This document shows positions 1-64,000 of a stretch of DNA of 64,000 nucleotides, in pieces; within the stretch, counting starts at the first letter, position 1; the number at the start of each line of letters is the position of its first letter. Position numbers and translations under genes: made by a program. Source of the stretch: Micromonospora zamorensis (GTDB lineage: Bacteria; Actinomycetota; Actinomycetes; Mycobacteriales; Micromonosporaceae); NCBI RefSeq assembly GCF_900090275.1, contig NZ_LT607755.1, forward strand, positions 806,001-870,000. Reading direction: 5' to 3'. Under the pieces are notes generated by a model. That model made no database searches. It was not told the origin of the DNA and saw only the letters and a program-made list of their open reading frames with translations.

Positions 1-493
1 TGCCGTCGCTGATCAGGCACGACATCCGGATCAGCGCCATTGACTCGCCGTGTTTGTCCCGTCGTGTCCGACACGGCATCAGCTCGGAGTGACACCGCAA
101 CTTCGCTCCGTTCGGGGGGTTTGATCATGAGTCCTTGACCAGAGCACCCCCGGCGACCTAGCCTCGCCATACAGGCTCACATTGCCCGACCATTGCAGGC
201 TAAGCGCACAACATAGATCGCGTAACAAGACAGCATCACTTTGGCCGACTCCGCGGCCTTTGGCGGCAACTCCGGACAGGCCGTTCCGGGACGCCGCGAC
301 AACTGCACCCGGTCGCCGACGTTGCCCCCGGGCACCGCCGGCGGAGAGAGCTACCCACGGCCAGCCGCTCCGGTCGGGCGTCCACAGCCGCAGGAGTGTG
401 CCCCGGCACGGTCGCTGCGGTCTCGACCTTAGGGGAGGCGGCCATGGCGGGGCGGCGGCACAGGTTCACCGGTAGACCCGACGGGGTCCCGGC
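1..493. other. Leading intergenic region upstream of rny
   Basis: No complete gene can be supported in the first 493 bases. The first ~90 bases are open with G/C third positions on both strands (a + frame closing at a TGA at 90-92, and a - frame from an ATG at 41 running off the edge). Either could be the end of a neighbouring gene, and the sequence is too short to choose. The stretch from about 180 to 490 has short open frames on both strands without a convincing ribosome site. I read it as the rny leader. Confidence 0.4.
135..164 (+). promoter_or_regulatory. Candidate promoter for rny
   Basis: TTGACC at 135-140 and TAGCCT at 159-164 are separated by 18 bases, a plausible primary-sigma -35/-10 pair. 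It lies about 330 bases before the rny start, so the leader would be long. Other promoters closer to the gene are possible. Confidence 0.35.
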
Positions 494-2260
494 ATGAACG
501 CCTTCGACGTCGTGCTCCTCGCGGCCGTCCTCGTCCTCGCGGTGGTGGTGATCGGGGCCGTGCTGGTGGGCATCCGGACACTGCGCCGGATGGGCGCCGC
601 GCCGGCTCCGGAGGATCCCGCCTTCATCGCCGAGAAGGACCGTCAGGAGCAGTCCCTCGCTGCCTTGCGGACCGCGGCCGACGAGGTGAACAGCACGATC
701 GACGTGGCGAAGTCCGCCGCTGCGGCGGCCCGTACCGAGGCGGCGGCGGCGAAGGCCGAGGCGAAGGCGGCCCGCGCCGAGGCACGCCGGGTCCTCGACG
801 ACGCCCGCGCCGAGGCGGACACCGTTCTGGAGCGCGCCCACAAGCAGGCCGAGGCGGACGCCGAGCAGTTGCGGTCGGCAGCCCGGCGCAGCGGTGAGCG
901 GGAGGTCGCGGTGCTCGCCGCCACCACCCGGGAGCAGGCCGCGGAGGTGGAGCGCCGGGCCGCCCGGATGGACGAGCGGGAGCGGATGCACACCGAGGAG
1001 GTGGAGCGGTTCGCCGAGCGGGAGCGGCAGCTCACCGCGGCGAAGGCCGCCCTCGCGGCCCGGGAGTCCGCGCTCGCCCAGCGGGAGGCCGAGCTGACCG
1101 AGTCGGAGGAGCTGCGCCGCCGGGAGCTGGAACGGATCGCCGGGCTCACCGCCGACTCGGCGCGACTGGAGCTGGTCGAGGCGATCGAGACCTCTGCCAA
1201 GCGGGAGGCGGCGCTGCTCGTGCGGGACATCGAGTCCGATGCGCGCAACACCGCCGAGCAGCGGGCCCGACACATCGTGGTGGACGCCATCCAGCGGGTC
1301 GCCAGCGAGCAGACCGCGGAGAGCGTCGTCAGCGTCCTGCACCTGCCCGGTGACGAGATGAAGGGGCGGATCATCGGCCGGGAGGGGCGCAACATCCGCG
1401 CCTTCGAGTCGGTGACCGGCGTCAACCTGATCATCGACGACACCCCCGAGGCGGTGCTGCTCTCCTGCTTCGACCCGGTCCGCCGGGAGGTGGGTCGGCT
1501 GACGCTGGAGAAGCTGGTGCTGGACGGGCGGATCCACCCGCACCGGATCGAGGAGGTCTACGACCTGGCCCGGCAGGAGGTGGAGCAGCTCTGCCTCCGC
1601 GCCGCCGAGGATGCCCTGGTCGAGGTCGGCATCACCGAGATCCACCCGGAGCTGGTGACCCTGCTCGGCCGCCTGCGCTACCGCACCTCGTACGGGCAGA
1701 ACGTGCTCAAGCACCTGGTCGAGACCGCGCACATCGCCGGCATCATGGCCGCCGAGCTGCGACTGGACGTGCCCATCATCAAACGGTCGGCATTCCTGCA
1801 CGACATCGGCAAGGCGCTCACCCACGAGGTGGAGGGCAGCCACGCCATCATCGGCGCGGACCTGGCCCGCAAGTACGGCGAGCACGAGGACGTGGTGCAC
1901 GCCATCGAGGCGCACCACAACGAGGTGCCCCCGCAGACCATCGAGGCCGTCCTCACCCAGGCCTCCGACGCCTGTTCCGGCGGTCGGCCGGGCGCGCGTC
2001 GGGAGAGTCTTGAGGCGTACGTCAAGCGCCTGGAGCGGATCGAGGAGATCGCGGCCAGCAAGCTCGGCGTGGACAAGGTCTTCGCCATGCAGGCCGGCCG
2101 GGAGATCCGGGTGATGGTCAAGCCGGACGACGTGGACGACATCGGGGCGGCAGTGCTGGCCCGGGACGTGGCCAAGCAGATCGAGGAGGAGCTGACCTAC
2201 CCGGGTCAGATCCGGGTCACCGTGGTCCGCGAGTCCCGGGTCACCGAGATCGCCCGTTAG
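494..2260 (+). CDS. rny: Ribonuclease Y
   Basis: Membrane-anchored endoribonuclease that initiates mRNA decay. The 588-residue protein has a single N-terminal membrane segment (about residues 5-30) and a long Glu/Ala/Arg-rich coiled coil (about 50-270). A KH RNA-binding domain follows, with GRIIGREGRNIRAFE near 290, then an HD phosphohydrolase domain with FLHDIGKA near 435 that supplies the metal-binding catalytic His-Asp. Length and domain order match the family. The ATG at 494 has only a weak upstream GGGG as ribosome site, but the membrane anchor begins immediately after it. The gene is followed by a strong hairpin and converges on gluD. Confidence 0.95.
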   Translation: MNAFDVVLLAAVLVLAVVVIGAVLVGIRTLRRMGAAPAPEDPAFIAEKDRQEQSLAALRTAADEVNSTIDVAKSAAAAARTEAAAAKAEAKAARAEARRVLDDARAEADTVLERAHKQAEADAEQLRSAARRSGEREVAVLAATTREQAAEVERRAARMDERERMHTEEVERFAERERQLTAAKAALAARESALAQREAELTESEELRRRELERIAGLTADSARLELVEAIETSAKREAALLVRDIESDARNTAEQRARHIVVDAIQRVASEQTAESVVSVLHLPGDEMKGRIIGREGRNIRAFESVTGVNLIIDDTPEAVLLSCFDPVRREVGRLTLEKLVLDGRIHPHRIEEVYDLARQEVEQLCLRAAEDALVEVGITEIHPELVTLLGRLRYRTSYGQNVLKHLVETAHIAGIMAAELRLDVPIIKRSAFLHDIGKALTHEVEGSHAIIGADLARKYGEHEDVVHAIEAHHNEVPPQTIEAVLTQASDACSGGRPGARRESLEAYVKRLERIEEIAASKLGVDKVFAMQAGREIRVMVKPDDVDDIGAAVLARDVAKQIEEELTYPGQIRVTVVRESRVTEIAR

Positions 2261-2272
2261 TCGGAACAGTGA

Positions 2273-2304
2273 AAGGGCCAGCCCGGAACACCGGGCTGGC
2301 CCTT
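2273..2304. terminator. Bidirectional hairpin between rny and gluD
   Basis: A perfect 14-bp inverted repeat (2273-2286 with 2291-2304) closes a 4-base AACA loop. It lies between the convergent ends of rny (2260) and gluD (2323), so it can serve both. The left side has a short A run, giving U residues for the reverse transcript. Confidence 0.8.
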
Positions 2305-2322
2305 CTCCGTGCGAGCTGAGCG

Positions 2323-3294
2323 TCAGACGGCCCCGCCGCCGCCCTCGGCCTGCGACATCAGTGCCGCGGGCGGCGGGTTCTGCGCCGGGGTGCCGGCGGT
2401 CTTGCGGCCCCGAGCGAGCCGCCGCTGAACGTACTGGGCGAGCTTCGACAGCGAGTAGTTCACCACGATGAAGAGCACGGCGATCACGACGTACACCTGG
2501 ATCGGGTTGCCCAGCGCGCCGATGATCTGCTTGCCGATGTTCAGGGTCTCCTCGTAGCTGATGATGAACCCCAGCGAGGTGTCCTTGAGCACCACGACCA
2601 GCTGGCTGATCAGTGCCGGCAGCATGATCCGGAAGGCCTGCGGCAGCAGGATCATCCGGGTGGTCTGGGCCGGGGAGAGCCCGATGGCTTCAGCGGCCTC
2701 CGCCTGGCCACCCGGCAGCCCCTCCATGCCGGAGCGGAGGATCTCGCCGATCACCACCGAGTTGTAGATGGTGAGGCCGATGACCAGATACCAGAGGTTG
2801 TCGAAGTAGAGGCCGAACTCGGGGAAGCCGCGGGCCACGAAGAAGATGGTGAGCACGACGGGCAGGCCGCGGAACACCTCGACGCAGACACGGGTGATCG
2901 CCGACAGGAGGACACTCAGCCCGCGCAGCAGGTACGCCACGGGCGCGGCCGCGCCGGTGAACCGGCGTCCGGTCAGGCTCTTGAGTTGGATCCGCAGCAC
3001 GGCGAGCAGCGTTCCGACGACCAGCGAGGCGACGATGGCCATCGCCGCCGCGATCAGGGTGTTCTTGAAGCCGAGGCCGATCCGCTCCCAGACCAGGGAG
3101 AAGTTCTCGTTGGAGGGGTCGACGAGCGGCCCCCACAGCTCCATCGACAACTGGCCTTTTTCGTCCAGGGGCCGGTAGATCAGGAAGTACGCCCCGACGA
3201 GCAGGACCAGCCCGGCGACGATGCTGCTGACCAGCGTGATCCGCCGCTGCCGGGGCCCGGGGACGTCGTAGAGGACGCTGGTCTGCTGACTCAT
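2323..3294 (-). CDS. gluD: Glutamate-type amino acid ABC transporter permease (GluD-like)
   Basis: Inner-membrane permease of a polar amino acid importer, 323 residues. An N-terminal membrane segment is followed by the BPD_transp_1 fold. The EAA loop that contacts the ATPase reads EAAEAIGLSPAQTTRMILLP. The C-terminal tail is Pro/Ala/Gly-rich. The start at 3294 overlaps the gluC stop by 4 bases (ATGA), so the two permeases are probably translationally coupled and form a heterodimer. It is the last gene of a reverse-strand operon gluA-gluB-gluC-gluD. Substrate is inferred from similarity to corynebacterial glutamate uptake; glutamine or aspartate is possible. Confidence 0.88.
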   Translation of the reverse strand: MSQQTSVLYDVPGPRQRRITLVSSIVAGLVLLVGAYFLIYRPLDEKGQLSMELWGPLVDPSNENFSLVWERIGLGFKNTLIAAAMAIVASLVVGTLLAVLRIQLKSLTGRRFTGAAAPVAYLLRGLSVLLSAITRVCVEVFRGLPVVLTIFFVARGFPEFGLYFDNLWYLVIGLTIYNSVVIGEILRSGMEGLPGGQAEAAEAIGLSPAQTTRMILLPQAFRIMLPALISQLVVVLKDTSLGFIISYEETLNIGKQIIGALGNPIQVYVVIAVLFIVVNYSLSKLAQYVQRRLARGRKTAGTPAQNPPPAALMSQAEGGGGAV

Positions 3295-3998
3295 CGGGCC
3301 ACCGCCTGTCGCTTCTCGATCCGGTCCAGCAGGGTGCCGAGCGGCACGGTCATGATCAGATAGCCGAGCGAGATGCCGATGGCGACCGGGACGAAGGCGT
3401 AGCCCTCGGCCGAGGTGAGCTGGTCAGCGGTCTGCGACAGGTCACCGACCACGCCGAAGAAGCCGACCAGCGCCGAGTTCTTGATCATCGCGATGATCAC
3501 CGAGCCGAGCGGCACGATGGATGCCTTCCACGACTGCGGCAGCACCACGTAGCGCAGGTTCTGCCCGAAGGTCAGACCCAGTGACCGCGCCGCCTCCGCC
3601 TGGCCGGCGGACACCGCATTCACCCCGGACCGCAGCGCCTCGCAGACGAATGCCGCGGTGTAGAGCACCAGGGCGATCAGTGCGAACCGGAAGTACGGAA
3701 GGTCGGTGCCGAGCCGGGTGAACAGCGAGTCGATCACCGGGACGCGGAGGAAGTCCGCGTTGGAACCGAGCGCCGGCAGACCGAACGCGGCGAAGAACAT
3801 CACCACGGTCAACGGCATGTTGCGGAAGACGTTCACGTAGCCGGTGCCGAGGGCGCGCAGCGGCGGCACCGGCGAGATGCGGAGCACCGCCACGACGGCG
3901 CCCAGGATGAGGGCGCCGATCGCGGCGAGCACGCAGATCTGGAGGGTGAGCCAGAAACCACCCGCAAAGACGTCGAACTTGTCGATGAGCACGTTCAC
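3291..3998 (-). CDS. gluC: Glutamate-type amino acid ABC transporter permease (GluC-like)
   Basis: The partner permease, 235 residues, with about five membrane segments and an EAA loop (EAARSLGLTFGQNLRYVVLP) for docking to GluA. The GTG start at 3998 has GGAGG about 12 bases upstream; a second GTG two codons later is an alternative. It lies 42 bases after gluB and overlaps gluD by 4 bases. Compared with gluD it lacks the long N- and C-terminal extensions, the usual GluC/GluD difference in actinobacteria. Confidence 0.88.
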   Translation of the reverse strand: MNVLIDKFDVFAGGFWLTLQICVLAAIGALILGAVVAVLRISPVPPLRALGTGYVNVFRNMPLTVVMFFAAFGLPALGSNADFLRVPVIDSLFTRLGTDLPYFRFALIALVLYTAAFVCEALRSGVNAVSAGQAEAARSLGLTFGQNLRYVVLPQSWKASIVPLGSVIIAMIKNSALVGFFGVVGDLSQTADQLTSAEGYAFVPVAIGISLGYLIMTVPLGTLLDRIEKRQAVAR

Positions 3999-4040
3999 GG
4001 GTCGGTGTTCCTCCCACCCTCCAGATCGAAAAGGGTCAGA

Positions 4041-4919
4041 TCAGTAGCGGTTGATGGTGGGCGCCGAGCCCAGTTCCGCGCCGAACTTGCCGGCGGTGTC
4101 GTCCCAGGCCTTCTTCCAGCTGCCGTCGGCGACAGCCTTGTCCAGCGTGTCGTTGATGAAGCCGCGGAAGTCCGCGTCCTCCTTCTTCACACCGATGCCG
4201 TACGGCTCCTTGGTGAAGTTGCTGCCGGCCAGCTTGAAGGAGGCCTCGTCCTTGGCGATGTAGCCGAGCAGGATCACGTTGTCCGTGGTCACGGCGTCGA
4301 CCTGGCCGCTCTTGAGGGCGTCGCGGCACTTGTCGTAGGTGTCGAAGGGCACCAGCTGGGTGGCGACGTCCTTGACGTACTTCTTGATCTCCTCGAACGG
4401 CGTCGAGCCGGTGACCGAGCAGACCTTCTTGGTGCCGTCCTTGAACGAGTCCGGACCGGTGATGGTGGTGTCGTCCTTCTTCACCATGATGTTCTGGCCG
4501 GCCTCGTAGTACGGGCCTGCGAAGGCGATCCGCTCCTTGCGCTTGTCGTTGATCGTGTAGGTCGCGGCGACCAGGTCGACAGTGCCGTTGACGATCACGT
4601 CTTCGCGGACCTTCGAGGGGGCCTCGACCCACTCGATCTTGTCCTCGGGGATGCCGAGCTCCTTGACGATGATCTTGGCGATCTCGACGTCGAAGCCCTC
4701 CGGCTTGCCGGACAGGCCCTTCAGGCCGAAGCCGGGCTGGTCGAACTTGGTGCCGACCTTGATCTTCTGGGCCTTGTTCAGCTTCTCCATGGTGCTGCCG
4801 GCGGCGAAGGACTTGCTGCCAGCACCGGTGTCCCCGCCGTCGTCGTCGCCACCGCAGGCGGTGAGGCCGAGCGCCAGAGCGGCAACCGCGGCGACTGCCG
4901 CAACGCGCTTGATACGCAT
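4041..4919 (-). CDS. gluB: Glutamate-binding lipoprotein (GluB-like)
   Basis: Extracellular solute-binding protein, family 3, 292 residues. The signal peptide ends in a lipobox (LGLTAC, Cys22), so the mature protein is lipid-anchored. The body follows the SBP_bac_3 pattern, with KIKVGTKFDQPGFG near the start and DLVAATYTINDKRKERIAFA in the middle. I choose the ATG at 4919 because GGAGAAG lies immediately upstream. A TTG at 4937 would place that ribosome site inside the coding region. Two cysteines further in may form a disulphide. It delivers substrate to GluC/GluD. Confidence 0.9.
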   Translation of the reverse strand: MRIKRVAAVAAVAALALGLTACGGDDDGGDTGAGSKSFAAGSTMEKLNKAQKIKVGTKFDQPGFGLKGLSGKPEGFDVEIAKIIVKELGIPEDKIEWVEAPSKVREDVIVNGTVDLVAATYTINDKRKERIAFAGPYYEAGQNIMVKKDDTTITGPDSFKDGTKKVCSVTGSTPFEEIKKYVKDVATQLVPFDTYDKCRDALKSGQVDAVTTDNVILLGYIAKDEASFKLAGSNFTKEPYGIGVKKEDADFRGFINDTLDKAVADGSWKKAWDDTAGKFGAELGSAPTINRY

Positions 4920-4975
4920 ACTCTTCTCCTTTTTCAACGGAGCCCACCGAGTACGGCGCGCTCCACTACGGACGC

Positions 4976-5731
4976 CTAGTGCGTGAGGATCTTGGAGAGG
5001 AAGTCCCGGGCCCGCTCACTGCGCGGGTTCGCGAAGAACTCCGCGGGCGGGGCATCCTCGACCAGTTGCCCGTCGGCCATGAAGATGACCCGGTTCGCCG
5101 CGTGCCGGGCGAAGCCCATCTCGTGCGTGACCACGACCATCGTCATGCCGTCGCTGGCCAGCGAGGTCATCACGTCGAGCACCTCGCCGACCATCTCCGG
5201 GTCCAGCGCGCTGGTCGGCTCGTCGAAGAGCATCGCCTTGGGCTGCATGGCCAGCGCCCGGGCGATGGCCGCCCGCTGCTGCTGACCGCCGGAGAGCTGG
5301 GCGGGGAACTTGTCCGCCTGGTTGGCGATGCCGACCCGGTCGAGGAGTGCCAGGCCGCGCTCGCGGGCGGCGGTCGGCTTCTCCTTGCGGACCTTGATCG
5401 GGCCGAGGGTGACGTTCTCCAGGATGGTCTTGTGCGCGAAGAGGTTGAAGGACTGGAAGACCATCCCCACCTCGCTGCGCAGCTTCGCGAGGGGCTTGCC
5501 CTCGGCCGGAAGCGGCTGGCCGTCGAAGGTGATGGTGCCGGAATTGATCGGCTCCAGTCGGTTGATGGTGCGGCACAGCGTCGACTTGCCGGAGCCGGAC
5601 GGGCCGATCACCACGACCACCTCGCCCCGACCCACCGACAGCGAGACGTCGTCCAGCACGTGCAGCGGCCCGAACCACTTGTTGACCGCGTCCAGCACGA
5701 TGAGCGGTTCGCCCGTCGTCACGTCGTCCAC
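4976..5731 (-). CDS. gluA: Glutamate-type amino acid ABC transporter ATP-binding protein (GluA-like)
   Basis: Cytoplasmic ATPase of the importer, 251 residues, first gene of the operon. It shows Walker [10 protein letters not shown], the Q-loop in [13 protein letters not shown], the ABC signature LSGGQQQR, Walker [12 protein letters not shown] and the switch His in [10 protein letters not shown]. The GTG start is preceded by AGGGGAC. A 56-base gap separates it from gluB, enough for a ribosome site but no obvious terminator. Its promoter should lie in the 195-base divergent gap with selD; I could not single out a convincing -10/-35 pair. Confidence 0.92.
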
Positions 5732-5926
5732 CGTCCCCTGTCATCTCCCGGATCGGGGTCGGTTGACCCCCGGTGCGGCCACTGTAGGCGGCCTGATGTG
5801 GCGGAATGCAACTCAGCGGGTCACGGAGCGGTAACACCGGCCATGATCGGCCTCGGTCGTCCGATTCTGGTCACCGTAAGGGCCACAACGGTGGCGATCG
5901 TGGCGCGTTGTCGCGATCATGGGTGG
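5732..5926. other. Divergent intergenic region gluA/selD
   Basis: This 195-base gap must hold the promoters of gluA (reverse) and selD (forward). It was searched for a selenocysteine tRNA because selC often neighbours selD; no cloverleaf with a CCA end was seen. Confidence 0.5.
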
Positions 5927-6916
5927 ATGACCGAACCGGTACGGCTGACCCGTTACGCCCGCGGCGGCGGCTGCGCCTGCAAGATCCCGCCGGGCGAGCT
6001 GGAGATCATGGTGGCCGGTCTCGGCCCGGCAACCGGCACCGCCGAGTTGCTGGTCGGGCTGGATCACGGCGACGACGCGGCGGTGGTGCGCCTGGACGAG
6101 CGGACCGGCCTGGTCAGCACCGCCGACTTCTTCACCCCGGTGGTCGACGACGCGTACGACTGGGGTCGGATCGCCGCGGCCAACGCGCTCTCCGACGTGT
6201 ACGCGATGGGTGGCACCCCGCTGATCGCGCTCAACCTGCTCTGCTGGCCGCGCGACGTGCTGCCGATGGAGTTGGCCGGCGAGGTCCTGCGCGGAGGGCA
6301 GGACGTGGCGCGGGAGGCCGGCTGCCACCTGGCGGGTGGGCACAGCGTGGACGACGACGGCCCGAAGTACGGCCTCGCGGTCACCGGCACGGTCCGGCCG
6401 GAAGAGCTCATCACCCTCGACGCCGGGCGGGCCGGGATGCCGTTGTCCCTGACGAAGCCCCTCGGGGTCGGTGTGCTGAACACCCGGCACAAGACCACCG
6501 GTGAGAGCTTCCCGGAGGCGGTGGCCACGATGAGCGCCCTCAACCGGGACGCCGCCCGCGCGGCGGTCGCCGCCGGCATCCGCTGTGGCACCGACGTGAC
6601 CGGGTTCGGGTTGCTCGGGCACGCCTCGAAACTGGCCCGGTCCAGCCAGGTCACCGTGGCCATCGACACAGCCCGGGTGCCCTATCTGGCGGGGGCGCGG
6701 GAGGCGCTGCGCGACGGCCATGTCAGCGGCGGCAGCCGGCGCAACCTGGAGTGGGTGACCCCGTGGACCGACTTCGGAGCGGCTGGCGAGGGCGAACGGC
6801 TGCTGCTGGCCGACGCGCAGACCTCCGGCGGCCTGCTGGTGGCCGGAGAGGTGCCCGGCGCACCGGTGGTGGGCGAGCTGCTGCCCCGGGGCGAGCACCT
6901 CGTCGTCCTGCGCTGA
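5927..6916 (+). CDS. selD: Selenophosphate synthetase (selenide, water dikinase)
   Basis: Makes selenophosphate from selenide and ATP, the selenium donor for selenocysteine and 2-selenouridine. The 329-residue product begins MTEPVRLTRYARGGGCACK. The first Cys and the Lys match the catalytic Cys17/Lys20 region of the E. coli enzyme (GCGCK). The codon is TGC, so this is the Cys and not the Sec form. AIR-synthase-like halves follow, with FFTPVVDD and the Gly-rich GGHSVDD loop. No selA, selB, selC or selenoprotein gene is visible in this window, so partners must be elsewhere. Confidence 0.93.
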   Translation: MTEPVRLTRYARGGGCACKIPPGELEIMVAGLGPATGTAELLVGLDHGDDAAVVRLDERTGLVSTADFFTPVVDDAYDWGRIAAANALSDVYAMGGTPLIALNLLCWPRDVLPMELAGEVLRGGQDVAREAGCHLAGGHSVDDDGPKYGLAVTGTVRPEELITLDAGRAGMPLSLTKPLGVGVLNTRHKTTGESFPEAVATMSALNRDAARAAVAAGIRCGTDVTGFGLLGHASKLARSSQVTVAIDTARVPYLAGAREALRDGHVSGGSRRNLEWVTPWTDFGAAGEGERLLLADAQTSGGLLVAGEVPGAPVVGELLPRGEHLVVLR

Positions 6917-7167
6917 CCCAACCCGGCCGGCGCATCGTTCGACCTGCGGTTGTGGTCGTCGGACACGCGGCTGCGATGGTGTGGATCGGGCACCATACCC
7001 GATAAACTGTCACCTTCCCGCTACTCCGAGCAATGCTGCTCAGGGAAATTTTGCCCGGAATGGTCACAGACCGGTAACTTGCCCCCGGCTGGGGTCAAAT
7101 GCCCCCCACCATCGTGTGTAAGGCCCGATTCGGAGGCCGGTGGGGACGAACGCAGCGAGGAGGCGGA

Positions 7168-7647
7168 ATGACCGAGCTGTGGAACTGGAGAATCGACGGG
7201 GCTCAACCCGTGGAGGTCTACCCGGCGCTGGCCGAGGCGCTTGGCCGGGTGGTGATGCCGCTGGCGGTGGCCGACCCGGCCCGGTTGCCGGCGTACGCGG
7301 TGGTGTGTGACGTCTGGCAGGCGCCGGGCGAGTTCGCGACGGTGGTGGATTGCTACGGGGTGCCCGATCAGCTCCCCGAGCACGCCAGCATCGCCGCGCT
7401 CGCACGACTGCTGGGCCGCAACTGCCTGTTGCGCGACGACACACTCGACGCGGGCCGGCACCTGCTCGTGGCTCCGGACGGCACGGTCCGTCCGGTGCAT
7501 TTCGACGTGCGGGACACCGACGACGGTGAGGTGCTCAGCAGGTGGCGGCTCTGCACGCTGGGCGACCCGGGCTGCCGGGGCTGGTCGCAGTGTCACCGCT
7601 CACGTTGGGCGCCCGACACGGTCGCCCCGGCGCTCGCCGCGGCCTGA
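7168..7647 (+). CDS. Uncharacterised protein, 159 residues
   Basis: Not recognised. The ATG at 7168 has a good AGGAGGCGG immediately upstream. Codon use matches the neighbours. No signal peptide or membrane segment is seen. The C-terminal third contains three cysteines (WRLCTLGDPGCRGWSQCH) that could bind a metal or form disulphides. It sits between selD and the FxSxx-COOH cluster, 250 bases after selD with no obvious shared operon. It converges on the DUF2277 gene. Whether it belongs to the FxS cluster is unknown. Confidence 0.6.
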   Translation: MTELWNWRIDGAQPVEVYPALAEALGRVVMPLAVADPARLPAYAVVCDVWQAPGEFATVVDCYGVPDQLPEHASIAALARLLGRNCLLRDDTLDAGRHLLVAPDGTVRPVHFDVRDTDDGEVLSRWRLCTLGDPGCRGWSQCHRSRWAPDTVAPALAAA

Positions 7648-7712
7648 CCCTCTCCAGGGTCAGGTCCCGGTCGGCCGGGGTGCCGCGCCGGTCCGTCAGA
7701 CAGGGCTGGCGT

Positions 7713-7961
7713 TCAGTGGGAGGCGGTGGCCTGCCGGTCCGGGGTGCCCGAGCCGGCACCCCGCACCACCAACTGGTCGAGCAGGGTGCGGGTCGCCTCG
7801 GCCACGGTGGCCACCGCGGCGTCGAACGCGGCGGCGTTGTGCGCGGCGGGCGCCCGGAAGCCAGAGATCTTCCGGACGTACTGCAGCGCCGCCGCCTCGA
7901 CGTCCGCGTCGGTCACCTGCGGGGTGAACGGCTCACGCAAGGTCTTGATGCTCCGGCACAT
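7713..7961 (-). CDS. DUF2277 family protein
   Basis: Small protein of 82 residues beginning MCRSIKTLREPFTP, the characteristic DUF2277 N-terminus, followed by a helical region (DADVEAAALQYVRKISGF). Function unknown. The ATG at 7961 has AGAGGAG upstream. Longer readings back to 8045 would run into the fxsA promoter and lack a ribosome site. It is divergent from fxsA and shares its upstream region. Confidence 0.82.
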   Translation of the reverse strand: MCRSIKTLREPFTPQVTDADVEAAALQYVRKISGFRAPAAHNAAAFDAAVATVAEATRTLLDQLVVRGAGSGTPDRQATASH

Positions 7962-8010
7962 GTGCGCTCCTCTCGGGTTGCCACTCGTGGTGCCGATGGC
8001 TGTACCGACG

Positions 8011-8039
8011 GTGACACTGGGTCGATATTTGTCTATCCT
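8011..8039 (+). promoter_or_regulatory. Promoter of the FxSxx-COOH operon
   Basis: GTGACA at 8011-8016 and TATCCT at 8034-8039 are spaced by 17 bases. The spacer is locally A/T-rich (GATATTTGT) within very GC-rich DNA. A start near 8046 would give a leader of about 70 bases before the GTG of fxsA. It is the only good -10/-35 pair I see before the six-gene cluster. Confidence 0.6.
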
Positions 8040-8113
8040 GGTCACGGACCAGAGCCTTTCGAGCCATTCTCGCCGCTCGCGCCCCCAGCGCCCCGGGCCC
8101 CCGGAGACTCATT

Positions 8114-8302
8114 GTGGACCATGCCCCCACCCGCTCACCCCGTCCCGACCCAGATGACCTCGCACGCAGCCTGCACACCCCGTTGGATCGGATCGTCGTC
8201 GAGCACGCCGATCTGATCGAGGCGATCCGCAGGCGCGTCGTCGCGGGCCAATCGGTCCCGTCCGGCAGCGTGCCCGTCGCCGCCTTCAACTCGTCCATCT
8301 GA
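8114..8302 (+). CDS. fxsA: FxSxx-COOH precursor peptide
   Basis: Ribosomally made precursor of 62 residues. It ends FNSSI at the free C-terminus (Phe58, Asn59, Ser60, Ser61, Ile62), which is the defining FxSxx-COOH motif. The middle is a predicted amphipathic leader helix (LDRIVVEHADLIEAIRRRV), a likely recognition element for FxsB. Start is GTG at 8114. The stop is 3 bases from the fxsB ATG. By analogy with studied FxsB-type enzymes, the aromatic ring of Phe58 would be cross-linked to the beta carbon of Ser60 within the F-N-S tripeptide; that is inference here. Only one precursor copy is present. Confidence 0.88.
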   Translation: MDHAPTRSPRPDPDDLARSLHTPLDRIVVEHADLIEAIRRRVVAGQSVPSGSVPVAAFNSSI

Positions 8303-8305
8303 GCG

Positions 8306-10639
8306 ATGGTCTGCCGGTGCGGTGCGCCCGGAGCGGGCGGATCCTGCCGGCCGATCAGCCAGTTCGTGCTGAAGGTGCACAGTCGGTGCGACCTCAGCTG
8401 CGACCACTGCTACGTCTACCAGCACGCCGACCAGACCTGGCGGGGCCGACCGGTGCGGATGCCACCGGCGACGGTCCGCGCTGCCGCACGGCGCATCGCC
8501 GAGCACGCCCGCGAGCACGAGGTGCCGGACGTGCACGTGGTGCTGCACGGCGGTGAGCCGCTGCTGCTGGGTGCCGCCGGGCTGCGCGAGGTGCTGGCCG
8601 AGCTGCAGGCGGCGATCACCCCGTGGACGCGGCTCGACCTGCGCATGCAGACCAACGGTGTGCTGCTCGACGAGGAACTGTGCCAACTGCTCGTCGACTA
8701 CGACGTGCGGGTCGGTGTGTCGTTCGACGGCGACCGTGCCGCCAACGACCGCCACCGGATCTTCGCCCACGGCGGCAGCAGCCACGACCAGGTCCGGCGG
8801 GCCCTGGCCCTGCTCCGGCGACCGGCGTACCGCAGCAGCTACGCCGGCATCCTCTGCACTGTCGACGTCCGCAACGATCCCGACCGGGTCTACGAGGCGC
8901 TGCTGGCCGAGAGTCCGCCCCGGGTCGACCTGCTGCTGCCCCACGCCACCTGGGACCACCCACCGGAGCGTCCCGGCCCCGGCTCCACCCCGTACGCGGA
9001 CTGGCTGGGGCGGATCCACCGGCGGTGGGTGGACGACGGGCGCCCCGGGTCGATCCGGCTGTTCGAGGCGCTGATGCCGGGTGGCGGCGGCACCGAGGCG
9101 TTCGGCCTCGCGCCGGCCGACGTGCTGGTGGTCGAGGCCGACGGCACCTGGGAGCAGGTCGACTCGCTGAAGACGGCATACCATGGCGCGGCCGGCACCG
9201 GGTTCGACGTGTTCGACCATTCGGTGGACGAGGCCGCCCGGCATCCCGGGGTGGCCATCCGACAGGACGGCGTGCAGGGGCTCTGTGCCACCTGCCGGGC
9301 CTGCCCGGTGGTCGACCGTTGCGGCGGAGGCCTGTACGCCCACCGCTGGCGCACCGGCTCCGGCTTCGACAATCCCTCGGTCTACTGCGCCGACCTGCTC
9401 AGCCTGATCGACACTGTGGACGCCTACCCGGCGCCCGGCCACGTCGCGCCCAGCGTGTGGTCCGCCGCCTCTCCGGTCGACGACCTGCTGGACGACCTGG
9501 CGACCGGGCACGGGTCGCCGCAGACCGTGAGACGAATCGCCGACGACCAGTTGGCCATCACCCGGATGCTGTTGGCGGCCTGTCGGGAGTTGTCCGACAG
9601 CGCGGCCGCCTGGGAGGTGCTCGCCGACCTTGAGCTGAAGGCGCCGGAGGCGGTCCGAGCGGTCCTGGAGCACCCCTTCGTCCGCCCGTGGCTGGTGCAC
9701 CGCCTCGACCCGTCGGCCCGGTCCGGCGCCCGCGCGGCTGCCGACCCCCTGCCGGCCCTCGCCGTCGCCGCGGCCGTCCGGGTGGGCGTCCCCGTCACTG
9801 TGGACGTCCCGGTGCGGGCCGACGCGATCACGGTGCCCACGCTCGGCAGCCTGCTGCTGTCCGGTCTGGGGGAGCACGCCGAGGTGACAGTCCTGCCCGG
9901 TGGGTTCCGGGTCCGGGGCGGGTCGGCGGACCGGACCGTCCTCCTCGACACGGTCGAGCCGTCGGCCGGCTGGCGACCGGTGCGCGACGTGCCGACGCCG
10001 GCTGGTCGGCTGTCCATCGAGGACGGCGATCCGTACCGGGACTGCTACGGCCAGCCGGTGGCATCGCGCCTGGACACCCCGGCCGCGCAGGCGTTGGGCC
10101 GTACCCTGGTCGAGGCCTGGCAGATCGTGCGCCGGGACGTGCCGGCGCACGCGGCGGCGCTCGACGGCGGTCTGCGCGCCGTCGTGCCGCTGGCACCCGA
10201 CCCGGCGCGACCACTGCGCAGCGCGACCGCCCGGCACGCGTTCGGCGCGGTCGCCGTCACCCCCCATCCGGACCCGGAGACGATGGCGGTGCTGCTCGTG
10301 CACGAGTGGCAGCACGCGAAACTCGGTGCCGTGCTCGACCGGTACGACCTGGTGGCACCCGGGCACAGCCCCCGGATCACGGTGCCGTGGCGCCCCGACC
10401 CGCGGCCACCCGAGGGGGTCCTCCAGGGGGTGTACGCCCACCTGGCCGTCACCCAGGTGTGGCGGGCCCGGGCAGCGACCGACGGCGGGGAAGCGTCGGC
10501 GCACGCCGCCCGTTACCTGGCGTGGACCCGGGACGGCGCCGACGCGCTGCTGGCCAGCCGGTCGCTCACCACGGCCGGTGAGCGGTTCGTCGGTCAGCTG
10601 CGCCACGCCCTGGAGGAGACCGGTGTCGGGTCCCGATGA
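8306..10639 (+). CDS. fxsB: Radical SAM/SPASM maturase FxsB with HExxH extension
   Basis: Peptide-modifying radical SAM enzyme of 777 residues. The 4Fe-4S motif is CDLSCDHC (Cys28, Cys32, Cys35). A Cys-rich SPASM region (about 326-360: CATCRACPVVDRCGGG and a later Cys) holds auxiliary clusters. The C-terminal half (about 400-777) is a separate domain carrying HEWQH at residues 666-670, an intact HExxH zinc-hydrolase motif. FxsB-type enzymes form three-residue cyclophanes on F-x-S motifs. The extension could trim the leader or act elsewhere (inference). It begins 3 bases after fxsA and overlaps the next gene by 17 bases. Confidence 0.92.
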   Translation: MVCRCGAPGAGGSCRPISQFVLKVHSRCDLSCDHCYVYQHADQTWRGRPVRMPPATVRAAARRIAEHAREHEVPDVHVVLHGGEPLLLGAAGLREVLAELQAAITPWTRLDLRMQTNGVLLDEELCQLLVDYDVRVGVSFDGDRAANDRHRIFAHGGSSHDQVRRALALLRRPAYRSSYAGILCTVDVRNDPDRVYEALLAESPPRVDLLLPHATWDHPPERPGPGSTPYADWLGRIHRRWVDDGRPGSIRLFEALMPGGGGTEAFGLAPADVLVVEADGTWEQVDSLKTAYHGAAGTGFDVFDHSVDEAARHPGVAIRQDGVQGLCATCRACPVVDRCGGGLYAHRWRTGSGFDNPSVYCADLLSLIDTVDAYPAPGHVAPSVWSAASPVDDLLDDLATGHGSPQTVRRIADDQLAITRMLLAACRELSDSAAAWEVLADLELKAPEAVRAVLEHPFVRPWLVHRLDPSARSGARAAADPLPALAVAAAVRVGVPVTVDVPVRADAITVPTLGSLLLSGLGEHAEVTVLPGGFRVRGGSADRTVLLDTVEPSAGWRPVRDVPTPAGRLSIEDGDPYRDCYGQPVASRLDTPAAQALGRTLVEAWQIVRRDVPAHAAALDGGLRAVVPLAPDPARPLRSATARHAFGAVAVTPHPDPETMAVLLVHEWQHAKLGAVLDRYDLVAPGHSPRITVPWRPDPRPPEGVLQGVYAHLAVTQVWRARAATDGGEASAHAARYLAWTRDGADALLASRSLTTAGERFVGQLRHALEETGVGSR

Positions 10640-11447
10640 ACGGCATCTGCCCGCCCTGGGCCGTCCCCACCTTGCCGACGATCTGCGGGCGTTGGGCGTA
10701 CGCCCGGGTGTGTGCCTCCTGGTGCACTGCGGTCTGCGCCGGGTGGGCCCGCTGGAGCACGGTCCCGCGACCCTCGCCGGCGCCCTGCGGGACGTCCTCG
10801 GCCCGGCCGGCACGCTGCTGGTGCCCACCCAGACCGACGGCAACTCGACCACCTCCCGGGCCCACCTGGCGGCCGTCGCCGGGATGGACCGGGCGCAACG
10901 CGAGCGGTACGAGGCGGCGCTGCCGGGCTGGGACCGCCAGACCACGCCCTCGCAGCGGATGGGCGTGCTCGCCGAGTACGTCCGCTGTGCCCCCGGTGCG
11001 GTTCGCAGTGACCATCCCCAGACCTCGTTCGCCGCGCTCGGCCCTCGGGCCCGGCAGCTCACCGACGGCCACGATCTCACCTGCCACCTGGGAGAACGCT
11101 CACCGGTGGGTGGCCTGTACGCGGCCGACGGGCAGATCCTGCTGCTCGGCCTCGGTTACGAGGCGTGCAGCGCCCTGCACCTGGCCGAGTACCGGCTGCC
11201 GGTGCCGACGCCGGAGCGCGACTACCGCTGTTTCCGGCTCGTCGACGGCCGCCGCGTACGTCTCGACTTCCGCGGGCTCGACCTGGACGACCGCGACTTT
11301 CCGCGGGTGGGTGCCGCGCTCGACGGCACACCGATCGTCCGGCACGGGCGGGTCGGGCGGGCCCAGGCTCGCCTGCTGCCGGCGCGAGCCGCCGTGGACT
11401 TCGCGGTCGGCTGGTTCGCCGCGAATCGCCTGGCAGCGCAGCGTTGA
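10623..11447 (+). CDS. AAC(3)-family N-acetyltransferase in the FxS cluster
   Basis: Antibiotic_NAT/YokD-fold acetyl-CoA-dependent acetyltransferase, 274 residues. Recognisable segments are GVCLLVHCGLRRVG, LLVPTQT and SDHPQTSFAALG; the last contains the His of the family active site. A further segment is LLLGLGYEACSALHLAEY. The GTG start at 10623 lies inside the end of fxsB (17-base overlap), which implies translational coupling and a cluster role. Relatives acetylate the 3-amino group of aminoglycosides. Here the substrate may instead be the modified peptide or a self-protection target. Resistance should not be assumed. Confidence 0.85.
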   Translation: MSGPDERHLPALGRPHLADDLRALGVRPGVCLLVHCGLRRVGPLEHGPATLAGALRDVLGPAGTLLVPTQTDGNSTTSRAHLAAVAGMDRAQRERYEAALPGWDRQTTPSQRMGVLAEYVRCAPGAVRSDHPQTSFAALGPRARQLTDGHDLTCHLGERSPVGGLYAADGQILLLGLGYEACSALHLAEYRLPVPTPERDYRCFRLVDGRRVRLDFRGLDLDDRDFPRVGAALDGTPIVRHGRVGRAQARLLPARAAVDFAVGWFAANRLAAQR

Positions 11448-11493
11448 CGCGGGGACTACGCTGATGTTCCGGCCGCGTGGGGAGGGCGGAGGG

Positions 11494-12153
11494 GTGAGCA
11501 CAGTGGACGCACCCTCCAGACTGCGCGCCCCGCTTTTCTTCATCAGCTATTCCCGGGCCCCGGTCGGCCGCGCCACCGGCAAACCCGCCGAGTACGTCTC
11601 CCGGTTCTTCGAGGACCTCTCCGTCCACGTCAGTGAGCTGGTCGGCCCGGTGACCGGAGTGGACGCCGGCTTTCTGGACAGCTCCATCGCCGGCGGTGAA
11701 CGGTGGAGCCCGGAGCTGCTCCAGGCCGCCGGCACCTGCCAGGTCTTCGTCCCGCTGGTGTCCAGCGCGCTGCTCGGCAGTGACTGGTGCGGCCGGGAGT
11801 GGGACGCGTTCTCCCGCCGGACGATCGTCCCGCGGCACAGCTCCGCCTCGCCCCACGAGACGGCCATCGTGCCGGTCACCTGGTCGCCGACGAACGGCAC
11901 GGCGCTGCCCCGGGTGCTCCGCGACATCCAACGGTTCACCCCGACCGCCGTGCCGGATCCCGACATCGCGGTGCACTACCAGCGGGATGGGGTCTACGGG
12001 TTGCTGACCATGCAGTGGGAGAACGCGTACCGGGCGGTGGTCTGGCGGCTCGCCCAGCGGATCGTGGCGATCCACCGGTCGTACGTGGTGCAGCCCTGGG
12101 TGCCGGCGAGCGTGGACGAGCTGTGCAACCGGTTCAACGAGGAGCCGGGATGA
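11494..12153 (+). CDS. fxsC: TIR-like protein FxsC (first copy)
   Basis: TIR-like domain protein of 219 residues. It opens with PLFFISYSR, a TIR beta-strand A signature. Later segments are VDAGFLDSSIAGGERWSPEL and CQVFVPLVSSALL, matching the domain core. A helical C-terminal part follows. The GTG start at 11494 has GGAGGG about 7 bases upstream; an in-frame ATG at 11464 is the alternative. It overlaps the second fxsC by 4 bases (ATGA). Members of this family occur with FxsA and FxsB. Whether it cleaves NAD+ or only scaffolds is unknown; I did not verify a catalytic Glu. Confidence 0.82.
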   Translation: MSTVDAPSRLRAPLFFISYSRAPVGRATGKPAEYVSRFFEDLSVHVSELVGPVTGVDAGFLDSSIAGGERWSPELLQAAGTCQVFVPLVSSALLGSDWCGREWDAFSRRTIVPRHSSASPHETAIVPVTWSPTNGTALPRVLRDIQRFTPTAVPDPDIAVHYQRDGVYGLLTMQWENAYRAVVWRLAQRIVAIHRSYVVQPWVPASVDELCNRFNEEPG

Positions 12154-13421
12154 GCCCGCCGACGGACCGGCGCCGACCGGCAGCGCGCGGGACGTACTTC
12201 TTCCTCAGCTACGCCCACTCGGCACCCCCGCCGGGCGCCCGCGCCGACGCCGACGTCTGGGTCGGCCAGTTCTTCGCCGACCTGTCCGACGAGGTGCGGC
12301 GCCAGGCGCGACCGGTGGCGGGGATGCGGATTGGCTTCTTCGACCAGCACATCCCGTTGGGCGCCGACTGGAAGGCGGCTCTCGCGGAGGCGCTGGGCGA
12401 CGCCGAGGTCTTCGTTCCGCTCTACTCGCCCGGCTACTTCAGTCGCCCGTGGGCGTTGGGGGAGCAGGAGTCCTTCCGGGCCCGGCTGGCCGCCGCCGGG
12501 TCGGCCCGGCTGGCCGCCGGCCACCTCACCCCGGTGCTGTGGATCCCGTTCCCACCGTGGGAGACGCATCCGGAGCTGGACGGCGCCCTGGACCTGGGCC
12601 GGGACGTCCCGGCATACGCCGAGGACGGCCTGCGGGCGTTCTGCATGCTGGCCTCCTACCGGGCACAGTACGAGCTTCTGCTGAGCCGCCTGGCCAGCCG
12701 GATCGTGCACACCGCCGAGCGGCGACCGCTGGGTCCGTCCCGCGCGCCGGGCCTCGACGAGGTCGTCCGCCCGGGGCCGACCGACCCGGACTTCGTCGTC
12801 GCCGTCCTGGCGCCGACCCGGGACCACCTGCCGACCGACCGCGACCCCGCCGGCTACGCGGCCAGCGGCCGGCTGTGGCGACCGTACGGGCGCCGCCAGG
12901 AGCTGCCCGCCGCCGAGTACGCGGCCAGCACCGCCGAGCGGCTCGGGCTGTCCGCCCGCACGGCGGACTTCGCGCAGGCCGCCGGGCTGCTCGATCGCCG
13001 ACCGGCCGTGCTGCTTGTCGACCCGTGGATCGCGGCCTCGCCGGACGCCGCCGCGATCCTCTCCGGCCAGCTGCACGGCCTGCGGGAGTGGGTGGTTCCA
13101 CTGGTGGTCACCGACGACGACGACACCCAGGACGCCAGCCGGTGGGCGACCGAGGTGACGCAACTGCTGCACGACGCCGGCCTGCCCCAGGTCAAGCGGG
13201 CGTGCAGCATGCCGGAGTTCGTCGACCTGATGCCGGCGCTGGTCACCGAGGCTCGCCGTCAGTTCCTCAAGTACGGCCCGGTGGTTCCCTTCGAACCGCC
13301 GCCGGAGCCGGTGCCGAGCCTGCGTGACGGCCTGCCGCCGGCCGGCTCGACCGTCACCCCCGATCCCGCGTCCACGCCTGACGATCCGGCCCCATTGCGT
13401 CCCCACGGAGAAAACCGATGA
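12150..13421 (+). CDS. fxsC: TIR-like protein FxsC (second, longer copy)
   Basis: Second FxsC-like protein, 423 residues. The N-terminal TIR-like domain starts TYFFLSYAHSAPP and continues GFFDQHIPLGADWKAAL and AEVFVPLYSPGYF. A second region (about 210-390) resembles the FxsC C-terminal domain, with alternating strands and helices (DFVVAVLAPTRDHLP, PAVLLVDPWIAASPD, EWVVPLVVTDDDD). A Pro-rich tail ends the protein. It overlaps both neighbours by 4 bases. The two FxsC proteins differ in length, so they probably have different partners in one complex (inference). Confidence 0.82.
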   Translation: MSPPTDRRRPAARGTYFFLSYAHSAPPPGARADADVWVGQFFADLSDEVRRQARPVAGMRIGFFDQHIPLGADWKAALAEALGDAEVFVPLYSPGYFSRPWALGEQESFRARLAAAGSARLAAGHLTPVLWIPFPPWETHPELDGALDLGRDVPAYAEDGLRAFCMLASYRAQYELLLSRLASRIVHTAERRPLGPSRAPGLDEVVRPGPTDPDFVVAVLAPTRDHLPTDRDPAGYAASGRLWRPYGRRQELPAAEYAASTAERLGLSARTADFAQAAGLLDRRPAVLLVDPWIAASPDAAAILSGQLHGLREWVVPLVVTDDDDTQDASRWATEVTQLLHDAGLPQVKRACSMPEFVDLMPALVTEARRQFLKYGPVVPFEPPPEPVPSLRDGLPPAGSTVTPDPASTPDDPAPLRPHGENR

Positions 13422-16400
13422 ACAACGATCGCGAAGGCCAGGTCGTCACCTTCTACTCGTTCAAGGGTGGGACGGGCCGGACGATGGCGTTGGCCAATGT
13501 GGCCTGGATCCTCGCGGCCAGTGGCCGGCGGGTGCTCGTCGCCGACTGGGACCTCGAGTCACCCGGCCTGCACCGCTTCTTCCACCCGTTCCTCGACGCC
13601 GAGGCGATCCAGGGCACCAGCGGTGTGATCGACATGATCCGCGACTACGAGTGGGAGACCACCCGGGTCGACGACCGGCCGGACCGCTGGATGGAGCAGT
13701 ACGCCCGGGTGGGGCGGCACGCCTTCTCGCTGCGCTGGAACTTCCCCGACGGCGGGGGTCTGGACTTCCTCTCCGCGGGCCGGCAGAACAGCGACTATGC
13801 CGTCTCGGTGAGCGGGCTGGACTGGGACAACTTCTACAACCGGCTGGGCGGTGCGCAGTTCTTCGAAGCGCTGCGGGCGGACATGAAGCGCCAGTACGAC
13901 TTCACCCTGATCGACAGCCGGACAGGGTTGAGCGACGTCGCCGACATCTGCACACTGCACCTTCCGGACACGCTGGTCGACTGTTTCACCCTCAGCGACC
14001 AGGGCATCGACGGCGCGGCCCGGGTGGCGCACTCGGTACGCGACAGGTACCGGCGGCGTGACATCCGCGTCCTGCCGGTGCCGATGCGCGTCGACCAGGC
14101 CGAGAAGGAGCGGGCCGAGGCGGGTCGTCTGCTGGCCATGCGGCGGTTCGCCGGGTTGCCCGCGGGCATGACCGAGGCCGAGCGGCGGCGCTACTGGGCT
14201 GCCGTCGAGGTCCCGTACCGGCCGTTCTACGCGTACGAGGAGACACTGGCGACGTTCGGGGACCCGCCCGGCTCGCCGACGTCGCTGCTGGCCGCGTTCG
14301 AGACGTTGACCGGGATCCTCACCGACGGCGCGGTGACCGCGCTGCCGCTGATGGACGAGTCGGTGCGGGAGCGGGGCAAGGCCCGTTTCCGTCGACGCAC
14401 CGAGGCGATCGACGACCAGATCGTGCTCCGGTGTGCGCCGGAGGACGCCATCTGGGCCGAGTGGCTGGAGCGGGTGCTCAGCTCGGCGGGGTTGCGGGTG
14501 GTGGAGCCCACGGCCGCCGTCGGGTCCGCGGGCACGCCCGCGCCGCGCACGCTGACAGTGGTCTCGCCGGCCTACGTGGCGACGCCGTCCGGCGGTCTGC
14601 CCGACCGGGACACCAGCACCGGTTCCACGGCGCTCGCCGTGTACGTCGCCGACCTGCGCCCGCTGGCGGAGTTCCCCTCCCAGAGCTCCACCAACCTGGT
14701 CAATGTGAGCGCGGCGACCGCCGTGGAGCGGGTGTTGCGGCTGGTCGGCCGGCCGGTGCCGTCGTCTGCGGACGGCCCGGCGGGCGGGAGCACCCGTTTT
14801 CCCGGCACCGAACCGTTGATCTTCAACGCCCCCAACCGGAACGCCCGGTTCACCGGCCGGGAGGACGACCTGGCCCAGCTGCGCGCGCAACTGCAGAGCG
14901 GGGGCAGCGCGGTGGTGCTGCCGGTCGCCCTCCAGGGCATGGGCGGCGTCGGAAAGACACAGGTGGCCCTGGAGTACGTGCACCGTTACAAGACCGCGTA
15001 CGACGTGGTCTGGTGGATCGTGGCGGACCCGCCGCAGTTCGTCGACACCGCCCTGGCCGACCTCGCCAGCCGCCTCGGCATCCTCGCCGGGCCGACCGTG
15101 CCCGACACGGTCCGGTCCGTGTTGCAGGTGCTGGGCCGGGGCGAGCCGTACGAGCGGTGGCTCGTCGTGCTCGACAACGCCGAGGAGCTCGACCAGATCG
15201 AGCCCTTCCTGCCCCAGGGCCCCGGGCACGTCCTGCTGACCTCGCGCAACCGCGCCTGGGGTGACCGGGCGAACCCGATCCAGGTGGACGTCTTCAACCG
15301 CACCGAGAGCGTCGCGCACCTCGCCCAGCGGGTGCCCACGATCAGCGCCGAGGAGGCCGACCGGGTGGCCGAGGCGCTCGGCGACCTGCCGATCGCGGTG
15401 GCGGCGGCTGGCGCGTGGTTGGCCGACACCGGCACGTCGGTCGCCGACTACCTGCGGCAGATCGAGCGGCACGGCCCCAGCGCGCTCTCCGTCGAGGCGA
15501 CCTGGGACCTGTCGCTGAACCGGCTGCTCGACCAGGCGCCCGCCGCGTACCGGCTGTTGCAGCTCTGCTCGGTGCTGGCCCCGGAGATCGCGCTGGAGCT
15601 GATCTACAGCGACGAGATGGCGGCGGCCCTCGTGCCGTTCGACCCGTCGGTGTCGGAACGGCTCGTCCGCGGTGCGCTGGTCCAGCAGATCAACCGGCTC
15701 GCCCTGCTCAAACTCGACGTCCAGGGCGGCCGGGTCCAGGTGCACCGGTTGTTGCAGGCGGTCGTGCGCGACCGGATGACCGACGACGAGATCGACGCGG
15801 CCCGACACCAGGTGCACCTGGTGCTGGCGGCGTCCCGGCCCCGCGGTGACGTGGACGACCCGACCACCTGGCCCCGGCTGCGGATGCTCTGGCCGCACCT
15901 GGAGGTCTCCGAGGCGTTGAACTGCCCCGACGAGTCGGTGTGTCAGCTGCTCATCGACCGGGTCCGCTACCTGTGGCAGCGCGGCGGTCTGGACCAGGCC
16001 GACGGGTTCAGTCAGGAGGTGGACGAGACCTGGTCCGCCCGGCTCGGCGACACGCACGAAGAGGTCGAGGCGTCCGCGCTGGGTCGACAGTTGCTGCACC
16101 TGCGCTTCAACCGCGCGAACATCCTGCGCAGCCTGGGCCGGTTCGACGAGGCCCGGGACCTGGACGAGGCGGTGCTGGCCGAGCAACGCCGGCTGCTCGG
16201 CCCGATGCACCCGCACAGTCTGATGACCGCCGGCAGCCTCGGCGGTGACCTGCGCGCGCTCGGCCGGTACGCCGAGGCGCTGGAACGGGACCGGTCCACG
16301 TACGCCTCCTGGCTCCAGGTGTTCGGCGAGGACCACCCCCGGACGTTGAGCGCGGCCAACAACCTCGCCGTCTCCTACCGGCTGGTCGGCGACTACCGGT

Positions 16401-17287
16401 CCGCCCGCAGGTGGGACGACGAGGTGCACCAGCGGCGGCGGCTGGTGCTCGGCCCCACCCACCCGTACACCCTGGTCTCCGCCGTGCGTCTGGGCAGCGA
16501 CCTGCGGGAAGCCGGTGAGTACGAGCGGTCGGTCACCCTGCTGCGCACCGTGTACGACACGTACTGCGAGGTGCTCGGGCCGGACGACGGCCAGAGTCTC
16601 GCCGCGCAGGTCAACCTGGCGGTGTCACTGCGCAGCGCCGGCCGGGGAGCCGAGGCCGCGCCGATGTTCGAGACGGCCTACCGCGAGCTCGACGAACGCT
16701 TCGGACCGGACAACCCGGACACGGTGGCGTCCCGGTCGAGCCGTGCGGCGAACCTTCTGGCCGTCGGCGACGCGGCCAGGGCGTTCACGGAGATGACCGC
16801 CGTGAGCCAGGCGTACGAGGAACAGCTGCGCCTCGGCGCGGAGCACCCGCACACGCTGGCGACGCTGAGCAACATCTCCGCTGCTGAGCGCGCGCTCGGG
16901 CGCAGGTCGGATGCCCGTGCGTCGGCGGCCCGGGCCTCCGGCGAGCTGCGCAAGGTGCTCGGCCCCGACCACCCGCACACCCTTGCCGCGGACGTGAACC
17001 ACGCGGTGTGCCTCGCCGAGGAGGGGGAGTGGGACTCGGCGCGGGAGCGACTGCGGGAGACCGCCGGTCGCCTGGCCACGGTGATCGGCGCGGATCACCC
17101 CGACACGCTGCGCTGCCGCGGTGATCTCTCCCTGGTGTCGAGGCGGGCCGGTGGCGAGGCCCCCGCCGAGGACGTCGGCGCGGTGGCGGACCGGCTGGCC
17201 GAGGTGATCGGCCCGGAGCATCCGACGGTGCAGACCCTGCGTGAGCGGCGGTTCGTCGTCCGGGTGATCGACCCGCACACGATCTGA
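13418..17287 (+). CDS. fxsT: FxSxx-COOH system TPR/NB-ARC protein FxsT
   Basis: Large multidomain protein of 1289 residues. Residues 1-300 are a MinD/ParA-like ATPase with the deviant Walker A KGGTGRT (16-22). Residues about 328-440 are an FxsC/TIR-like domain. An NB-ARC (STAND) ATPase follows from about 473, with Walker A GMGGVGKT near 508, Walker B WLVVLDN near 580 and LLTSRN near 606. A winged-helix region comes next. From about 885 to the end there are roughly eight kinesin-light-chain-like TPRs, marked by LGPxHPxTL. STAND proteins act as ligand-gated switches; here the TPRs would be the sensor. It is the last gene of the operon. Confidence 0.92.
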   Translation: MNNDREGQVVTFYSFKGGTGRTMALANVAWILAASGRRVLVADWDLESPGLHRFFHPFLDAEAIQGTSGVIDMIRDYEWETTRVDDRPDRWMEQYARVGRHAFSLRWNFPDGGGLDFLSAGRQNSDYAVSVSGLDWDNFYNRLGGAQFFEALRADMKRQYDFTLIDSRTGLSDVADICTLHLPDTLVDCFTLSDQGIDGAARVAHSVRDRYRRRDIRVLPVPMRVDQAEKERAEAGRLLAMRRFAGLPAGMTEAERRRYWAAVEVPYRPFYAYEETLATFGDPPGSPTSLLAAFETLTGILTDGAVTALPLMDESVRERGKARFRRRTEAIDDQIVLRCAPEDAIWAEWLERVLSSAGLRVVEPTAAVGSAGTPAPRTLTVVSPAYVATPSGGLPDRDTSTGSTALAVYVADLRPLAEFPSQSSTNLVNVSAATAVERVLRLVGRPVPSSADGPAGGSTRFPGTEPLIFNAPNRNARFTGREDDLAQLRAQLQSGGSAVVLPVALQGMGGVGKTQVALEYVHRYKTAYDVVWWIVADPPQFVDTALADLASRLGILAGPTVPDTVRSVLQVLGRGEPYERWLVVLDNAEELDQIEPFLPQGPGHVLLTSRNRAWGDRANPIQVDVFNRTESVAHLAQRVPTISAEEADRVAEALGDLPIAVAAAGAWLADTGTSVADYLRQIERHGPSALSVEATWDLSLNRLLDQAPAAYRLLQLCSVLAPEIALELIYSDEMAAALVPFDPSVSERLVRGALVQQINRLALLKLDVQGGRVQVHRLLQAVVRDRMTDDEIDAARHQVHLVLAASRPRGDVDDPTTWPRLRMLWPHLEVSEALNCPDESVCQLLIDRVRYLWQRGGLDQADGFSQEVDETWSARLGDTHEEVEASALGRQLLHLRFNRANILRSLGRFDEARDLDEAVLAEQRRLLGPMHPHSLMTAGSLGGDLRALGRYAEALERDRSTYASWLQVFGEDHPRTLSAANNLAVSYRLVGDYRSARRWDDEVHQRRRLVLGPTHPYTLVSAVRLGSDLREAGEYERSVTLLRTVYDTYCEVLGPDDGQSLAAQVNLAVSLRSAGRGAEAAPMFETAYRELDERFGPDNPDTVASRSSRAANLLAVGDAARAFTEMTAVSQAYEEQLRLGAEHPHTLATLSNISAAERALGRRSDARASAARASGELRKVLGPDHPHTLAADVNHAVCLAEEGEWDSARERLRETAGRLATVIGADHPDTLRCRGDLSLVSRRAGGEAPAEDVGAVADRLAEVIGPEHPTVQTLRERRFVVRVIDPHTI

Positions 17288-17352
17288 CCGGGGTTGGTCC
17301 GGCGGGGTGGGTCAGGTCCGCCTCGCCGGGCCGAGCACTGAACGACTGTCGG

Positions 17353-18285
17353 TCAGACCCGCGGGGTGGTCGCGAGGTCCGGCGTGGCCAGCCAGCTGAG
17401 GGTCTGCGGCAGGATCTCCACAGCGCCGAAGTGCGCGGCGCCGGGCTGCACCTGGACCTCGGCCCGCGAGATCCGCGAGGCGAGCCAGTGGGAGTGCTCC
17501 ACCGGCGAGAAGCGGTCCTGCTCGCCGTGCCAGAGCCGGACCTCCGCGCGGATGGCGCTCAGGTCGAACCCCCAGCCACGCCGTATCGCCAGCACGTCGT
17601 CGATCCAGCCCTCGGGGCCGTGCCGCAAAGCCTCGGAGTACATGTCGGTCAGCAGTCGGCGGATCGCGACGTCGTCGACGACCCGGATGTCCTCGTCGGG
17701 CAACTGGGGGCGCAGGAAGTCCAGCAGCGTCATCGGGTCCCGCCGGGCCTCCTCCGCGCGGACCTTCAGGTTGAGCGTGAGCTCGGCCAGGTCCTCGTCG
17801 GCCTGCCCGTAGTCCTCCACGTTCGACTCGGCCATCCCGGCGTACCAGTCCAGGTCGGGTGCACCGGCCGGGGCGAGCCCCACCAGCACGGCGGCCCGGG
17901 TGACCCGGTCCGGCAGCAACGCCGCACAGGCCAGGGCGTGTGGACCGCCACCGGACCGGCCCACCACCGCGAACCGCTCGATGCCGAGGTCGTCGGCGAT
18001 CGCCGCCACGTCGGCGGCGGCGTCGGCGACCCGCCGACCCTCGTGCCGGTCGGAGTCGCCGTAACCGGGCCGGTCGTAACAGACGAGGTGCACGCCGAGG
18101 CGGTAGACGACGATGCCCCGGGGCCGGGGGCCGCTGCGACTCCCCGGGGTGCCGTGCAGCAGGAAGACCGCAGGACCGTCCGGCGAGCCGGAGGTCTCCA
18201 CCGCGAGGTGCCGCCCCTCCGGGGTGGTGACGGTGCGCTGTGCCGCATCTTGTCGCGTCACGGTTGGCCTCCCGCGGGTCGTCAT
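17353..18285 (-). CDS. Alpha/beta hydrolase
   Basis: Soluble alpha/beta-hydrolase of 310 residues. The oxyanion-hole motif is LLHGTPGSR. The nucleophile elbow is VVGRSGGGPHAL with the Ser. The acid lies in VRLWHGEQDRFSPVEH, and the catalytic His in PGAAHFG. Substrate unknown; the family spans esterases, epoxide hydrolases and dehalogenases. The ATG at 18285 has GGGGGAG directly upstream, which decides against longer readings. It converges on fxsT with a 65-base gap lacking a strong hairpin, and diverges from miaB. Confidence 0.88.
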   Translation of the reverse strand: MTTRGRPTVTRQDAAQRTVTTPEGRHLAVETSGSPDGPAVFLLHGTPGSRSGPRPRGIVVYRLGVHLVCYDRPGYGDSDRHEGRRVADAAADVAAIADDLGIERFAVVGRSGGGPHALACAALLPDRVTRAAVLVGLAPAGAPDLDWYAGMAESNVEDYGQADEDLAELTLNLKVRAEEARRDPMTLLDFLRPQLPDEDIRVVDDVAIRRLLTDMYSEALRHGPEGWIDDVLAIRRGWGFDLSAIRAEVRLWHGEQDRFSPVEHSHWLASRISRAEVQVQPGAAHFGAVEILPQTLSWLATPDLATTPRV

Positions 18286-18481
18286 GTGCTCCCCCGTGAA
18301 TGGAGCCGCGCATTGTCGGCGCTGAGTGCAAAGCCCCCGAAACCGCCCAGAACACATTCTTGTTGTGCAGCGTACTGCCCGTCGTGGATGCCCGCTATGG
18401 GCCGCCGGGTCAATGCCGGTGGGTTGGGGCCGCCGAGCGGGCCGCTACCCTGGTAGCCCGAGGGGAAGGGGCACCAAGAGG

Positions 18482-19975
18482 GTGGCTAGGACCTACAACG
18501 TCGTGACGTACGGCTGCCAGATGAACGTGCACGACTCTGAGCGCATCTCCGGCCTGCTCGAACAGGCCGGCTACGTGCGCGCGGTGCCCGCCGACGACAC
18601 CCCGGACATCGTCGTCTTCAACACCTGCGCCGTCCGGGAGAACGCCGACAACCGGCTCTACGGCAACCTCGGTCGGCTGCGCCCCGTGAAGGACAAGCAC
18701 CCCGGGATGCAGATCGCGGTCGGCGGCTGCCTGGCCCAGAAGGACCGGGGCGAGATCGTCCGCAAGGCGCCCTGGGTGGACGTCGTCTTCGGCACCCACA
18801 ACATCGGCTCGCTGCCGGTGCTGCTGGAGCGGGCCCGGCACAACGCCGCCGCCGAGGTGGAGATCCTGGAGTCCCTCGACGTCTTCCCCTCCACGCTGCC
18901 CACCCGCCGCGAGTCCACGTACGCCGGGTGGGTGTCGATCTCGGTCGGCTGCAACAACACCTGCACGTTCTGCATCGTGCCCGCGCTGCGCGGCAAGGAG
19001 AAGGACCGCCGTCCCGGCGACATCCTCTCCGAGGTGCGCGCGCTGGTCGACGAGGGCGTGCTGGAGGTGACCCTGCTCGGGCAGAACGTCAACTCCTACG
19101 GGGTGGAGTTCGGCGACCGGTACGCGTTCGGCAAGCTGCTGCGGGCCTGCGGTGACATCGACGGGTTGGAGCGGGTCCGGTTCACCAGCCCGCACCCGAA
19201 GGACTTCACCGACGACGTGATCGCCGCGATGGCCGAGACGCCGAACGTCTGCCACTCGCTGCACATGCCGTTGCAGTCCGGCTCCGACGACGTGCTCCGG
19301 GCGATGCGCCGGTCCTACCGCTCCGAGCGCTACCTGGGGATCATCGAGAAGGTCCGGGCGGCGATGCCGGACGCGGCGATCACCACCGACATCATCGTCG
19401 GCTTCCCGGGTGAGACCGAGGCCGACTTCCAGCGCACCCTGGACGTGGTCCGCGAGGCCCGGTTCTCCTCGGCCTTCACCTTCCAGTACTCGAAGCGCCC
19501 CGGCACCCCCGCAGCGACCATGGACGACCAGTTGCCCAAGCAGGTCGTGCAGGAGCGCTACGAGCGGCTGATCGAAACCGTCGAGGAGATCACCTGGGCG
19601 GAGAACAAGCGCCTGGTGGGCGAGACCGTCGAGGTGCTGGTCGCGGTCGGCGAGGGCCGCAAGGACGAGCGCACCGGCCGGATGTCCGGTCGGGCCCGCG
19701 ACGGCCGGCTCGTGCACTTCGCGACCGACACCGCGGACGGGGAGTCGCTGGCCGACCAGATCCGCCCGGGTGACATCGTGCACACCACGATCACGTACGC
19801 CGCGCCGCACCACCTCAACGCCGACGGCGCGCCGGTGGCGCACCGGCGCACCCGGGCCGGCGACGCGGCCGAGGCGGGGCGCTCCCCGCGTACCCCCGGG
19901 GTGTTGCTCGGTCTGCCCACGATCGGCGCACCGCCGGTCGTTGCCGCACCGACCGCCGGCTGCGCCACCCACTGA
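18482..19975 (+). CDS. miaB: tRNA-2-methylthio-N6-dimethylallyladenosine synthase MiaB
   Basis: Methylthiolates i6A37 in tRNAs reading UNN codons, acting after MiaA. The 497-residue protein has an N-terminal UPF0004 domain ([24 protein letters not shown]; three Cys for the auxiliary cluster). A radical SAM core with [11 protein letters not shown] follows, then a TRAM domain. The C-terminus carries an extra Ala/Pro/Thr-rich tail of about 45 residues. The GTG at 18482 begins the conserved [13 protein letters not shown]. miaA lies about 4.5 kb downstream, the usual actinobacterial arrangement. Confidence 0.94.
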
Positions 19976-19980
19976 GCACG

Positions 19981-20020
19981 CGAGGGCCCCTTGTCGTCGC
20001 ACCACGACAAGGGGCCCTCG
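19981..20020. terminator. Hairpin terminator after miaB
   Basis: A perfect 17-bp inverted repeat (19981-19997 with 20004-20020) with a 6-base loop starts 5 bases after the miaB stop. The endoglucanase gene converges on it (stop 20076), so it may work both ways. No T run follows, as is common in high-GC genomes. Confidence 0.85.
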
Positions 20021-20075
20021 TTCAGACCGGCGCCGGCGGACGACCGACGCGGGAAGCGCCGGCCGTCCCGACAAC

Positions 20076-21782
<1,707 letters not shown>

Positions 21783-22013
21783 TCACGCGGACGTGGTCAC
21801 TCGCGTAACGCACACCGACGATCCCCGACGACGTCGTACCGCCGTCAGCGCCCTCGCGTCGATGCCCGACCTGGCTCTGCCGCTCATTCTGATCAGCAGT
21901 CTTCAATGCGTCAACCAGCCGTCCGGCTGGCCCCGCCCACCGTCCCGCGCCCGTGTCCCGCGCCGGCCCCGCGCCCCGCGCTCGTCCCCCGCCCCGCGCC
22001 CCGGCAAGCCGGC

Positions 22014-22069
22014 AACTTCAGGGAAACTGCTGCCTCCGGTGGATCTGAGGCAGCAGTTTCGGGGAAGTT
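22014..22069. repeat. Intergenic palindrome 1
   Basis: Inverted repeat with a perfect inner 14-bp stem (22023-22036 with 22047-22060) and an outer 6-bp stem (AACTTC/GAAGTT). The stems are separated by a symmetric 3-base internal loop, and the apical loop is 10 bases. The right side continues into GGATCTTGGGCG and the heptamer array. The same right-hand words recur at 60335-60412. Confidence 0.8.
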
Positions 22070-22084
22070 GCGAGGATCTTGGGC

Positions 22085-22175
22085 GAGGCGCGAGGCGCGA
22101 GGCGCAGGGCGCGAGGCGCAGGGCGCGAGGCGCAGGGCGCGAGGCGCAGGGCGCGAGGCGCAGGGCGCGAGGCGC
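22085..22175. repeat. Heptamer tandem array 1
   Basis: About thirteen 7-base units. Two GAGGCGC units are followed by five exact copies of the 14-mer GAGGCGCAGGGCGC (22099-22168) and a partial unit. Each 14-mer is two related heptamers (GAGGCGC and AGGGCGC), consensus RRGGCGC. A related array lies at 60281-60334. Confidence 0.85.
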
Positions 22176-22206
22176 GGGGGCCGGCCGCGAAGGCCTTGGA
22201 CATGCG

Positions 22207-22242
22207 GGAGCCCCCGGTCCCCTCGCAGGGACCGGGGGCTCC
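22207..22242 (-). terminator. Hairpin terminator of the DUF349 gene
   Basis: Perfect 15-bp GC-rich inverted repeat (22207-22221 with 22228-22242) and 6-base loop, 13 bases beyond the DUF349 stop on the reverse strand. Confidence 0.85.
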
Positions 22243-22255
22243 GGAAGACGTCAGC

Positions 22256-23464
22256 TCAGCCCGCCTGCTCGGCGAGTTGGAGGAACTGCCGCTTGGCGGT
22301 GAGCGCCTGTTCGGCTTCCTTGATCCGGCGTGCGTCCCCGGCGCTCTGCGCCCGGGCCAGCCGGTCCTCGGCTTCCGCCACCTGCGCCCGCATCTGGGCG
22401 AGCAGCGGGTTGTCCTCCTTGGTGGTGCGGCGCCACGCCGAGTCCATCACGTCGCGGACCTTGTCGTCGATGGCGCGCAGCCGGCGCTCCAGCCCGGCAG
22501 CCGCCTCGCGGGGCACCCGGCCGGCCTCGTGCCACTGTGCCTGGATGTCCCGCAGCTTGGCCTGGGCGCCCTTCGGGTCGGCGTCAATGTCCAGCGCCTC
22601 GGCCTCGGCGAGCAGGGCCTGCTTGCGCTCCAGGTTGCCGCGCTGCTCGTTGTCCCGGGCGGAGAAGACCTCACTGCGCCGGCTGAAGAAGGCGTCCTGC
22701 GCACCCCGGAATCGTTCCCAGAGCTTCTGCTCGGCCTCCTTGGAGGCGCGCGGCGCGGCCTTCCACTGGGTCATCAGATCCTTGAGCTGGTTGGCGGTGG
22801 TGGCCCAGTCGGTGGATTCCTGGAGCTTCTCCGCCTCGGCGACCAGCTCCTCCTTGACGGTCTGCGCCTGCTTGCGCTGCGAGTCCAGGGAGGCGAAGTG
22901 GGCGCCCCGACGTCGGGTGAAACCGTCCCGGGCGGCGGCGAACCGCTTCCACAGCTCACCGTCGGCCTTCTTGTCGACCCCCCGGATGGTCTTCCACTCG
23001 TCGAGGATCTCCTTGAGCCGGTCCCCGGCGGTCTTCCAACCGGTGGACTCGGCAGCCAGCTTCTCGGCCTCCTCGACCAGCGCGGTCTTGCGGGCCAGGG
23101 CCTCACCGCGAGCGGCGTCCCGGGCGGCGCGCGCCTCACCGGCCTTCTCCTCGGCGAGGGTCGCCAGCTTGTCCAGGCGAGCGGCCAGGGCGTCGATGTC
23201 GCCGACGACGTTGGCCTCGGGGAGCGTGGCGCGGATCCGCCGGATCGTGCTCAGCGAGTGCCCGGCATCCGCCGCACCCGACTTGAGCCGCGCTTCGGTC
23301 AGATCCACCTCGGTGACCAGATCGGCGAAGCGGCGCGCGAAGTGTGCCAGACCTTCCTCCGGCGCACCCGCCTGCCAGGATCCGACCACCCGCTCACCCT
23401 CGGTGGTCTTGACGTATACGGTGCCGTCCGCGTCCACCCGTCCGAAGGCAGTCCAGTCGCTCAT
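22256..23464 (-). CDS. DUF349 domain-containing protein
   Basis: Charged, largely helical cytoplasmic protein of 402 residues with several DUF349 repeats. Each has a conserved Trp in contexts such as LKEILDEWKTI, LKDLMTQWKAAPRA and LRDIQAQWHEAGRVP, followed by a basic LWxRFxxAxDxFF segment. Molecular function is unknown. The ATG at 23464 (MSDWTAFGRV) is the conserved start. In mycobacteria the equivalent gene also lies between miaB and miaA, so this is backbone, not accessory. Confidence 0.88.
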   Translation of the reverse strand: MSDWTAFGRVDADGTVYVKTTEGERVVGSWQAGAPEEGLAHFARRFADLVTEVDLTEARLKSGAADAGHSLSTIRRIRATLPEANVVGDIDALAARLDKLATLAEEKAGEARAARDAARGEALARKTALVEEAEKLAAESTGWKTAGDRLKEILDEWKTIRGVDKKADGELWKRFAAARDGFTRRRGAHFASLDSQRKQAQTVKEELVAEAEKLQESTDWATTANQLKDLMTQWKAAPRASKEAEQKLWERFRGAQDAFFSRRSEVFSARDNEQRGNLERKQALLAEAEALDIDADPKGAQAKLRDIQAQWHEAGRVPREAAAGLERRLRAIDDKVRDVMDSAWRRTTKEDNPLLAQMRAQVAEAEDRLARAQSAGDARRIKEAEQALTAKRQFLQLAEQAG

Positions 23465-23665
23465 GTGCCCATCCTCGTTCTCCCGGCGTCGAGGGAATGG
23501 ACCCCCGTCGCCGCCACGGCGCAGCCAAGTTGCTTCCGGCATTGTCACAGGTCTTACCCGGTCCGCGTCGAGCGCCTATCGCCGACCGTGACCATACGGT
23601 GTCCTAGGGGCCGAATGACCGGATCGGCGCGGAGACGCACCGGGGATTCCCGCTACGGTGAACGG

Positions 23666-24427
23666 GTGCCACTGGTCGCCGCCGCTGTCTGCCCGCATCC
23701 GCCCCTGCTCGTGCCGGAGGTGGCCGGCTCCGCAACCCCCGAGCTGGACGACCTGCGGACGGCCTGCGACACCGCCGTACGCCGGTTGCTGGCAGCCGAC
23801 CCGGACCGCGTGGTGCTGCTCGGCACCGGTCCGGTGACCGGGCCGATCCGCCCCCCGGCCACGGGTTCCCTGCAGCCCTGGGGTGTCGACCTGGACGTGC
23901 CGCTGGTCCCCGGTCAGCCCGACCGGGGAGCGGTGCTGCCGTTGAGCCTGACCATCGGCGCGTGGCTGCTCGCCCGGCACGACGCGCGACTGCCGCTGAC
24001 CGCCGCGCCGGCCCACACCGCGCCGGCCTCCGCCGTGCCCGTGTCCGCTGTGCAGGTGGCCGCTGACGCCGGTCTGGCCGAGCTTTCCGCGCTCGCCGAC
24101 GAGGTGTCCGCCACGGGTGACCGGGTGGCGTTGCTGGTGCTCGGGGACGGGTCGGCCTGCCGGGGAGAGAAGTCACCCGGGTACGACGACCCGCGCGCCC
24201 TCCCGTACGACCAGCGGGTTGCCGGGGCGCTGGCCGACGCGGACCTGGACGTCCTGCTCGGCCTCGACCCGGTGGTGTCGGCGGAGCTGAAGGCCGCCGG
24301 CCGCGCGCCCTGGCAGGTGCTTGCCAGCGCGGCCCGCGCGGCCGGCGGGGGATGGCGCGGCGAGTTGCTGCACGACGCGGCCCCCTACGGTGTCGCCTAC
24401 TTCGTGGCGTCCTGGGAGCGGGTGTGA
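23666..24427 (+). CDS. Class III extradiol dioxygenase subunit B-like protein
   Basis: Protein of 253 residues with the LigB/MEMO-like fold. It begins VPLVAAAVCPHPPLLVPEVAG, where the CPHPP motif is typical, and includes LLVLGDGSACRGEKSPGYDD. Function unproven. The actinobacterial group commonly sits next to miaA and may not be a dioxygenase. GTG start at 23666. Its stop overlaps the miaA start by 4 bases (GTGA), so the two are translationally coupled. Confidence 0.82.
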   Translation: MPLVAAAVCPHPPLLVPEVAGSATPELDDLRTACDTAVRRLLAADPDRVVLLGTGPVTGPIRPPATGSLQPWGVDLDVPLVPGQPDRGAVLPLSLTIGAWLLARHDARLPLTAAPAHTAPASAVPVSAVQVAADAGLAELSALADEVSATGDRVALLVLGDGSACRGEKSPGYDDPRALPYDQRVAGALADADLDVLLGLDPVVSAELKAAGRAPWQVLASAARAAGGGWRGELLHDAAPYGVAYFVASWERV

Positions 24428-25359
24428 CCAGCGACGCGAGGGGCACTGCGGGGGGCACTGTCGTCGCGGTGGTCGGCCCGACCGCGGCGGGCAAGTCGGC
24501 GCTGAGCATCGCGTTGGCGCGCGCCCTCGACGGCGAGGTGGTCAACGCCGACTCGATGCAGCTCTACCGCGGTATGGACATCGGCACCGCCAAGTTGACC
24601 GTCGCCGAACGGGACGGGGTGCCGCACCACCTGCTGGACATCTGGGACGTCACCGAGCCGGCGAGCGTCGCGGAGTACCAGCGGCTGGCCCGCGCGGCGG
24701 TGGACGACATCCTGTCCCGGGGTCGGGTGCCGCTGCTGGTCGGTGGGTCCGGGCTGTACGTGCGGGCGGTGCTGGAGCGTTTCGAGTTCCCCGGCACCGA
24801 CGCGGTGCTGCGGGAGCGGCTGGAACGCGAGTTGGCCGAGGTCGGCCCCGCGCCGTTGTACGCGCGGCTGCGCGCCGCCGACCCGGTCGCCGCGGACGGC
24901 ATCCTGCCCGGCAACGGTCGGCGGATCGTCCGGGCCCTGGAGGTGATCGAGCTCACCGGCGCGCCGTTCACCGCCTCTCTGCCGCAGCCGACGCCGTATT
25001 ACCCGTCGGTGCAGCTCGGCGTCGACCTGGACACCGGGCTGCTGGACGAGCGGATCGCCCTGCGGGTCGACCGGATGTGGGCTGACGGCCTGGTGTCGGA
25101 GACCCGCGAACTGGTCGGGCGGGGGCTGCCCGAAGGGCGGACGGCGAGCCGGGCGCTGGGCTACCAGCAGGTGCTGCGCATGCTCGCCGGTGAGCTGACC
25201 GAGTCGCAGGCGCACGACGAGACGGTTCGCGCCACCCGGCGTTTCGTCCGCCGGCAGCGGTCGTGGTTCCGGCGTGACCCGCGGATCCACTGGCTGGATT
25301 CGGCGACTCCGGACCTGATCGGGGCCGCCCTCCGTCTGGTGCCCGCCGAGACGCGATAA
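24424..25359 (+). CDS. miaA: tRNA dimethylallyltransferase MiaA
   Basis: Transfers the dimethylallyl group from DMAPP to A37 of tRNA, providing the substrate for MiaB. The protein has 311 residues. The P-loop is VVGPTAAGKS. DADSMQLYRGMDIGTAK (here NADSMQ) and LVGGSGLYVRAVL are family signatures, and RALGYQQ lies in the C-terminal part. GTG start at 24424 overlaps the preceding gene; dapF follows after 7 bases. Longer readings from 24352 lie inside the upstream gene. Confidence 0.95.
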   Translation: MTSDARGTAGGTVVAVVGPTAAGKSALSIALARALDGEVVNADSMQLYRGMDIGTAKLTVAERDGVPHHLLDIWDVTEPASVAEYQRLARAAVDDILSRGRVPLLVGGSGLYVRAVLERFEFPGTDAVLRERLERELAEVGPAPLYARLRAADPVAADGILPGNGRRIVRALEVIELTGAPFTASLPQPTPYYPSVQLGVDLDTGLLDERIALRVDRMWADGLVSETRELVGRGLPEGRTASRALGYQQVLRMLAGELTESQAHDETVRATRRFVRRQRSWFRRDPRIHWLDSATPDLIGAALRLVPAETR

Positions 25360-25366
25360 TGGGGGC

Positions 25367-26221
25367 GTGGAGTTCACCAAGGGCCACGGCACCGGCAACG
25401 ACTTCGTCCTCCTTCCCGACCCGGACGGTCAGCTCGACCTGACCCCGGAGCTGGTCGCGGCGCTCTGCGACCGGCGGCGGGGCATCGGCGCGGACGGCGT
25501 GCTGCGGGTGGTCCGCGCGGCCAAGCATCCGGAGGGCGCCGGGCTGGCCGGCGAGGCCGAGTGGTTCATGGACTACTGGAACGCCGACGGTTCGTTCGCC
25601 GAGATGTGCGGCAACGGTGCCCGGGTCTTCGTGCGCTACCTGCTCGACACCGGGCTGGCCACGCCCGCCGGCGCGGCGTTGCCGGTGGCCACCCGGGCCG
25701 GCGTCGTGCGCGCGCTGGTCGAGGGCGACGTGGTGTCCGTCGAGATGCGCCGCCCCCAGGTGTACGACAGCTCCGCCGCCACCCTCGGCGGGCTGACCCT
25801 GACCGGTGCGGTGGTGGACGTCGGCAACCCGCACCTGGTCTGCGTCCTGCCGGCCGGTGTGGAGTTGTCCGCGCTGGACCTGACGACCGCGCCCGGGTTC
25901 GACCCGGAGGTCTTCCCGAGCGGGGTGAACGTGGAGTTCATCGTGGCGGGCGACTCGGTCGACGCCACCGACGCGCACAGCCTGATGAGGGTGTACGAGC
26001 GTGGCAGCGCCGAGACGTTGTCCTGCGGCACCGGTGCCTGCGCGGTGGGCGCGGTGGCCCTGCGTGACGCCGGCCGGGACACCGGAGTGGTCGCCGTGGA
26101 CGTGCCCGGTGGCCGCGTGACGGTCACGGTGACGGCGGACTCCTGCTGGCTGTCCGGCCCAGCCGTCCTGGTGGCAACAGGCGAGCTGGACCCCAGCGCC
26201 CTGCCCCGCCACCCGGGTTGA
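25367..26221 (+). CDS. dapF: Diaminopimelate epimerase
   Basis: Converts LL- to meso-diaminopimelate for lysine and cell-wall synthesis. The protein has 284 residues. The two catalytic Cys are in NADGSFAEMCGNGAR and ETLSCGTGACA. The N-terminus KGHGTGNDFV is typical. The GTG start lies 7 bases after miaA; the gene ends at a long palindrome that overlaps the stop codon. Confidence 0.95.
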   Translation: MEFTKGHGTGNDFVLLPDPDGQLDLTPELVAALCDRRRGIGADGVLRVVRAAKHPEGAGLAGEAEWFMDYWNADGSFAEMCGNGARVFVRYLLDTGLATPAGAALPVATRAGVVRALVEGDVVSVEMRRPQVYDSSAATLGGLTLTGAVVDVGNPHLVCVLPAGVELSALDLTTAPGFDPEVFPSGVNVEFIVAGDSVDATDAHSLMRVYERGSAETLSCGTGACAVGAVALRDAGRDTGVVAVDVPGGRVTVTVTADSCWLSGPAVLVATGELDPSALPRHPG

Positions 26222-26276
26222 TCAAGAGGTTTGTGTCAGGAACAACGCGGATCCTGACGCAAACCTCTTGATCAAC
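26217..26276. terminator. Palindrome 2 / bidirectional terminator dapF-mez
   Basis: 25-bp arms (26217-26241 with 26252-26276) with one G-U type mismatch and a 10-base loop. The outer ends read GTTGATCAAG/CTTGATCAAC. It includes the dapF stop codon and ends 13 bases before the malic enzyme stop, so it probably terminates both genes. It also belongs to the dispersed GATC-ended palindromes. Confidence 0.8.
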
Positions 26277-26288
26277 AGGGGGAGTGCG

Positions 26289-27755
26289 TCAGGGGGTCGC
26301 GCTGGCGTTGGCCGCGATCTCGGGGAGGTCCGACGGGCCGGGGTCGGCTGCCGGAAGTGGGCTGGGGTTGTTCGCGGCGGCGCGGACGGCGGCGGCGACC
26401 GCCGGGGCGACCCGGGAGTCGAAGACGCTCGGCACGATCACCGTCGGGTTGATCTTGTCCTCACCGACCACGTCGGCGATGGCCCGGGCGGCCGCGAGGG
26501 CCATCTCCTCGGTGAACTCCTCGGCGTGCGCGTCGAGCATGCCGCGGAACACACCGGGGAAGGCGAGCACGTTGTTGATCTGGTTCGGCTGGTCCGAGCG
26601 ACCGGTGGCGACCACTGCGGCGTGCTTGCGCGCCTCCCGGGGGTCGACCTCCGGGTCCGGGTTGGCGAGCGCGAAGACGATCGAGTCCTTCGCCATCTGG
26701 GCGATGTCGTCGCCGGTGAGCAGGTTCGGCGCGCTCACCCCGATGAACACGTCGGCACCCCGGATCGCACCCGGCAGGTCGCCCGAGTAGTTCTCCTTGT
26801 TGGTGTTCTCCGCCAGCCACTGCCACGCCGAGTTGAGCCCGGTCAGCCCGCGGTGCAGGGCGCCCTCCCGGTCGTACGCGATGATGTCGCCGACGCCCTG
26901 GCGCAGCAGCAGCTTCATGATCGCGGTGCCGGCCGCGCCGGCGCCCGAGACGACCACGCGGACGTCCTCGAGCCGCTTGCCGACCACCCGCAGCGCGTTG
27001 GTCAGCGCGGCCAGCACGCAGATCGCGGTGCCGTGCTGGTCGTCGTGGAAGACCGGGATGTCCAGCGCCTCGCGCAGCCGGGCCTCGATCTCGAAGCAGC
27101 GCGGCGCGGCGATGTCCTCCAGGTTGATCCCGCCGTACGCGGGCGCGATCGCCTTGACGATCTGCACGATCTCGTCGGTGTCCTGGGTGTCCAGCACCAC
27201 CGGCCAGGCATCCACCCCGCCGAAGCGCTTGAACAGCGCCGCCTTGCCCTCCATCACCGGCAGCGACGCGGCCGGGCCCAGGTTGCCCAGGCCGAGCACC
27301 GCCGAGCCGTCGCTGACCACCGCGACGGTGTTGCGCTTGATGGTCAGCCGCCGGGCGTCCGCCGGGTTCTCGGCGATCGCCATGCAGACCCGGGCCACCC
27401 CAGGGGTGTACGCCCGGGACAGCTCGTCACGGTTGCGCAGCGCGACCTTCGAGGTCACCTCGATCTTGCCGCCGAGGTGCAGGAGGAACGTCCGGTCCGA
27501 CACCTTGCGGACGTCCACGCCGTCCAGCGCGGTCAACGCGTCGACCACCTGATCGGCGTGGCCGGCGTCGGCGGTGTCGCAGGTCAGGTCGACGATCACG
27601 TGGGTCGGGTCCGAGTCCACCACGTCCAGCGCCGTGACGATCGCCCCGGCCTCGCCGACCGAGGTGGTGAGCCGGCCGATCGAGGAGGCGTCCGCGGTTA
27701 CGGCGATCCGGATGGTGATTGAAAATCCGGCGCTCGGCAGTCGGGTGATGGCCAC
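26289..27755 (-). CDS. NAD-dependent malic enzyme with N-terminal ACT domain
   Basis: Oxidative decarboxylation of malate to pyruvate. The protein has 488 residues. An ACT regulatory domain (about 14-90) precedes the malic enzyme domain with SRAYTPGVARVC, GDGSAVLGLGN (here SDGSAVLGLGN), PVFHDDQHGTA and the NAD-binding SGAGAAG. A C-terminal Ala/Pro-rich tail ends it. GTG start at 27755 with GGAGG about 9 bases upstream. Allosteric control by an amino acid is inferred from the ACT domain. It sits as an insertion between dapF and hflX. Confidence 0.92.
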   Translation of the reverse strand: MAITRLPSAGFSITIRIAVTADASSIGRLTTSVGEAGAIVTALDVVDSDPTHVIVDLTCDTADAGHADQVVDALTALDGVDVRKVSDRTFLLHLGGKIEVTSKVALRNRDELSRAYTPGVARVCMAIAENPADARRLTIKRNTVAVVSDGSAVLGLGNLGPAASLPVMEGKAALFKRFGGVDAWPVVLDTQDTDEIVQIVKAIAPAYGGINLEDIAAPRCFEIEARLREALDIPVFHDDQHGTAICVLAALTNALRVVGKRLEDVRVVVSGAGAAGTAIMKLLLRQGVGDIIAYDREGALHRGLTGLNSAWQWLAENTNKENYSGDLPGAIRGADVFIGVSAPNLLTGDDIAQMAKDSIVFALANPDPEVDPREARKHAAVVATGRSDQPNQINNVLAFPGVFRGMLDAHAEEFTEEMALAAARAIADVVGEDKINPTVIVPSVFDSRVAPAVAAAVRAAANNPSPLPAADPGPSDLPEIAANASATP

Positions 27756-27938
27756 GGGATCCCTCCGTCACGGCTGTGCGGCCAGTCGGCCGCCGCCCGC
27801 ATTTCTACCGGGTTGTCGAGTCCGACCAGCATTCGCCCCCACTTTTGGCGACCTTCACCATGGGCATATAGCAGGTGCGTTCGGCGTTGTGTCATGTCAG
27901 GATTACGTTCTACTTATCAAAACGGACAGGAGAACCGC

Positions 27939-29393
27939 TTGCGAGACCAGGAGAGCTTTGTCCCCGTCGAGGACGAGCTCGACGACGTCACCACCGGCGA
28001 GATGGAGCTGTCGGAGCGGCAGTCCCTGCGACGCGTCCCGGGCCTGTCAACCGAGCTCACCGACGTCACCGAGGTGGAATACCGCCAGCTGCGGCTGGAG
28101 CGGGTCGTCCTGGTGGGCGTCTGGACCGAGGGCACGATCGCCGACGCGGAAAATTCGCTGACCGAGCTTGCCGCGCTGGCCGAGACGGCCGGTTCGCAGG
28201 TGCTCGAAGGGCTCATTCAGCGTCGCACACGACCCGACCCGGCGACGTACATTGGCCGCGGCAAGGTCGACGACCTCGGCGCGGTGGTGCTTTCCACCGG
28301 CGCCGACACGGTCATCTGCGACGGTGAGCTGTCGCCGTCGCAGCTGCGCAACCTGGAGCAGCGCACCAAGGTCAAGGTTGTCGACCGGACGGCGCTGATC
28401 CTCGACATCTTCGCCCAGCACGCCAAGAGCAAGGAAGGTAAGGCGCAGGTCGAGCTGGCCCAGCTCCAATACCTGCTGCCCCGACTGCGCGGTTGGGGTG
28501 AGACGCTCTCCCGGCAGACCGGTGGTTCCGGCCGGGGCGGCGGCGCCGGTGGCGGTGTGGGTGTGCGTGGTCCCGGTGAAACCAAGCTGGAGACCGACCG
28601 GCGGCGTATCCGCCACCGCATCTCCCGGCTGCGCCGTGAGATCAAGAACATGCGGACGGTACGCGTCACCAAGCGTGCCCGACGCACCCGCAACTCGATC
28701 CCCGCCGTGGCCATCGCCGGCTACACCAACGCCGGCAAGTCGAGCCTGCTCAACCGGCTGACGGACGCGGGTGTGCTGGTGGAGAACGCGCTGTTCGCGA
28801 CGTTGGACCCGACCACCCGTAAGGCCACCGCCTCGGACGGGCGGATCTACACGCTCTCCGACACGGTCGGCTTCGTCCGGCACCTCCCGCACCAGATCGT
28901 CGAGGCGTTCCGCTCGACGCTTGAGGAGGTCGCGGAGGCGGATCTGGTGGTGCACGTCGTCGACGGCACCCACCCGGATCCGGAGGAGCAGGTCCGGGCG
29001 GTGCACGAGGTGCTCGCCGAGGTGAGCGCCGACCGGCTCCCCGAGCTGCTGGTGGTCAACAAGACCGACGCCGCCGACGAGGACACTCTGCTGCGGCTCA
29101 AGCGGCTCTGGCCGGACGCGATCTTCGTATCGGCGTACTCCGGCAGGGGCATCGAGGACCTGCGCTCGGCGATCGAGGACCGGCTGCCGCAGCCGGCCGT
29201 CGAGGTCCGGGCGGTCCTGCCGTACGACCGGGGTGACCTGGTGTCCCGGGTGCACCGCACCGGTGAGGTGCTCAGCACGTCGCACCTGCCGGAGGGCACC
29301 CTGCTGCACGTCCGCGTCAGTGCGGAGCTGGCTGCGGAGCTGGCGCCGTTCGACGTCGCGCGGCAGGGCCAGGCGGCCGGCACCCGGTCCTGA
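27939..29393 (+). CDS. hflX: GTPase HflX
   Basis: Ribosome-binding GTPase that splits stalled or hibernating ribosomes. The protein has 484 residues with an N-terminal HflX domain (IGRGKVDDL, DGELSPSQLRNLE), a Gly-rich linker and GPGETKLETDRR. The G domain has G1 GYTNAGKSS, G3 DTVGF and G4 NKTD. I choose the TTG at 27939 because AGGAGA lies 6-11 bases upstream; an ATG at 27894 would add 15 unconserved residues without a ribosome site. Confidence 0.9.
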   Translation: MRDQESFVPVEDELDDVTTGEMELSERQSLRRVPGLSTELTDVTEVEYRQLRLERVVLVGVWTEGTIADAENSLTELAALAETAGSQVLEGLIQRRTRPDPATYIGRGKVDDLGAVVLSTGADTVICDGELSPSQLRNLEQRTKVKVVDRTALILDIFAQHAKSKEGKAQVELAQLQYLLPRLRGWGETLSRQTGGSGRGGGAGGGVGVRGPGETKLETDRRRIRHRISRLRREIKNMRTVRVTKRARRTRNSIPAVAIAGYTNAGKSSLLNRLTDAGVLVENALFATLDPTTRKATASDGRIYTLSDTVGFVRHLPHQIVEAFRSTLEEVAEADLVVHVVDGTHPDPEEQVRAVHEVLAEVSADRLPELLVVNKTDAADEDTLLRLKRLWPDAIFVSAYSGRGIEDLRSAIEDRLPQPAVEVRAVLPYDRGDLVSRVHRTGEVLSTSHLPEGTLLHVRVSAELAAELAPFDVARQGQAAGTRS

Positions 29394-29442
29394 GCCCCAC
29401 GGCGTCATCCACCTGAAACGCGTGGCATGCGACACTGGCCGA

Positions 29443-31170
29443 ATGCGCCGCGTTGTTTCCTCGGTCACGGTTGCCCTCGGCCTGCTCGGGGCAACCGTGG
29501 CGCTCGCCGGAGTCGCCGCTGCGGCCCCCGCGCCCGTGTCGTCGGGGCTGTCCGCTGCCGCTCCCGGTCAGAAGCGGTGCACGATCGTCGACGAGCGCCT
29601 GCGAGAGCTGTCCGGGCTGGTCGCGACCAAGAGCGGTTACATCGTCATCAACGATGGCACCGAGGTCCCGGCACGCAAGCGGGTCTTCTTCCTCGACAGC
29701 AAGTGCAAGATCTCGAAGGAGCCGGTCCGGTACTCCGGGCAGGGCCCCTTCGACACCGAGGATCTGGCTCTCTCCAAGGACGGCAGCACCCTCTGGATCG
29801 CCGACATCGGCGACAACGCCGACTCGAAGGAGCGCCGCAGCCGCATCGCGCTCTGGTCGATGCCGGTCACCGGCACCAAGCAGCCGACGCTGCACCGGCT
29901 CGCGTACCCGGAGGCCAAACCGCGCGACGCCGAGGCGTTGCTCATCGGCGACGACGGTAAGCCGCTCATCATCACGAAGGTGACCAGCGGCAAGGCCGAG
30001 ATCTACACCCCGACGGCGGCCCTGAAGAGCGGCGACACCGACCCGGTGCCGATGAGCAGGGCCGGCGAGATCGAGCTGCCCAAGACGCAGACGGAGAACC
30101 CGCTCAACACGTTCGGTCGGATCGCCATCACCGGCGCGGCCCGGTCCCCGGACGGCTCCCGGGTGGTCCTGCGCACCTACGCGGACGCCTTCGAGTACGA
30201 CGTGAGCGGCGGCGACATCGTCGGCGCGCTCACCACCGGCAAGCCCCGGGTGACGGCGTTGGCCGACCCGTTCGGCGAGGCCATCAGCTACACGCCGGAC
30301 GGGAAGTCGTTCCTGACCGTCTCCGACGCGGCCCGCTTCGCCGAGGACGAGCCCCTCGACATCCTCAGCTACACACCGTCCACCTCGACAGCGGTGCCAC
30401 TCGCAGCGGCCGGCGGTGCCAAGCCGGCCGCGGCGAAGTCGTGGACCGACGGTCTGAGCCTCGACGACATCACCTACCTGGTCGGCGCCGTCGGGTTGAT
30501 CGGCCTCCTGTTGGTCGGCGCCGGGATCATCGGCATCGTCCGGGCCCGCCGACGGCCGCCGGCCGCAGACGGGCCCGACTCGCCGGATCCGGATGGTGAG
30601 CCGTCAGGCCCACGTGCCGGTCGTGCCGCCGACGGGCCCGCGGGGCCCACCGGCCGGAAGAGCGGTGTCTACGGTGGTGGCGCGCCAGCGGGTGGCGCGG
30701 TCTACGGCGGTGCCGCGGGTCGCGGCGGCCCGGCCCCGGCGGGTGGTGCGGTGTACGGCGGCGGTGGTCGCCCGGCCGTCGCCGACGGTGGCTACGGCAC
30801 GCCACGGCCGGAAGCCGGCAGCGGCGTGTACGGCGGAGGTCGTCCCCCAGCCGGCGGAGGTCGTCCCCCGGTCAGTGGTGGCGCTCGTCCTCCGGCCAGT
30901 GGTGGCGGTCGCCCCCCGGCTGCTGGTGGCGGTCGCCCACAGGGTGCTGGCGGTCGTCCGCAGAGTGGGGGCGGTCGTCCTGGCGGCGGTGTGTACGGCG
31001 ATGGCGGCGGCCAGCCCGGCGCCGGTCGGGCGGAGCCGCCCCGGCGCGGTGGGCAGGAACCCGACCAGCGGGGCCAGCGGCCCGGCCGCCGGCGTGACGA
31101 CGACGGGCCCGTCGATCCGTACGGGCAGTATCCCGGGGGCGGCCGCGGCTATCGGGGCGACCGCTACTGA
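29443..31170 (+). CDS. Exported beta-propeller-like membrane protein with glycine-rich tail
   Basis: Protein of 575 residues, function unknown. It has a signal peptide (1-27, ending AAAAP) and an extracellular domain (about 40-330) with repeated short strands and motifs such as LSKDGSTLWIADIGDNADS, typical of propeller or SMP-30-like folds. A membrane segment (about 344-367) is followed by RARRR. The tail of about 200 residues is built of Gly/Pro/Arg-rich repeats with GVYGGG and GGGRPP. Positive residues after the membrane segment place the tail in the cytoplasm. Start ATG at 29443 fits the signal peptide. Confidence 0.82.
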   Translation: MRRVVSSVTVALGLLGATVALAGVAAAAPAPVSSGLSAAAPGQKRCTIVDERLRELSGLVATKSGYIVINDGTEVPARKRVFFLDSKCKISKEPVRYSGQGPFDTEDLALSKDGSTLWIADIGDNADSKERRSRIALWSMPVTGTKQPTLHRLAYPEAKPRDAEALLIGDDGKPLIITKVTSGKAEIYTPTAALKSGDTDPVPMSRAGEIELPKTQTENPLNTFGRIAITGAARSPDGSRVVLRTYADAFEYDVSGGDIVGALTTGKPRVTALADPFGEAISYTPDGKSFLTVSDAARFAEDEPLDILSYTPSTSTAVPLAAAGGAKPAAAKSWTDGLSLDDITYLVGAVGLIGLLLVGAGIIGIVRARRRPPAADGPDSPDPDGEPSGPRAGRAADGPAGPTGRKSGVYGGGAPAGGAVYGGAAGRGGPAPAGGAVYGGGGRPAVADGGYGTPRPEAGSGVYGGGRPPAGGGRPPVSGGARPPASGGGRPPAAGGGRPQGAGGRPQSGGGRPGGGVYGDGGGQPGAGRAEPPRRGGQEPDQRGQRPGRRRDDDGPVDPYGQYPGGGRGYRGDRY

Positions 31171-31190
31171 TGAGCGTCGCCGCGCTCACG

Positions 31191-31280
31191 CGCCCCTGAA
31201 CAACCAACGCGGGTAGCGCGCGCGCCTGAACAGCGGGCGTGGGTGGGCCGCGCTTCTGAACAGCGGGCGCGGGTGGGCGC
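31191..31280. repeat. Three 30-bp direct repeats
   Basis: Three adjacent 30-base copies (31191-31220, 31221-31250, 31251-31280). All share CTGAACA at position 6, and the second and third differ at only a few bases. They lie between the propeller gene and lexA (convergent). No gene is supported here. Confidence 0.75.
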
Positions 31281-31304
31281 CGTGGGCACCCACCCGCCGG
31301 CCGC

Positions 31305-32093
31305 TCAGATTCGGCGCAGGACCGCCACGACCCGGCCCATGATGGTGGCGTCGTCACCGGGGATCGGGTCGAAGGCCGGGTTCTGCGGCATCAGCCAGAC
31401 GTGCCCGTCGCGCCGTCGGTAGGTCTTCACGGTCGCCTCGCCGTCAAGCATGGCGGCCACGATCTCGCCGGAGTCGGCGGTCGGCTGCTGCCGGACGACG
31501 ACCCAGTCGCCGTCGCAGATCGCCGCGTCGAGCATCGAGTCGCCCTTGACCTGGAGCATGAAGACTTCGCCCTCGCCCACCAGCTCGCGGGGGAGCGGGA
31601 AGATGTCCTCCACGGCCTGCTCGGCGAGGATTGGCCCACCGGCGGCGATCCGACCGAGCATCGGCACGTACGCCGGGGTCGGCCGCTGCGCCCGGGACAG
31701 CTCGTCGTCGATGGCCTCGCTGGGAGCACGGACGTCCACCGCGCGCGGCCGATTCGGGTCGCGGCGCAGGAAGCCCTTCTTCTCCAGCTCCTTGAGCTGG
31801 TAGGCGACGCTGGACGGCGACACCAGGCCGACGGCCTCGCCGATCTCGCGGACGCTCGGCGGGTAGCCGTGCCGCTCGACCCAGGTGCGGATGAACTCCA
31901 GGATGCGACGCTGGCGAGCGGTCAGGTCGATCGTCGCCGGGTCGGGGAAGGCGCTGACCACCGGGGTGACCTGGCGCACGGCGGGCTGACCCGTCCGGCT
32001 GCGCGCGGCGCTGCGGCGTCGGGTGGTGGCCGGCGGGCCCGCCTCGGTGATCTGCTGCGGGCTCTTCGGCCGGCTGGCCCGGTCCTCGGTCAC
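31305..32093 (-). CDS. lexA: SOS repressor LexA
   Basis: Represses DNA-damage genes and self-cleaves with RecA. The protein has 262 residues. A non-conserved N-terminal tail (about 55) precedes the winged helix ([33 protein letters not shown]). The cleavage site Ala-Gly is in GRIAAGGP, the nucleophile Ser in GDSM and the Lys in TVKTY. I use GTG 32093, which has AGGGAGGA upstream. Three SOS-box-like sequences lie in the divergent region with nrdR and suggest autoregulation. Confidence 0.95.
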
Positions 32094-32190
32094 GTCCGTC
32101 CTCCCTGGTCGGCGCTGGGTGCCTCGTCGGCTCGTGGTGCGTGCGGTGGTGCCACGTTGTTCATGACCGTATAGGTGAGATCGGTCATTT

Positions 32191-32206
32191 TCAAACATCT
32201 GTACGA
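32191..32206. promoter_or_regulatory. Candidate SOS box 1
   Basis: TCAAACATCTGTACGA matches 10 of 12 defined positions of the actinobacterial LexA box TCGAAC-N4-GTTCGA. It lies about 100 bases upstream of the lexA start. Confidence 0.55.
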
Positions 32207-32243
32207 CCTCTCACCGGCGTGTCGGGGTGAAAAAGCGCTCCGG

Positions 32244-32259
32244 TCGTACGGATGTTCTG
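32244..32259. promoter_or_regulatory. Candidate SOS box 2
   Basis: TCGTACGGATGTTCTG matches 9 of 12 defined positions of TCGAAC-N4-GTTCGA. It is spaced 53 bases from box 1. Confidence 0.45.
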
Positions 32260-32276
32260 ATAAATGGTACGTCAGG

Positions 32277-32292
32277 TAGCACTGGTGTTCGA
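32277..32292. promoter_or_regulatory. Candidate SOS box 3
   Basis: TAGCACTGGTGTTCGA has a perfect right half and a weak left half (9 of 12 positions). It lies between the other boxes and the nrdR leader. Confidence 0.35.
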
Positions 32293-32457
32293 TCATCGGC
32301 CGTTTTCCCTGTCACTCTGGCCCGCTGGCCGGTAACCCGGGCGGGGCGTTCGCGTTGGGTCTTCGGGCGTGCCGATGGTCGTGGATGACCGGATGGTCCG
32401 TGACGCGCCGGACACGCCGGTCAACTTGACCCGGCTTCCCCAGCGACATACGGTCAA

Positions 32458-32473
32458 CCCCTAGATGTAGTAG
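32458..32473. promoter_or_regulatory. Candidate NrdR box
   Basis: CCCCTAGATGTAGTAG is an imperfect palindrome close to the NrdR-box form CnACTAnATnTAGTnG described upstream of actinobacterial nrd genes. It lies 160 bases before nrdR, where autoregulation of nrdR-nrdJ would act. NrdR boxes usually come in pairs; I see only one clear copy. Confidence 0.5.
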
Positions 32474-32540
32474 TGACACGGGCGTAAGTTGCCCACAGGT
32501 TGGGTCCGACTACCGACCGCACTCCCGTAACGTCGATCAC

Positions 32541-32570
32541 GGCGGGCGCCCACCGAGGGTGGCGCCGCCG
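32541..32570 (+). promoter_or_regulatory. Leader hairpin before nrdR
   Basis: GC-rich bulged inverted repeat (GGCGGGCGCCCACC with GGTGGCGCCGCC, loop GAG) in the nrdR leader. It ends about 60 bases before the start codon. No cobalamin-riboswitch consensus was recognised here, although the downstream reductase needs B12. Confidence 0.35.
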
Positions 32571-32632
32571 TGGTGAGTCGTGCCCGGGACTGTCCGGTGT
32601 GGGCGCAGTTGATCATTTTTAGGAGGTGGGCG

Positions 32633-33133
32633 ATGCGGTGTCCGTACTGCCGGCACGCTGACTCCCGGGTGGTCGACTCGCGGGAGGCCGACGACGGCCA
32701 GCTCATCCGACGGCGGCGTTCCTGCCCGGAATGCGGCAAGCGGTTCACCACCGTCGAGGAGGCGGTCCTCGCTGTCGTCAAGCGCAGCGGGGTGACCGAG
32801 CCGTTCAGTCGTACGAAGATCATCGGCGGGGTGCGCAAGGCGTGCCAGGGCCGGCCGGTGGACGACGACTCACTCGCGCTGCTCGCGCAGCGGGTGGAGG
32901 AGACGGTCCGGGCCAAGGGGGCCGCCGAGATCCCCAGCCACGACGTGGGCCTGGCGATCCTGGGCCCACTGCGCGACCTGGACGAAATCGCCTACCTGCG
33001 GTTCGCCAGCGTCTACCGCTCCTTCGACTCACTCGCCGACTTCGAGCGCGAGATCGAGACGTTGCGGGCCGCGGCGCGCGCCCGGGGGCAGGGCAGGGCC
33101 GATGCGGTTGAGGCCGCCGGCCGTACCAGCTGA
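32633..33133 (+). CDS. nrdR: Transcriptional repressor NrdR
   Basis: Nucleotide-sensing repressor of ribonucleotide reductase genes, 166 residues. It has an N-terminal zinc ribbon (MRCPYC and CPECGKRF) and an ATP-cone domain ([20 protein letters not shown]). Start ATG at 32633 has AGGAGG upstream. It is followed by nrdJ after 67 bases, the standard nrdR-nrdJ operon. Confidence 0.95.
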
Positions 33134-33200
33134 ATCTTCACAGTTTTTCAAGAGATTGGGACGCGCGGTGGGTGACCGCGCAGACGAGGGGGGCGACGGC

Positions 33201-36065
33201 GTGACAACTAGCCGTTCACGAAACAAGGCAGGCGCGGGGCTGAAGATCGAGCGGGTGTGGACGACCGAGGGGGTCCACCCGTACGACGAGGCCACCTGGG
33301 AGCGCCGCGACGTCGTGATGACGAACTGGCGGGACGGCTCGATCAACTTCGAGCAGCGGGGGGTCGAGTTCCCGCAGTCGTGGAGCGTCAACGCGGCCAA
33401 CATCGTGACCACCAAGTACTTCCGGGGCGCGGTGGGGACCCCGGAGCGGGAGTGGTCGCTCAAGCAGCTGATCGACCGGGTGGTCACCACCTACCGCACC
33501 GCGGGCGAGGAGTACGGCTACTTCGCCAGCCCGGCCGACGCCGAGATCTTCGACCACGAGCTGACCTGGATGCTGCTGCACCAGGTGTTCAGCTTCAACT
33601 CGCCGGTCTGGTTCAACGTCGGCACGCCGTCGCCGCAGCAGGTCAGCGCCTGTTTCATCCTGGCCGTCGACGACTCGATGGACTCGATCCTCGACTGGTA
33701 CAAGGAGGAGGGGCTGATCTTCAAGGGCGGCTCCGGCTCCGGGGTCAACCTGTCGCGGATCCGCTCGTCGCGTGAGCTGCTCTCCTCCGGCGGCACCGCC
33801 TCGGGCCCGGTCAGCTTCATGCGGGGCGCCGACGCCTCCGCCGGCACCATCAAGTCCGGCGGCGCGACCCGCCGGGCGGCCAAGATGGTCATCCTCGACG
33901 TGGACCACCCGGACATCGAGGAGTTCGTGGTCACGAAGGCGCGCGAGGAGCACAAGATCCGCGCCCTGCGCGACGCCGGGTTCGACATGGACCTCGGCGG
34001 CTCCGACATCGTCAGCGTGCAGTACCAGAACGCCAACAACTCGGTCCGGGTCTCCGACGAGTTCATGTCGGCGGTGGAGACCGGCGGCGGCTTCGACCTG
34101 CGCGGTCGGCTGGACGGCTCGGTGATCGACACCGTCGACGCAAAGAAGCTGTTCCGCACCATCTCCCAGGCCGCCTGGGAGTGCGCCGACCCGGGCCTGC
34201 AGTACGACGACACGATCAACGACTGGCACACCTGCCCGGAGACCGGGCGGATCACCGCGTCGAACCCGTGCTCGGAGTACCTGCACCTGGACAACTCCTC
34301 GTGCAACCTGGCCTCGCTCAACCTGATGAAGTTCCTCCGCGCCGACGGTGGCTTCGAGGTGGAGAAGTTCGTCAAGTCCGTCGAGTTCGTCATCACCGCG
34401 ATGGACATCTCGATCTGCTTCGCGGACTTCCCGACCGAGAAGATCGGTGAGACCTCCCGCGCCTACCGGCAGCTCGGCATCGGCTACGCCAACCTCGGCG
34501 CCCTGCTGATGGCCACCGGCCTGCCGTACGACTCGGACCAGGGCCGCTCGGTCGCCGCGTCGATCACGTCGCTGATGACCGGCACCGCCTACCGCCGTTC
34601 CGCCGAGTTGGCCGGCGTCGTCGGCCCGTACGACGGCTACGCCCGCAACGCCGAGCCGCACAAGCGGGTCATGCGCAAGCACGCCGCGGCCAACGACGAG
34701 ATCAAGCCGACCAGCCCGGTGGCCACCGCGATCGTCCGTGAGGCGACCAAGCAGTGGACCCAGGGCAACAAGATCGGTGACAAGTTCGGTTGGCGCAACG
34801 CGCAGGCGAGTGTCCTCGCCCCGACCGGCACGATCGGCTTCATGATGGACTGCGACACGACCGGCGTTGAGCCGGACCTGGCGCTGGTCAAGTTCAAGAA
34901 GCTGGTCGGCGGCGGCTCGATGCAGATCGTCAACCAGACGGTTCCGCGCGCCCTGCGCAGCCTCGGGTACCCCGAGGAGCAGGTCGAAGCGATCGTCGAG
35001 CACATCGCCGACCACGGCCACGTGGTGGACGCCCCCGGCCTCAAGCCGGAGCACTACCCGGTCTTCGATTGCGCCATGGGGGAGCGGACGATCGCCCCGA
35101 TGGGTCACGTGCGGATGATGGCGGCCATCCAGCCGTTCGTCTCCGGCGCGATCTCCAAGACGGTCAACATGCCGGAGGCGGCCACCGTCGAGGACGTCGA
35201 GAAGATCTACTTCGAGGGCTGGAAGCTCGGCCTCAAGGCGCTGGCGATCTACCGGGACAACTGCAAGGTCGGTCAGCCGCTCTCGGTCGCGAAGTCCAAC
35301 AAGGCCACCGAGCCGGCCGCCGTCGAGGCCGCGCCGGTCGCGGTGGAGAAGGTCATCGAGTACCGGCCGGTGCGTAAGCGCCTGCCGAAGAAGCGCCCGT
35401 CCGAGACGGTCAGCTTCTCCGTCGGAGGCGCCGAGGGCTACCTCACCGCGTCGTCCTACCCGGACGACGGCCTCGGCGAGGTCTTCCTCAAGATGTCCAA
35501 GCAGGGCTCGACCCTGGCCGGGGTGATGGACGCCTTCTCGGTGGCCATCAGCATCGGTCTGCAGTACGGCGTGCCGCTGGAGACGTTCGTCAGCAAGTTC
35601 ACCAACATGCGCTTCGAGCCGGCCGGCATGACCGACGACCCGGACGTGCGGATGGCGGCCTCGGTGATGGACTACATCTTCCGTCGCCTGGCGCTGGACT
35701 TCCTGCCCTACGAGCGCCGCGCCGAGCTGGGCATCTTCACCGCTTCGGAGCGGGCCGCCCAACTGCGGGCCGAGGCCGACGCGGAGGCCGCCGGCGTCAC
35801 CGGTGCCGAGCTCACCGCGATGGCGTCCTCGGCGCCCGTGGAGGCCCCGGCCAAGTCGGAGGCCGTCGCGCAGCCGGCCCAGGAGATGGCCGACGTGGCC
35901 GCCGCCAAGCCGGCGCCGAGTGTGGGTTCCAGCACCGAACTGCTGGAGGCCGTGATCGGCAAGGCCGCCGACGCACCGCTCTGCTTCACCTGCGGCACGA
36001 AGATGCGCCCGGCCGGCAGCTGCTATGTCTGCGAGGGCTGCGGTTCCACCAGCGGCTGCAGCTGA
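33201..36065 (+). CDS. nrdJ: Adenosylcobalamin-dependent (class II) ribonucleotide reductase
   Basis: Reduces ribonucleotides to deoxyribonucleotides using a cobalamin-generated thiyl radical. The protein has 954 residues. The redox Cys is in SACFILAVDDSMDS (about 150). The radical Cys region is NPCSEY (about 355), followed by NSSCNLASLNL. TGTIGFMMDCDTTG lies in the barrel. The C-terminus has a Cys-rich tail (CFTCGTK...CYVCEGCG) that probably binds zinc or carries the reducing thiols. The GTG at 33201 follows GAGGGGGG; a GTG at 33168 is an alternative. It makes dNTP supply oxygen-independent but B12-dependent. Confidence 0.95.
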   Translation: MTTSRSRNKAGAGLKIERVWTTEGVHPYDEATWERRDVVMTNWRDGSINFEQRGVEFPQSWSVNAANIVTTKYFRGAVGTPEREWSLKQLIDRVVTTYRTAGEEYGYFASPADAEIFDHELTWMLLHQVFSFNSPVWFNVGTPSPQQVSACFILAVDDSMDSILDWYKEEGLIFKGGSGSGVNLSRIRSSRELLSSGGTASGPVSFMRGADASAGTIKSGGATRRAAKMVILDVDHPDIEEFVVTKAREEHKIRALRDAGFDMDLGGSDIVSVQYQNANNSVRVSDEFMSAVETGGGFDLRGRLDGSVIDTVDAKKLFRTISQAAWECADPGLQYDDTINDWHTCPETGRITASNPCSEYLHLDNSSCNLASLNLMKFLRADGGFEVEKFVKSVEFVITAMDISICFADFPTEKIGETSRAYRQLGIGYANLGALLMATGLPYDSDQGRSVAASITSLMTGTAYRRSAELAGVVGPYDGYARNAEPHKRVMRKHAAANDEIKPTSPVATAIVREATKQWTQGNKIGDKFGWRNAQASVLAPTGTIGFMMDCDTTGVEPDLALVKFKKLVGGGSMQIVNQTVPRALRSLGYPEEQVEAIVEHIADHGHVVDAPGLKPEHYPVFDCAMGERTIAPMGHVRMMAAIQPFVSGAISKTVNMPEAATVEDVEKIYFEGWKLGLKALAIYRDNCKVGQPLSVAKSNKATEPAAVEAAPVAVEKVIEYRPVRKRLPKKRPSETVSFSVGGAEGYLTASSYPDDGLGEVFLKMSKQGSTLAGVMDAFSVAISIGLQYGVPLETFVSKFTNMRFEPAGMTDDPDVRMAASVMDYIFRRLALDFLPYERRAELGIFTASERAAQLRAEADAEAAGVTGAELTAMASSAPVEAPAKSEAVAQPAQEMADVAAAKPAPSVGSSTELLEAVIGKAADAPLCFTCGTKMRPAGSCYVCEGCGSTSGCS

Positions 36066-36081
36066 CGTACGAACGCGAGAT

Positions 36082-36126
36082 CCGCGAGCGCGGCAGGGAT
36101 CCCCTGCCGCGCTCGCGGCGTTTTTT
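36082..36126 (+). terminator. Rho-independent terminator of nrdJ
   Basis: Perfect 17-bp stem (36082-36098 with 36102-36118), 3-base loop, then CG and a run of six T. It is the most canonical terminator in the window, 16 bases after the nrdJ stop. Confidence 0.95.
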
Positions 36127-36202
36127 GATCGACTCGCGTTCCAGGAAACCGGTGCATCAACCTCGCCAGGACACCCCGACTTCACGAAACCCGAGTCGAT
36201 CA
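36126..36202. repeat. Intergenic palindrome 3
   Basis: Imperfect inverted repeat whose outer 11 bp are perfect (TGATCGACTCG at 36126-36136 with 36192-36202). It continues inward with matches around GTT, AA and CGG. The right arm read in reverse is clearly related to the arms of the palindrome at 60047-60127 (TGATCSACTCG, TTTC, GAAGTCG). Confidence 0.75.
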
Positions 36203-36289
36203 TGCGGCCGCAGCACTCCAGGAGGCGGGTGAGGCAGCGCACAGGAATGGGGGCTGAATTGCCGAGGAACGGGCTGCGACGATGAGGGC

Positions 36290-37225
36290 ATGACGACCGC
36301 CGAGGCGTACGCGGAGTTCGGCAGGCGTGAGGCGCGCGGGGTGTCGCCCACCTATGAGCGTCTGTCGCATGCCGTCGCCGACGACGATGCCCTGCTCGCC
36401 CTGCTGGATGCGCTTCCGCCGGCCAAGCGGCAGCCCAACCTGTTGTTCAGTGTCGTCCGCTGGCTCGGCGGCCCGGTCGACGACAGGGCCGCCTTTCACG
36501 ATTTCACTGTGACGCACTGGCCCGCCGTCAAGGCGGAGCTGCTCACCCGGGCCACCCAGACGAACGAGAGCGGCCGGTGTGCGGTCCTGCTGCCGGTGCT
36601 CGCCGCGCTGCCGCAACCCCTCGCCCTGCTGGAGGTCGGCGCGTCCGCCGGGCTCTGCCTCTACCCCGACCGGTACGCGTACCGCTACGGCGAGCACCAG
36701 GTCGGCTCCGGCGAGCCGGTCCTGGAGTGCGCGGCCAACGGTCTGGTGCCGCCGACCCGCGTACCCCAGGTGGTGTGGCGGGCCGGCCTGGACCTCAACC
36801 CTCTCGACGTGACCGACCCCGGCGACGTGTCCTGGTTGGACGCGTTGATCTGGCCGGAGCACGCGCACCGGCGGGCCCGGCTGCGCGCCGCTGCGGCGGT
36901 CGCCGCGGCCGACCCGCCGCTGCTGCTCCGCGGCGATCTGGTGGACGACCTGCCGGCGCTGGCCGCCCGGGCACCGGCCGACGCGACGCTGGTGGTCTTC
37001 CACACGTCAGTGCTCTACCAGGTGCCGCCGCCGCGCCGGGAGGAGTTCGTCCGGCTGGTCCGTGAGCTGCCCGGTCACTGGATCGCGAACGAGGCCCCGG
37101 AGGTGCTGCGGCACGACGGGCTGCCCGACCCGCCCGACGATGCCATGCACAACGTCCTCGCGTTGGACGGCAGGCCGTTGGCCTGGGCCCGGGGCCACGG
37201 CCAGGCGATGACCTGGTTCGGGTGA
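36290..37225 (+). CDS. DUF2332 domain-containing protein
   Basis: Protein of 311 residues matching DUF2332 over its length. Features are an early REARGVSPTYERL motif, QPNLLFSVVRWLGG, and a Rossmann-like ALLEVGASAGLCL reminiscent of a methyltransferase nucleotide loop. HTSVLYQVP lies near the end. Function unknown. ATG at 36290. It converges on the MerR gene with a 14-base gap. Confidence 0.85.
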   Translation: MTTAEAYAEFGRREARGVSPTYERLSHAVADDDALLALLDALPPAKRQPNLLFSVVRWLGGPVDDRAAFHDFTVTHWPAVKAELLTRATQTNESGRCAVLLPVLAALPQPLALLEVGASAGLCLYPDRYAYRYGEHQVGSGEPVLECAANGLVPPTRVPQVVWRAGLDLNPLDVTDPGDVSWLDALIWPEHAHRRARLRAAAAVAAADPPLLLRGDLVDDLPALAARAPADATLVVFHTSVLYQVPPPRREEFVRLVRELPGHWIANEAPEVLRHDGLPDPPDDAMHNVLALDGRPLAWARGHGQAMTWFG

Positions 37226-37239
37226 CGCCGTGAGTCGGC

Positions 37240-38181
37240 TCAGCGGGCCGGTTCGGGCATCCGGGCGCGTAGGGCCTGGATGAACCACTCCGCCGCCGGG
37301 GCGACCGCGTCGCCGGTCGACCAGCCGTTGAGCACCGACAACAGGTCGACATAGCGGTCCCGGCGGGGATCGTTCGCCACGGTCAGTCGGTCGAGCAGCC
37401 GCTGGCGCAGGTCGGCGTCGTCCGGGCGCCCCCGCAGACGCGCGTACCGGTCGATGACCCTCGCGACCACGGCATCCGCCTCGGGAGCGGTCGGATCGAG
37501 ACCGGCCGCCAGGGCGGGGGCCACCGCGTCCCGAACCACCGCGACGGCGTCCGGGCGGGGCAGTCCCGGGACGTCGTGGTCGGCGGCGTGCTGGCGCGCC
37601 AACCGTCGCATGCTCGCCAGGAAACTGGCGTCCTGGCACAGCTCGGCCAGCTCCAGCCACGCCTCGACCTGCTCGGTGCTGGGCTCGTCGGGCAGGCTCG
37701 GTGTCATCGACACGACGACACCGGGCGAGGTGGGCTGGTCGCGCAGACCAGCGAAGACGGTGTTCAGGAAGTCACCCACCAGGTGCCCCCGCTCGCGCGT
37801 GGTGAGCTGGGCCAGGCGGTGCAGGTCGTCCACCTCCGCCGGGCCCGCCCCGCGCCTCGCCGCGACGGTGAGCACCGCCTGGCGCAGCCGCAGCACCCGG
37901 ATCTGCACCGCCAACGCCTCGGCGTGCGCGGCGGCCACCTCGGGCAGGGTCACCTCGCGGTTCACCACGCGACGAACGGTGGCCAGGTCCACGCCCAGCT
38001 CGCGCAGGGTGCGGACCAGTTCCAGTCGGGCGACCGCCTCGGCGTCGAACAGGCGGTAGCCGGCGGGGCTCCGGTCGGTGGGCGGCACGATTCCCCGGTC
38101 GGCGTAGTACCGGATCGTCTTGACGCTCAGGCCGGTTCGCCCGGCCAGGTCGCCGATCGTGTACAGCGGTTTCCCGTTCAT
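37240..38181 (-). CDS. MerR-family transcriptional regulator
   Basis: Regulator of 313 residues. The winged helix-turn-helix at the N-terminus reads YTIGDLAGRTGLSVKTIRYYADRGIVPP. A coiled dimerisation helix and a long C-terminal ligand-binding region of about 200 residues follow. No Cys-based metal site is visible, so a small organic ligand or drug is more likely than a metal (inference). Start ATG 38181 with GGTGGGG upstream. A dyad at 38196-38214 fits autoregulation. Confidence 0.88.
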   Translation of the reverse strand: MNGKPLYTIGDLAGRTGLSVKTIRYYADRGIVPPTDRSPAGYRLFDAEAVARLELVRTLRELGVDLATVRRVVNREVTLPEVAAAHAEALAVQIRVLRLRQAVLTVAARRGAGPAEVDDLHRLAQLTTRERGHLVGDFLNTVFAGLRDQPTSPGVVVSMTPSLPDEPSTEQVEAWLELAELCQDASFLASMRRLARQHAADHDVPGLPRPDAVAVVRDAVAPALAAGLDPTAPEADAVVARVIDRYARLRGRPDDADLRQRLLDRLTVANDPRRDRYVDLLSVLNGWSTGDAVAPAAEWFIQALRARMPEPAR

Positions 38182-38195
38182 GTCCCCACCCTGCT

Positions 38196-38214
38196 GTCTC
38201 CCCCCGCTGGAGAC
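38196..38214 (-). promoter_or_regulatory. Candidate MerR operator
   Basis: Dyad GTCTCC-N7-GGAGAC immediately upstream of the merR ribosome site. Its size and position match a MerR operator within a 19-bp spacer promoter. No second target gene with the same dyad was noticed in the window. Confidence 0.45.
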
Positions 38215-38385
38215 TCAACCCGACACCGGCGACAGGCGCATTCGACTCGCTCAGACCCCTCCCTGGCACTGTTGTGTCCTCCGGCCAGACGTCGGCGGTG
38301 GGTCGCGCAACCCGTCCCGGACAGGGCATAGTGGCCCGCGGTGCCATCGACCGGTGTTGCCTGCTCTTGCAGAAGGTGGTTGGAA

Positions 38386-39498
38386 GTGACGACGCGCTTA
38401 TGTGTCCGATGGACCCGGGCGGCCGCATTGATCACGCTGATCGGGGGGACGTTCGCGGTGTCGGCGGCGCCCGCGACGGCCGCCCCGCAGCCCGTCCGGA
38501 TCCTGAGCGTGTCGGCGGAGAACGTGAAGCCCAACGAGACGGTGCGCGTGCGGTTCAGCGTCACCAACACCGGCAGCAGGGCCGAAACGGCCATCGTGGT
38601 GGTCGGCGGCGGCCTGCGATGCACCTCCGGATGCCGGGCAGAGCCGAAGCTGGGACCCGGCCGGAGCCAGACCTTCGACACGACGCTCGTCGCCCCCGCA
38701 GCTCGTCCGAATGAGATCACCGGCCTCAACATCTCAGTCGCCGTGCGGCTTGCCGGGCAGAACAGCTATGACCACAGGACCGTCTACGTCCACGGCCCGG
38801 GTGCGTCGCCATCCGGCGGGGACAAGCCGGCAGCCGGGGTGAAAAGTGTCTCCGGTCGGGTCCGCGACGCCAGCGGAAAGGTAATCGGCGGCGTGAACCT
38901 GACCATCACGGACAGCGCCGGGCACGAATACCGGACGACCACCAACCGCAGCGGCCAGTTCTCGATCACGTCGAGCGACGGCAAGCCGATCGCCGAGGGC
39001 ACCATCACCGTCCGCGCGACCATGGACGGCTACGGCACCGCTCGCACGACCGTACGAGGCACTGCCGGTGACGTCGCGACAGTGGGGCTGACCCTCTCGG
39101 CGGTGGCAGCGCCCACCAGGACGTCGCCGTCGCCCGCCGTGGAGGCAAGCCCTCTCGCCGCTGAGGAGGTGGGCGAGGAGACCCCCGCTGCTGCGCTGCC
39201 CACCCTCAAGGCCGTCAGCGAGGAGGGAAGCAGTTCGTTGCCCTTCCTGCTCCTGGGTGGCCTGCTGGTCGCCGCGGGCGTGGGCGCGCTCGCACTGGTG
39301 GTGATGCGCCTGAGGAACACACCGGACGCTGTCGCGGAGTCCGGTGTTGCCTCGACGCCCCAGCTGTTGGCGCCGGCCGGTGGGAGCATGACCGACGCCC
39401 CGACAGCGGTACTGCACCTCGGGCCGGTGCGCGGGTTCCCGGGTTCGTACGGCGCGCCCCCGCAGGGTGGCATCCACCAGAACGACTACCGGGGCTGA
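38386..39498 (+). CDS. Exported membrane-anchored protein with carboxypeptidase-regulatory-like domain
   Basis: Surface protein of 370 residues. It has a signal peptide (about 1-33, ending ATAAPQ), a CARDB-like beta domain (about 35-135) with one Cys pair (LRCTSGCRAE) and a carboxypeptidase-regulatory-like beta sandwich (about 152-230; SGRVRDASGKVIGGVNLTI). A Pro/Ala/Glu linker, a membrane segment (about 283-306) and a short cytoplasmic tail follow. GTG 38386 fits the signal peptide and has AAGGTGG upstream. Role unknown, probably adhesion or display. The 3' end overlaps the convergent hydrolase by 13 bases. Confidence 0.82.
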   Translation: MTTRLCVRWTRAAALITLIGGTFAVSAAPATAAPQPVRILSVSAENVKPNETVRVRFSVTNTGSRAETAIVVVGGGLRCTSGCRAEPKLGPGRSQTFDTTLVAPAARPNEITGLNISVAVRLAGQNSYDHRTVYVHGPGASPSGGDKPAAGVKSVSGRVRDASGKVIGGVNLTITDSAGHEYRTTTNRSGQFSITSSDGKPIAEGTITVRATMDGYGTARTTVRGTAGDVATVGLTLSAVAAPTRTSPSPAVEASPLAAEEVGEETPAAALPTLKAVSEEGSSSLPFLLLGGLLVAAGVGALALVVMRLRNTPDAVAESGVASTPQLLAPAGGSMTDAPTAVLHLGPVRGFPGSYGAPPQGGIHQNDYRG

Positions 39499-40337
39499 AA
39501 GCGCAGGAACGTCGAGACCGTGGCAGTGAATCTGTCGGCGTCGTCAAGCCACGGGTAGTGCCCCGCGCCCGGCTGCACGACCAGTTCGGCGCCCGGTGCC
39601 AGCTCCGCGAGTTGGGCGACCAGGCCGGGCGGGGCGCCGAAGTCGACCTCACCGGCCAGCAGCAGCACCGGGCCCCGGTGTGCGGCGAGCGCGGCGCGGG
39701 TCGCCGGCGGATCGAAGGCGCCCTCGGCGCCGAAGACCCGGGCCGCGTCCTGGTTGCGCTGGCCCGGCTCCGCCGCCTGGTGCGCGCGGGCGGCCGCGTC
39801 CCACCGGCCGTAGAAGAACGGTGCGATCGCCTGCCAGGCATCCGCGGTCGCCGGACCGGACACCATCGAGTCCAACGCCGCCGCTGCCGCCGGGTACCAC
39901 GACTCGCCGGCTCGGACCCGGGTGACCTCCCGGCGCAGCGTGGCGGTCGCCTCCAGGCCGAGAGCCCGCGTGCTCGGTGTGATCAGCGCGAGCCGGCCGA
40001 TCCGCTCGGGATGGCGGGTCGCGTACCCCAGGGCCAGGTTGGCGCCGGCGGAGTGCGCGAGCACGTCACACCGGTCGAGGCCCAGGTGTCGGCGTAGCGC
40101 CTCGACGTCGTCGACCATCTGGTCGCAACGGTAGGTGGAGACGTCGGCCGGTACGGCCGACCGACCGGTGCCCCTCAGGTCGAGGACGACCAGCGTCCGG
40201 TACGCGCCCAGACCGCCGAGATCACCGAGGTACGCCGAGTCCCGCATCGGCCCGCCCGGCAGACAGACCAGCGGGTCGCCCGCGCCGATGCTCCGGTACG
40301 CGAGTGTGGTGCCGTCGGGCGCGGCGAAGGTGGCCAT
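39486..40337 (-). CDS. Alpha/beta hydrolase (proline iminopeptidase-like)
   Basis: Soluble hydrolase of 283 residues. VCLPGGPMRDSAYLGDLGGL contains the oxyanion GGP motif. The nucleophile elbow is VLAHSAGANLALGYA. The acid Asp lies near LLAGEVDFGAPP and the His in PGAGHYPWLDD. Substrate unknown; proline iminopeptidase or lactonase-type activity is possible. ATG at 40337 has GGGAGGG upstream. It overlaps tail-to-tail with the preceding forward gene. Confidence 0.88.
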   Translation of the reverse strand: MATFAAPDGTTLAYRSIGAGDPLVCLPGGPMRDSAYLGDLGGLGAYRTLVVLDLRGTGRSAVPADVSTYRCDQMVDDVEALRRHLGLDRCDVLAHSAGANLALGYATRHPERIGRLALITPSTRALGLEATATLRREVTRVRAGESWYPAAAAALDSMVSGPATADAWQAIAPFFYGRWDAAARAHQAAEPGQRNQDAARVFGAEGAFDPPATRAALAAHRGPVLLLAGEVDFGAPPGLVAQLAELAPGAELVVQPGAGHYPWLDDADRFTATVSTFLRFQPR

Positions 40338-40388
40338 GGGTACACCCTCCCAGGGCGGTTGGGACGTGCGCTTCCCTAGACTGCCTCG

Positions 40389-40643
40389 GTGAGCGGAGAG
40401 CGACGACCCCTGGCCGACCGGCCGCTCACCGAGCCGCACCCGTCCCGGCTGTCGCCGGAGCACCCCGACCGGGCCCGGATCCTCGCCGCACACGATGCCG
40501 CGCTCGCCGCCGGGGAGGCCGGCTATCTCGACCCGCAGAGCGGGTTGTTCGTGCTCAGTGCCGGCTTCCTGGCCCGCCGTGGCACGTGCTGTGGACGCGG
40601 CTGCCGGCACTGCCCGTACGTGGATGATCCACAGTCCGGATAG
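40389..40643 (+). CDS. DUF5522 small Cys-rich protein
   Basis: Protein of 84 residues. It ends in a Cys cluster CCGRGCRHCPY, which could bind zinc or an iron-sulphur cluster. The central AHDAALAAGEAGYLDPQSGLFVLS is typical of DUF5522. GTG start at 40389. Divergent from the hydrolase at 40337. Function unknown. Confidence 0.78.
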   Translation: MSGERRPLADRPLTEPHPSRLSPEHPDRARILAAHDAALAAGEAGYLDPQSGLFVLSAGFLARRGTCCGRGCRHCPYVDDPQSG

Positions 40644-40754
40644 GCGCGGGCAGATCGGCGGAACGAGGGCTTCCGCCCGCCACCGACACGCCGTACGGTG
40701 TCCGACGGACACCTGGCGGGCACCTTCCGCCGTCGGTCGGCGAGAGGGTGGAAC

Positions 40755-41303
40755 GTGCGCGGGCGGATCGTGGTCGCCGGGGTGGCGGGGCTGCTGGTGA
40801 GCGGCTGTGCTGCCGAGGCCGAGCCGGTTGCGGTGCCGCCGCCGGTGCCGATCGCCGTGGACGTGGCGGCGGCCTCCTCGGGTGGGGCCTGCCGGCTGCT
40901 GGACTTCACGGTGATCGAGCAACTGGTCAAGGTGCGCTTCGACGTGGCGGCGGCCAGCGAACAGGGCGACACGCACACCTGTGTGGTGCGGGCCAGGAAC
41001 GCGACGCTGCCGGAGCTGACACTGAGTGTGTCCGAGACCACGATCGACAAGGCCACCTTCGCCGCGGATGTGGTGCCCGACAAGGCGGCGAAGGTCACCG
41101 GGTTGGGTCTGCAGGCGTACCGGCGGACGACCGCCGCGGCGAGCGGGCATGGGCCGGTCGCCGAGGTGGGCTGGCTGGCCACCGACGGACGGTTGGCCAC
41201 GGTGAGTTGGACAGCGGCCCGTGGCGGCGAGCGCTCGGCGGCGGAGAAGCTGACCGGCGCCCTGGCCGCGCTGGCGAAAAAGGTGGACACCCGGGCGTTG
41301 TGA
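40755..41303 (+). CDS. Putative lipoprotein
   Basis: Protein of 182 residues with a short signal peptide and lipobox LVSGC. The extracellular domain (CRLLDF and THTCVVRARN give a possible Cys pair) resembles the small DUF3558-like lipoproteins of actinobacteria, but I am not certain. GTG 40755 fits the signal peptide; an upstream start at 40698 would bury it. The last codons form the left arm of a terminator. Confidence 0.7.
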   Translation: MRGRIVVAGVAGLLVSGCAAEAEPVAVPPPVPIAVDVAAASSGGACRLLDFTVIEQLVKVRFDVAAASEQGDTHTCVVRARNATLPELTLSVSETTIDKATFAADVVPDKAAKVTGLGLQAYRRTTAAASGHGPVAEVGWLATDGRLATVSWTAARGGERSAAEKLTGALAALAKKVDTRAL

Positions 41304-41316
41304 CGCCCGGGTGTCC
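41285..41316. terminator. Hairpin between lipoprotein gene and ideR
   Basis: Perfect 13-bp inverted repeat (41285-41297 with 41304-41316) whose 6-base loop contains the lipoprotein stop codon. Located between two convergent genes. Confidence 0.75.
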
Positions 41317-41337
41317 GGTTGATCAGTTGGCGGCGAC

Positions 41338-42027
41338 TCAGCTCGCGGCGACGAAAACCCGGGAGGCGACCTCGCGGGGCAGCCGCACCCGGTCCCCGGA
41401 GCGGTCGATCGAGACGCCGTCGCGCTCCTGTGCCACGGTCACCGTGGCGCCCGGGTCGACACCGGCGGCGTGCAGCTGGCGCAGCACGTCGGCGTCCTTC
41501 TGCACGCTCTCGCAGATCCGGCGCACCACGACCGACCCGGAAAGGCCGGGGAAGGCCAGGTTGCGCTCACCCTCGGCGGCCTCGGTGGCCTCCGCGGCCG
41601 GTGAGCCCAGCTCCTGAAGCCCTGGGATCGGGTTGCCATATGGGGAGCGGGTCGGCCGGTTGAGCAGGTCGTACACCCGCTTCTCCACCGCGTCGCTCAT
41701 CACGTGCTCCCAGCGGCAGGCCTCCTCGTGGGCCTCCTCGTAGGGCATCCCGATGACGTTGACCAGCAGCAGCTCGGCGAGGCGGTGCTTGCGCATCACC
41801 GACACGGCGCTGCCGCGACCCTGGGCGGTGAGCGTCAGGTGCCGGTCTCCCTCGACGGTGAGCAGGCCGTCGCGCTCCATCCGGGCGACGGTCTGGCTCA
41901 CGGTGGGGCCACTCTGCTGCAGCCGTTCGGCGATCCGGGCACGCAGCGGCGGCACCCCCTCCTCTTCCAGCTCAAGGATGGTGCGCAAATACATTTCGGT
42001 CGTATCGACCAGGTCGTGAGACTTCAT
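41338..42027 (-). CDS. ideR: DtxR/IdeR-family iron-dependent repressor
   Basis: Metal-activated repressor of 229 residues. N-terminal winged helix (DTTEMYLRTILELEEEG, SGPTVSQTVARMERDGLL) is followed by the metal-binding and dimerisation domain. CRWEHVMSDAVEKRV contains the Cys, Glu and His ligands of the DtxR primary site. An SH3-like C-terminal domain (ATVTVAQERDGVSIDR) is present. ATG at 42027 with GGAGGG upstream. In mycobacteria ideR neighbours sigB; here they are about 6 kb apart, with the acetylation and ArsR operons between. Confidence 0.9.
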   Translation of the reverse strand: MKSHDLVDTTEMYLRTILELEEEGVPPLRARIAERLQQSGPTVSQTVARMERDGLLTVEGDRHLTLTAQGRGSAVSVMRKHRLAELLLVNVIGMPYEEAHEEACRWEHVMSDAVEKRVYDLLNRPTRSPYGNPIPGLQELGSPAAEATEAAEGERNLAFPGLSGSVVVRRICESVQKDADVLRQLHAAGVDPGATVTVAQERDGVSIDRSGDRVRLPREVASRVFVAAS

Positions 42028-42128
42028 AAGGTCAGCGGCCCTCCGATGCACGATGCTACCTCGGGTGTTGGCCCGCCGGCCGCCGCCGAACCGTGAGCCC
42101 TCGGCCCGAATGGTGTTGGATGGTCGCC

Positions 42129-42989
42129 ATGTCCGGTACCCAGGAGCCGCTGGTCGAGGTCGATCGGCTCGCCGCCGAGCTCGACGACGCCGATCCGCCC
42201 ACCCTGCTCGACGTCCGCTGGCGGCTCATCGGCCCACCCGGCCACGACGACTACCTCGCCGGTCACCTGCCCGGCGCGGTCTTCGTCGACCTGGACACCG
42301 CGCTCTGCGGGCCGCCCGGCGTCGGCGGTCGGCACCCACTGCCCGACCCGGCCGCGTTGCAGGCCGCGTTGCGGGCCGCCGGCGTCCGCGCCGGTCACCC
42401 CGTTGTGGTGTACGACGGTGGCGACGGCCTGGCTGCCGCCCGGGCCTGGTGGACGTTGCGCTGGGCCGGGCACCGGCCGGTGCGCCTGCTGCACGGTGGC
42501 TTCCCGGCCTGGGTCGCCGCAGGCCTGCCGGTCTCCACCGACGCGCCCGCCCCGACCCCCGGCGACATCGTCGTGCGTCCCGGTGATCTTCCGGTGCTCG
42601 ACGCGGGGCAGGCCGCGGAACTGGCCGCCGCGGACGACGCGGTGCTGCTCGACGTGCGGGCGGCACCGCGTTACCGGGGCGAGGTCGAGCCGATCGACCC
42701 GGTCGCCGGGCACGTGCCGGGAGCGGCGAACCTGCCCGCCGGGGAGTACGTCGGCCCGGACGGGTGCTTCCCGGCCGCCGATGTGCTGAGCGAGCGGTTC
42801 GCCGCCGCCGGCGTCACCGGGGCGCGGGCTGTCGGGGCGTACTGCGGCTCCGGGGTGACCGCCGCGCAGGCGGTGCTCGCGCTGCACCTGGCCGGTCGCA
42901 CGGACGCCGCGCTCTACGTCGGTTCGTGGAGCAACTGGGTGGCCGATCCGACCCGGCCGGTCGCCTCCGGGCCGACTTCCGACCGCTGA
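42129..42989 (+). CDS. Thiosulfate/3-mercaptopyruvate sulfurtransferase (two rhodanese domains)
   Basis: Protein of 286 residues with tandem rhodanese domains. The N-terminal domain has Asp in place of the active Cys (VVYDGGDGLAAAR) and is structural. The C-terminal domain has the catalytic loop YCGSGVTA with Cys near residue 239. It transfers sulphane sulphur to cyanide or thiols. The ATG at 42129 (MSGTQEP) is used; an ATG three codons earlier is possible. Confidence 0.88.
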   Translation: MSGTQEPLVEVDRLAAELDDADPPTLLDVRWRLIGPPGHDDYLAGHLPGAVFVDLDTALCGPPGVGGRHPLPDPAALQAALRAAGVRAGHPVVVYDGGDGLAAARAWWTLRWAGHRPVRLLHGGFPAWVAAGLPVSTDAPAPTPGDIVVRPGDLPVLDAGQAAELAAADDAVLLDVRAAPRYRGEVEPIDPVAGHVPGAANLPAGEYVGPDGCFPAADVLSERFAAAGVTGARAVGAYCGSGVTAAQAVLALHLAGRTDAALYVGSWSNWVADPTRPVASGPTSDR

Positions 42990-43037
42990 CCAGCGCGTGC
43001 GGTGGGCCGACGAAGGTCCTCGTGCGACGATGGGCTC

Positions 43038-44219
43038 ATGTCCGACGACACTGTGGTGGTGTGGGACGAGTCGCTGCTCGCCTACGACATGGGTGACCAT
43101 CCGCTCGATCCGGTCCGGGTGGAGTTGACCATCGCGCTCGCCCGCGAGCTGGGCGTCCTGGATCGCCCCGGGGTGCGCATGGTCAAGCCGGAGCCCGCCG
43201 ACGACGCCGCGCTGACCCGGGTGCACGACCCGGCCTACCTGGCAGCCGTGCGTGCCGCGCCGCGCGATCCGCTCTTCGCCGGGTACGGGCTGGGCACGTC
43301 CGACAACCCGGTTTTCGAGGGGATGCACGAGTCCAGCGCGCTGATCGCCGGTGCGACGATGGCTGCCGCCGAGGCGGTCTGGCGCGGTGACGCACGACGG
43401 GCGGTGAACGTGGCCGGTGGCCTGCACCACGCGATGCCCGCCCGAGCCTCCGGCTTCTGCGTCTACAACGACCCTGCGGTGGCCATCGCCCGGCTGCTCG
43501 ACCTGGGCGCCGAGCGGGTCGCGTACGTGGATGTCGACGTGCACCACGGCGACGGTGTGCAGCAGATCTTCTGGAACGACCCCCGGGTGCTCACGATCAG
43601 CCTGCACGAGACCCCGCTGGCGCTCTTTCCGGGCACGGGCTTTCCGGACGAGACGGGTGGGCCGGGCGCGCAGGGCAGCGCGGTCAACATGCCGCTGCCG
43701 CCGGGTGTCGAGGACCGCGCCTGGCAGCGGGCGTTCCACGCCATCGTGCCGTCGGTGCTGCGCGCGTTCCGGCCGCAGGTGCTGGTCAGCCAGTGTGGCG
43801 CCGACGGGCACCGACTGGACCCGCTCGCCGACCTCAACCTGACGGTGGACGGCCAACGAGCCACCTACCTGGCGATGCGGGCACTCGCCGACGAGCTGTG
43901 CGACGGTCGGTGGGTGGCCACCGGCGGTGGTGGGTACGCCCTGGTCGAGGTGGTGCCCCGGGCGTGGAGTCACCTGCTGGCCGTGGCCACCGGTGACCCG
44001 ATCGCCCCGGCCACGCTCACCCCGCTCGCCTGGCGGGAGCTGGTCGCCTCCCGTCGTCTGGGCCGGGAGGTGCCGTTGCGGATGACCGACGACGCGGACC
44101 CGTCGTTCGAGCCGTGGCAGCCGACCGGCGAGCCCAACGCGGTGGACCGGGCGATCGCCGCGACCCGCAAGACGGTCTTCCCGTTGCTCGGGCTCGACCC
44201 GTACGACCCGCGGGACTGA
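43038..44219 (+). CDS. acuC: AcuC-type histone deacetylase-family lysine deacetylase
   Basis: Zinc deacetylase of 393 residues. GGLHHAMPARASGFCVYND holds the charge-relay His pair. YVDVDVHHGDGVQ carries the Asp and His zinc ligands. SQCGADGHRLDPLADL has the second Asp, and TGGGGYAL the Gly-rich loop. In Bacillus and Streptomyces AcuC reverses acetylation of acetyl-CoA synthetase. Here the next gene, 25 bases on, encodes the matching acetyltransferase, which supports that role. ATG 43038. Confidence 0.92.
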   Translation: MSDDTVVVWDESLLAYDMGDHPLDPVRVELTIALARELGVLDRPGVRMVKPEPADDAALTRVHDPAYLAAVRAAPRDPLFAGYGLGTSDNPVFEGMHESSALIAGATMAAAEAVWRGDARRAVNVAGGLHHAMPARASGFCVYNDPAVAIARLLDLGAERVAYVDVDVHHGDGVQQIFWNDPRVLTISLHETPLALFPGTGFPDETGGPGAQGSAVNMPLPPGVEDRAWQRAFHAIVPSVLRAFRPQVLVSQCGADGHRLDPLADLNLTVDGQRATYLAMRALADELCDGRWVATGGGGYALVEVVPRAWSHLLAVATGDPIAPATLTPLAWRELVASRRLGREVPLRMTDDADPSFEPWQPTGEPNAVDRAIAATRKTVFPLLGLDPYDPRD

Positions 44220-44244
44220 GCCGGGCCAGGGGAGGGCCACGCCG

Positions 44245-46800
44245 GTGACGACCGTGAGCCAACCGGTGGACGTGCTGCTCAGCGACGGCAGCACCGTCCA
44301 GTTGCGACCGATCGACCCGTCCGACGCGCCGGGCATCGTGGCGATGCACAGCCGTTTCTCCGAGCGCACCCGCTACCTGCGGTACTTCTCGCCGTACCCG
44401 CGCATCCCGGAACGGGATCTGATCCGGTTCGTCACCGTCGACCACCGCGACCGGGAGGCGTTCGTGGTGCTGGCCGGCGACCAGATCGTCGCGGTCGGCC
44501 GTTACGAGCGGCTCGGCCCGCAGGCCCCGGAGGCGGAGGTGGCCTTCGTCGTGGAGGACGCCTACCAGGGCCGGGGCATCGGCTCGGTGCTGATGGAGCA
44601 CCTGGCCGACGCGGCCCGGCGCAACGGGATCATGAGCTTCGTCGCCGAGGTGTTGCCGGCCAACGGGACGATGCTGCGCGTCTTCGCCGACTTCGGCTAC
44701 CAGGTCCAGCGCGAGTACGCCGACGGTGTGGTGCACCTGAGCTTCCCGATCGCGCCCACCGAGGCCACGCTGGAGGTGCAGCGCGGCCGGGAACACCGCA
44801 CCGAGGCCCGTTCCATCGCCCGGCTGTTGGCCCCACGTGGCATCGCCGTCTATGGCGCCAGCGCCACCGGTCAGGGCGTCGGCGCCGCGGTGCTCGGGCA
44901 CCTGCGCGACGGCGGCTTCACCGGCGTGGTGGTGCCGGTGCATCCGAGCGCGTCGACAGTGGCGGGGCTGCCCGCGTACCCCTCCGCGGTTGAGGCCGGG
45001 ACGCCGGTGGACCTGGCGGTGGTGGCGGTCCCGCCGGGGGCGGCGACCGCTGTGGTCGCCGACGCCGCCGCCGCGGGGGTGCACGGCCTGGTCGTCATCT
45101 CGGCCGGCTTCGCCGAGGCCGGCGCCGAGGGCGCGGCCACGCAGCGGGCGCTGGTCCGCGCGGCGCACGCCGCCGGCATGCGGGTGGTCGGCCCGAACTG
45201 CCTGGGCGTGGCCAACACCGACCCGACGGTACGCCTCAACGCCACCCTCGCCCCGGCGCTGCCGCCGGCCGGTCGGGTGGGCATCTTCAGCCAGTCCGGC
45301 GCGTTCGGGGTGGCGCTGCTCGCCGAGGCGGACCGGCGCGGTCTGGGGCTGTCCAGCTTCGTCTCGGCCGGCAACCGGGCCGACGTCTCCGGCAACGACC
45401 TCCTCCAGTACTGGCAGGACGATCCCGGCACCGACGTGATCATGTTGTACCTGGAAACCTTCGGTAACCCGCGTAAGTTCGCCCGGCTGGCCCGGCGGAT
45501 CGGCCGTGCCAAACCGGTCGTGGCGCTCGCCTCGCCGGCCCGCCCGGTCGGGGTCGGAGACACCGCAGGCCCGGACGAGGTGGCGGTGGCCGCGCTCTTC
45601 GCCCAGTCCGGGGTGATCCGGGTGGACACCGTGCCGGAGCTGCTCGACGTGGGTGTGCTGCTGGCCAACCAACCGTTGCCGGTCGGCGGACGGGTCGGTG
45701 TGGTCGGCAACTCCTCGGCTCTGACCGGGCTGGCCGCCACCGCCTGCGTCGGGCACGGCCTCACGGTGGCCGACGGTCATCCCCGCGACGTCGGGCCGAG
45801 CGCCGGTGCCGCCGAGTTCGCCGCCGCTCTCGCCGAGACGGCCGCCGACGAGGGGGTGGACGCCCTGGTGGTGGTCTTCGCCCCGCCGCTGCCCGGGCAG
45901 CTGACCGATGTGGACGCCGACGTGACCGCCGCGCTGCCGGCCGCCCTCGCGCTGGGCAAACCGACAGTGGCGACGTTCCTGGTCGGCCGGCTGCCGCCGG
46001 GAGTGCCCGCGTACGGGGGCGTGGAGGAGGCGGTGCGGGCGCTCGCCCGGGTGCACCGGTACGCCGAGTGGCTGCGCCGCCCGCCCGGGGTGGCACCCGA
46101 GTTGCCCGGCATCGACCGGGCCGCCGCGCAGGCCGCGCTCCGCGCCGACGGCACCGACCCGGGGGCGCTGCTGGCCGCGTACGGCATCGACGTGGTGGCC
46201 TCGGTGCCCGTCGACTCGGTCGGCGCGGCGGTGGACGCGGCGACGCGGCTGGGGTTCCCGGTGGCGCTGAAGGCGGCGGATCCCGGGCTGCGGCACCGGG
46301 TCGACCTAGGCGCGGTCCGGCTCGACCTGCCCGACGAGCCGACCCTCCGCCGGGCGTACGCCGAGCTGGCGGCGACCTTCGGCGCGGACGTGCTGGTCCA
46401 GCCGATGGTGCCGCCAGGTGTGGCCTGCGTGGTGGAGTTGGTGGAGGACCCGGCGTTCGGGCCGGTGGTCGGCTTCGGCCTCGGCGGGGTCGCCACCGAG
46501 CTGCTGGGCGACCGGGCCTGGCGGGCGGTGCCGCTGACCGACCGGGACGCGGCCGAGTTGGTCGACGAGCCCCGGGCGGCGCCGTTGCTGCGGGGGCACC
46601 GGGGCGCCGCGCCGGTCGACCGGGCGGCCCTGGCCGACCTGCTGTTGCGGGTCGGTCAGCTCGCCGACGAGCAGCCCCGGGTGCGGTCACTGACCCTCAA
46701 CCCGGTGCTCGCCCGCCCGGAGGGCATCTCGGTCCTGCACGCCCAGGTGCGCGTCGGCGGTGTGGTTGCCCGCCCGGACACCGGCCCCCGCCGCCTGTGA
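44245..46800 (+). CDS. GNAT acetyltransferase fused to NDP-forming acyl-CoA synthetase domains (Pat-like)
   Basis: Protein lysine acetyltransferase of 851 residues. The N-terminal GNAT domain (about 1-170; VAFVVEDAYQGRGIGSVLMEHL binds acetyl-CoA) comes first. Next are a CoA-binding domain (LLAPRGIAVYGASATGQGVG), succinyl-CoA-ligase-like domains (GPNCLGVAN, GIFSQSGAFG) and an ATP-grasp-like C-terminus (PVALKAADPGLRHRVDLGAV). The GNAT-first order is the reverse of enterobacterial Pat. The ligase part is normally a non-catalytic acyl-CoA sensor. GTG start with GGGGAGGG upstream; follows acuC. Confidence 0.88.
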   Translation: MTTVSQPVDVLLSDGSTVQLRPIDPSDAPGIVAMHSRFSERTRYLRYFSPYPRIPERDLIRFVTVDHRDREAFVVLAGDQIVAVGRYERLGPQAPEAEVAFVVEDAYQGRGIGSVLMEHLADAARRNGIMSFVAEVLPANGTMLRVFADFGYQVQREYADGVVHLSFPIAPTEATLEVQRGREHRTEARSIARLLAPRGIAVYGASATGQGVGAAVLGHLRDGGFTGVVVPVHPSASTVAGLPAYPSAVEAGTPVDLAVVAVPPGAATAVVADAAAAGVHGLVVISAGFAEAGAEGAATQRALVRAAHAAGMRVVGPNCLGVANTDPTVRLNATLAPALPPAGRVGIFSQSGAFGVALLAEADRRGLGLSSFVSAGNRADVSGNDLLQYWQDDPGTDVIMLYLETFGNPRKFARLARRIGRAKPVVALASPARPVGVGDTAGPDEVAVAALFAQSGVIRVDTVPELLDVGVLLANQPLPVGGRVGVVGNSSALTGLAATACVGHGLTVADGHPRDVGPSAGAAEFAAALAETAADEGVDALVVVFAPPLPGQLTDVDADVTAALPAALALGKPTVATFLVGRLPPGVPAYGGVEEAVRALARVHRYAEWLRRPPGVAPELPGIDRAAAQAALRADGTDPGALLAAYGIDVVASVPVDSVGAAVDAATRLGFPVALKAADPGLRHRVDLGAVRLDLPDEPTLRRAYAELAATFGADVLVQPMVPPGVACVVELVEDPAFGPVVGFGLGGVATELLGDRAWRAVPLTDRDAAELVDEPRAAPLLRGHRGAAPVDRAALADLLLRVGQLADEQPRVRSLTLNPVLARPEGISVLHAQVRVGGVVARPDTGPRRL

Positions 46801-46809
46801 CGGGGGCGG

Positions 46810-47217
46810 TCAGGCGCGGCTGGAGATCTGCTGGACGGCCCAGGCGTTGCCGTCCGGGTCGGTGAAGAAGACGAAGCCGACATTGTCCAACGGGTGCGGC
46901 GTGGGGCTTGGGCTGGCACCCAGCACCTGGACGTCGCTGACCTCCACGCCACGTTCGACCAGCTCCGCGTGGGCCCGCTCGATGTCGGGCACCACCAGTT
47001 GCAGACCCTTGAGCGACCCCGGTGGCATGTCCGGGACGGCGCCCTTGCCGATCACGATCGAGCAGCCGGAGCCGGGCGGGGTCAGCTGGATGATGCGCGC
47101 CTCGTCGCCGATCACGGTGTCGTGGTCCACCACGAAGCCGAGCTGCTCGGCGTAGAACTTCTTGGCCCGGTCCAGGTCGGTGACCGGCACGATCACCACT
47201 TCCAGCGTCCAGTTCAT
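46810..47217 (-). CDS. VOC-family (glyoxalase-like) protein
   Basis: Small protein of 135 residues with the paired beta-alpha-beta-beta-beta VOC fold (VVIPVTDLDRAKKFYAEQLGF at the start, FVFFTDPDGNAWAVQQI at the end). Substrate unknown; relatives include glyoxalases and antibiotic-binding proteins. It is the last gene of an arsR-SRPBCC-VOC operon and overlaps the preceding gene by 4 bases; GAGGAGAG precedes its ATG. Confidence 0.88.
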   Translation of the reverse strand: MNWTLEVVIVPVTDLDRAKKFYAEQLGFVVDHDTVIGDEARIIQLTPPGSGCSIVIGKGAVPDMPPGSLKGLQLVVPDIERAHAELVERGVEVSDVQVLGASPSPTPHPLDNVGFVFFTDPDGNAWAVQQISSRA

Positions 47218-47720
47218 GGTTGCTCTCCTCGTATCGTCGTTGTGGAACGCAGCAGGTCGGCGAGCCGCGTGTAGCTCTGCCCGACCCCCCGGGTCATCGG
47301 GTAGCGCAGCACGGTGTCCCGCCCCTCCGTGGTGGCGTAGCGCAGCGTGGTGGTGACCGTCGTCCGGCCGGCCAGTTCGGTGAACTCGTGGCCGACCAGC
47401 GTCTCGCCCGGGTAGGACTGGTCATCGAACAGCTCGGTGCAGACCAGCCGGTGCGGTGGCTCGATCTGCCGGTAGGTCCCAGCCTGGACCATCCGCTCGC
47501 CCTCCGGGCCCTGCGACACGAACCGCCACCGCCCGCCGACCCGCAGGTCGACATCGCACTCCACCAGCCTCCAGCCGCGCGCGCCGTACCACCGGACCAG
47601 CAGCTCGGGTCGGGTGAAGGCGGCGAACACCAGGCGTGCCGGTGCCTCGAACAGCCGGCTCAGCACGATCTCCCGATCACCCGGGGTGTGGACGACGAGC
47701 GAATCGTCGACGCTGCTCAC
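47214..47720 (-). CDS. SRPBCC/AHSA1-family protein
   Basis: Protein of 168 residues with the START-like AHSA1 fold (SRLFEAPARLVFAAFTRPELLVRWYG; GHEFTELAGRTTVTTTLRY). Such proteins bind hydrophobic ligands. The GTG at 47720 overlaps the ArsR stop by 4 bases. ArsR-AHSA1 pairs are common in actinobacteria, where the regulator controls the pair; the ligand is not known. Confidence 0.88.
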   Translation of the reverse strand: MSSVDDSLVVHTPGDREIVLSRLFEAPARLVFAAFTRPELLVRWYGARGWRLVECDVDLRVGGRWRFVSQGPEGERMVQAGTYRQIEPPHRLVCTELFDDQSYPGETLVGHEFTELAGRTTVTTTLRYATTEGRDTVLRYPMTRGVGQSYTRLADLLRSTTTIRGEQP

Positions 47721-48097
47721 CCGCGCGGCCCGTCCGGTCGGGAGCGTCGACGGGCGGAGTCGGTCTGGTCGACGGCCTGGAGTTCGTCGAGCAGCGCGTC
47801 GAGGCGCTGATAGCTCTCTGCCCAGTAGTCGCGGTAGTCGGCGAGCCAGGCTGTCGCCTCCCGCAGCGGCCGGGCCTCCAGGCGGCAGGGTCGGCGCTGG
47901 GCGTCCCGGCCCCGGCTGACGAGGCCAGCGCGTTCCAGCACCTTGAGGTGCTTGGAGATGGCCGGTTGGCTCATCGCGAAGGGTGCTGCCAGCTCTGTCA
48001 CTGTCGCCTCCCCGGTCGCGAGACGGGCGAGGATGGCCCGTCGGGTCGGGTCGGCCAGCGCCGCGAAGGTCGCGTCCAGCAGTTCGGTGCCCACCAC
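47717..48097 (-). CDS. ArsR-family repressor
   Basis: Winged-helix regulator of 126 residues (DATFAALADPTRRAILARL, MSQPAISKHLKVLERAGLV). It lacks the ELCVCDL Cys motif of metal-sensing ArsR, so a non-metal signal is likely. It leads the arsR-SRPBCC-VOC operon. GTG 48097 has AGGAGG upstream. An overlapping palindromic operator covers the ribosome site and promoter. Confidence 0.88.
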   Translation of the reverse strand: MVGTELLDATFAALADPTRRAILARLATGEATVTELAAPFAMSQPAISKHLKVLERAGLVSRGRDAQRRPCRLEARPLREATAWLADYRDYWAESYQRLDALLDELQAVDQTDSARRRSRPDGPRG

Positions 48098-48109
48098 GTA
48101 TAACCTCCT

Positions 48110-48129
48110 GGTTTTATAACCACATGGTT
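48110..48129 (-). promoter_or_regulatory. Candidate ArsR operator
   Basis: Two interlocked dyads sit just upstream of the arsR ribosome site: GGTTTTATAACC (48110-48121) and AACCACATGGTT (48118-48129). The A/T content stands out from the surroundings. Binding here would block transcription and possibly translation of the operon. Confidence 0.5.
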
Positions 48130-48170
48130 TCTACCGTGGATGGTGCCACCGGTCAAGCACCCCGACAGCA

Positions 48171-48203
48171 TGGAAGGCCCCGGCGAACCGCCAGGGCCTT
48201 CCA
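48171..48203 (-). terminator. Hairpin terminator of sigB
   Basis: Inverted repeat TGGAAGGCCC (48171-48180) with 48194-48203 and an inner CGGC/GCC pairing, 13 bases beyond the sigma factor stop. Confidence 0.7.
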
Positions 48204-48215
48204 CGAGCAGGTGCA

Positions 48216-49232
48216 TCAGCAGGCGTACGACTCCAGGCGCTGGGCCCGCTCCGGCGCGCGCAGCTTCAGCAGCGTCACCTTCTCGATCTGCCGGATCCGC
48301 TCCCGGGACAGACCGAACTCCCGACCGACCTCGTCCAGCGTGCGCTGCCGGCCGTCGTCGAGACCGAACCGGAGCCGGATGACCGCCTGCTCCCGCTGGG
48401 ACAGGGTGGCCAGCACGATGCTCACCTCGTTGCGCAACTCACCCTGGGCGACGGCGTCGCCCGGCTCGGTGCGCGGGTCCACGGAGGCCACGAAGTCGCC
48501 GAGCGCGCTCTCGCCGTCGTCGCCGACGGCCTGGTCCAGGCTGACCGGCTCCCGGTCGTAGGAGATCAGCTCGATGACCTGGATCTCGGGGATCTCCAGG
48601 GCGCGGGCCACCTCGGCGACAGTGGGCTCGCGGCCCAGCGTCACCGCCAGCTCGCGGCGGGCGCGGACCATCCGGTTGACCTGCTCGACCATGTGCACCG
48701 GGATGCGGATCGTGCGGGCCTGGTCGGCCATCGCGCGGGTGATCGCCTGCCGGATCCACCACGTCGCGTACGTGGAGAACTTGTAGCCCTTGGCGTAGTC
48801 GAACTTCTCCACCGCCCGGATGAGACCGAGGTTGCCCTCCTGGATCAGGTCGAGGAAGGCCATGCCACGGCCGGTGTAGCGCTTGGCGATGCTGACGACC
48901 AGCCGCAGGTTCGCCTCCAGCAGGTGGTCCTTCGCGGCCCGGCCCTCCGCGACGATCAGCTCCAGGTCGGCCCGCAGCTCCGCGGAAACCGGGGTGCAGG
49001 TGGCGAGCTTCTCGTCGGCGAACAGGCCGGCCTCGATCCGACGGGCCAGGTCGACCTCCTGCGCGGCGGTCAGCAGCTTCGTGCGGCCGATCCCGTTGAG
49101 GTACGCCCGGACCAGGTCGGTGGAGATGCCACGCTCGTCGGTGGCGTCCAGGTCGGTGAGGACCTCGGAGGTCCCGTCGGTGTCGGTCGTGGTGGCCGGG
49201 CGCATCCGGTGTTCCGTCATCTGAAGGGCCAT
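48216..49232 (-). CDS. sigB: Group 2 RpoD-family sigma factor (SigB-like)
   Basis: Primary-like sigma factor of 338 residues. Regions 1.2 ([21 protein letters not shown]), 2 ([31 protein letters not shown]), 3 and 4 ([17 protein letters not shown]) are complete. It lacks the long acidic/basic N-terminus of the principal sigma factor at 61254. It matches mycobacterial SigB and Streptomyces HrdA/HrdD-type non-essential factors. ATG 49232, with GGGGAGAG upstream; an in-frame ATG four codons later is possible. Confidence 0.92.
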
Positions 49233-49463
49233 CTCTGTCTCTCCCCGTTTCCACGTCTGTGCCGTGTCTCCGGCCCAGTGGTGCCGGTGTGCACACAGCT
49301 TGGCGGTCGGGGCGTAAAACGGGAGTGAGGCGATCGGGCACCCGACAGGAATCAGGTCGGGTCTCTGGTGCGGTGTGTCGTCCCGGTGTGCGGTTGCCCG
49401 CCCCGACTACGTTGCGGACGGCCGGCCAGCTCGGGTCGGCGACGACGAAAGATGGAGGACGGC

Positions 49464-50252
49464 GTGGTCTTCAAGCGGCTCATGAAGGCGATGGGGGTCG
49501 GCGGCCCAGCGGTGGAGACGGTGCTGGCCAACCCGAACTGCCGCCCGGGCGGCCAGCTGGAGGGCCGCATCCAGGTGGTCGGCGGCGACCACCAGGTCGA
49601 CATCGACCACGTGACTCTCGGTCTGGTCACCCGGGTCGAGGTGGAGAGCGGCGACAACGACTACGACACCACTCAGGAGTTCCGTCGCCAGCAGATCACC
49701 GGCGCGTTCCGGCTGGAGCCGGGGCAGCGCCACGACATCCCGTTCCGCTTCGACGTGCCGTGGGAGACACCGGTCACCGAGCTGTACGGGCAGCACCTGC
49801 ACGGCATGACTATGGGCCTGCGTACCGAGCTGGAGGTCGCCCGCGCCGTCGACAAGGGTGACCTGGACGCCGTGTCGGTGCACCCGCTGCCCGCGCAGGA
49901 GCGACTGCTGGACGCGTTGCTGCGACTGGGCTTCCGGTTCGCCCGCGCCGATGTGGAGCGTGGGCACATCTACGGCGTACGACAGACGTTGCCCTTCTAC
50001 CAGGAGATCGAGTTTGGCCCGGCGCCCCAGTACGCCCGCTCGATCAACCAGTTGGAGGTCACCTTCGTCGCCGACGCGCAGCAGATGCAGGTGGTCCTGG
50101 AGGTCGACAAGCGCGGCGGCGTCTTCACGGAGGGGCGGGACGCCTTCGGCCGGTTCACTGTCGACCACGCCACCGCCGACCGCACCGACTGGACCGCCGA
50201 ACTCGACAACTGGCTCCGCCAGTCCCTGTCCCGCCGAGGCCTCTTCTCCTGA
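49464..50252 (+). CDS. spo0M: Spo0M-like sporulation-control protein
   Basis: Arrestin-fold protein of 262 residues (VVFKRLMKAMGVGGPAVET, PGGQLEGRIQVVGGD, LEPGQRHDIPFRFDVPWETP). Spo0M influences sporulation and cell-envelope functions in Bacillus; its role in actinobacteria is not clear. I use GTG 49464 because GGAGGA ends 5 bases upstream; an ATG at 49452 would overlap that site. Confidence 0.88.
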   Translation: MVFKRLMKAMGVGGPAVETVLANPNCRPGGQLEGRIQVVGGDHQVDIDHVTLGLVTRVEVESGDNDYDTTQEFRRQQITGAFRLEPGQRHDIPFRFDVPWETPVTELYGQHLHGMTMGLRTELEVARAVDKGDLDAVSVHPLPAQERLLDALLRLGFRFARADVERGHIYGVRQTLPFYQEIEFGPAPQYARSINQLEVTFVADAQQMQVVLEVDKRGGVFTEGRDAFGRFTVDHATADRTDWTAELDNWLRQSLSRRGLFS

Positions 50253-50294
50253 CCCCAACCCCCACCCCCACCCCCACCCCCACCCCCACCCCCC
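50251..50294. repeat. ACCCCC hexamer repeat
   Basis: About seven copies of a 6-base ACCCCC unit right after the spo0M stop. The reverse strand is a run of GGGGGT and could form a G-quadruplex. It lies between convergent spo0M and dtd, next to palindrome 4. Confidence 0.85.
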
Positions 50295-50314
50295 GCGCGC
50301 CCCCCTTCCGGCCC

Positions 50315-50375
50315 GTTGATCATGAAGTTATTGCCACGACACGCCGAGGCGGCGGGCAATAACTTCATGATCAAC
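50315..50375. repeat. Intergenic palindrome 4
   Basis: Perfect 21-bp inverted repeat (50315-50335 with 50355-50375) with a 19-base loop; ends read GTTGATCATG/CATGATCAAC. Between convergent spo0M and dtd, so it may terminate either. Confidence 0.85.
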
Positions 50376-50399
50376 CAGGGTGGCGGGGGTGGGGTGGGG

Positions 50400-50822
50400 T
50401 TAGAGGTCCAGGAGGAGGGTTCGGGGGCCTACGTTGGTGCTTTCCACCAGCATGTGGGCGCGGAAGCGGCCGGTTTCCACCGGGGCGTTGCGCTGGCGCA
50501 GTGCGTCGACGACCGCGGTCACCAGTGGTTCGGCCACCTCGGCGGGGGCGGCTGCCGTCCAACTTGGACGGCGACCCTTGCGGGCGTCCCCATAGAGGGT
50601 GAACTGGCTGACCACCAGGATCGGCGCGCCGGTGTCGGCGGCGGACCGCTCGTCGTCCAGGATGCGCAACTCGTGCACCTTGCGGGCCATCGTCTGAGCG
50701 GTCTCCGCGGTGTCGGTGTGGGTCACCCCGAGCAGCACCAGCAGGCCGTTCTCGATCGCGCCGACCACCTCGCCGTCCACTGTCACGCTGGCCCGCCCGA
50801 CGGTCTGCACCACCGCACGCAT
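50400..50822 (-). CDS. dtd: D-aminoacyl-tRNA deacylase
   Basis: Hydrolyses D-aminoacyl-tRNAs, 140 residues. [21 protein letters not shown] and the active-site [17 protein letters not shown] are conserved. The C-terminal Gly-cis-Pro motif appears as NVGPRT where NDGPVT is usual, and FRAHM replaces FGADM. The GP itself is kept. ATG 50822. Confidence 0.92.
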
Positions 50823-50868
50823 CAGCAGCCCGCCGCAACGCCGGCAGCCGGCGCAGAACCTGCCCGCG

Positions 50869-52353
50869 TCACGCGGTCACCGCCTCGATGAAGCCGCGCT
50901 CCACCAGGTGCGCCACGATCGGGCCCGCGGCCTCGGCCATCTCGTCGGGCTCGACGTCGTGCGCGGCGGCGAGCAGGGCGAGCTGGTCGCGCAGCGGTAG
51001 GCGGCCGTCGGCGCCACCGACCAGGGCCAGCACCAGCGGGTCGATCTCCTCGGTCCAGCGCAGGCCGTGCGGCATCGCGAGGACCTGCCGGTCCACCCCC
51101 CAGCCCTCGTCACCCATGGTGGCCTCCTGGCGCAGTTGGAGGCCCTCGGCGGCCCGGTAGCGCTCGGCGAGCAGCGCTTCGGTGTCGCGTACCCGCAGAA
51201 AGTCCTGGCGGTCGAACCAGGCGGCCACCTGGTCGCCCAGCGGCGGCTGCACCCGCTGGCGCAGGTCCTCCACCCGGACCACCGGGTCGGCGTGCCCACC
51301 CCGTCGCAGCGACACGATGCCGAAGCCGATCCCCTCCACCTTGTGCGCGTCGAACCAGTCGAGCCAGGCGGCCATCCGCTGCGGGTCGGTGGTCTCGCCG
51401 GCGTCGGTGAGCCACAGGTCGACGTACGCCATCGGGTCTGCCACCTCGCGCTGGATGACCCAGGCGTCCAGGCCGGTCCCGGAGAACCAGCCGGCGACCC
51501 ACTCGTCCCACTCCTCGCCGGCGACGTGCACCCAGTTTGCCAGGTACTGCATGGTGCCGCCCTCGGTGAGCAGGCCCGGGGCGGCGGCGGCCAGCTCGGC
51601 GCCGATCGCGTCACCGACCCGGCCGGAGTCACGGTAGACGTGCGTGGTGGTGCCCGGGCCGACCACGAACGGCGGGTTGCTCACCACCAGGTCGAAGCGT
51701 CGGCCGGCAACCGGGGCGACCAGGTCGCCGCGCAGCAGCTCCCAGTCCTGACCATTGAGGGCGGCGGTGGTTCTGGCGAAGCGCAGTGCCCGCTCCGAGA
51801 GGTCGGTGGCCGTCACCGAGTCGGCGTGGGTGGCCAGGTGCAGGGCCTGGACGCCAGAGCCGGTGCCGAGGTCCAGCGCGCTGCCCACCGGCCGGCGGAT
51901 GGTCGCCCCGATCAGGGTGTGGGTGGCCCCGCCGATGCCGAGCACGTGCTCGGCGTGCAACGGGCGACCCGGTCGGGCACTGGCCGGCACGTCGGCGAGC
52001 ACCCACCAGTCGTCGCCGTACGGCTCCAGGTCGACGCCGGCACGCAGCCCGTCGCCGTACCGCTCGACCAGCCCGCCGGCCAGCGCCTCCTGCAGGCTCA
52101 GTGGCGCCAGCGCGGCGGCCACCAGCGCTTCCGGCTCGGTCTGGTCGCAGATGAACACCCGGATCAGGGTGCCCAGTGGGTCGCCGTCCTCGGTGGCGCG
52201 CAGCGCGGCCCGGTAGTCGTTGCGGGCGACGGCGGTGGTCGCCTGGGCGCCCAGGCGCTCGGCGATGCCGTGGCTGGTGAAACCGGTCCGGGTCAGCGCG
52301 TCGCGCAGCGCGTCGACGCCGGCGGGGGAGAGCAGCATGTCGTGTTCGTCCAC
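50869..52353 (-). CDS. Class I SAM-dependent methyltransferase
   Basis: Protein of 494 residues. An N-terminal helical domain (about 1-150) precedes the Rossmann methyltransferase fold with [16 protein letters not shown] and the NPPF motif ([13 protein letters not shown]). NPPF is typical of N-methylation of Asn/Gln or of nucleic-acid bases. A C-terminal winged-helix-like region follows. Target unknown; a ribosomal or release-factor modification is possible. GTG 52353 with AGGA upstream. Downstream of dtd's start by 46 bases, possibly cotranscribed with it. Confidence 0.85.
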
Positions 52354-52387
52354 CCCGACATCCTGCCTGCCGTCGCGGAGAAAGCCG

Positions 52388-53389
52388 TCACCACCCGCGA
52401 GATTCGACCCCGACCTCCGGCCGCTTCAGCTCCGCACCGGTCGGGGCCGAGGGCCCGCCGGGCACCGCCACGACCAGGTCCGGCGGTACGACCGTCGCCA
52501 GCCCTCGGCGTGCGGCCATCCGGTCGACGACCAGGGCGTACGCGGACAGCACCAGCACGTCGACGAGGACGAGCTGCCATGGGGCGTCGGCCATCGTCTC
52601 GTCGGCGCTGAGCCCGCCGAACGCCGCCGCCAGGGTGAACGCGGTCAGATTGTTCACCACGTGCAGCGCGATCGCGGCCTCGAGCCCGCCGGTTCGCACC
52701 GTCAACCAGCCGAACAACGCGCCCATGAATGCCAGGTCCAGGAAACCCCAGATCGTGCCCCAGCCGTGTGCCGCGGCGAAGAGCACCGCCTGAAGGGCGA
52801 TCGCGGGCCAGGGTGAGCGAAGGTACGCGCCAACGGCCTGTAACAGCCAGCCCCGGAAGGCGTACTCCTCCGCGGCGGCCTGGAATGGCACCAGCAGCAG
52901 GACCATCAGCAGGCCGGCGGCGAACTCCGGCCCACCCACCCACGTGTCCGCCGGGGCGAGCACCGAGCTCTCGCCGGTCAGCCCGAGCAGCAGGTCCGCG
53001 CCGAACAGCATGACGATGATCAGCGGCGTGGCGATCAGGAGGCAGCAGCCGAGCCAGTTCCACCGCAGCCGGCCGAGCACCGACGAGAGCGTGCCTGCGG
53101 GCCGGCGCTGCACGAGCCAGGCCGCGCCGAACAGAAGTGGGAGTAACAACGCCAGCGAGGCGATCAGCAGTGCGGCGTCCGGAATCGGGCCGAAGGTGGG
53201 AAGCCCGTCGGCGTCGTACGGGCGGTTGGTGAGCTCGGCCACGACGGCGGCGACGCCGAAGAGTAGGCAGAGGACCACCACCGCCGAGACAACCAGCGCG
53301 ACGGTGCCGACGAGGGGCTGCCACCAGCGGTGCCGGGCAGTGCGGCCGAGCCGGTGGTACGGGGAACCGGGCGGGGCGGTCCACAGCAT
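52388..53389 (-). CDS. CPBP-family intramembrane metalloprotease
   Basis: Membrane protein of 333 residues with about eight hydrophobic segments. Motif 1 EEYAFRG lies near residue 170, motif 2 LFAAAHG follows and HVVNN is motif 3; these are the CAAX/Abi zinc ligands. Members process peptides or confer bacteriocin self-immunity; the target here is unknown. Start ATG 53389 (MLWTAPPG) is chosen since the preceding 50 residues are non-membrane and overlap the divergent gene's promoter region. Confidence 0.87.
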   Translation of the reverse strand: MLWTAPPGSPYHRLGRTARHRWWQPLVGTVALVVSAVVVLCLLFGVAAVVAELTNRPYDADGLPTFGPIPDAALLIASLALLLPLLFGAAWLVQRRPAGTLSSVLGRLRWNWLGCCLLIATPLIIVMLFGADLLLGLTGESSVLAPADTWVGGPEFAAGLLMVLLLVPFQAAAEEYAFRGWLLQAVGAYLRSPWPAIALQAVLFAAAHGWGTIWGFLDLAFMGALFGWLTVRTGGLEAAIALHVVNNLTAFTLAAAFGGLSADETMADAPWQLVLVDVLVLSAYALVVDRMAARRGLATVVPPDLVVAVPGGPSAPTGAELKRPEVGVESRGW

Positions 53390-53481
53390 GTCGTCGAGCG
53401 TGGCAGACGAGCGCCACGTGTCGCGAGACGATCGGAGCGTCGGCGTCCGCCCGGATCGGTGGGCCAGGCAGGATGGTCCGC

Positions 53482-54063
53482 ATGACGCTAGTGCTGCCCA
53501 TCGACCCAGAGGCCAACCGGTTGCTGGAGCGCAGCCCACTGGCCCTGCTCATCGGGATGACCCTGGACCAGCAGGTGCCGATGGAGAAGGCGTTCTCCTC
53601 GCCGTACGTGCTGGCGCAGCGGCTCGGCCACGAACTGGACGCGGTCGAGCTGGCCGGGTACGACCCGGAGGCCCTGGTCGCGCTCTTCGCCCAGCCGCCC
53701 GCACTGCACCGGTTTCCGAAGGCGATGGCGGCCCGGGTGCAGGAGGTCTGCCAGGTCCTGGTGGAGCGCTACGACGGTGACGCGGCGCTGCTCTGGGCCG
53801 ACGTCGCCGACGGGCCGGAGCTGCTGCGCCGGGTCTCCGGGCTGCCCGGCTTCGGCAAGCAGAAGGCGCAGATCTTCGTAGCTCTGCTCGGAAAGCGGTT
53901 CGGGGTCACCCCGCAGGACTGGCGGACGGCGGCCGGCGGGTACGGCGACCCGGGCGCGTACCGGTCGGTGGCCGACGTCACCGACGCCGACTCGTTGCGC
54001 CAGGTGCGGGAGTACAAGCAGCAGATGAAGGCAGCGGCCAAGGCGAAGACCGCCGGCGGCTGA
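53482..54063 (+). CDS. HhH-GPD-type base-excision repair protein
   Basis: DNA glycosylase-like protein of 193 residues (SPLALLIGMTLDQQVPMEKAF). The helix-hairpin-helix is SGLPGFGKQKAQIFVALLGKRFG. The Lys of bifunctional glycosylases is not obvious. The substrate lesion is unknown. ATG 53482 is preferred, with AGGA 8 bases upstream; ATG 53473 is an alternative. Confidence 0.83.
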   Translation: MTLVLPIDPEANRLLERSPLALLIGMTLDQQVPMEKAFSSPYVLAQRLGHELDAVELAGYDPEALVALFAQPPALHRFPKAMAARVQEVCQVLVERYDGDAALLWADVADGPELLRRVSGLPGFGKQKAQIFVALLGKRFGVTPQDWRTAAGGYGDPGAYRSVADVTDADSLRQVREYKQQMKAAAKAKTAGG

Positions 54064-54091
54064 AAGCGACCGGCCTGGTGGGGGCTGTCGC

Positions 54092-54409
54092 TCAGGCCGC
54101 GGTGGGGTGCGCCAGCGAGGCCAGCGCGCGCCGGACGTCGGCCAGCGAGACGGTCGCGGAGTCGTCCAGGTCGGCGAGGCCGGCCTCGATCCACTGGCGC
54201 ATCAGCGTGGTGACCCCGATGCCTCGGGCGTCGGCGGCGGCCCGCACCCGCTCGTACGTCTCCAGTGGCAGCCGGACCGACCGGCTCACCATCGGCACGT
54301 CGGTGTCGGGGGCGGGGAGGTCCACCCCCGGGCCCTCGTCGATCAGCTCGGCGATGCGGTCGTCGCCGCTGTGGAACTGCTTGGTCGCGTCGTTTCGGTG
54401 CATCGTCAC
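54092..54409 (-). CDS. BrnA-like antitoxin (ribbon-helix-helix)
   Basis: Protein of 105 residues. C-terminal ribbon-helix-helix region (SRSVRLPLETYERVRAAADA, GVTTLMRQWIEAGL) would bind DNA; the N-terminal part would contact the toxin. GTG 54409 with GGAGG upstream; ATG two codons later possible. It lies 7 bases after the putative toxin gene. The toxin-first order matches brnT-brnA. Confidence 0.72.
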   Translation of the reverse strand: MTMHRNDATKQFHSGDDRIAELIDEGPGVDLPAPDTDVPMVSRSVRLPLETYERVRAAADARGIGVTTLMRQWIEAGLADLDDSATVSLADVRRALASLAHPTAA

Positions 54410-54416
54410 GGCCTCC

Positions 54417-54725
54417 TCATCGGCGAGATCTCCGCACGGCCTCGTCGTAGCGCTTGGACTCGGCGTCGCTCAGCTCACGAGCGGAGAGGATGTCCCAGTC
54501 GTTGTCGGTGCCATCGGCCTCGGCGAGCAGCACCGCCAGTCGGCGGCCCCGACGGGCGGCGGCGTAGACCACCATCACGTCGTCACCCAGATGGCGGATC
54601 ACCCGTCGGGCGCTGTGCAGCGCCTCCCAGACTTCCCCGGGTGTGACGTCGTAGACCCTCAGGTTGGCCAACGCCTCGTCGGTGAAGCTGAACCTGCTGC
54701 CCACGCCAGGCAGCGTACCACGCAC
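54417..54725 (-). CDS. BrnT-like toxin of a type II toxin-antitoxin pair
   Basis: Basic protein of 102 residues with a compact alpha/beta pattern (ANLRVYDVTPGEVWEALHSARR, VYAAARRGRRLAVLL). It ends WDILSARELSDAESKRYDEA, close to the ARxxTxxERxxY end of BrnT ribonucleases. The match is by pattern only. The GTG at 54725 has no good ribosome site and a GTG seven codons later is possible, so the true start is uncertain. Confidence 0.6.
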   Translation of the reverse strand: MRGTLPGVGSRFSFTDEALANLRVYDVTPGEVWEALHSARRVIRHLGDDVMVVYAAARRGRRLAVLLAEADGTDNDWDILSARELSDAESKRYDEAVRRSRR

Positions 54726-54808
54726 GTAACACGCGACGGGATGAGTCGAAGTTCGCTGATCACGGCCCTGCGGTGACAGGATGAGGCGTAACCCCCTCGA
54801 GGAGGTCC

Positions 54809-55168
54809 ATGGTGAAGCGTCAGGCGTACCAGCCGATTCTGATCACCGACGCCTCGCGCAGCCAGGGTGACCAGCTCACCAGCCGTCAGCGCCGCTACGT
54901 CCTGATGATGGGCATCCGGGTGGCCTGCATCATCGCCGGCGCGATCCTGGTCGGTGCGAACGCCCCGCTGCTCTGGCTCTGGCTGCCGTTGTGCGCCCTC
55001 GGCATGGTGCTCATCCCCTGGCTGGCCGTGCTGCTGGCCAACGACCGGCCGCCGAAGGAAGAGCACCGGCTGGCCAACAGGTTCCACCGCCGGCACACGG
55101 ACGACACCCCGCCGATGAGCCTCACCGCCGAGGAGCGCCCGCACAAGGTCATCGACGCCGAACCCTGA
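54809..55168 (+). CDS. DUF3099 membrane protein
   Basis: Protein of 119 residues with two hydrophobic segments (about 33-52 and 54-76) and charged termini (YQPILITDASRSQGDQLTSRQRRYV). DUF3099 proteins are found across actinobacteria near sigB/dtxR; function unknown. ATG 54809 with GAGGAGG upstream. The stop codon lies within a terminator hairpin. Confidence 0.85.
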   Translation: MVKRQAYQPILITDASRSQGDQLTSRQRRYVLMMGIRVACIIAGAILVGANAPLLWLWLPLCALGMVLIPWLAVLLANDRPPKEEHRLANRFHRRHTDDTPPMSLTAEERPHKVIDAEP

Positions 55169-55187
55169 CCCGCGAACGGGCCAGGGT
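55161..55187 (+). terminator. Hairpin terminator of the DUF3099 gene
   Basis: AACCCTG-A-CCCG with CGGG-C-CAGGGTT (55161-55172 and 55176-55187) around a CGA-centred loop. It overlaps the stop codon, and psuK converges on it. Confidence 0.65.
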
Positions 55188-55222
55188 TCGAGCACTCGGG
55201 AGCCGCGGCCGTGCGCTGGCGA

Positions 55223-56122
55223 CTACGGCTGCGGTCGTGCGCCGACGGTGGAGACGGCCAGCGCCCCCAGGTCGGTGGCGCGGCTCAGCGCCGCGGCCGG
55301 GGTGGCACCCGCGAGCCAGGCCGTGAGCAGGCCAGCCGCGAAGGCGTCCCCCGCCCCCGTGACATCCACCACCGCAACCCGCCGGGCCGCAGCCACGCGG
55401 ACCGCCGCGGTGCGGTCGACCCAGACCGCGCCGGCCCCGCCGCGCTTGACCACGACCCGCCGGGCCGTCGCCGACAACGCCCGCCCCTGCGCCGCCGGGT
55501 CCAGCCCACCGGCGAGCACGGTGGCCTCGTCCGCGTTGACCAGCAGCAGGTCGACGTCGCGTACCCAACTCAGGAACGCCGCCGCGCCCACTCGCCGCAG
55601 CGGCGCCGCGGAGGCCGCGTCGACGCTGGTGGTGAGCCCACGCTCGCGCGCGGCGGCCAGCGCCCGCAGCCCGGCGTCGCGCGACCCGGCGTCCAACAGG
55701 GTGTACGCGGACAGGTGCAGGTGCCCTGCGTCGGGCACCGCCGCGAGGGCCCGCTCGACGTGCGCGCCGGTCAGCCGCAGGTTCGCGCCCCGCTGGCTGA
55801 CCATGGTGCGCTCGTCGTCGGTGGCCAACACGATCACCGTGCCGGTCGCCACGCCCTCGACGCGTTCGATCGCGCAGTCGACACCCGCCCGCTCCAGCTC
55901 GGCCACCCGGTCCCGTCCGGCGTCGTCGTCACCGACGGCGCCGACGAGCGTGACGTCCACCCGCTGCGCCGCTACCCAGGCGGCGGTGTTGGCCGCCTGA
56001 CCGCCGCCGCCGATGCTGATCTCGGCTCCGGTGTCCGAGCCGGCCGCGAGCGGCCCGGACAGCACGGCGACCACATCGGTGATCACGTCCCCGACGACGA
56101 CCATCCGGGCCGGTCGGGTCAT
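55223..56122 (-). CDS. psuK: PfkB-family kinase, probable pseudouridine kinase
   Basis: Ribokinase-fold sugar/nucleoside kinase of 299 residues. GGGGQAANTAAWVA is the N-terminal substrate motif and DVTGAGDAFAAG the catalytic anion-hole motif with Asp. The substrate is inferred from the partner: the upstream psuG overlaps its ATG by 4 bases, so pseudouridine phosphorylation followed by PsuG cleavage is likely. Family members also take ribose or other nucleosides. Confidence 0.82.
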   Translation of the reverse strand: MTRPARMVVVGDVITDVVAVLSGPLAAGSDTGAEISIGGGGQAANTAAWVAAQRVDVTLVGAVGDDDAGRDRVAELERAGVDCAIERVEGVATGTVIVLATDDERTMVSQRGANLRLTGAHVERALAAVPDAGHLHLSAYTLLDAGSRDAGLRALAAARERGLTTSVDAASAAPLRRVGAAAFLSWVRDVDLLLVNADEATVLAGGLDPAAQGRALSATARRVVVKRGGAGAVWVDRTAAVRVAAARRVAVVDVTGAGDAFAAGLLTAWLAGATPAAALSRATDLGALAVSTVGARPQP

Positions 56123-57054
56123 GCCGGGCCGGTGGTGCGGCGGGCCGCTGCGGCGACCGCGATCCGCGCGGCCAGGTCGGCGTTGCGCAGGATGATCCGG
56201 ACGTTCACCGCCAGGCTCGCGCCCTCGGTGGCCGAGTGGAAGTACGACAGCAGGTACGGCGTCACGGCCTTACCGGTGACCCCGTCCTGCTCCAGCAGGG
56301 CTAGGCCGTCGGCGAGCGTCCGGTCGTGCAGCTCCGGGTCGAGCTGCTCCTCGACCGGCAGCGGGTTGGCGACGAGCAGTCCGCCGGTGTGCACGGCGTG
56401 CTCGTCGCGGGCGGCGAGCACGGCGGCGACCTGCTCCGGCGAGTCCACCGACCAGTCCAGGTCGAAGCCGGCGTCGGTCAGGTAGAAGCCGGGGAACCGG
56501 CGGGTGCGGTAACCGACCACGGCGACCCCGAGGGTCTCCAACCGCTCCAGCGTCGCGCCCACGTCGAGGATCGACTTGACCCCGGCGCAGACCACCGCGA
56601 TCGGAGTCTGGGCCAGGGTGCCCAGGTCCGCCGACTCGTCGAAGGTGTGCGCTGCCTCCCGGTGCACCCCACCCAGCCCGCCGGTGGCGAACACCCCGAT
56701 CCCGGCCGCGGCGGCCACCGCGCTGGTCGCGGCGACGGTGGTGGCGCCGTCCGCGCCGGTCGCCGCCGCCAGTGCGAGGTCGCGGACGGAGAGCTTGGTC
56801 ACTCCGTCGACGGTGGCGAGGCGGGTCAACTGCGCGTCGTCCAGACCGACCACCAGCCTGCCGCTGATCATGCCGATCGTCGCCGGGACGGCGCCGGCGT
56901 CCCGGACCGTCTGCTCGATCTCCCTGGCCACCCGCAGGTTCTCCGGCCGGGGGAGGCCGTGCGAGACGATGGTGCTCTCCAGGGCGACGACGGGCAGGCC
57001 GTCGCGCAAGGCTTCGGCGACCTCGGTTCCGTAGCTGATGCGAAAGTCATTCAC
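56119..57054 (-). CDS. psuG: Pseudouridine-5'-phosphate glycosidase
   Basis: Cleaves pseudouridine 5'-phosphate to uracil and ribose 5-phosphate. The protein has 311 residues. VALESTIVSHGLPRPEN is the family start, with FATGGLGGVHREAAHTFDES and VCAGVKSILDVGATLE around the active site. GTG 57054 starts the conserved region; a weak ribosome site. Translationally coupled to psuK, forming a complete pseudouridine salvage pair. Confidence 0.93.
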   Translation of the reverse strand: MNDFRISYGTEVAEALRDGLPVVALESTIVSHGLPRPENLRVAREIEQTVRDAGAVPATIGMISGRLVVGLDDAQLTRLATVDGVTKLSVRDLALAAATGADGATTVAATSAVAAAAGIGVFATGGLGGVHREAAHTFDESADLGTLAQTPIAVVCAGVKSILDVGATLERLETLGVAVVGYRTRRFPGFYLTDAGFDLDWSVDSPEQVAAVLAARDEHAVHTGGLLVANPLPVEEQLDPELHDRTLADGLALLEQDGVTGKAVTPYLLSYFHSATEGASLAVNVRIILRNADLAARIAVAAAARRTTGPA

Positions 57055-57142
57055 ACGAGCACGGTACGGGGTGGGGCATGGGCCGGCCTCAAGTGGACCC
57101 GGCCGTGATGACCTGCCAAACTTGTCGGTTGGAGGTGCAGAC

Positions 57143-57361
57143 GTGAGCACAGAGGTTCTCGAGCGTCCGGAGCTGAAGGACGCCGACACCGGTCCCGAGA
57201 TGTTCCACTACGTCCGCAAGGAGAAGATCGCCGAAAGTGCCGTCATGGGCACCTACGTCGTCGCGCTCTGCGGCGAGACGTTCCCGGTCACCAAGGCGGC
57301 CAAGCCGGGTTCTCCGGTCTGCCCCAAGTGCAAGGAGATCTACGACTCGTACCGCGAGTGA
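57143..57361 (+). CDS. DUF3039 small zinc-ribbon-like protein
   Basis: Protein of 72 residues (MFHYVRKEKIAESAVMGTYV) with Cys residues in ALCGETF and CPKCKE, a probable zinc site. Function unknown; conserved near sigA in actinobacteria. GTG 57143 with GGAGG upstream. Confidence 0.88.
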   Translation: MSTEVLERPELKDADTGPEMFHYVRKEKIAESAVMGTYVVALCGETFPVTKAAKPGSPVCPKCKEIYDSYRE

Positions 57362-57401
57362 ACCTCGGCCGGTGCTCCGGCCGGCGACGTAGCCTGCGGC
57401 G

Positions 57402-58064
57402 GTGACCACCTCCACCGCCCTGCTCCTCGCCGACCTGACCGGGGTGGCGGTGTTCGCCGCGTCCGGGGCGTCGGCGGCGGTGGCGAAGCGACTGGACCTG
57501 TTCGGCGTCGCGTTCGTCGGTTTCGTGGCCGCCCTCGGCGGCGGGATCTTCCGGGACCTGGTCATCGACGAGGTGCCGCCGCTGGCCTTCGCCGACTGGC
57601 GATACGCGGCCACCGCCGCGATCACCGCCCTCGCCGTCTTCTGGCTGCACCCGCAACTTGCCCGACTGCGCACCACCGTCCTGGTGCTGGACGCGGCGGG
57701 CCTGGCACTGTTCACGGTGACCGGCACGCTCAAGGCACTCGACGCCCGGGTGCCAGCGGTCGGCGCCTGCCTGATCGGCATGCTCACCGCCATCGGCGGC
57801 GGGCTCGGCCGCGATCTGCTCACCGCCGAGATCCCCGTCGTGCTGCGTCGGGAGATCTACGCCCTCGCCGCGCTGGCCGGCTCGGTGCTGGTGGTGCTGC
57901 TCTACGTGACCGGGCAGACCGGGCCCGTACCGCTCACCGCCGCTGCCGCCCTGGTCTTCGGGCTACGTCTGATCGCGCTGCGTCGGCGCTGGTCCGCGCC
58001 GGTGGCGACGCTGCGCCCGCCGCGCGCCGATGGGGCGGATCCCCGCGCCGACCGGGAGTGGTGA
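57402..58064 (+). CDS. TRIC-type (UPF0126) cation channel family protein
   Basis: Seven-helix membrane protein of 220 residues made of two UPF0126 repeats, each with a Gly-rich kink motif (ALGGGIFRDLV and AIGGGLGRDLL). Relatives are trimeric potassium channels. GTG 57402 lies 41 bases after the DUF3039 gene, possibly one operon. Confidence 0.88.
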   Translation: MTTSTALLLADLTGVAVFAASGASAAVAKRLDLFGVAFVGFVAALGGGIFRDLVIDEVPPLAFADWRYAATAAITALAVFWLHPQLARLRTTVLVLDAAGLALFTVTGTLKALDARVPAVGACLIGMLTAIGGGLGRDLLTAEIPVVLRREIYALAALAGSVLVVLLYVTGQTGPVPLTAAAALVFGLRLIALRRRWSAPVATLRPPRADGADPRADREW

Positions 58065-58244
58065 GGCCATCCGCGCCAGGGTGGCGAATGTGACCAGCGT
58101 GGCGTCGCCTGGGCCGTGGGGCTCGCGCTGGTTATGCTGAGTCGGCCTTCGCGGCAGCTTCTGCGCGGAGGCGTTTTCATGGGCGGCGGTCATCGTGACC
58201 CTCGCCCCGGGTCCGCCGTCGTGCGGTCGGAGAGGAGCTTTCGC

Positions 58245-59978
58245 GTGGCAGCCCGGACGCCGGTGCTCGAGACGTTCCCGGCACTACGCGCCTGGCAGCG
58301 CAAAGCCCTGGTGGAATACCTGCGCCGGCGCACCGAGGACTTCACAGCGGTCGCCACGCCGGGCGCCGGCAAGACCACCTTCGCCCTGCGGATCGCGGCC
58401 GAGCTGCTCGGTGACGGCACCGTGGAGGCGGTCACCGTGGTCGCCCCGACCGAGCACCTGAAGAACCAGTGGGCCGACGCCGCGGCCCGGGTCGGCATCC
58501 AGCTCGACGCCGCGTTCCGCAACGCCGACGTGCACTCCGCAGCCGACTTCCACGGCGCGGTGGTCACCTACGCCCAGGTGGGCATGGCACCGCAGGTGCA
58601 CCGGCGGCGCACCATGACCAGACGCACCCTGGTCATCCTCGACGAGATCCACCACGCGGGCGACTCCCGATCCTGGGGAGACGGGGTGAAGAACGCCTTC
58701 GACCCCGCCGTACGCCGGCTGATGCTCACCGGGACACCGTTCCGCTCCGACGACAACCCGATCCCGTTCGTCAGCTACGAGCGGGGCGGAGACGGGCTGC
58801 TGCGCTCACGTGCCGACTCCGTGTACGGCTACTCCGACGCCCTGCGCGACGGCGTGGTCCGGCCGGTGCTCTTCCTGGCGTACTCCGGGGAGACCCGTTG
58901 GCGGACCAACGCGGGGGAGGAGTTGGCCGCCCGCCTCGGTGAACCGATGACGCAGGACCTGGTGGCGCAGGCGTGGCGTACCGCCCTGGACCCGGCCGGG
59001 GACTGGATGCCGCAGGTGCTGCGCGCCGCCGACGCCCGACTGACCGTGCTGCGCAACGCGGGCATGGCCGACGCCGGTGGTCTGATCATCGCCACCGACC
59101 AGCAGACCGCCCGCTCGTACGCCAAGCTGATCGAGCAGGTGACCGGCGAGAAGGCCGCCGTGGTGCTCTCCGACGACCAGGGCGCGTCCGCGCGGATCGC
59201 GACGTTCGCGGCGTCCGACCAGCGATGGCTGGTCGCGGTGCGGATGGTGTCCGAGGGTGTCGACATCCCCCGACTGGCGGTCGGCGTCTACGCCACCAGC
59301 GCCAGCACGCCGCTCTACTTCGCCCAGGCGATCGGCCGGTTCGTGCGAGCCCGCCGGCCCGGTGAGACCGCGTCGGTCTTCCTGCCCAGCGTGCCCCACC
59401 TGCTCGGCCTGGCCAGCGAGATGGAGACCGAGCGGGACCACGTCCTCGGCAAACCCAAGGAATCCGACGGGCTCGACGACGATCTGCTGGAACGGGCGCA
59501 GCGCGACGACCAGGCCAGCGGCGAGTTGGAGAAGCGGTTCGCCGCGCTCTCGGCCACCGCCGAACTGGACCAGGTGATCTTCGACGGCGCGTCGTTCGGC
59601 ACCGCGGCCCAGGCCGGCACCCCGGAGGAAGAGGAATACCTCGGCCTGCCCGGCCTGCTCACCGCCGACCAGGTGTCGCTGCTGCTGACCAAACGGCAGG
59701 CCGCACAGCTCGCCGCCCAACGCCGCCGTACCGCCGACGGGGCCGCTCAGCCGGCCTCTGCGCCCACGGCGGCGCCACCGGCACCCATGAGCGCCGCTCA
59801 GCGTCGCGTGGCGCTCCGGCGCCAACTGAACGCCCTGGTGGCCGCTCGCCACCATCGCACCGGCCAGCCGCACGGCAAGATCCACGCCGAGCTGCGCCGG
59901 CTCTGCGGCGGCCCTCCGAGCGCCCAGGCCACCATCGAGCAGCTCGAGGAACGCATCGCGACCGTCCAGACCCTCTAG
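58245..59978 (+). CDS. DEAD/DEAH-box superfamily 2 helicase
   Basis: Helicase of 577 residues. Walker A ATPGAGKTT, motif II DEIHH, motif III TGTPFRSD and motif VI AQAIGRFVRARRPG are present. A coiled, Ala/Gln-rich C-terminal region follows. The pattern resembles XPB/type III restriction helicases; the role is not established. GTG 58245 has GAGAGGAG upstream; an ATG at 58179 with GGAGG would add 22 residues and cannot be excluded. Conserved near sigA in actinobacteria. Confidence 0.87.
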   Translation: MAARTPVLETFPALRAWQRKALVEYLRRRTEDFTAVATPGAGKTTFALRIAAELLGDGTVEAVTVVAPTEHLKNQWADAAARVGIQLDAAFRNADVHSAADFHGAVVTYAQVGMAPQVHRRRTMTRRTLVILDEIHHAGDSRSWGDGVKNAFDPAVRRLMLTGTPFRSDDNPIPFVSYERGGDGLLRSRADSVYGYSDALRDGVVRPVLFLAYSGETRWRTNAGEELAARLGEPMTQDLVAQAWRTALDPAGDWMPQVLRAADARLTVLRNAGMADAGGLIIATDQQTARSYAKLIEQVTGEKAAVVLSDDQGASARIATFAASDQRWLVAVRMVSEGVDIPRLAVGVYATSASTPLYFAQAIGRFVRARRPGETASVFLPSVPHLLGLASEMETERDHVLGKPKESDGLDDDLLERAQRDDQASGELEKRFAALSATAELDQVIFDGASFGTAAQAGTPEEEEYLGLPGLLTADQVSLLLTKRQAAQLAAQRRRTADGAAQPASAPTAAPPAPMSAAQRRVALRRQLNALVAARHHRTGQPHGKIHAELRRLCGGPPSAQATIEQLEERIATVQTL

Positions 59979-60046
59979 ACCTGCCGCATCGGTGTTGCCT
60001 GCGGTCGAGGTCTGCGGTAGAGGTCTGCGGCCGTGCTTGCTTCCGG

Positions 60047-60127
60047 CGTGATCCACTCGGTTTCCTTGAAAACGCGGTCTTCGAGCGCGGAGGAAACCGC
60101 GACTTCCGTGAAATCGAGTGGATCACG
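60047..60127. repeat. Intergenic palindrome 5
   Basis: Imperfect inverted repeat with perfect outer 13 bp (CGTGATCCACTCG at 60047-60059 with 60115-60127). It shows inward matches around TTTC, GAA and CGCGG. Its arms are homologous to those of the element at 36126-36202. Confidence 0.8.
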
Positions 60128-60200
60128 GGCTGGCCTGGGGTGAGACCGAGGATTACGTGCCCGGGACGCCCGCGGGTGCCGTCTGCGGAGCGTCCTACTT

Positions 60201-60279
60201 CAAGATCGCGCAGTAACCGGGATGTAGTGGCATCGGCGCGTCGATGAGGCCACTACATCCTGGTTCGAGCACGATCTTG
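60201..60279. repeat. Intergenic palindrome 6
   Basis: Arms of about 31 bases: CAAGATCGCGC (60201-60211) with 60269-60279 (10 of 11) and a 17-bp inner part (60215-60231 with 60249-60265, 16 of 17). Loop 17 bases. It runs directly into a heptamer array. Confidence 0.8.
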
Positions 60280-60280
60280 G

Positions 60281-60334
60281 GCGCGGGGCGCGGGGCGCGG
60301 GGCGCGGGGCGCGGGGCGCGGGGCGCGGGGCGCG
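60281..60334. repeat. Heptamer tandem array 2
   Basis: About 7.5 copies of GCGCGGG (equivalently GGGGCGC), filling the space between palindromes 6 and 7. Same 7-base period and core GGCGC as the array at 22085-22175. Confidence 0.85.
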
Positions 60335-60412
60335 AAGATCCACACAGTTTCGGGGAAGTTGCTGCCTCGCGGGCGCCGGAGGCAGCAACTTCACCGAAGT
60401 AGTGCGGATCTT
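60335..60412. repeat. Intergenic palindrome 7
   Basis: 34-base arms (60335-60368 with 60379-60412) matching at 29 of 34 positions, loop 10 bases. Ends AAGATCC/GGATCTT. Inner words GTTTCGGGGAAGTT and TGCTGCCTC also occur in palindrome 1. Confidence 0.85.
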
Positions 60413-60534
60413 GGCGGCACTCCGGCGGCGTGCGTCCCTGGGGCCGGCGCGGGCAAGCGCGCGGGCGGGGCAAGCGGAACGGAGGGTGGGGCAAGCGCGC
60501 GGCATGGGCGGGGCGAGAGCGCGGCATGGGCGGG

Positions 60535-60657
60535 GCGAGCGCGCGGGGCGCGGGGCGGGCAAGCGCCCGGCACGGGCGGGGCAAGCGCGGGGCGGGGCGA
60601 GCGCGCGGGGCGCGGGGCGGGCGAGCGCCGGCACGGGCGGGCAAGCGCGGGGCGGGG
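60535..60657. repeat. 62-bp tandem duplication
   Basis: Two near-identical copies (60535-60596 and about 60597-60657) of a G-rich unit beginning GCGAGCGCGCGGGG, differing by a few substitutions and single-base deletions. Embedded in G-biased low-complexity DNA. Confidence 0.7.
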
Positions 60658-60720
60658 CAAGTGCGGGCGCGGGGCGAGGGCGGTGGCCGGGCCGGGGCGG
60701 GGTGGTTTGGGTAGCGAAAA

Positions 60721-60757
60721 GCCGGCCGGAGACACCCTCGGGGTGCCTCCGGCCGGC
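60721..60757 (-). terminator. Rho-independent terminator of the DUF7455 gene
   Basis: 17-base arms (60721-60737 with 60741-60757) with one mismatch and a TCG loop. On the reverse strand it is followed by TTTT. It lies 18 bases beyond the stop. Confidence 0.85.
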
Positions 60758-60774
60758 TATGTCGGTTTGCGGAT

Positions 60775-61008
60775 TTAGTTCGCCATCAGATCGGCGCCAC
60801 GCCAGCTGAAATCGGGCTCCGTCGCGAACCGCTCGGTGATCTTCACGAGATCCTCCGCGTACTTGTTCGCATGGTGCCCGCAGAACACCAGCTCGCTCCC
60901 ACCCGTCAGGGTGATCCGGAGCTTCCCGGCAGCATTGCAGCGGTCGCACCGTTCATCGGCGGCTGGGGGAGCCGCCGTCACGGGCGGCGGCGTGAGGGTC
61001 GGGGTCAT
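60775..61008 (-). CDS. DUF7455 small zinc-binding-like protein
   Basis: Protein of 77 residues with CDRCNAAG and FCGHHANKYAEDL; the Cys/His set suggests a zinc site. Conserved beside the principal sigma factor gene in actinobacteria; function unknown. ATG 61008 with AGAGGAGGA upstream. Confidence 0.88.
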   Translation of the reverse strand: MTPTLTPPPVTAAPPAADERCDRCNAAGKLRITLTGGSELVFCGHHANKYAEDLVKITERFATEPDFSWRGADLMAN

Positions 61009-61195
61009 CGCCTTCCTCCTCTGGTCGTCACCGATGAACAATCTCTTCGGTCGTTGCTCACCTATGGTGCAACACCCTTACTAGGCACTGCCTTCCCTGT
61101 GTGCCCGCGGGGGACCGAGGTCACACCTGGCAGGGACAGTGTGCCGTGCACCCAGGGTGCCACGTCAACGATCACATTCGTGCATCCGGACGATC

Positions 61196-61222
61196 ACCAT
61201 CTGGTGTTGCACACCAGGTGGT
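61196..61222. terminator. Hairpin downstream of rpoD
   Basis: 12-bp inverted repeat (61196-61207 with 61211-61222, one mismatch) with a 3-base loop, 32 bases beyond the rpoD stop. It lacks a T run on the rpoD side, so termination is only probable. Confidence 0.5.
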
Positions 61223-61253
61223 CAAAAAGACACGTTCGGTTGACGAAACCCGC

Positions 61254-62843
<1,590 letters not shown>

Positions 62844-63131
62844 GAATGACCTTCCGGAGGCGAAGAGCGGGCACGGCCGGGTTGTCCGGCACAGCGTGGG
62901 GCAACCGGGCCGGGCAGTGTGGTTGAGGGACCCCCGTGTCCCGGACCGGCCGGTGGTCGGCGGTCCGTGGCGCGTGGGCAGGGGTGAATTGTAACGCCGT
63001 CTGCCGCGATCTTCCTGCGCCGCACTGCTTAACGGCGGTGGGACCGCCGATTCGGCGCTGATGTGGACTTTGTAAGGATGATACTCGCGCGGGGCGCGGA
63101 ACGCCCCGGTCGCGTGGAAGGGGACGTTGGG

Positions 63132-63953
63132 ATGGACCGTTCGGCGCCGTCACCTCGGGAACTTTTGGCGGTCGCGCTGGGCGTCGCGCGCGATGCGGCG
63201 GCCACCGCGTACCGGATGCGGGTCGAGGGTGTCTCGGTGGCGGCGACCAAGAGCACTGTCACCGACGTGGTCACCGCGGCGGACCGGGCGGTCGAACGGC
63301 AGGTGCTCGACGCGCTGAAGCAGTTGCGGCCGGACGACGCGGTGCTCGGCGAAGAATACGGCATTCGGGACACCGGGCCGGTCGCTCCGGGCGGGGTGCG
63401 CTGGATCATCGACCCGATCGACGGCACCGTCAACTACCTCTACGGGCTGCCGTACAGCGCGGTGTCGCTGGCCGCCGAGGTGGACGGGGTGGTGGTCGCC
63501 GGCGTGGTGCGCAACGTGAGCACCGGCGAGGAGTGGACGGCCACGGTCGGGGGCGGGGCCTGGCGCGACGGTGTCCGGTTGCGCTGCTCCGGCGAGACTG
63601 ACCTGGGGCAGGCGCTGGTCGGCACCGGCTTCGGCTACGACGCCGGGCGCCGCACGCACCAGGCCCAGGTGGTGGCCGGGCTGATCGCACACGTCCGGGA
63701 CATCCGTCGGCTCGGTGCCGCCGCGCTGGATCTCTGCCTGGTCGCGGAGGGCCGGCTCGACGCGTACTTCGAGAAGGGCCTCGCGGCCTGGGACCTGGCG
63801 GCCGGCGGGCTGGTGGCCGCCGAGGCGGGCGTGCGTGTCGCCGGCCTGGCCGGTGGCCCGCCGGGGCCCGATCTGGTGGTCGCGGCCCCACCCGCGCTCT
63901 TCGGGCCGCTGCACGACCGGCTGGCCGAGCTGGATGCCGCTGGCGGGCCCTGA
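63132..63953 (+). CDS. suhB: Inositol monophosphatase family protein
   Basis: Mg-dependent phosphatase of 273 residues. Metal ligands lie in GEEYG and [14 protein letters not shown], and the C-terminal [15 protein letters not shown] motif is present. Substrate is inositol 1-phosphate or a related sugar phosphate. It diverges from rpoD, the arrangement of suhB near sigA in mycobacteria. ATG 63132 with GGAAGGGG upstream. Confidence 0.9.
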
Positions 63954-64000
63954 GCGGCCGTCAGGGCAGTCAGGCCGTCACTTGGCGACGGGGGACGGGC

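Follow-up and report, generated by a model that had tools for sequence, protein, structure and literature searches.

FxSxx systems are common in actinobacteria, and the literature yielded no tested role for them. Stand-alone FxSxx systems with a MinD/NB-ARC/TPR protein are described by Kaur et al. 2020 (PMC7159879), who also proposed, in part, that the peptide is a signal for the NB-ARC/TPR protein; according to a figure legend of that paper, peptide-modification systems and alpha/beta-hydrolase-caspase pairs are mutually exclusive in the VMAP setting. MscB (IPR026335) links Phe C4 with Ser C-beta (PMC11002830). The locus described here lies on the chromosome of Micromonospora zamorensis, within an analysed window of 64,000 nucleotides (NZ_LT607755.1, positions 806,001 to 870,000), and is confirmed as an FxSxx-COOH system with six real genes at 8114-17287. 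Such a system is already known in outline; what the first-pass annotation lacked is an additional hydrolase gene and the gain or loss of the whole as a single unit.

Family-model matches bear out the six genes that the first-pass annotation had read from the letters alone: FxsA, FxsB, an acetyltransferase, FxsC1, FxsC2 and FxsT (Table 1). It had called the system complete, and although the six genes are real, an alpha/beta-hydrolase had been omitted and the two-domain nature of FxsB missed. Its 62-residue precursor ending in FNSSI is present, the radical SAM gene does begin 3 bases downstream (FxsA stop at 8302, FxsB start at 8306), and the three overlapping junctions measure 17, 4 and 4 nt, the two gaps being 3 and 46 nt. 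The one promoter proposed for all genes corresponds to a single sigma-70-like site, where 0.1 would be expected, and TGACA-17-TAT(C/T)CT is conserved in 18/18 aligned upstream regions (the window and 17 of 38 fetched loci). L004 and L028, both from the set of 38 seeded loci, run into contig ends and have no scorable FxsB. In the dN/dS run, dN is below dS in 11 loci, L011 (dN 1.66, apparently out of frame) having been left out.

Table 1. Features of the locus and its flanks, in window coordinates
Feature	Position	Strand	Details
DUF2277 gene, left flank, outside the system	7713..7961	-	PF10041 98 bits
Cassette	7977..18505 (approx)		Stretch missing from empty DUF2277-miaB sites; contains all seven genes
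Promoter-like site GTGACA-17-TATCCT	8011..8039	+	Sole such site in 7700-17700
FxsA precursor	8114..8302	+	GTG start, 62 aa, tail AAFNSSI-COOH, CGGAG ahead of GTG
FxsB fused to HExxH domain	8306..10639	+	Radical SAM/SPASM 17-371; TIGR04267 602-765; HEWQH 666-670
AAC(3)/Antibiotic_NAT-family acetyltransferase	10623..11447	+	PF02522 250 bits; GTG start at 10623, 17-nt overlap with FxsB
FxsC1, TIR only	11494..12153	+	NF040588 160 bits, cut-off 130; Glu at TIR catalytic position (WCGREW)
FxsC2, TIR + FxsC C-terminal domain	12150..13421	+	NF040588 151 bits, cut-off 130; TIGR04276 65 bits; Glu in WALGEQ
FxsT: MinD-like (KGGTGRT) - degenerate TIR-like - NB-ARC (GMGGVGKT) - TPR	13418..17287	+	NF047398, NF040586, PF00931, PF13424, alignments
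Alpha/beta-hydrolase, convergent with FxsT	17353..18285	-	ATG at 18285, ORF open to 18357; seventh cassette gene
miaB, right flank	18326..19975	+	TIGR01574 471 bits; ORF as listed, real start probably more internal

Membership in the FxSxx-COOH family is assigned to the cluster, the FxsA model itself (TIGR04268) giving 18.8 bits, under its cut-off of 28; a second FxSxx system in the same genome passes that model at 44.6 bits. FxsA is supported by its motif, its location and its homologues, some of which are named FXSXX-COOH by a source. FNSSI ends 28/28 of the homologues read (29 were found; P0030, a piece of 39 aa, was left out). The features of a three-residue cyclophane enzyme are in place: CxxxCxxC at position 28 of FxsB, a SPASM-type family match and an F-x-S substrate. 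We take IPR026335 to be the FxsB family. That FxsB-type enzymes form an F-x-S cyclophane, as had been claimed, agrees with the account of MscB (PMC11002830).

Tail length was tried as a marker of effector class and dropped when it failed in a wider set of loci. The narrow set was drawn from 46 sampled family genomes and comprises 29 regions; in it MinD-type tails mostly stop two residues past the motif, L042 and L061 being exceptions, and the eight readable MinD-less precursors, L045 to L058, lack this two-residue ending. In the wide set, the MinD-less L090, L094, L097, L101 and L121 end in AGFxSSI-COOH, and the MinD-type L139, L144 and L145 carry two cores. In this set tail length is thus unlinked to effector class, and one support for the reading of the tail by a receptor is lost. 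Calling FxsA with a leader HMM missed many loci, partly since open frames longer than 260 aa were excluded, and no total FxsA count is given.

FxsB passes TIGR04269 at 543 bits (cut-off 370), and its HExxH half passes TIGR04267 at 153 bits (cut-off 40), with HE[WF]QH in 35/35 aligned fused FxsB. Relatives in the PDB are ChlB (9gm3, 5e-69) for the radical SAM part, and 22nu (1.5e-45) and ChlH (8s5f, 2.6e-6) for the HExxH half. The latter is predicted to be of the aKG-hydroxylase type, which after PMC12636437 is preferred over the metallopeptidase reading of Kaur et al. 2020, judged less likely. The ChlH His, at a guess a possible third ligand, aligns with Gln in FxsBH, and His 712, five residues on, is near-invariant. 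With Gln replacing that His the domain may be inactive; the NCBI "inactivated" FxsBH model gives 177 bits here, below its cut-off of 225.

The acetyltransferase belongs to the PF02522 fold family, but the aminoglycoside 3-N-acetyltransferase equivalog falls short at 167.5 bits (cut-off 270), and five AAC(3) models hit it, all under cut-off; its nearest PDB entry is FrbF (3sma, 8e-44). AAC is absent from 31/51 MinD-type regions. The alpha/beta-hydrolase belongs to the system, though it lies just outside 8114-17287. It comes after FxsT in 24/25 MinD-type loci with a fused FxsB, against 1/26 other MinD-type and 0/68 remaining FxsB loci, and the 12 matches to it that score best across 46 genomes are each found no more than 0.9 kb from an FxsT. 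GRSGG, HGxxDxFxP and AHF are conserved in 60 sequences, PF00561 matches at 69 bits, and the nearest PDB entry is 9wlv (8.4e-50).

With 34 bits against PF12146, an S33 aminopeptidase model whose cut-off is 27, the hydrolase could also be a peptidase, which would suit an exported antibiotic or pheromone made from FxsA and trimmed by the hydrolase, with FxsT as an AfsR-like regulator of production. Other cyclophane peptides are secreted antibiotics, and AfsR matches the NB-ARC region of FxsT, at 49 bits and far below cut-off. Both ends of the cassette are known, however, and domain-model scans recognise no transporter in its seven genes and no DNA-binding domain in FxsT. Export would also leave the TIR proteins without a role; we consider it highly unlikely. 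The absence of a recognised transporter favours instead a ligand or brake that acts inside the cell, where FxsT would read it and FxsC would be the effector.

In the FxsC proteins, a glutamate at the catalytic position is found in 25/25 FxsC1, and among FxsC2 in 38/38 FxsT-seeded and 35/40 diverse sequences (overlapping sets), 5/40 of the diverse ones having no aligned Glu. We take it to be the catalytic Glu of TIR domains, which fits the alignment with solved TIRs. The FxsC2 profile aligns with these as far as the Glu, the best match, 4lzp, being weak (E 0.023), and the C-terminal part gives ABC-transporter matches that are just as weak. FxsC1 and FxsC2 overlap by 4 nt in 25/25 cases; FxsC2 and FxsT do so in 19/38, with a spacing of -17 to +19 nt in 38/38 (start codons picked by script). 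A TIR protein with a conserved Glu is also found in Thoeris and other TIR defence systems. No Thoeris model is among the PADLOC matches, and the match to the Thoeris type III protein ThcB4 reaches 13 bits where the cut-off is 220.

FxsT scores 975 bits with NF040586 (cut-off 300) and 138 bits with NF047398 (cut-off 90). Features of a STAND/AP-ATPase are found, namely PF00931, TPR_12 and what are presumably the Walker A, Walker B and MHD-like motifs, all retained. In the giant MinD-like/TIR-like/NB-ARC/TPR protein of the first-pass annotation, the MinD, NB-ARC and TPR parts stand, while the TIR-like part is unseen by Pfam (E 0.14). An author-built profile of this region also picks up FxsTs in which Pfam clearly sees TIR_2 (L143, L146, L150), support that is partly circular because the profile included L038 and L039, in which the TIR is clear. 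The region has no acidic residue in this FxsT and its close kin, in a poor alignment, and some distant MinD-type FxsTs show E-L-W; a loss of catalysis in this part is a tentative suggestion.

The expected co-occurrence in related genomes is seen: FxsT is present in 23/23 FxsB-bearing against 6/23 FxsB-less family genomes (Fisher 1e-7), a test that, like the others on co-occurrence, treats genomes or regions as independent, counts on the FxsB tree being a partial remedy. Of 31 FxsB hits (a split hit counted once), 29 have an FxsT no more than 15 kb away, and an NB-ARC or MinD ORF (author-built models, at least 20 bits) occurs in 108/119 FxsB-centred regions of up to 20 kb, a few of which overlap on the same contig. 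That these genes are chance neighbours with unrelated roles is extremely improbable: A, B, C, T and the hydrolase stay linked across at least three families. FxsC is found in 50/51 MinD-type but 1/68 other FxsB regions, and since MinD changes about 10 times along the FxsB tree (shuffled minimum 34), this pairing is not one inherited event. An FxsC-type TIR is fused to NB-ARC-TPR in L038/L039, 3/8 scanned MinD-less FxsTs (L143, L146, L150) carry TIR_2 in cis, and in another scan of MinD-less FxsTs 6/9 carry EAD2 or VMAP-M0, which argues for a single peptide-modifying core with varied effector couplings. FxsC is the probable effector, judging by the FxsC/MinD rule and the fusions; together with the lack of a recognised transporter, these fit a peptide that would be a signal coupled to the NB-ARC/TPR protein.

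The cassette is present or absent as one whole unit. The distance between DUF2277 and miaB is 81-317 bases in 34 of 46 scorable Micromonospora genomes and 9.9-13.6 kb in the other 12; the 49 genomes with both markers comprise these 34 empty sites, 12 filled ones and 3 broken by contig ends. In the window this gap is occupied by the seven genes. At seven empty sites, the match stops at 7972 in five, 7976 in one and 7962 in one on the left, and resumes at 18506 in six and 18491 in one on the right. FxsB is above cut-off in 69/345 sampled class genomes. An origin in a defence island or plasmid was rejected on searches of phage and plasmid/large-replicon records: FxsT has no match at 1e-20 in 50,697 phage records, and FxsB relatives (1e-40) occur in 9 plasmid/large-replicon records, all below 60% identity.

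The single fixed chromosomal site in one clade and the empty phage search also speak for developmental or housekeeping signalling, with the same parts but an output in differentiation or the cell cycle instead of death or defence, and such systems are preponderant in multicellular prokaryotes (Kaur et al. 2020, PMC7159879). An accessory conflict system is the better fit to the patchy filling (12/46 sites) and to the homologues of 53-57% identity that other members of the genus carry at other positions, and PADLOC matches of PDC-M28B to the MinD part of FxsT (80 bits) and, weakly, of viperin to FxsB (30 bits) would, if anything, favour defence. A developmental output is decidedly unlikely in our judgement.

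The reading that we tentatively prefer, at close to even confidence, is a self-contained intracellular switch in which the modified FxsA tail is read by FxsT and the FxsC TIR proteins are effectors. FxsB would join Phe58 to Ser60 in the tail as a three-residue cyclophane, and further processing may come from the fused HExxH half and, in this subtype, from the AAC-like acetyltransferase and the hydrolase: hydroxylation, and the writing, erasure or trimming of another group. Once finished, the tail would remain intracellular, bound by the TPRs of FxsT, and its state would decide the oligomerisation of this STAND (NB-ARC) ATPase. The degenerate MinD/TIR front would dock both FxsC proteins, which with their catalytic glutamate would consume NAD or make a nucleotide signal and so bring about a growth stop. 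Tail binding, NADase activity, docking and the writer and eraser roles are predictions from sequence. A more specific, immune-type version is distinctly improbable. In it the cell's own stapled FxsA tail would be the STAND ligand, with the acetyltransferase and both halves of FxsB as writers and the hydrolase as eraser, and the receptor would exchange its effector couplings (FxsC TIRs, cis TIR, EAD2) in the course of evolution around a constant modified-peptide core.

The modified FxsA might instead be a brake, an antitoxin-like self marker that holds FxsT off, so that FxsT and FxsC would fire when the modification is lost, as through iron-sulphur damage, SAM shortage or phage translation shut-off. 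Modification depends on SAM, and perhaps on aKG/O2, so the state of the cell could be reflected in the tail; the operon order, with precursor and modifying enzyme first, TIR proteins and FxsT last and coupled starts, also speaks for a brake, as does gain or loss as a single unit. On the other side, FxsTs without a nearby FxsB are common (43/78 FxsT matches, drafts included, have none inside 15 kb), and the single deletion seen, in G505, removed the entire operon in one step and is uninformative on the order of loss. We hold the brake to be possible but unlikely. If, as in the preferred intracellular switch, the peptide gates FxsT, RiPP chemistry would be joined to NLR-like signalling; the empty sites in any case fix the parts list, seven genes, of one FxSxx subtype.

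With the stand-alone systems of Kaur et al. (PMC7159879) the locus shares the FxSxx peptide, the radical SAM/SPASM enzyme, a zincin-like (HExxH) domain and an NB-ARC/TPR protein with a MinD-like part. Those systems have an AP-ATPase and an inactive MinD; unlike here, the zincin-like protein is taken there as an FxsA-cleaving peptidase, and the section on stand-alone systems makes no mention of FxsC pairs, an AAC-type enzyme or an alpha/beta-hydrolase. The FxsB domain, the F-x-S motif and an expected Phe-Ser cyclophane are shared with the triceptides/3-CyFE and MscB (PMC11002830), but here the enzyme carries an additional HExxH half and is linked to a STAND protein. ChlBH (PMC12636437) is the same two-domain fusion of radical SAM and aKG-HExxH, with the closeness to ChlB noted above, whereas the HExxH half here is far nearer 22nu and its possible third ligand is unlike that of ChlH. 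The VMAP ternary systems share FxsB and the NB-ARC/TPR core and, as described (PMC7159879), are without FxsC; here that core is joined to MinD/TIR and FxsC.

The FxSxx-COOH cassette of the window, which is positions 806001-870000 of one 7.1 Mb contig, behaves in the genus as a unit of seven genes. The first-pass annotation had recognized six of them, from FxsA to FxsT, as a complete system with an NB-ARC/TPR switch; all six are indeed found where they had been placed, but that inventory overlooked both the HExxH half of FxsB and a seventh gene, an alpha/beta-hydrolase converging on FxsT. Model and domain scans of the cassette genes recognized no transporter.

Coordinates of the cassette and its flanking genes in the window
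Feature	Position	Strand	Remark
DUF2277	7713-7961	minus	left flank
FxsA, FxsB, acetyltransferase, FxsC1, FxsC2, FxsT	8114-17287		six genes
alpha/beta-hydrolase	17353-18285	minus	end 65 bases from FxsT end
miaB	18326-19975	plus	right flank

Among 61 Micromonospora genomes, miaB is detected at 1e-150 in 59, of which 49 have a close DUF2277 gene and 10 lack it. The two genes lie 81-317 bases apart on one contig in 34 of the 49 and 9.9-13.6 kb apart in 12, the remaining three being interrupted by contig ends. When seven empty sites are matched to the window, the left-hand match stops at 7972 (five sites), 7976 (one) or 7962 (one), and the right-hand match starts at 18506 in six and 18491 in one; the recognized genes inside the stretch that these sites lack are exactly the seven. 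In a near relative, genome G505, the gap is 317 bases; on its left side the match to the window runs as far as 8010, and on its right side it resumes at 18233. Because the first codons of the hydrolase are still there, G505 most likely lost the whole cassette in a single deletion.

Five of the six reported genes match a curated NCBIfam model above cut-off, or a Pfam family. FxsA scores below cut-off (18.8 bits versus 28), and its identity nevertheless fits by motif, position and homologues: 29 homologues were found, and all 28 that were read end in FNSSI. Thirty-eight loci were fetched with an FxsT query, the nearest named ones coming from Micromonospora. A pattern search placed an ORF ending F.S.. 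just 5' of FxsB in 33 of the 36 with a scorable FxsB (exceptions L013, L032 and L040), a count that is not independent proof of FxsA, since the search sought the expected tail. The tail VAAFNSSI of three Kitasatospora loci (L036, L038, L039) is identical to Micromonospora tails, with FxsTs just 39-45% alike, and the FxsA tails of three MinD-type loci (L139, L144, L145) carry two FxS-like cores in tandem. Many of 18 aligned upstream regions share CACGGAxCAGAGCC 3' of the -10 box (window 8040-8080), which could be a regulator site. The same chromosome holds a second, different FxSxx system (L041, 258001-276000), in which FxsA ends WNSAM and scores above the model cut-off, FxsB is accompanied by a separate HExxH gene, and FxsT and FxsC are convergent; neither acetyltransferase nor hydrolase was found in that region.

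The C-terminal half of FxsB matches the mod_HExxH model TIGR04267 over residues 602-765 (153 bits versus a cut-off of 40) and contains HEWQH; HE[WF]QH is kept in all 35 fused FxsBs aligned. Solved relatives of this half are 22nu (1.5e-45) and ChlH (8s5f, 2.6e-6), and the closest to the radical SAM part is ChlB (9gm3, 5e-69). The part of PMC12636437 covered assigns a fused HExxH protein of this kind to the aKG-dependent beta-hydroxylases and not to the peptidases. In the alignment, a ChlH His is replaced by Gln in the fused FxsBs, with a near-invariant His (712) five residues further on; judged from sequence, the Gln may speak against activity of the HExxH half. Homologues of the fused FxsB with 53-57% identity are located elsewhere in other members of Micromonospora.

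Linkage of the hydrolase was scored in 119 regions gathered via FxsB, not via FxsT. A convergent hydrolase follows FxsT in 24 of 25 regions with a MinD-type FxsT and a fused FxsB (it is absent there in L080), in 1 of 26 MinD-type regions with a separate HExxH or none (L070, where FxsB and HExxH are encoded in overlapping frames), and in 0 of the remaining 68. In 46 family genomes, with match positions compared by reading, each of the 12 hydrolase matches better than 1e-75 has an FxsT match no more than 0.9 kb away, and none of the 15 weaker ones has one of 1e-90 or better next to it. On the FxsB tree, 34 of 36 fused sequences group together in a single clade (support 1.0), with L102 and L133 outside it. 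The hydrolase counts therefore record one origin, rather than many, maintained in no fewer than three families (f1, f18 and f20). Three loci (L007, L015, L016) have a tandem FxsT pair behind a single FxsA-FxsB-acetyltransferase-FxsC set, the first copy 64-67% and the second 87-91% like the FxsT of the window; no hydrolase was found adjoining these pairs. Ser, Asp and His motifs, which we take to be the catalytic triad, are conserved across 60 aligned hydrolases (near-duplicates included). Against PF12146, a model of S33 aminopeptidases, the hydrolase of the window scores 34 bits, above the cut-off of 27, and a peptidase role is therefore possible. The acetyltransferase occurs in 20 of 51 MinD-type FxsB regions and 0 of 68 others; its closest solved relative is FrbF, so that a substrate other than an aminoglycoside is possible.

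FxsC accompanies FxsB in 50 of 51 MinD-type regions versus 1 of 68 others, in a set where some regions on one contig overlap. Mapped onto the FxsB tree, MinD is gained or lost about 10 times, versus a shuffled minimum of 34. Among FxsTs lacking MinD, six of nine in one scan carry EAD2 or VMAP-M0 and three of eight in a second carry TIR_2 in cis; none of these was found in the remaining FxsTs scanned. In Kitasatospora L038 and L039 an FxsC-like TIR is fused to NB-ARC-TPR, with an ordinary FxsC-FxsT pair alongside; in L104 a TIR-bearing NB-ARC ORF adjoining a MinD-type FxsT near one FxsB resembles this pair. The peptide, its modifying enzymes and NB-ARC-TPR thus read as a constant core with exchangeable effector couplings. 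Glu occupies the TIR catalytic position in 25/25 FxsC1 and, for FxsC2, in 38/38 seeded and 35/40 diverse sequences. FxsT would be an intracellular STAND switch that senses what state the FxsA tail is in and then fires the FxsC TIRs; this trigger form is the best reading, though a tentative one. Brake polarity of the same FxsA/FxsT/FxsC switch is likewise consistent, if less probable. We infer that the tail is bound, that NAD is cleaved and that docking occurs, and likewise any cycle of writing and erasing.

With respect to defence, the MinD part of FxsT matches the PADLOC model PDC-M28B (80 bits) and FxsB weakly matches the viperin model (30 bits); the acetyltransferase, FxsC1 and FxsC2 have no PADLOC match, and FxsT had none in the phage records searched. 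The portion of PMC7159879 covered already describes FxSxx systems that stand alone and whose AP-ATPase has a MinD-like domain, and suggests that their peptide is a toxin or signal; a figure legend there gives peptide-modification and alpha/beta-hydrolase-caspase pairs as mutually exclusive in VMAP systems. Open-access searches returned no match for FxsB with cyclophane and, among the papers listed, nothing on these loci beyond that one. The text covered in PMC7159879 ties no alpha/beta-hydrolase to the stand-alone systems, unlike the cassette of the window; the kind of system is known, and its variant in the window is new as far as open-access searches reach.
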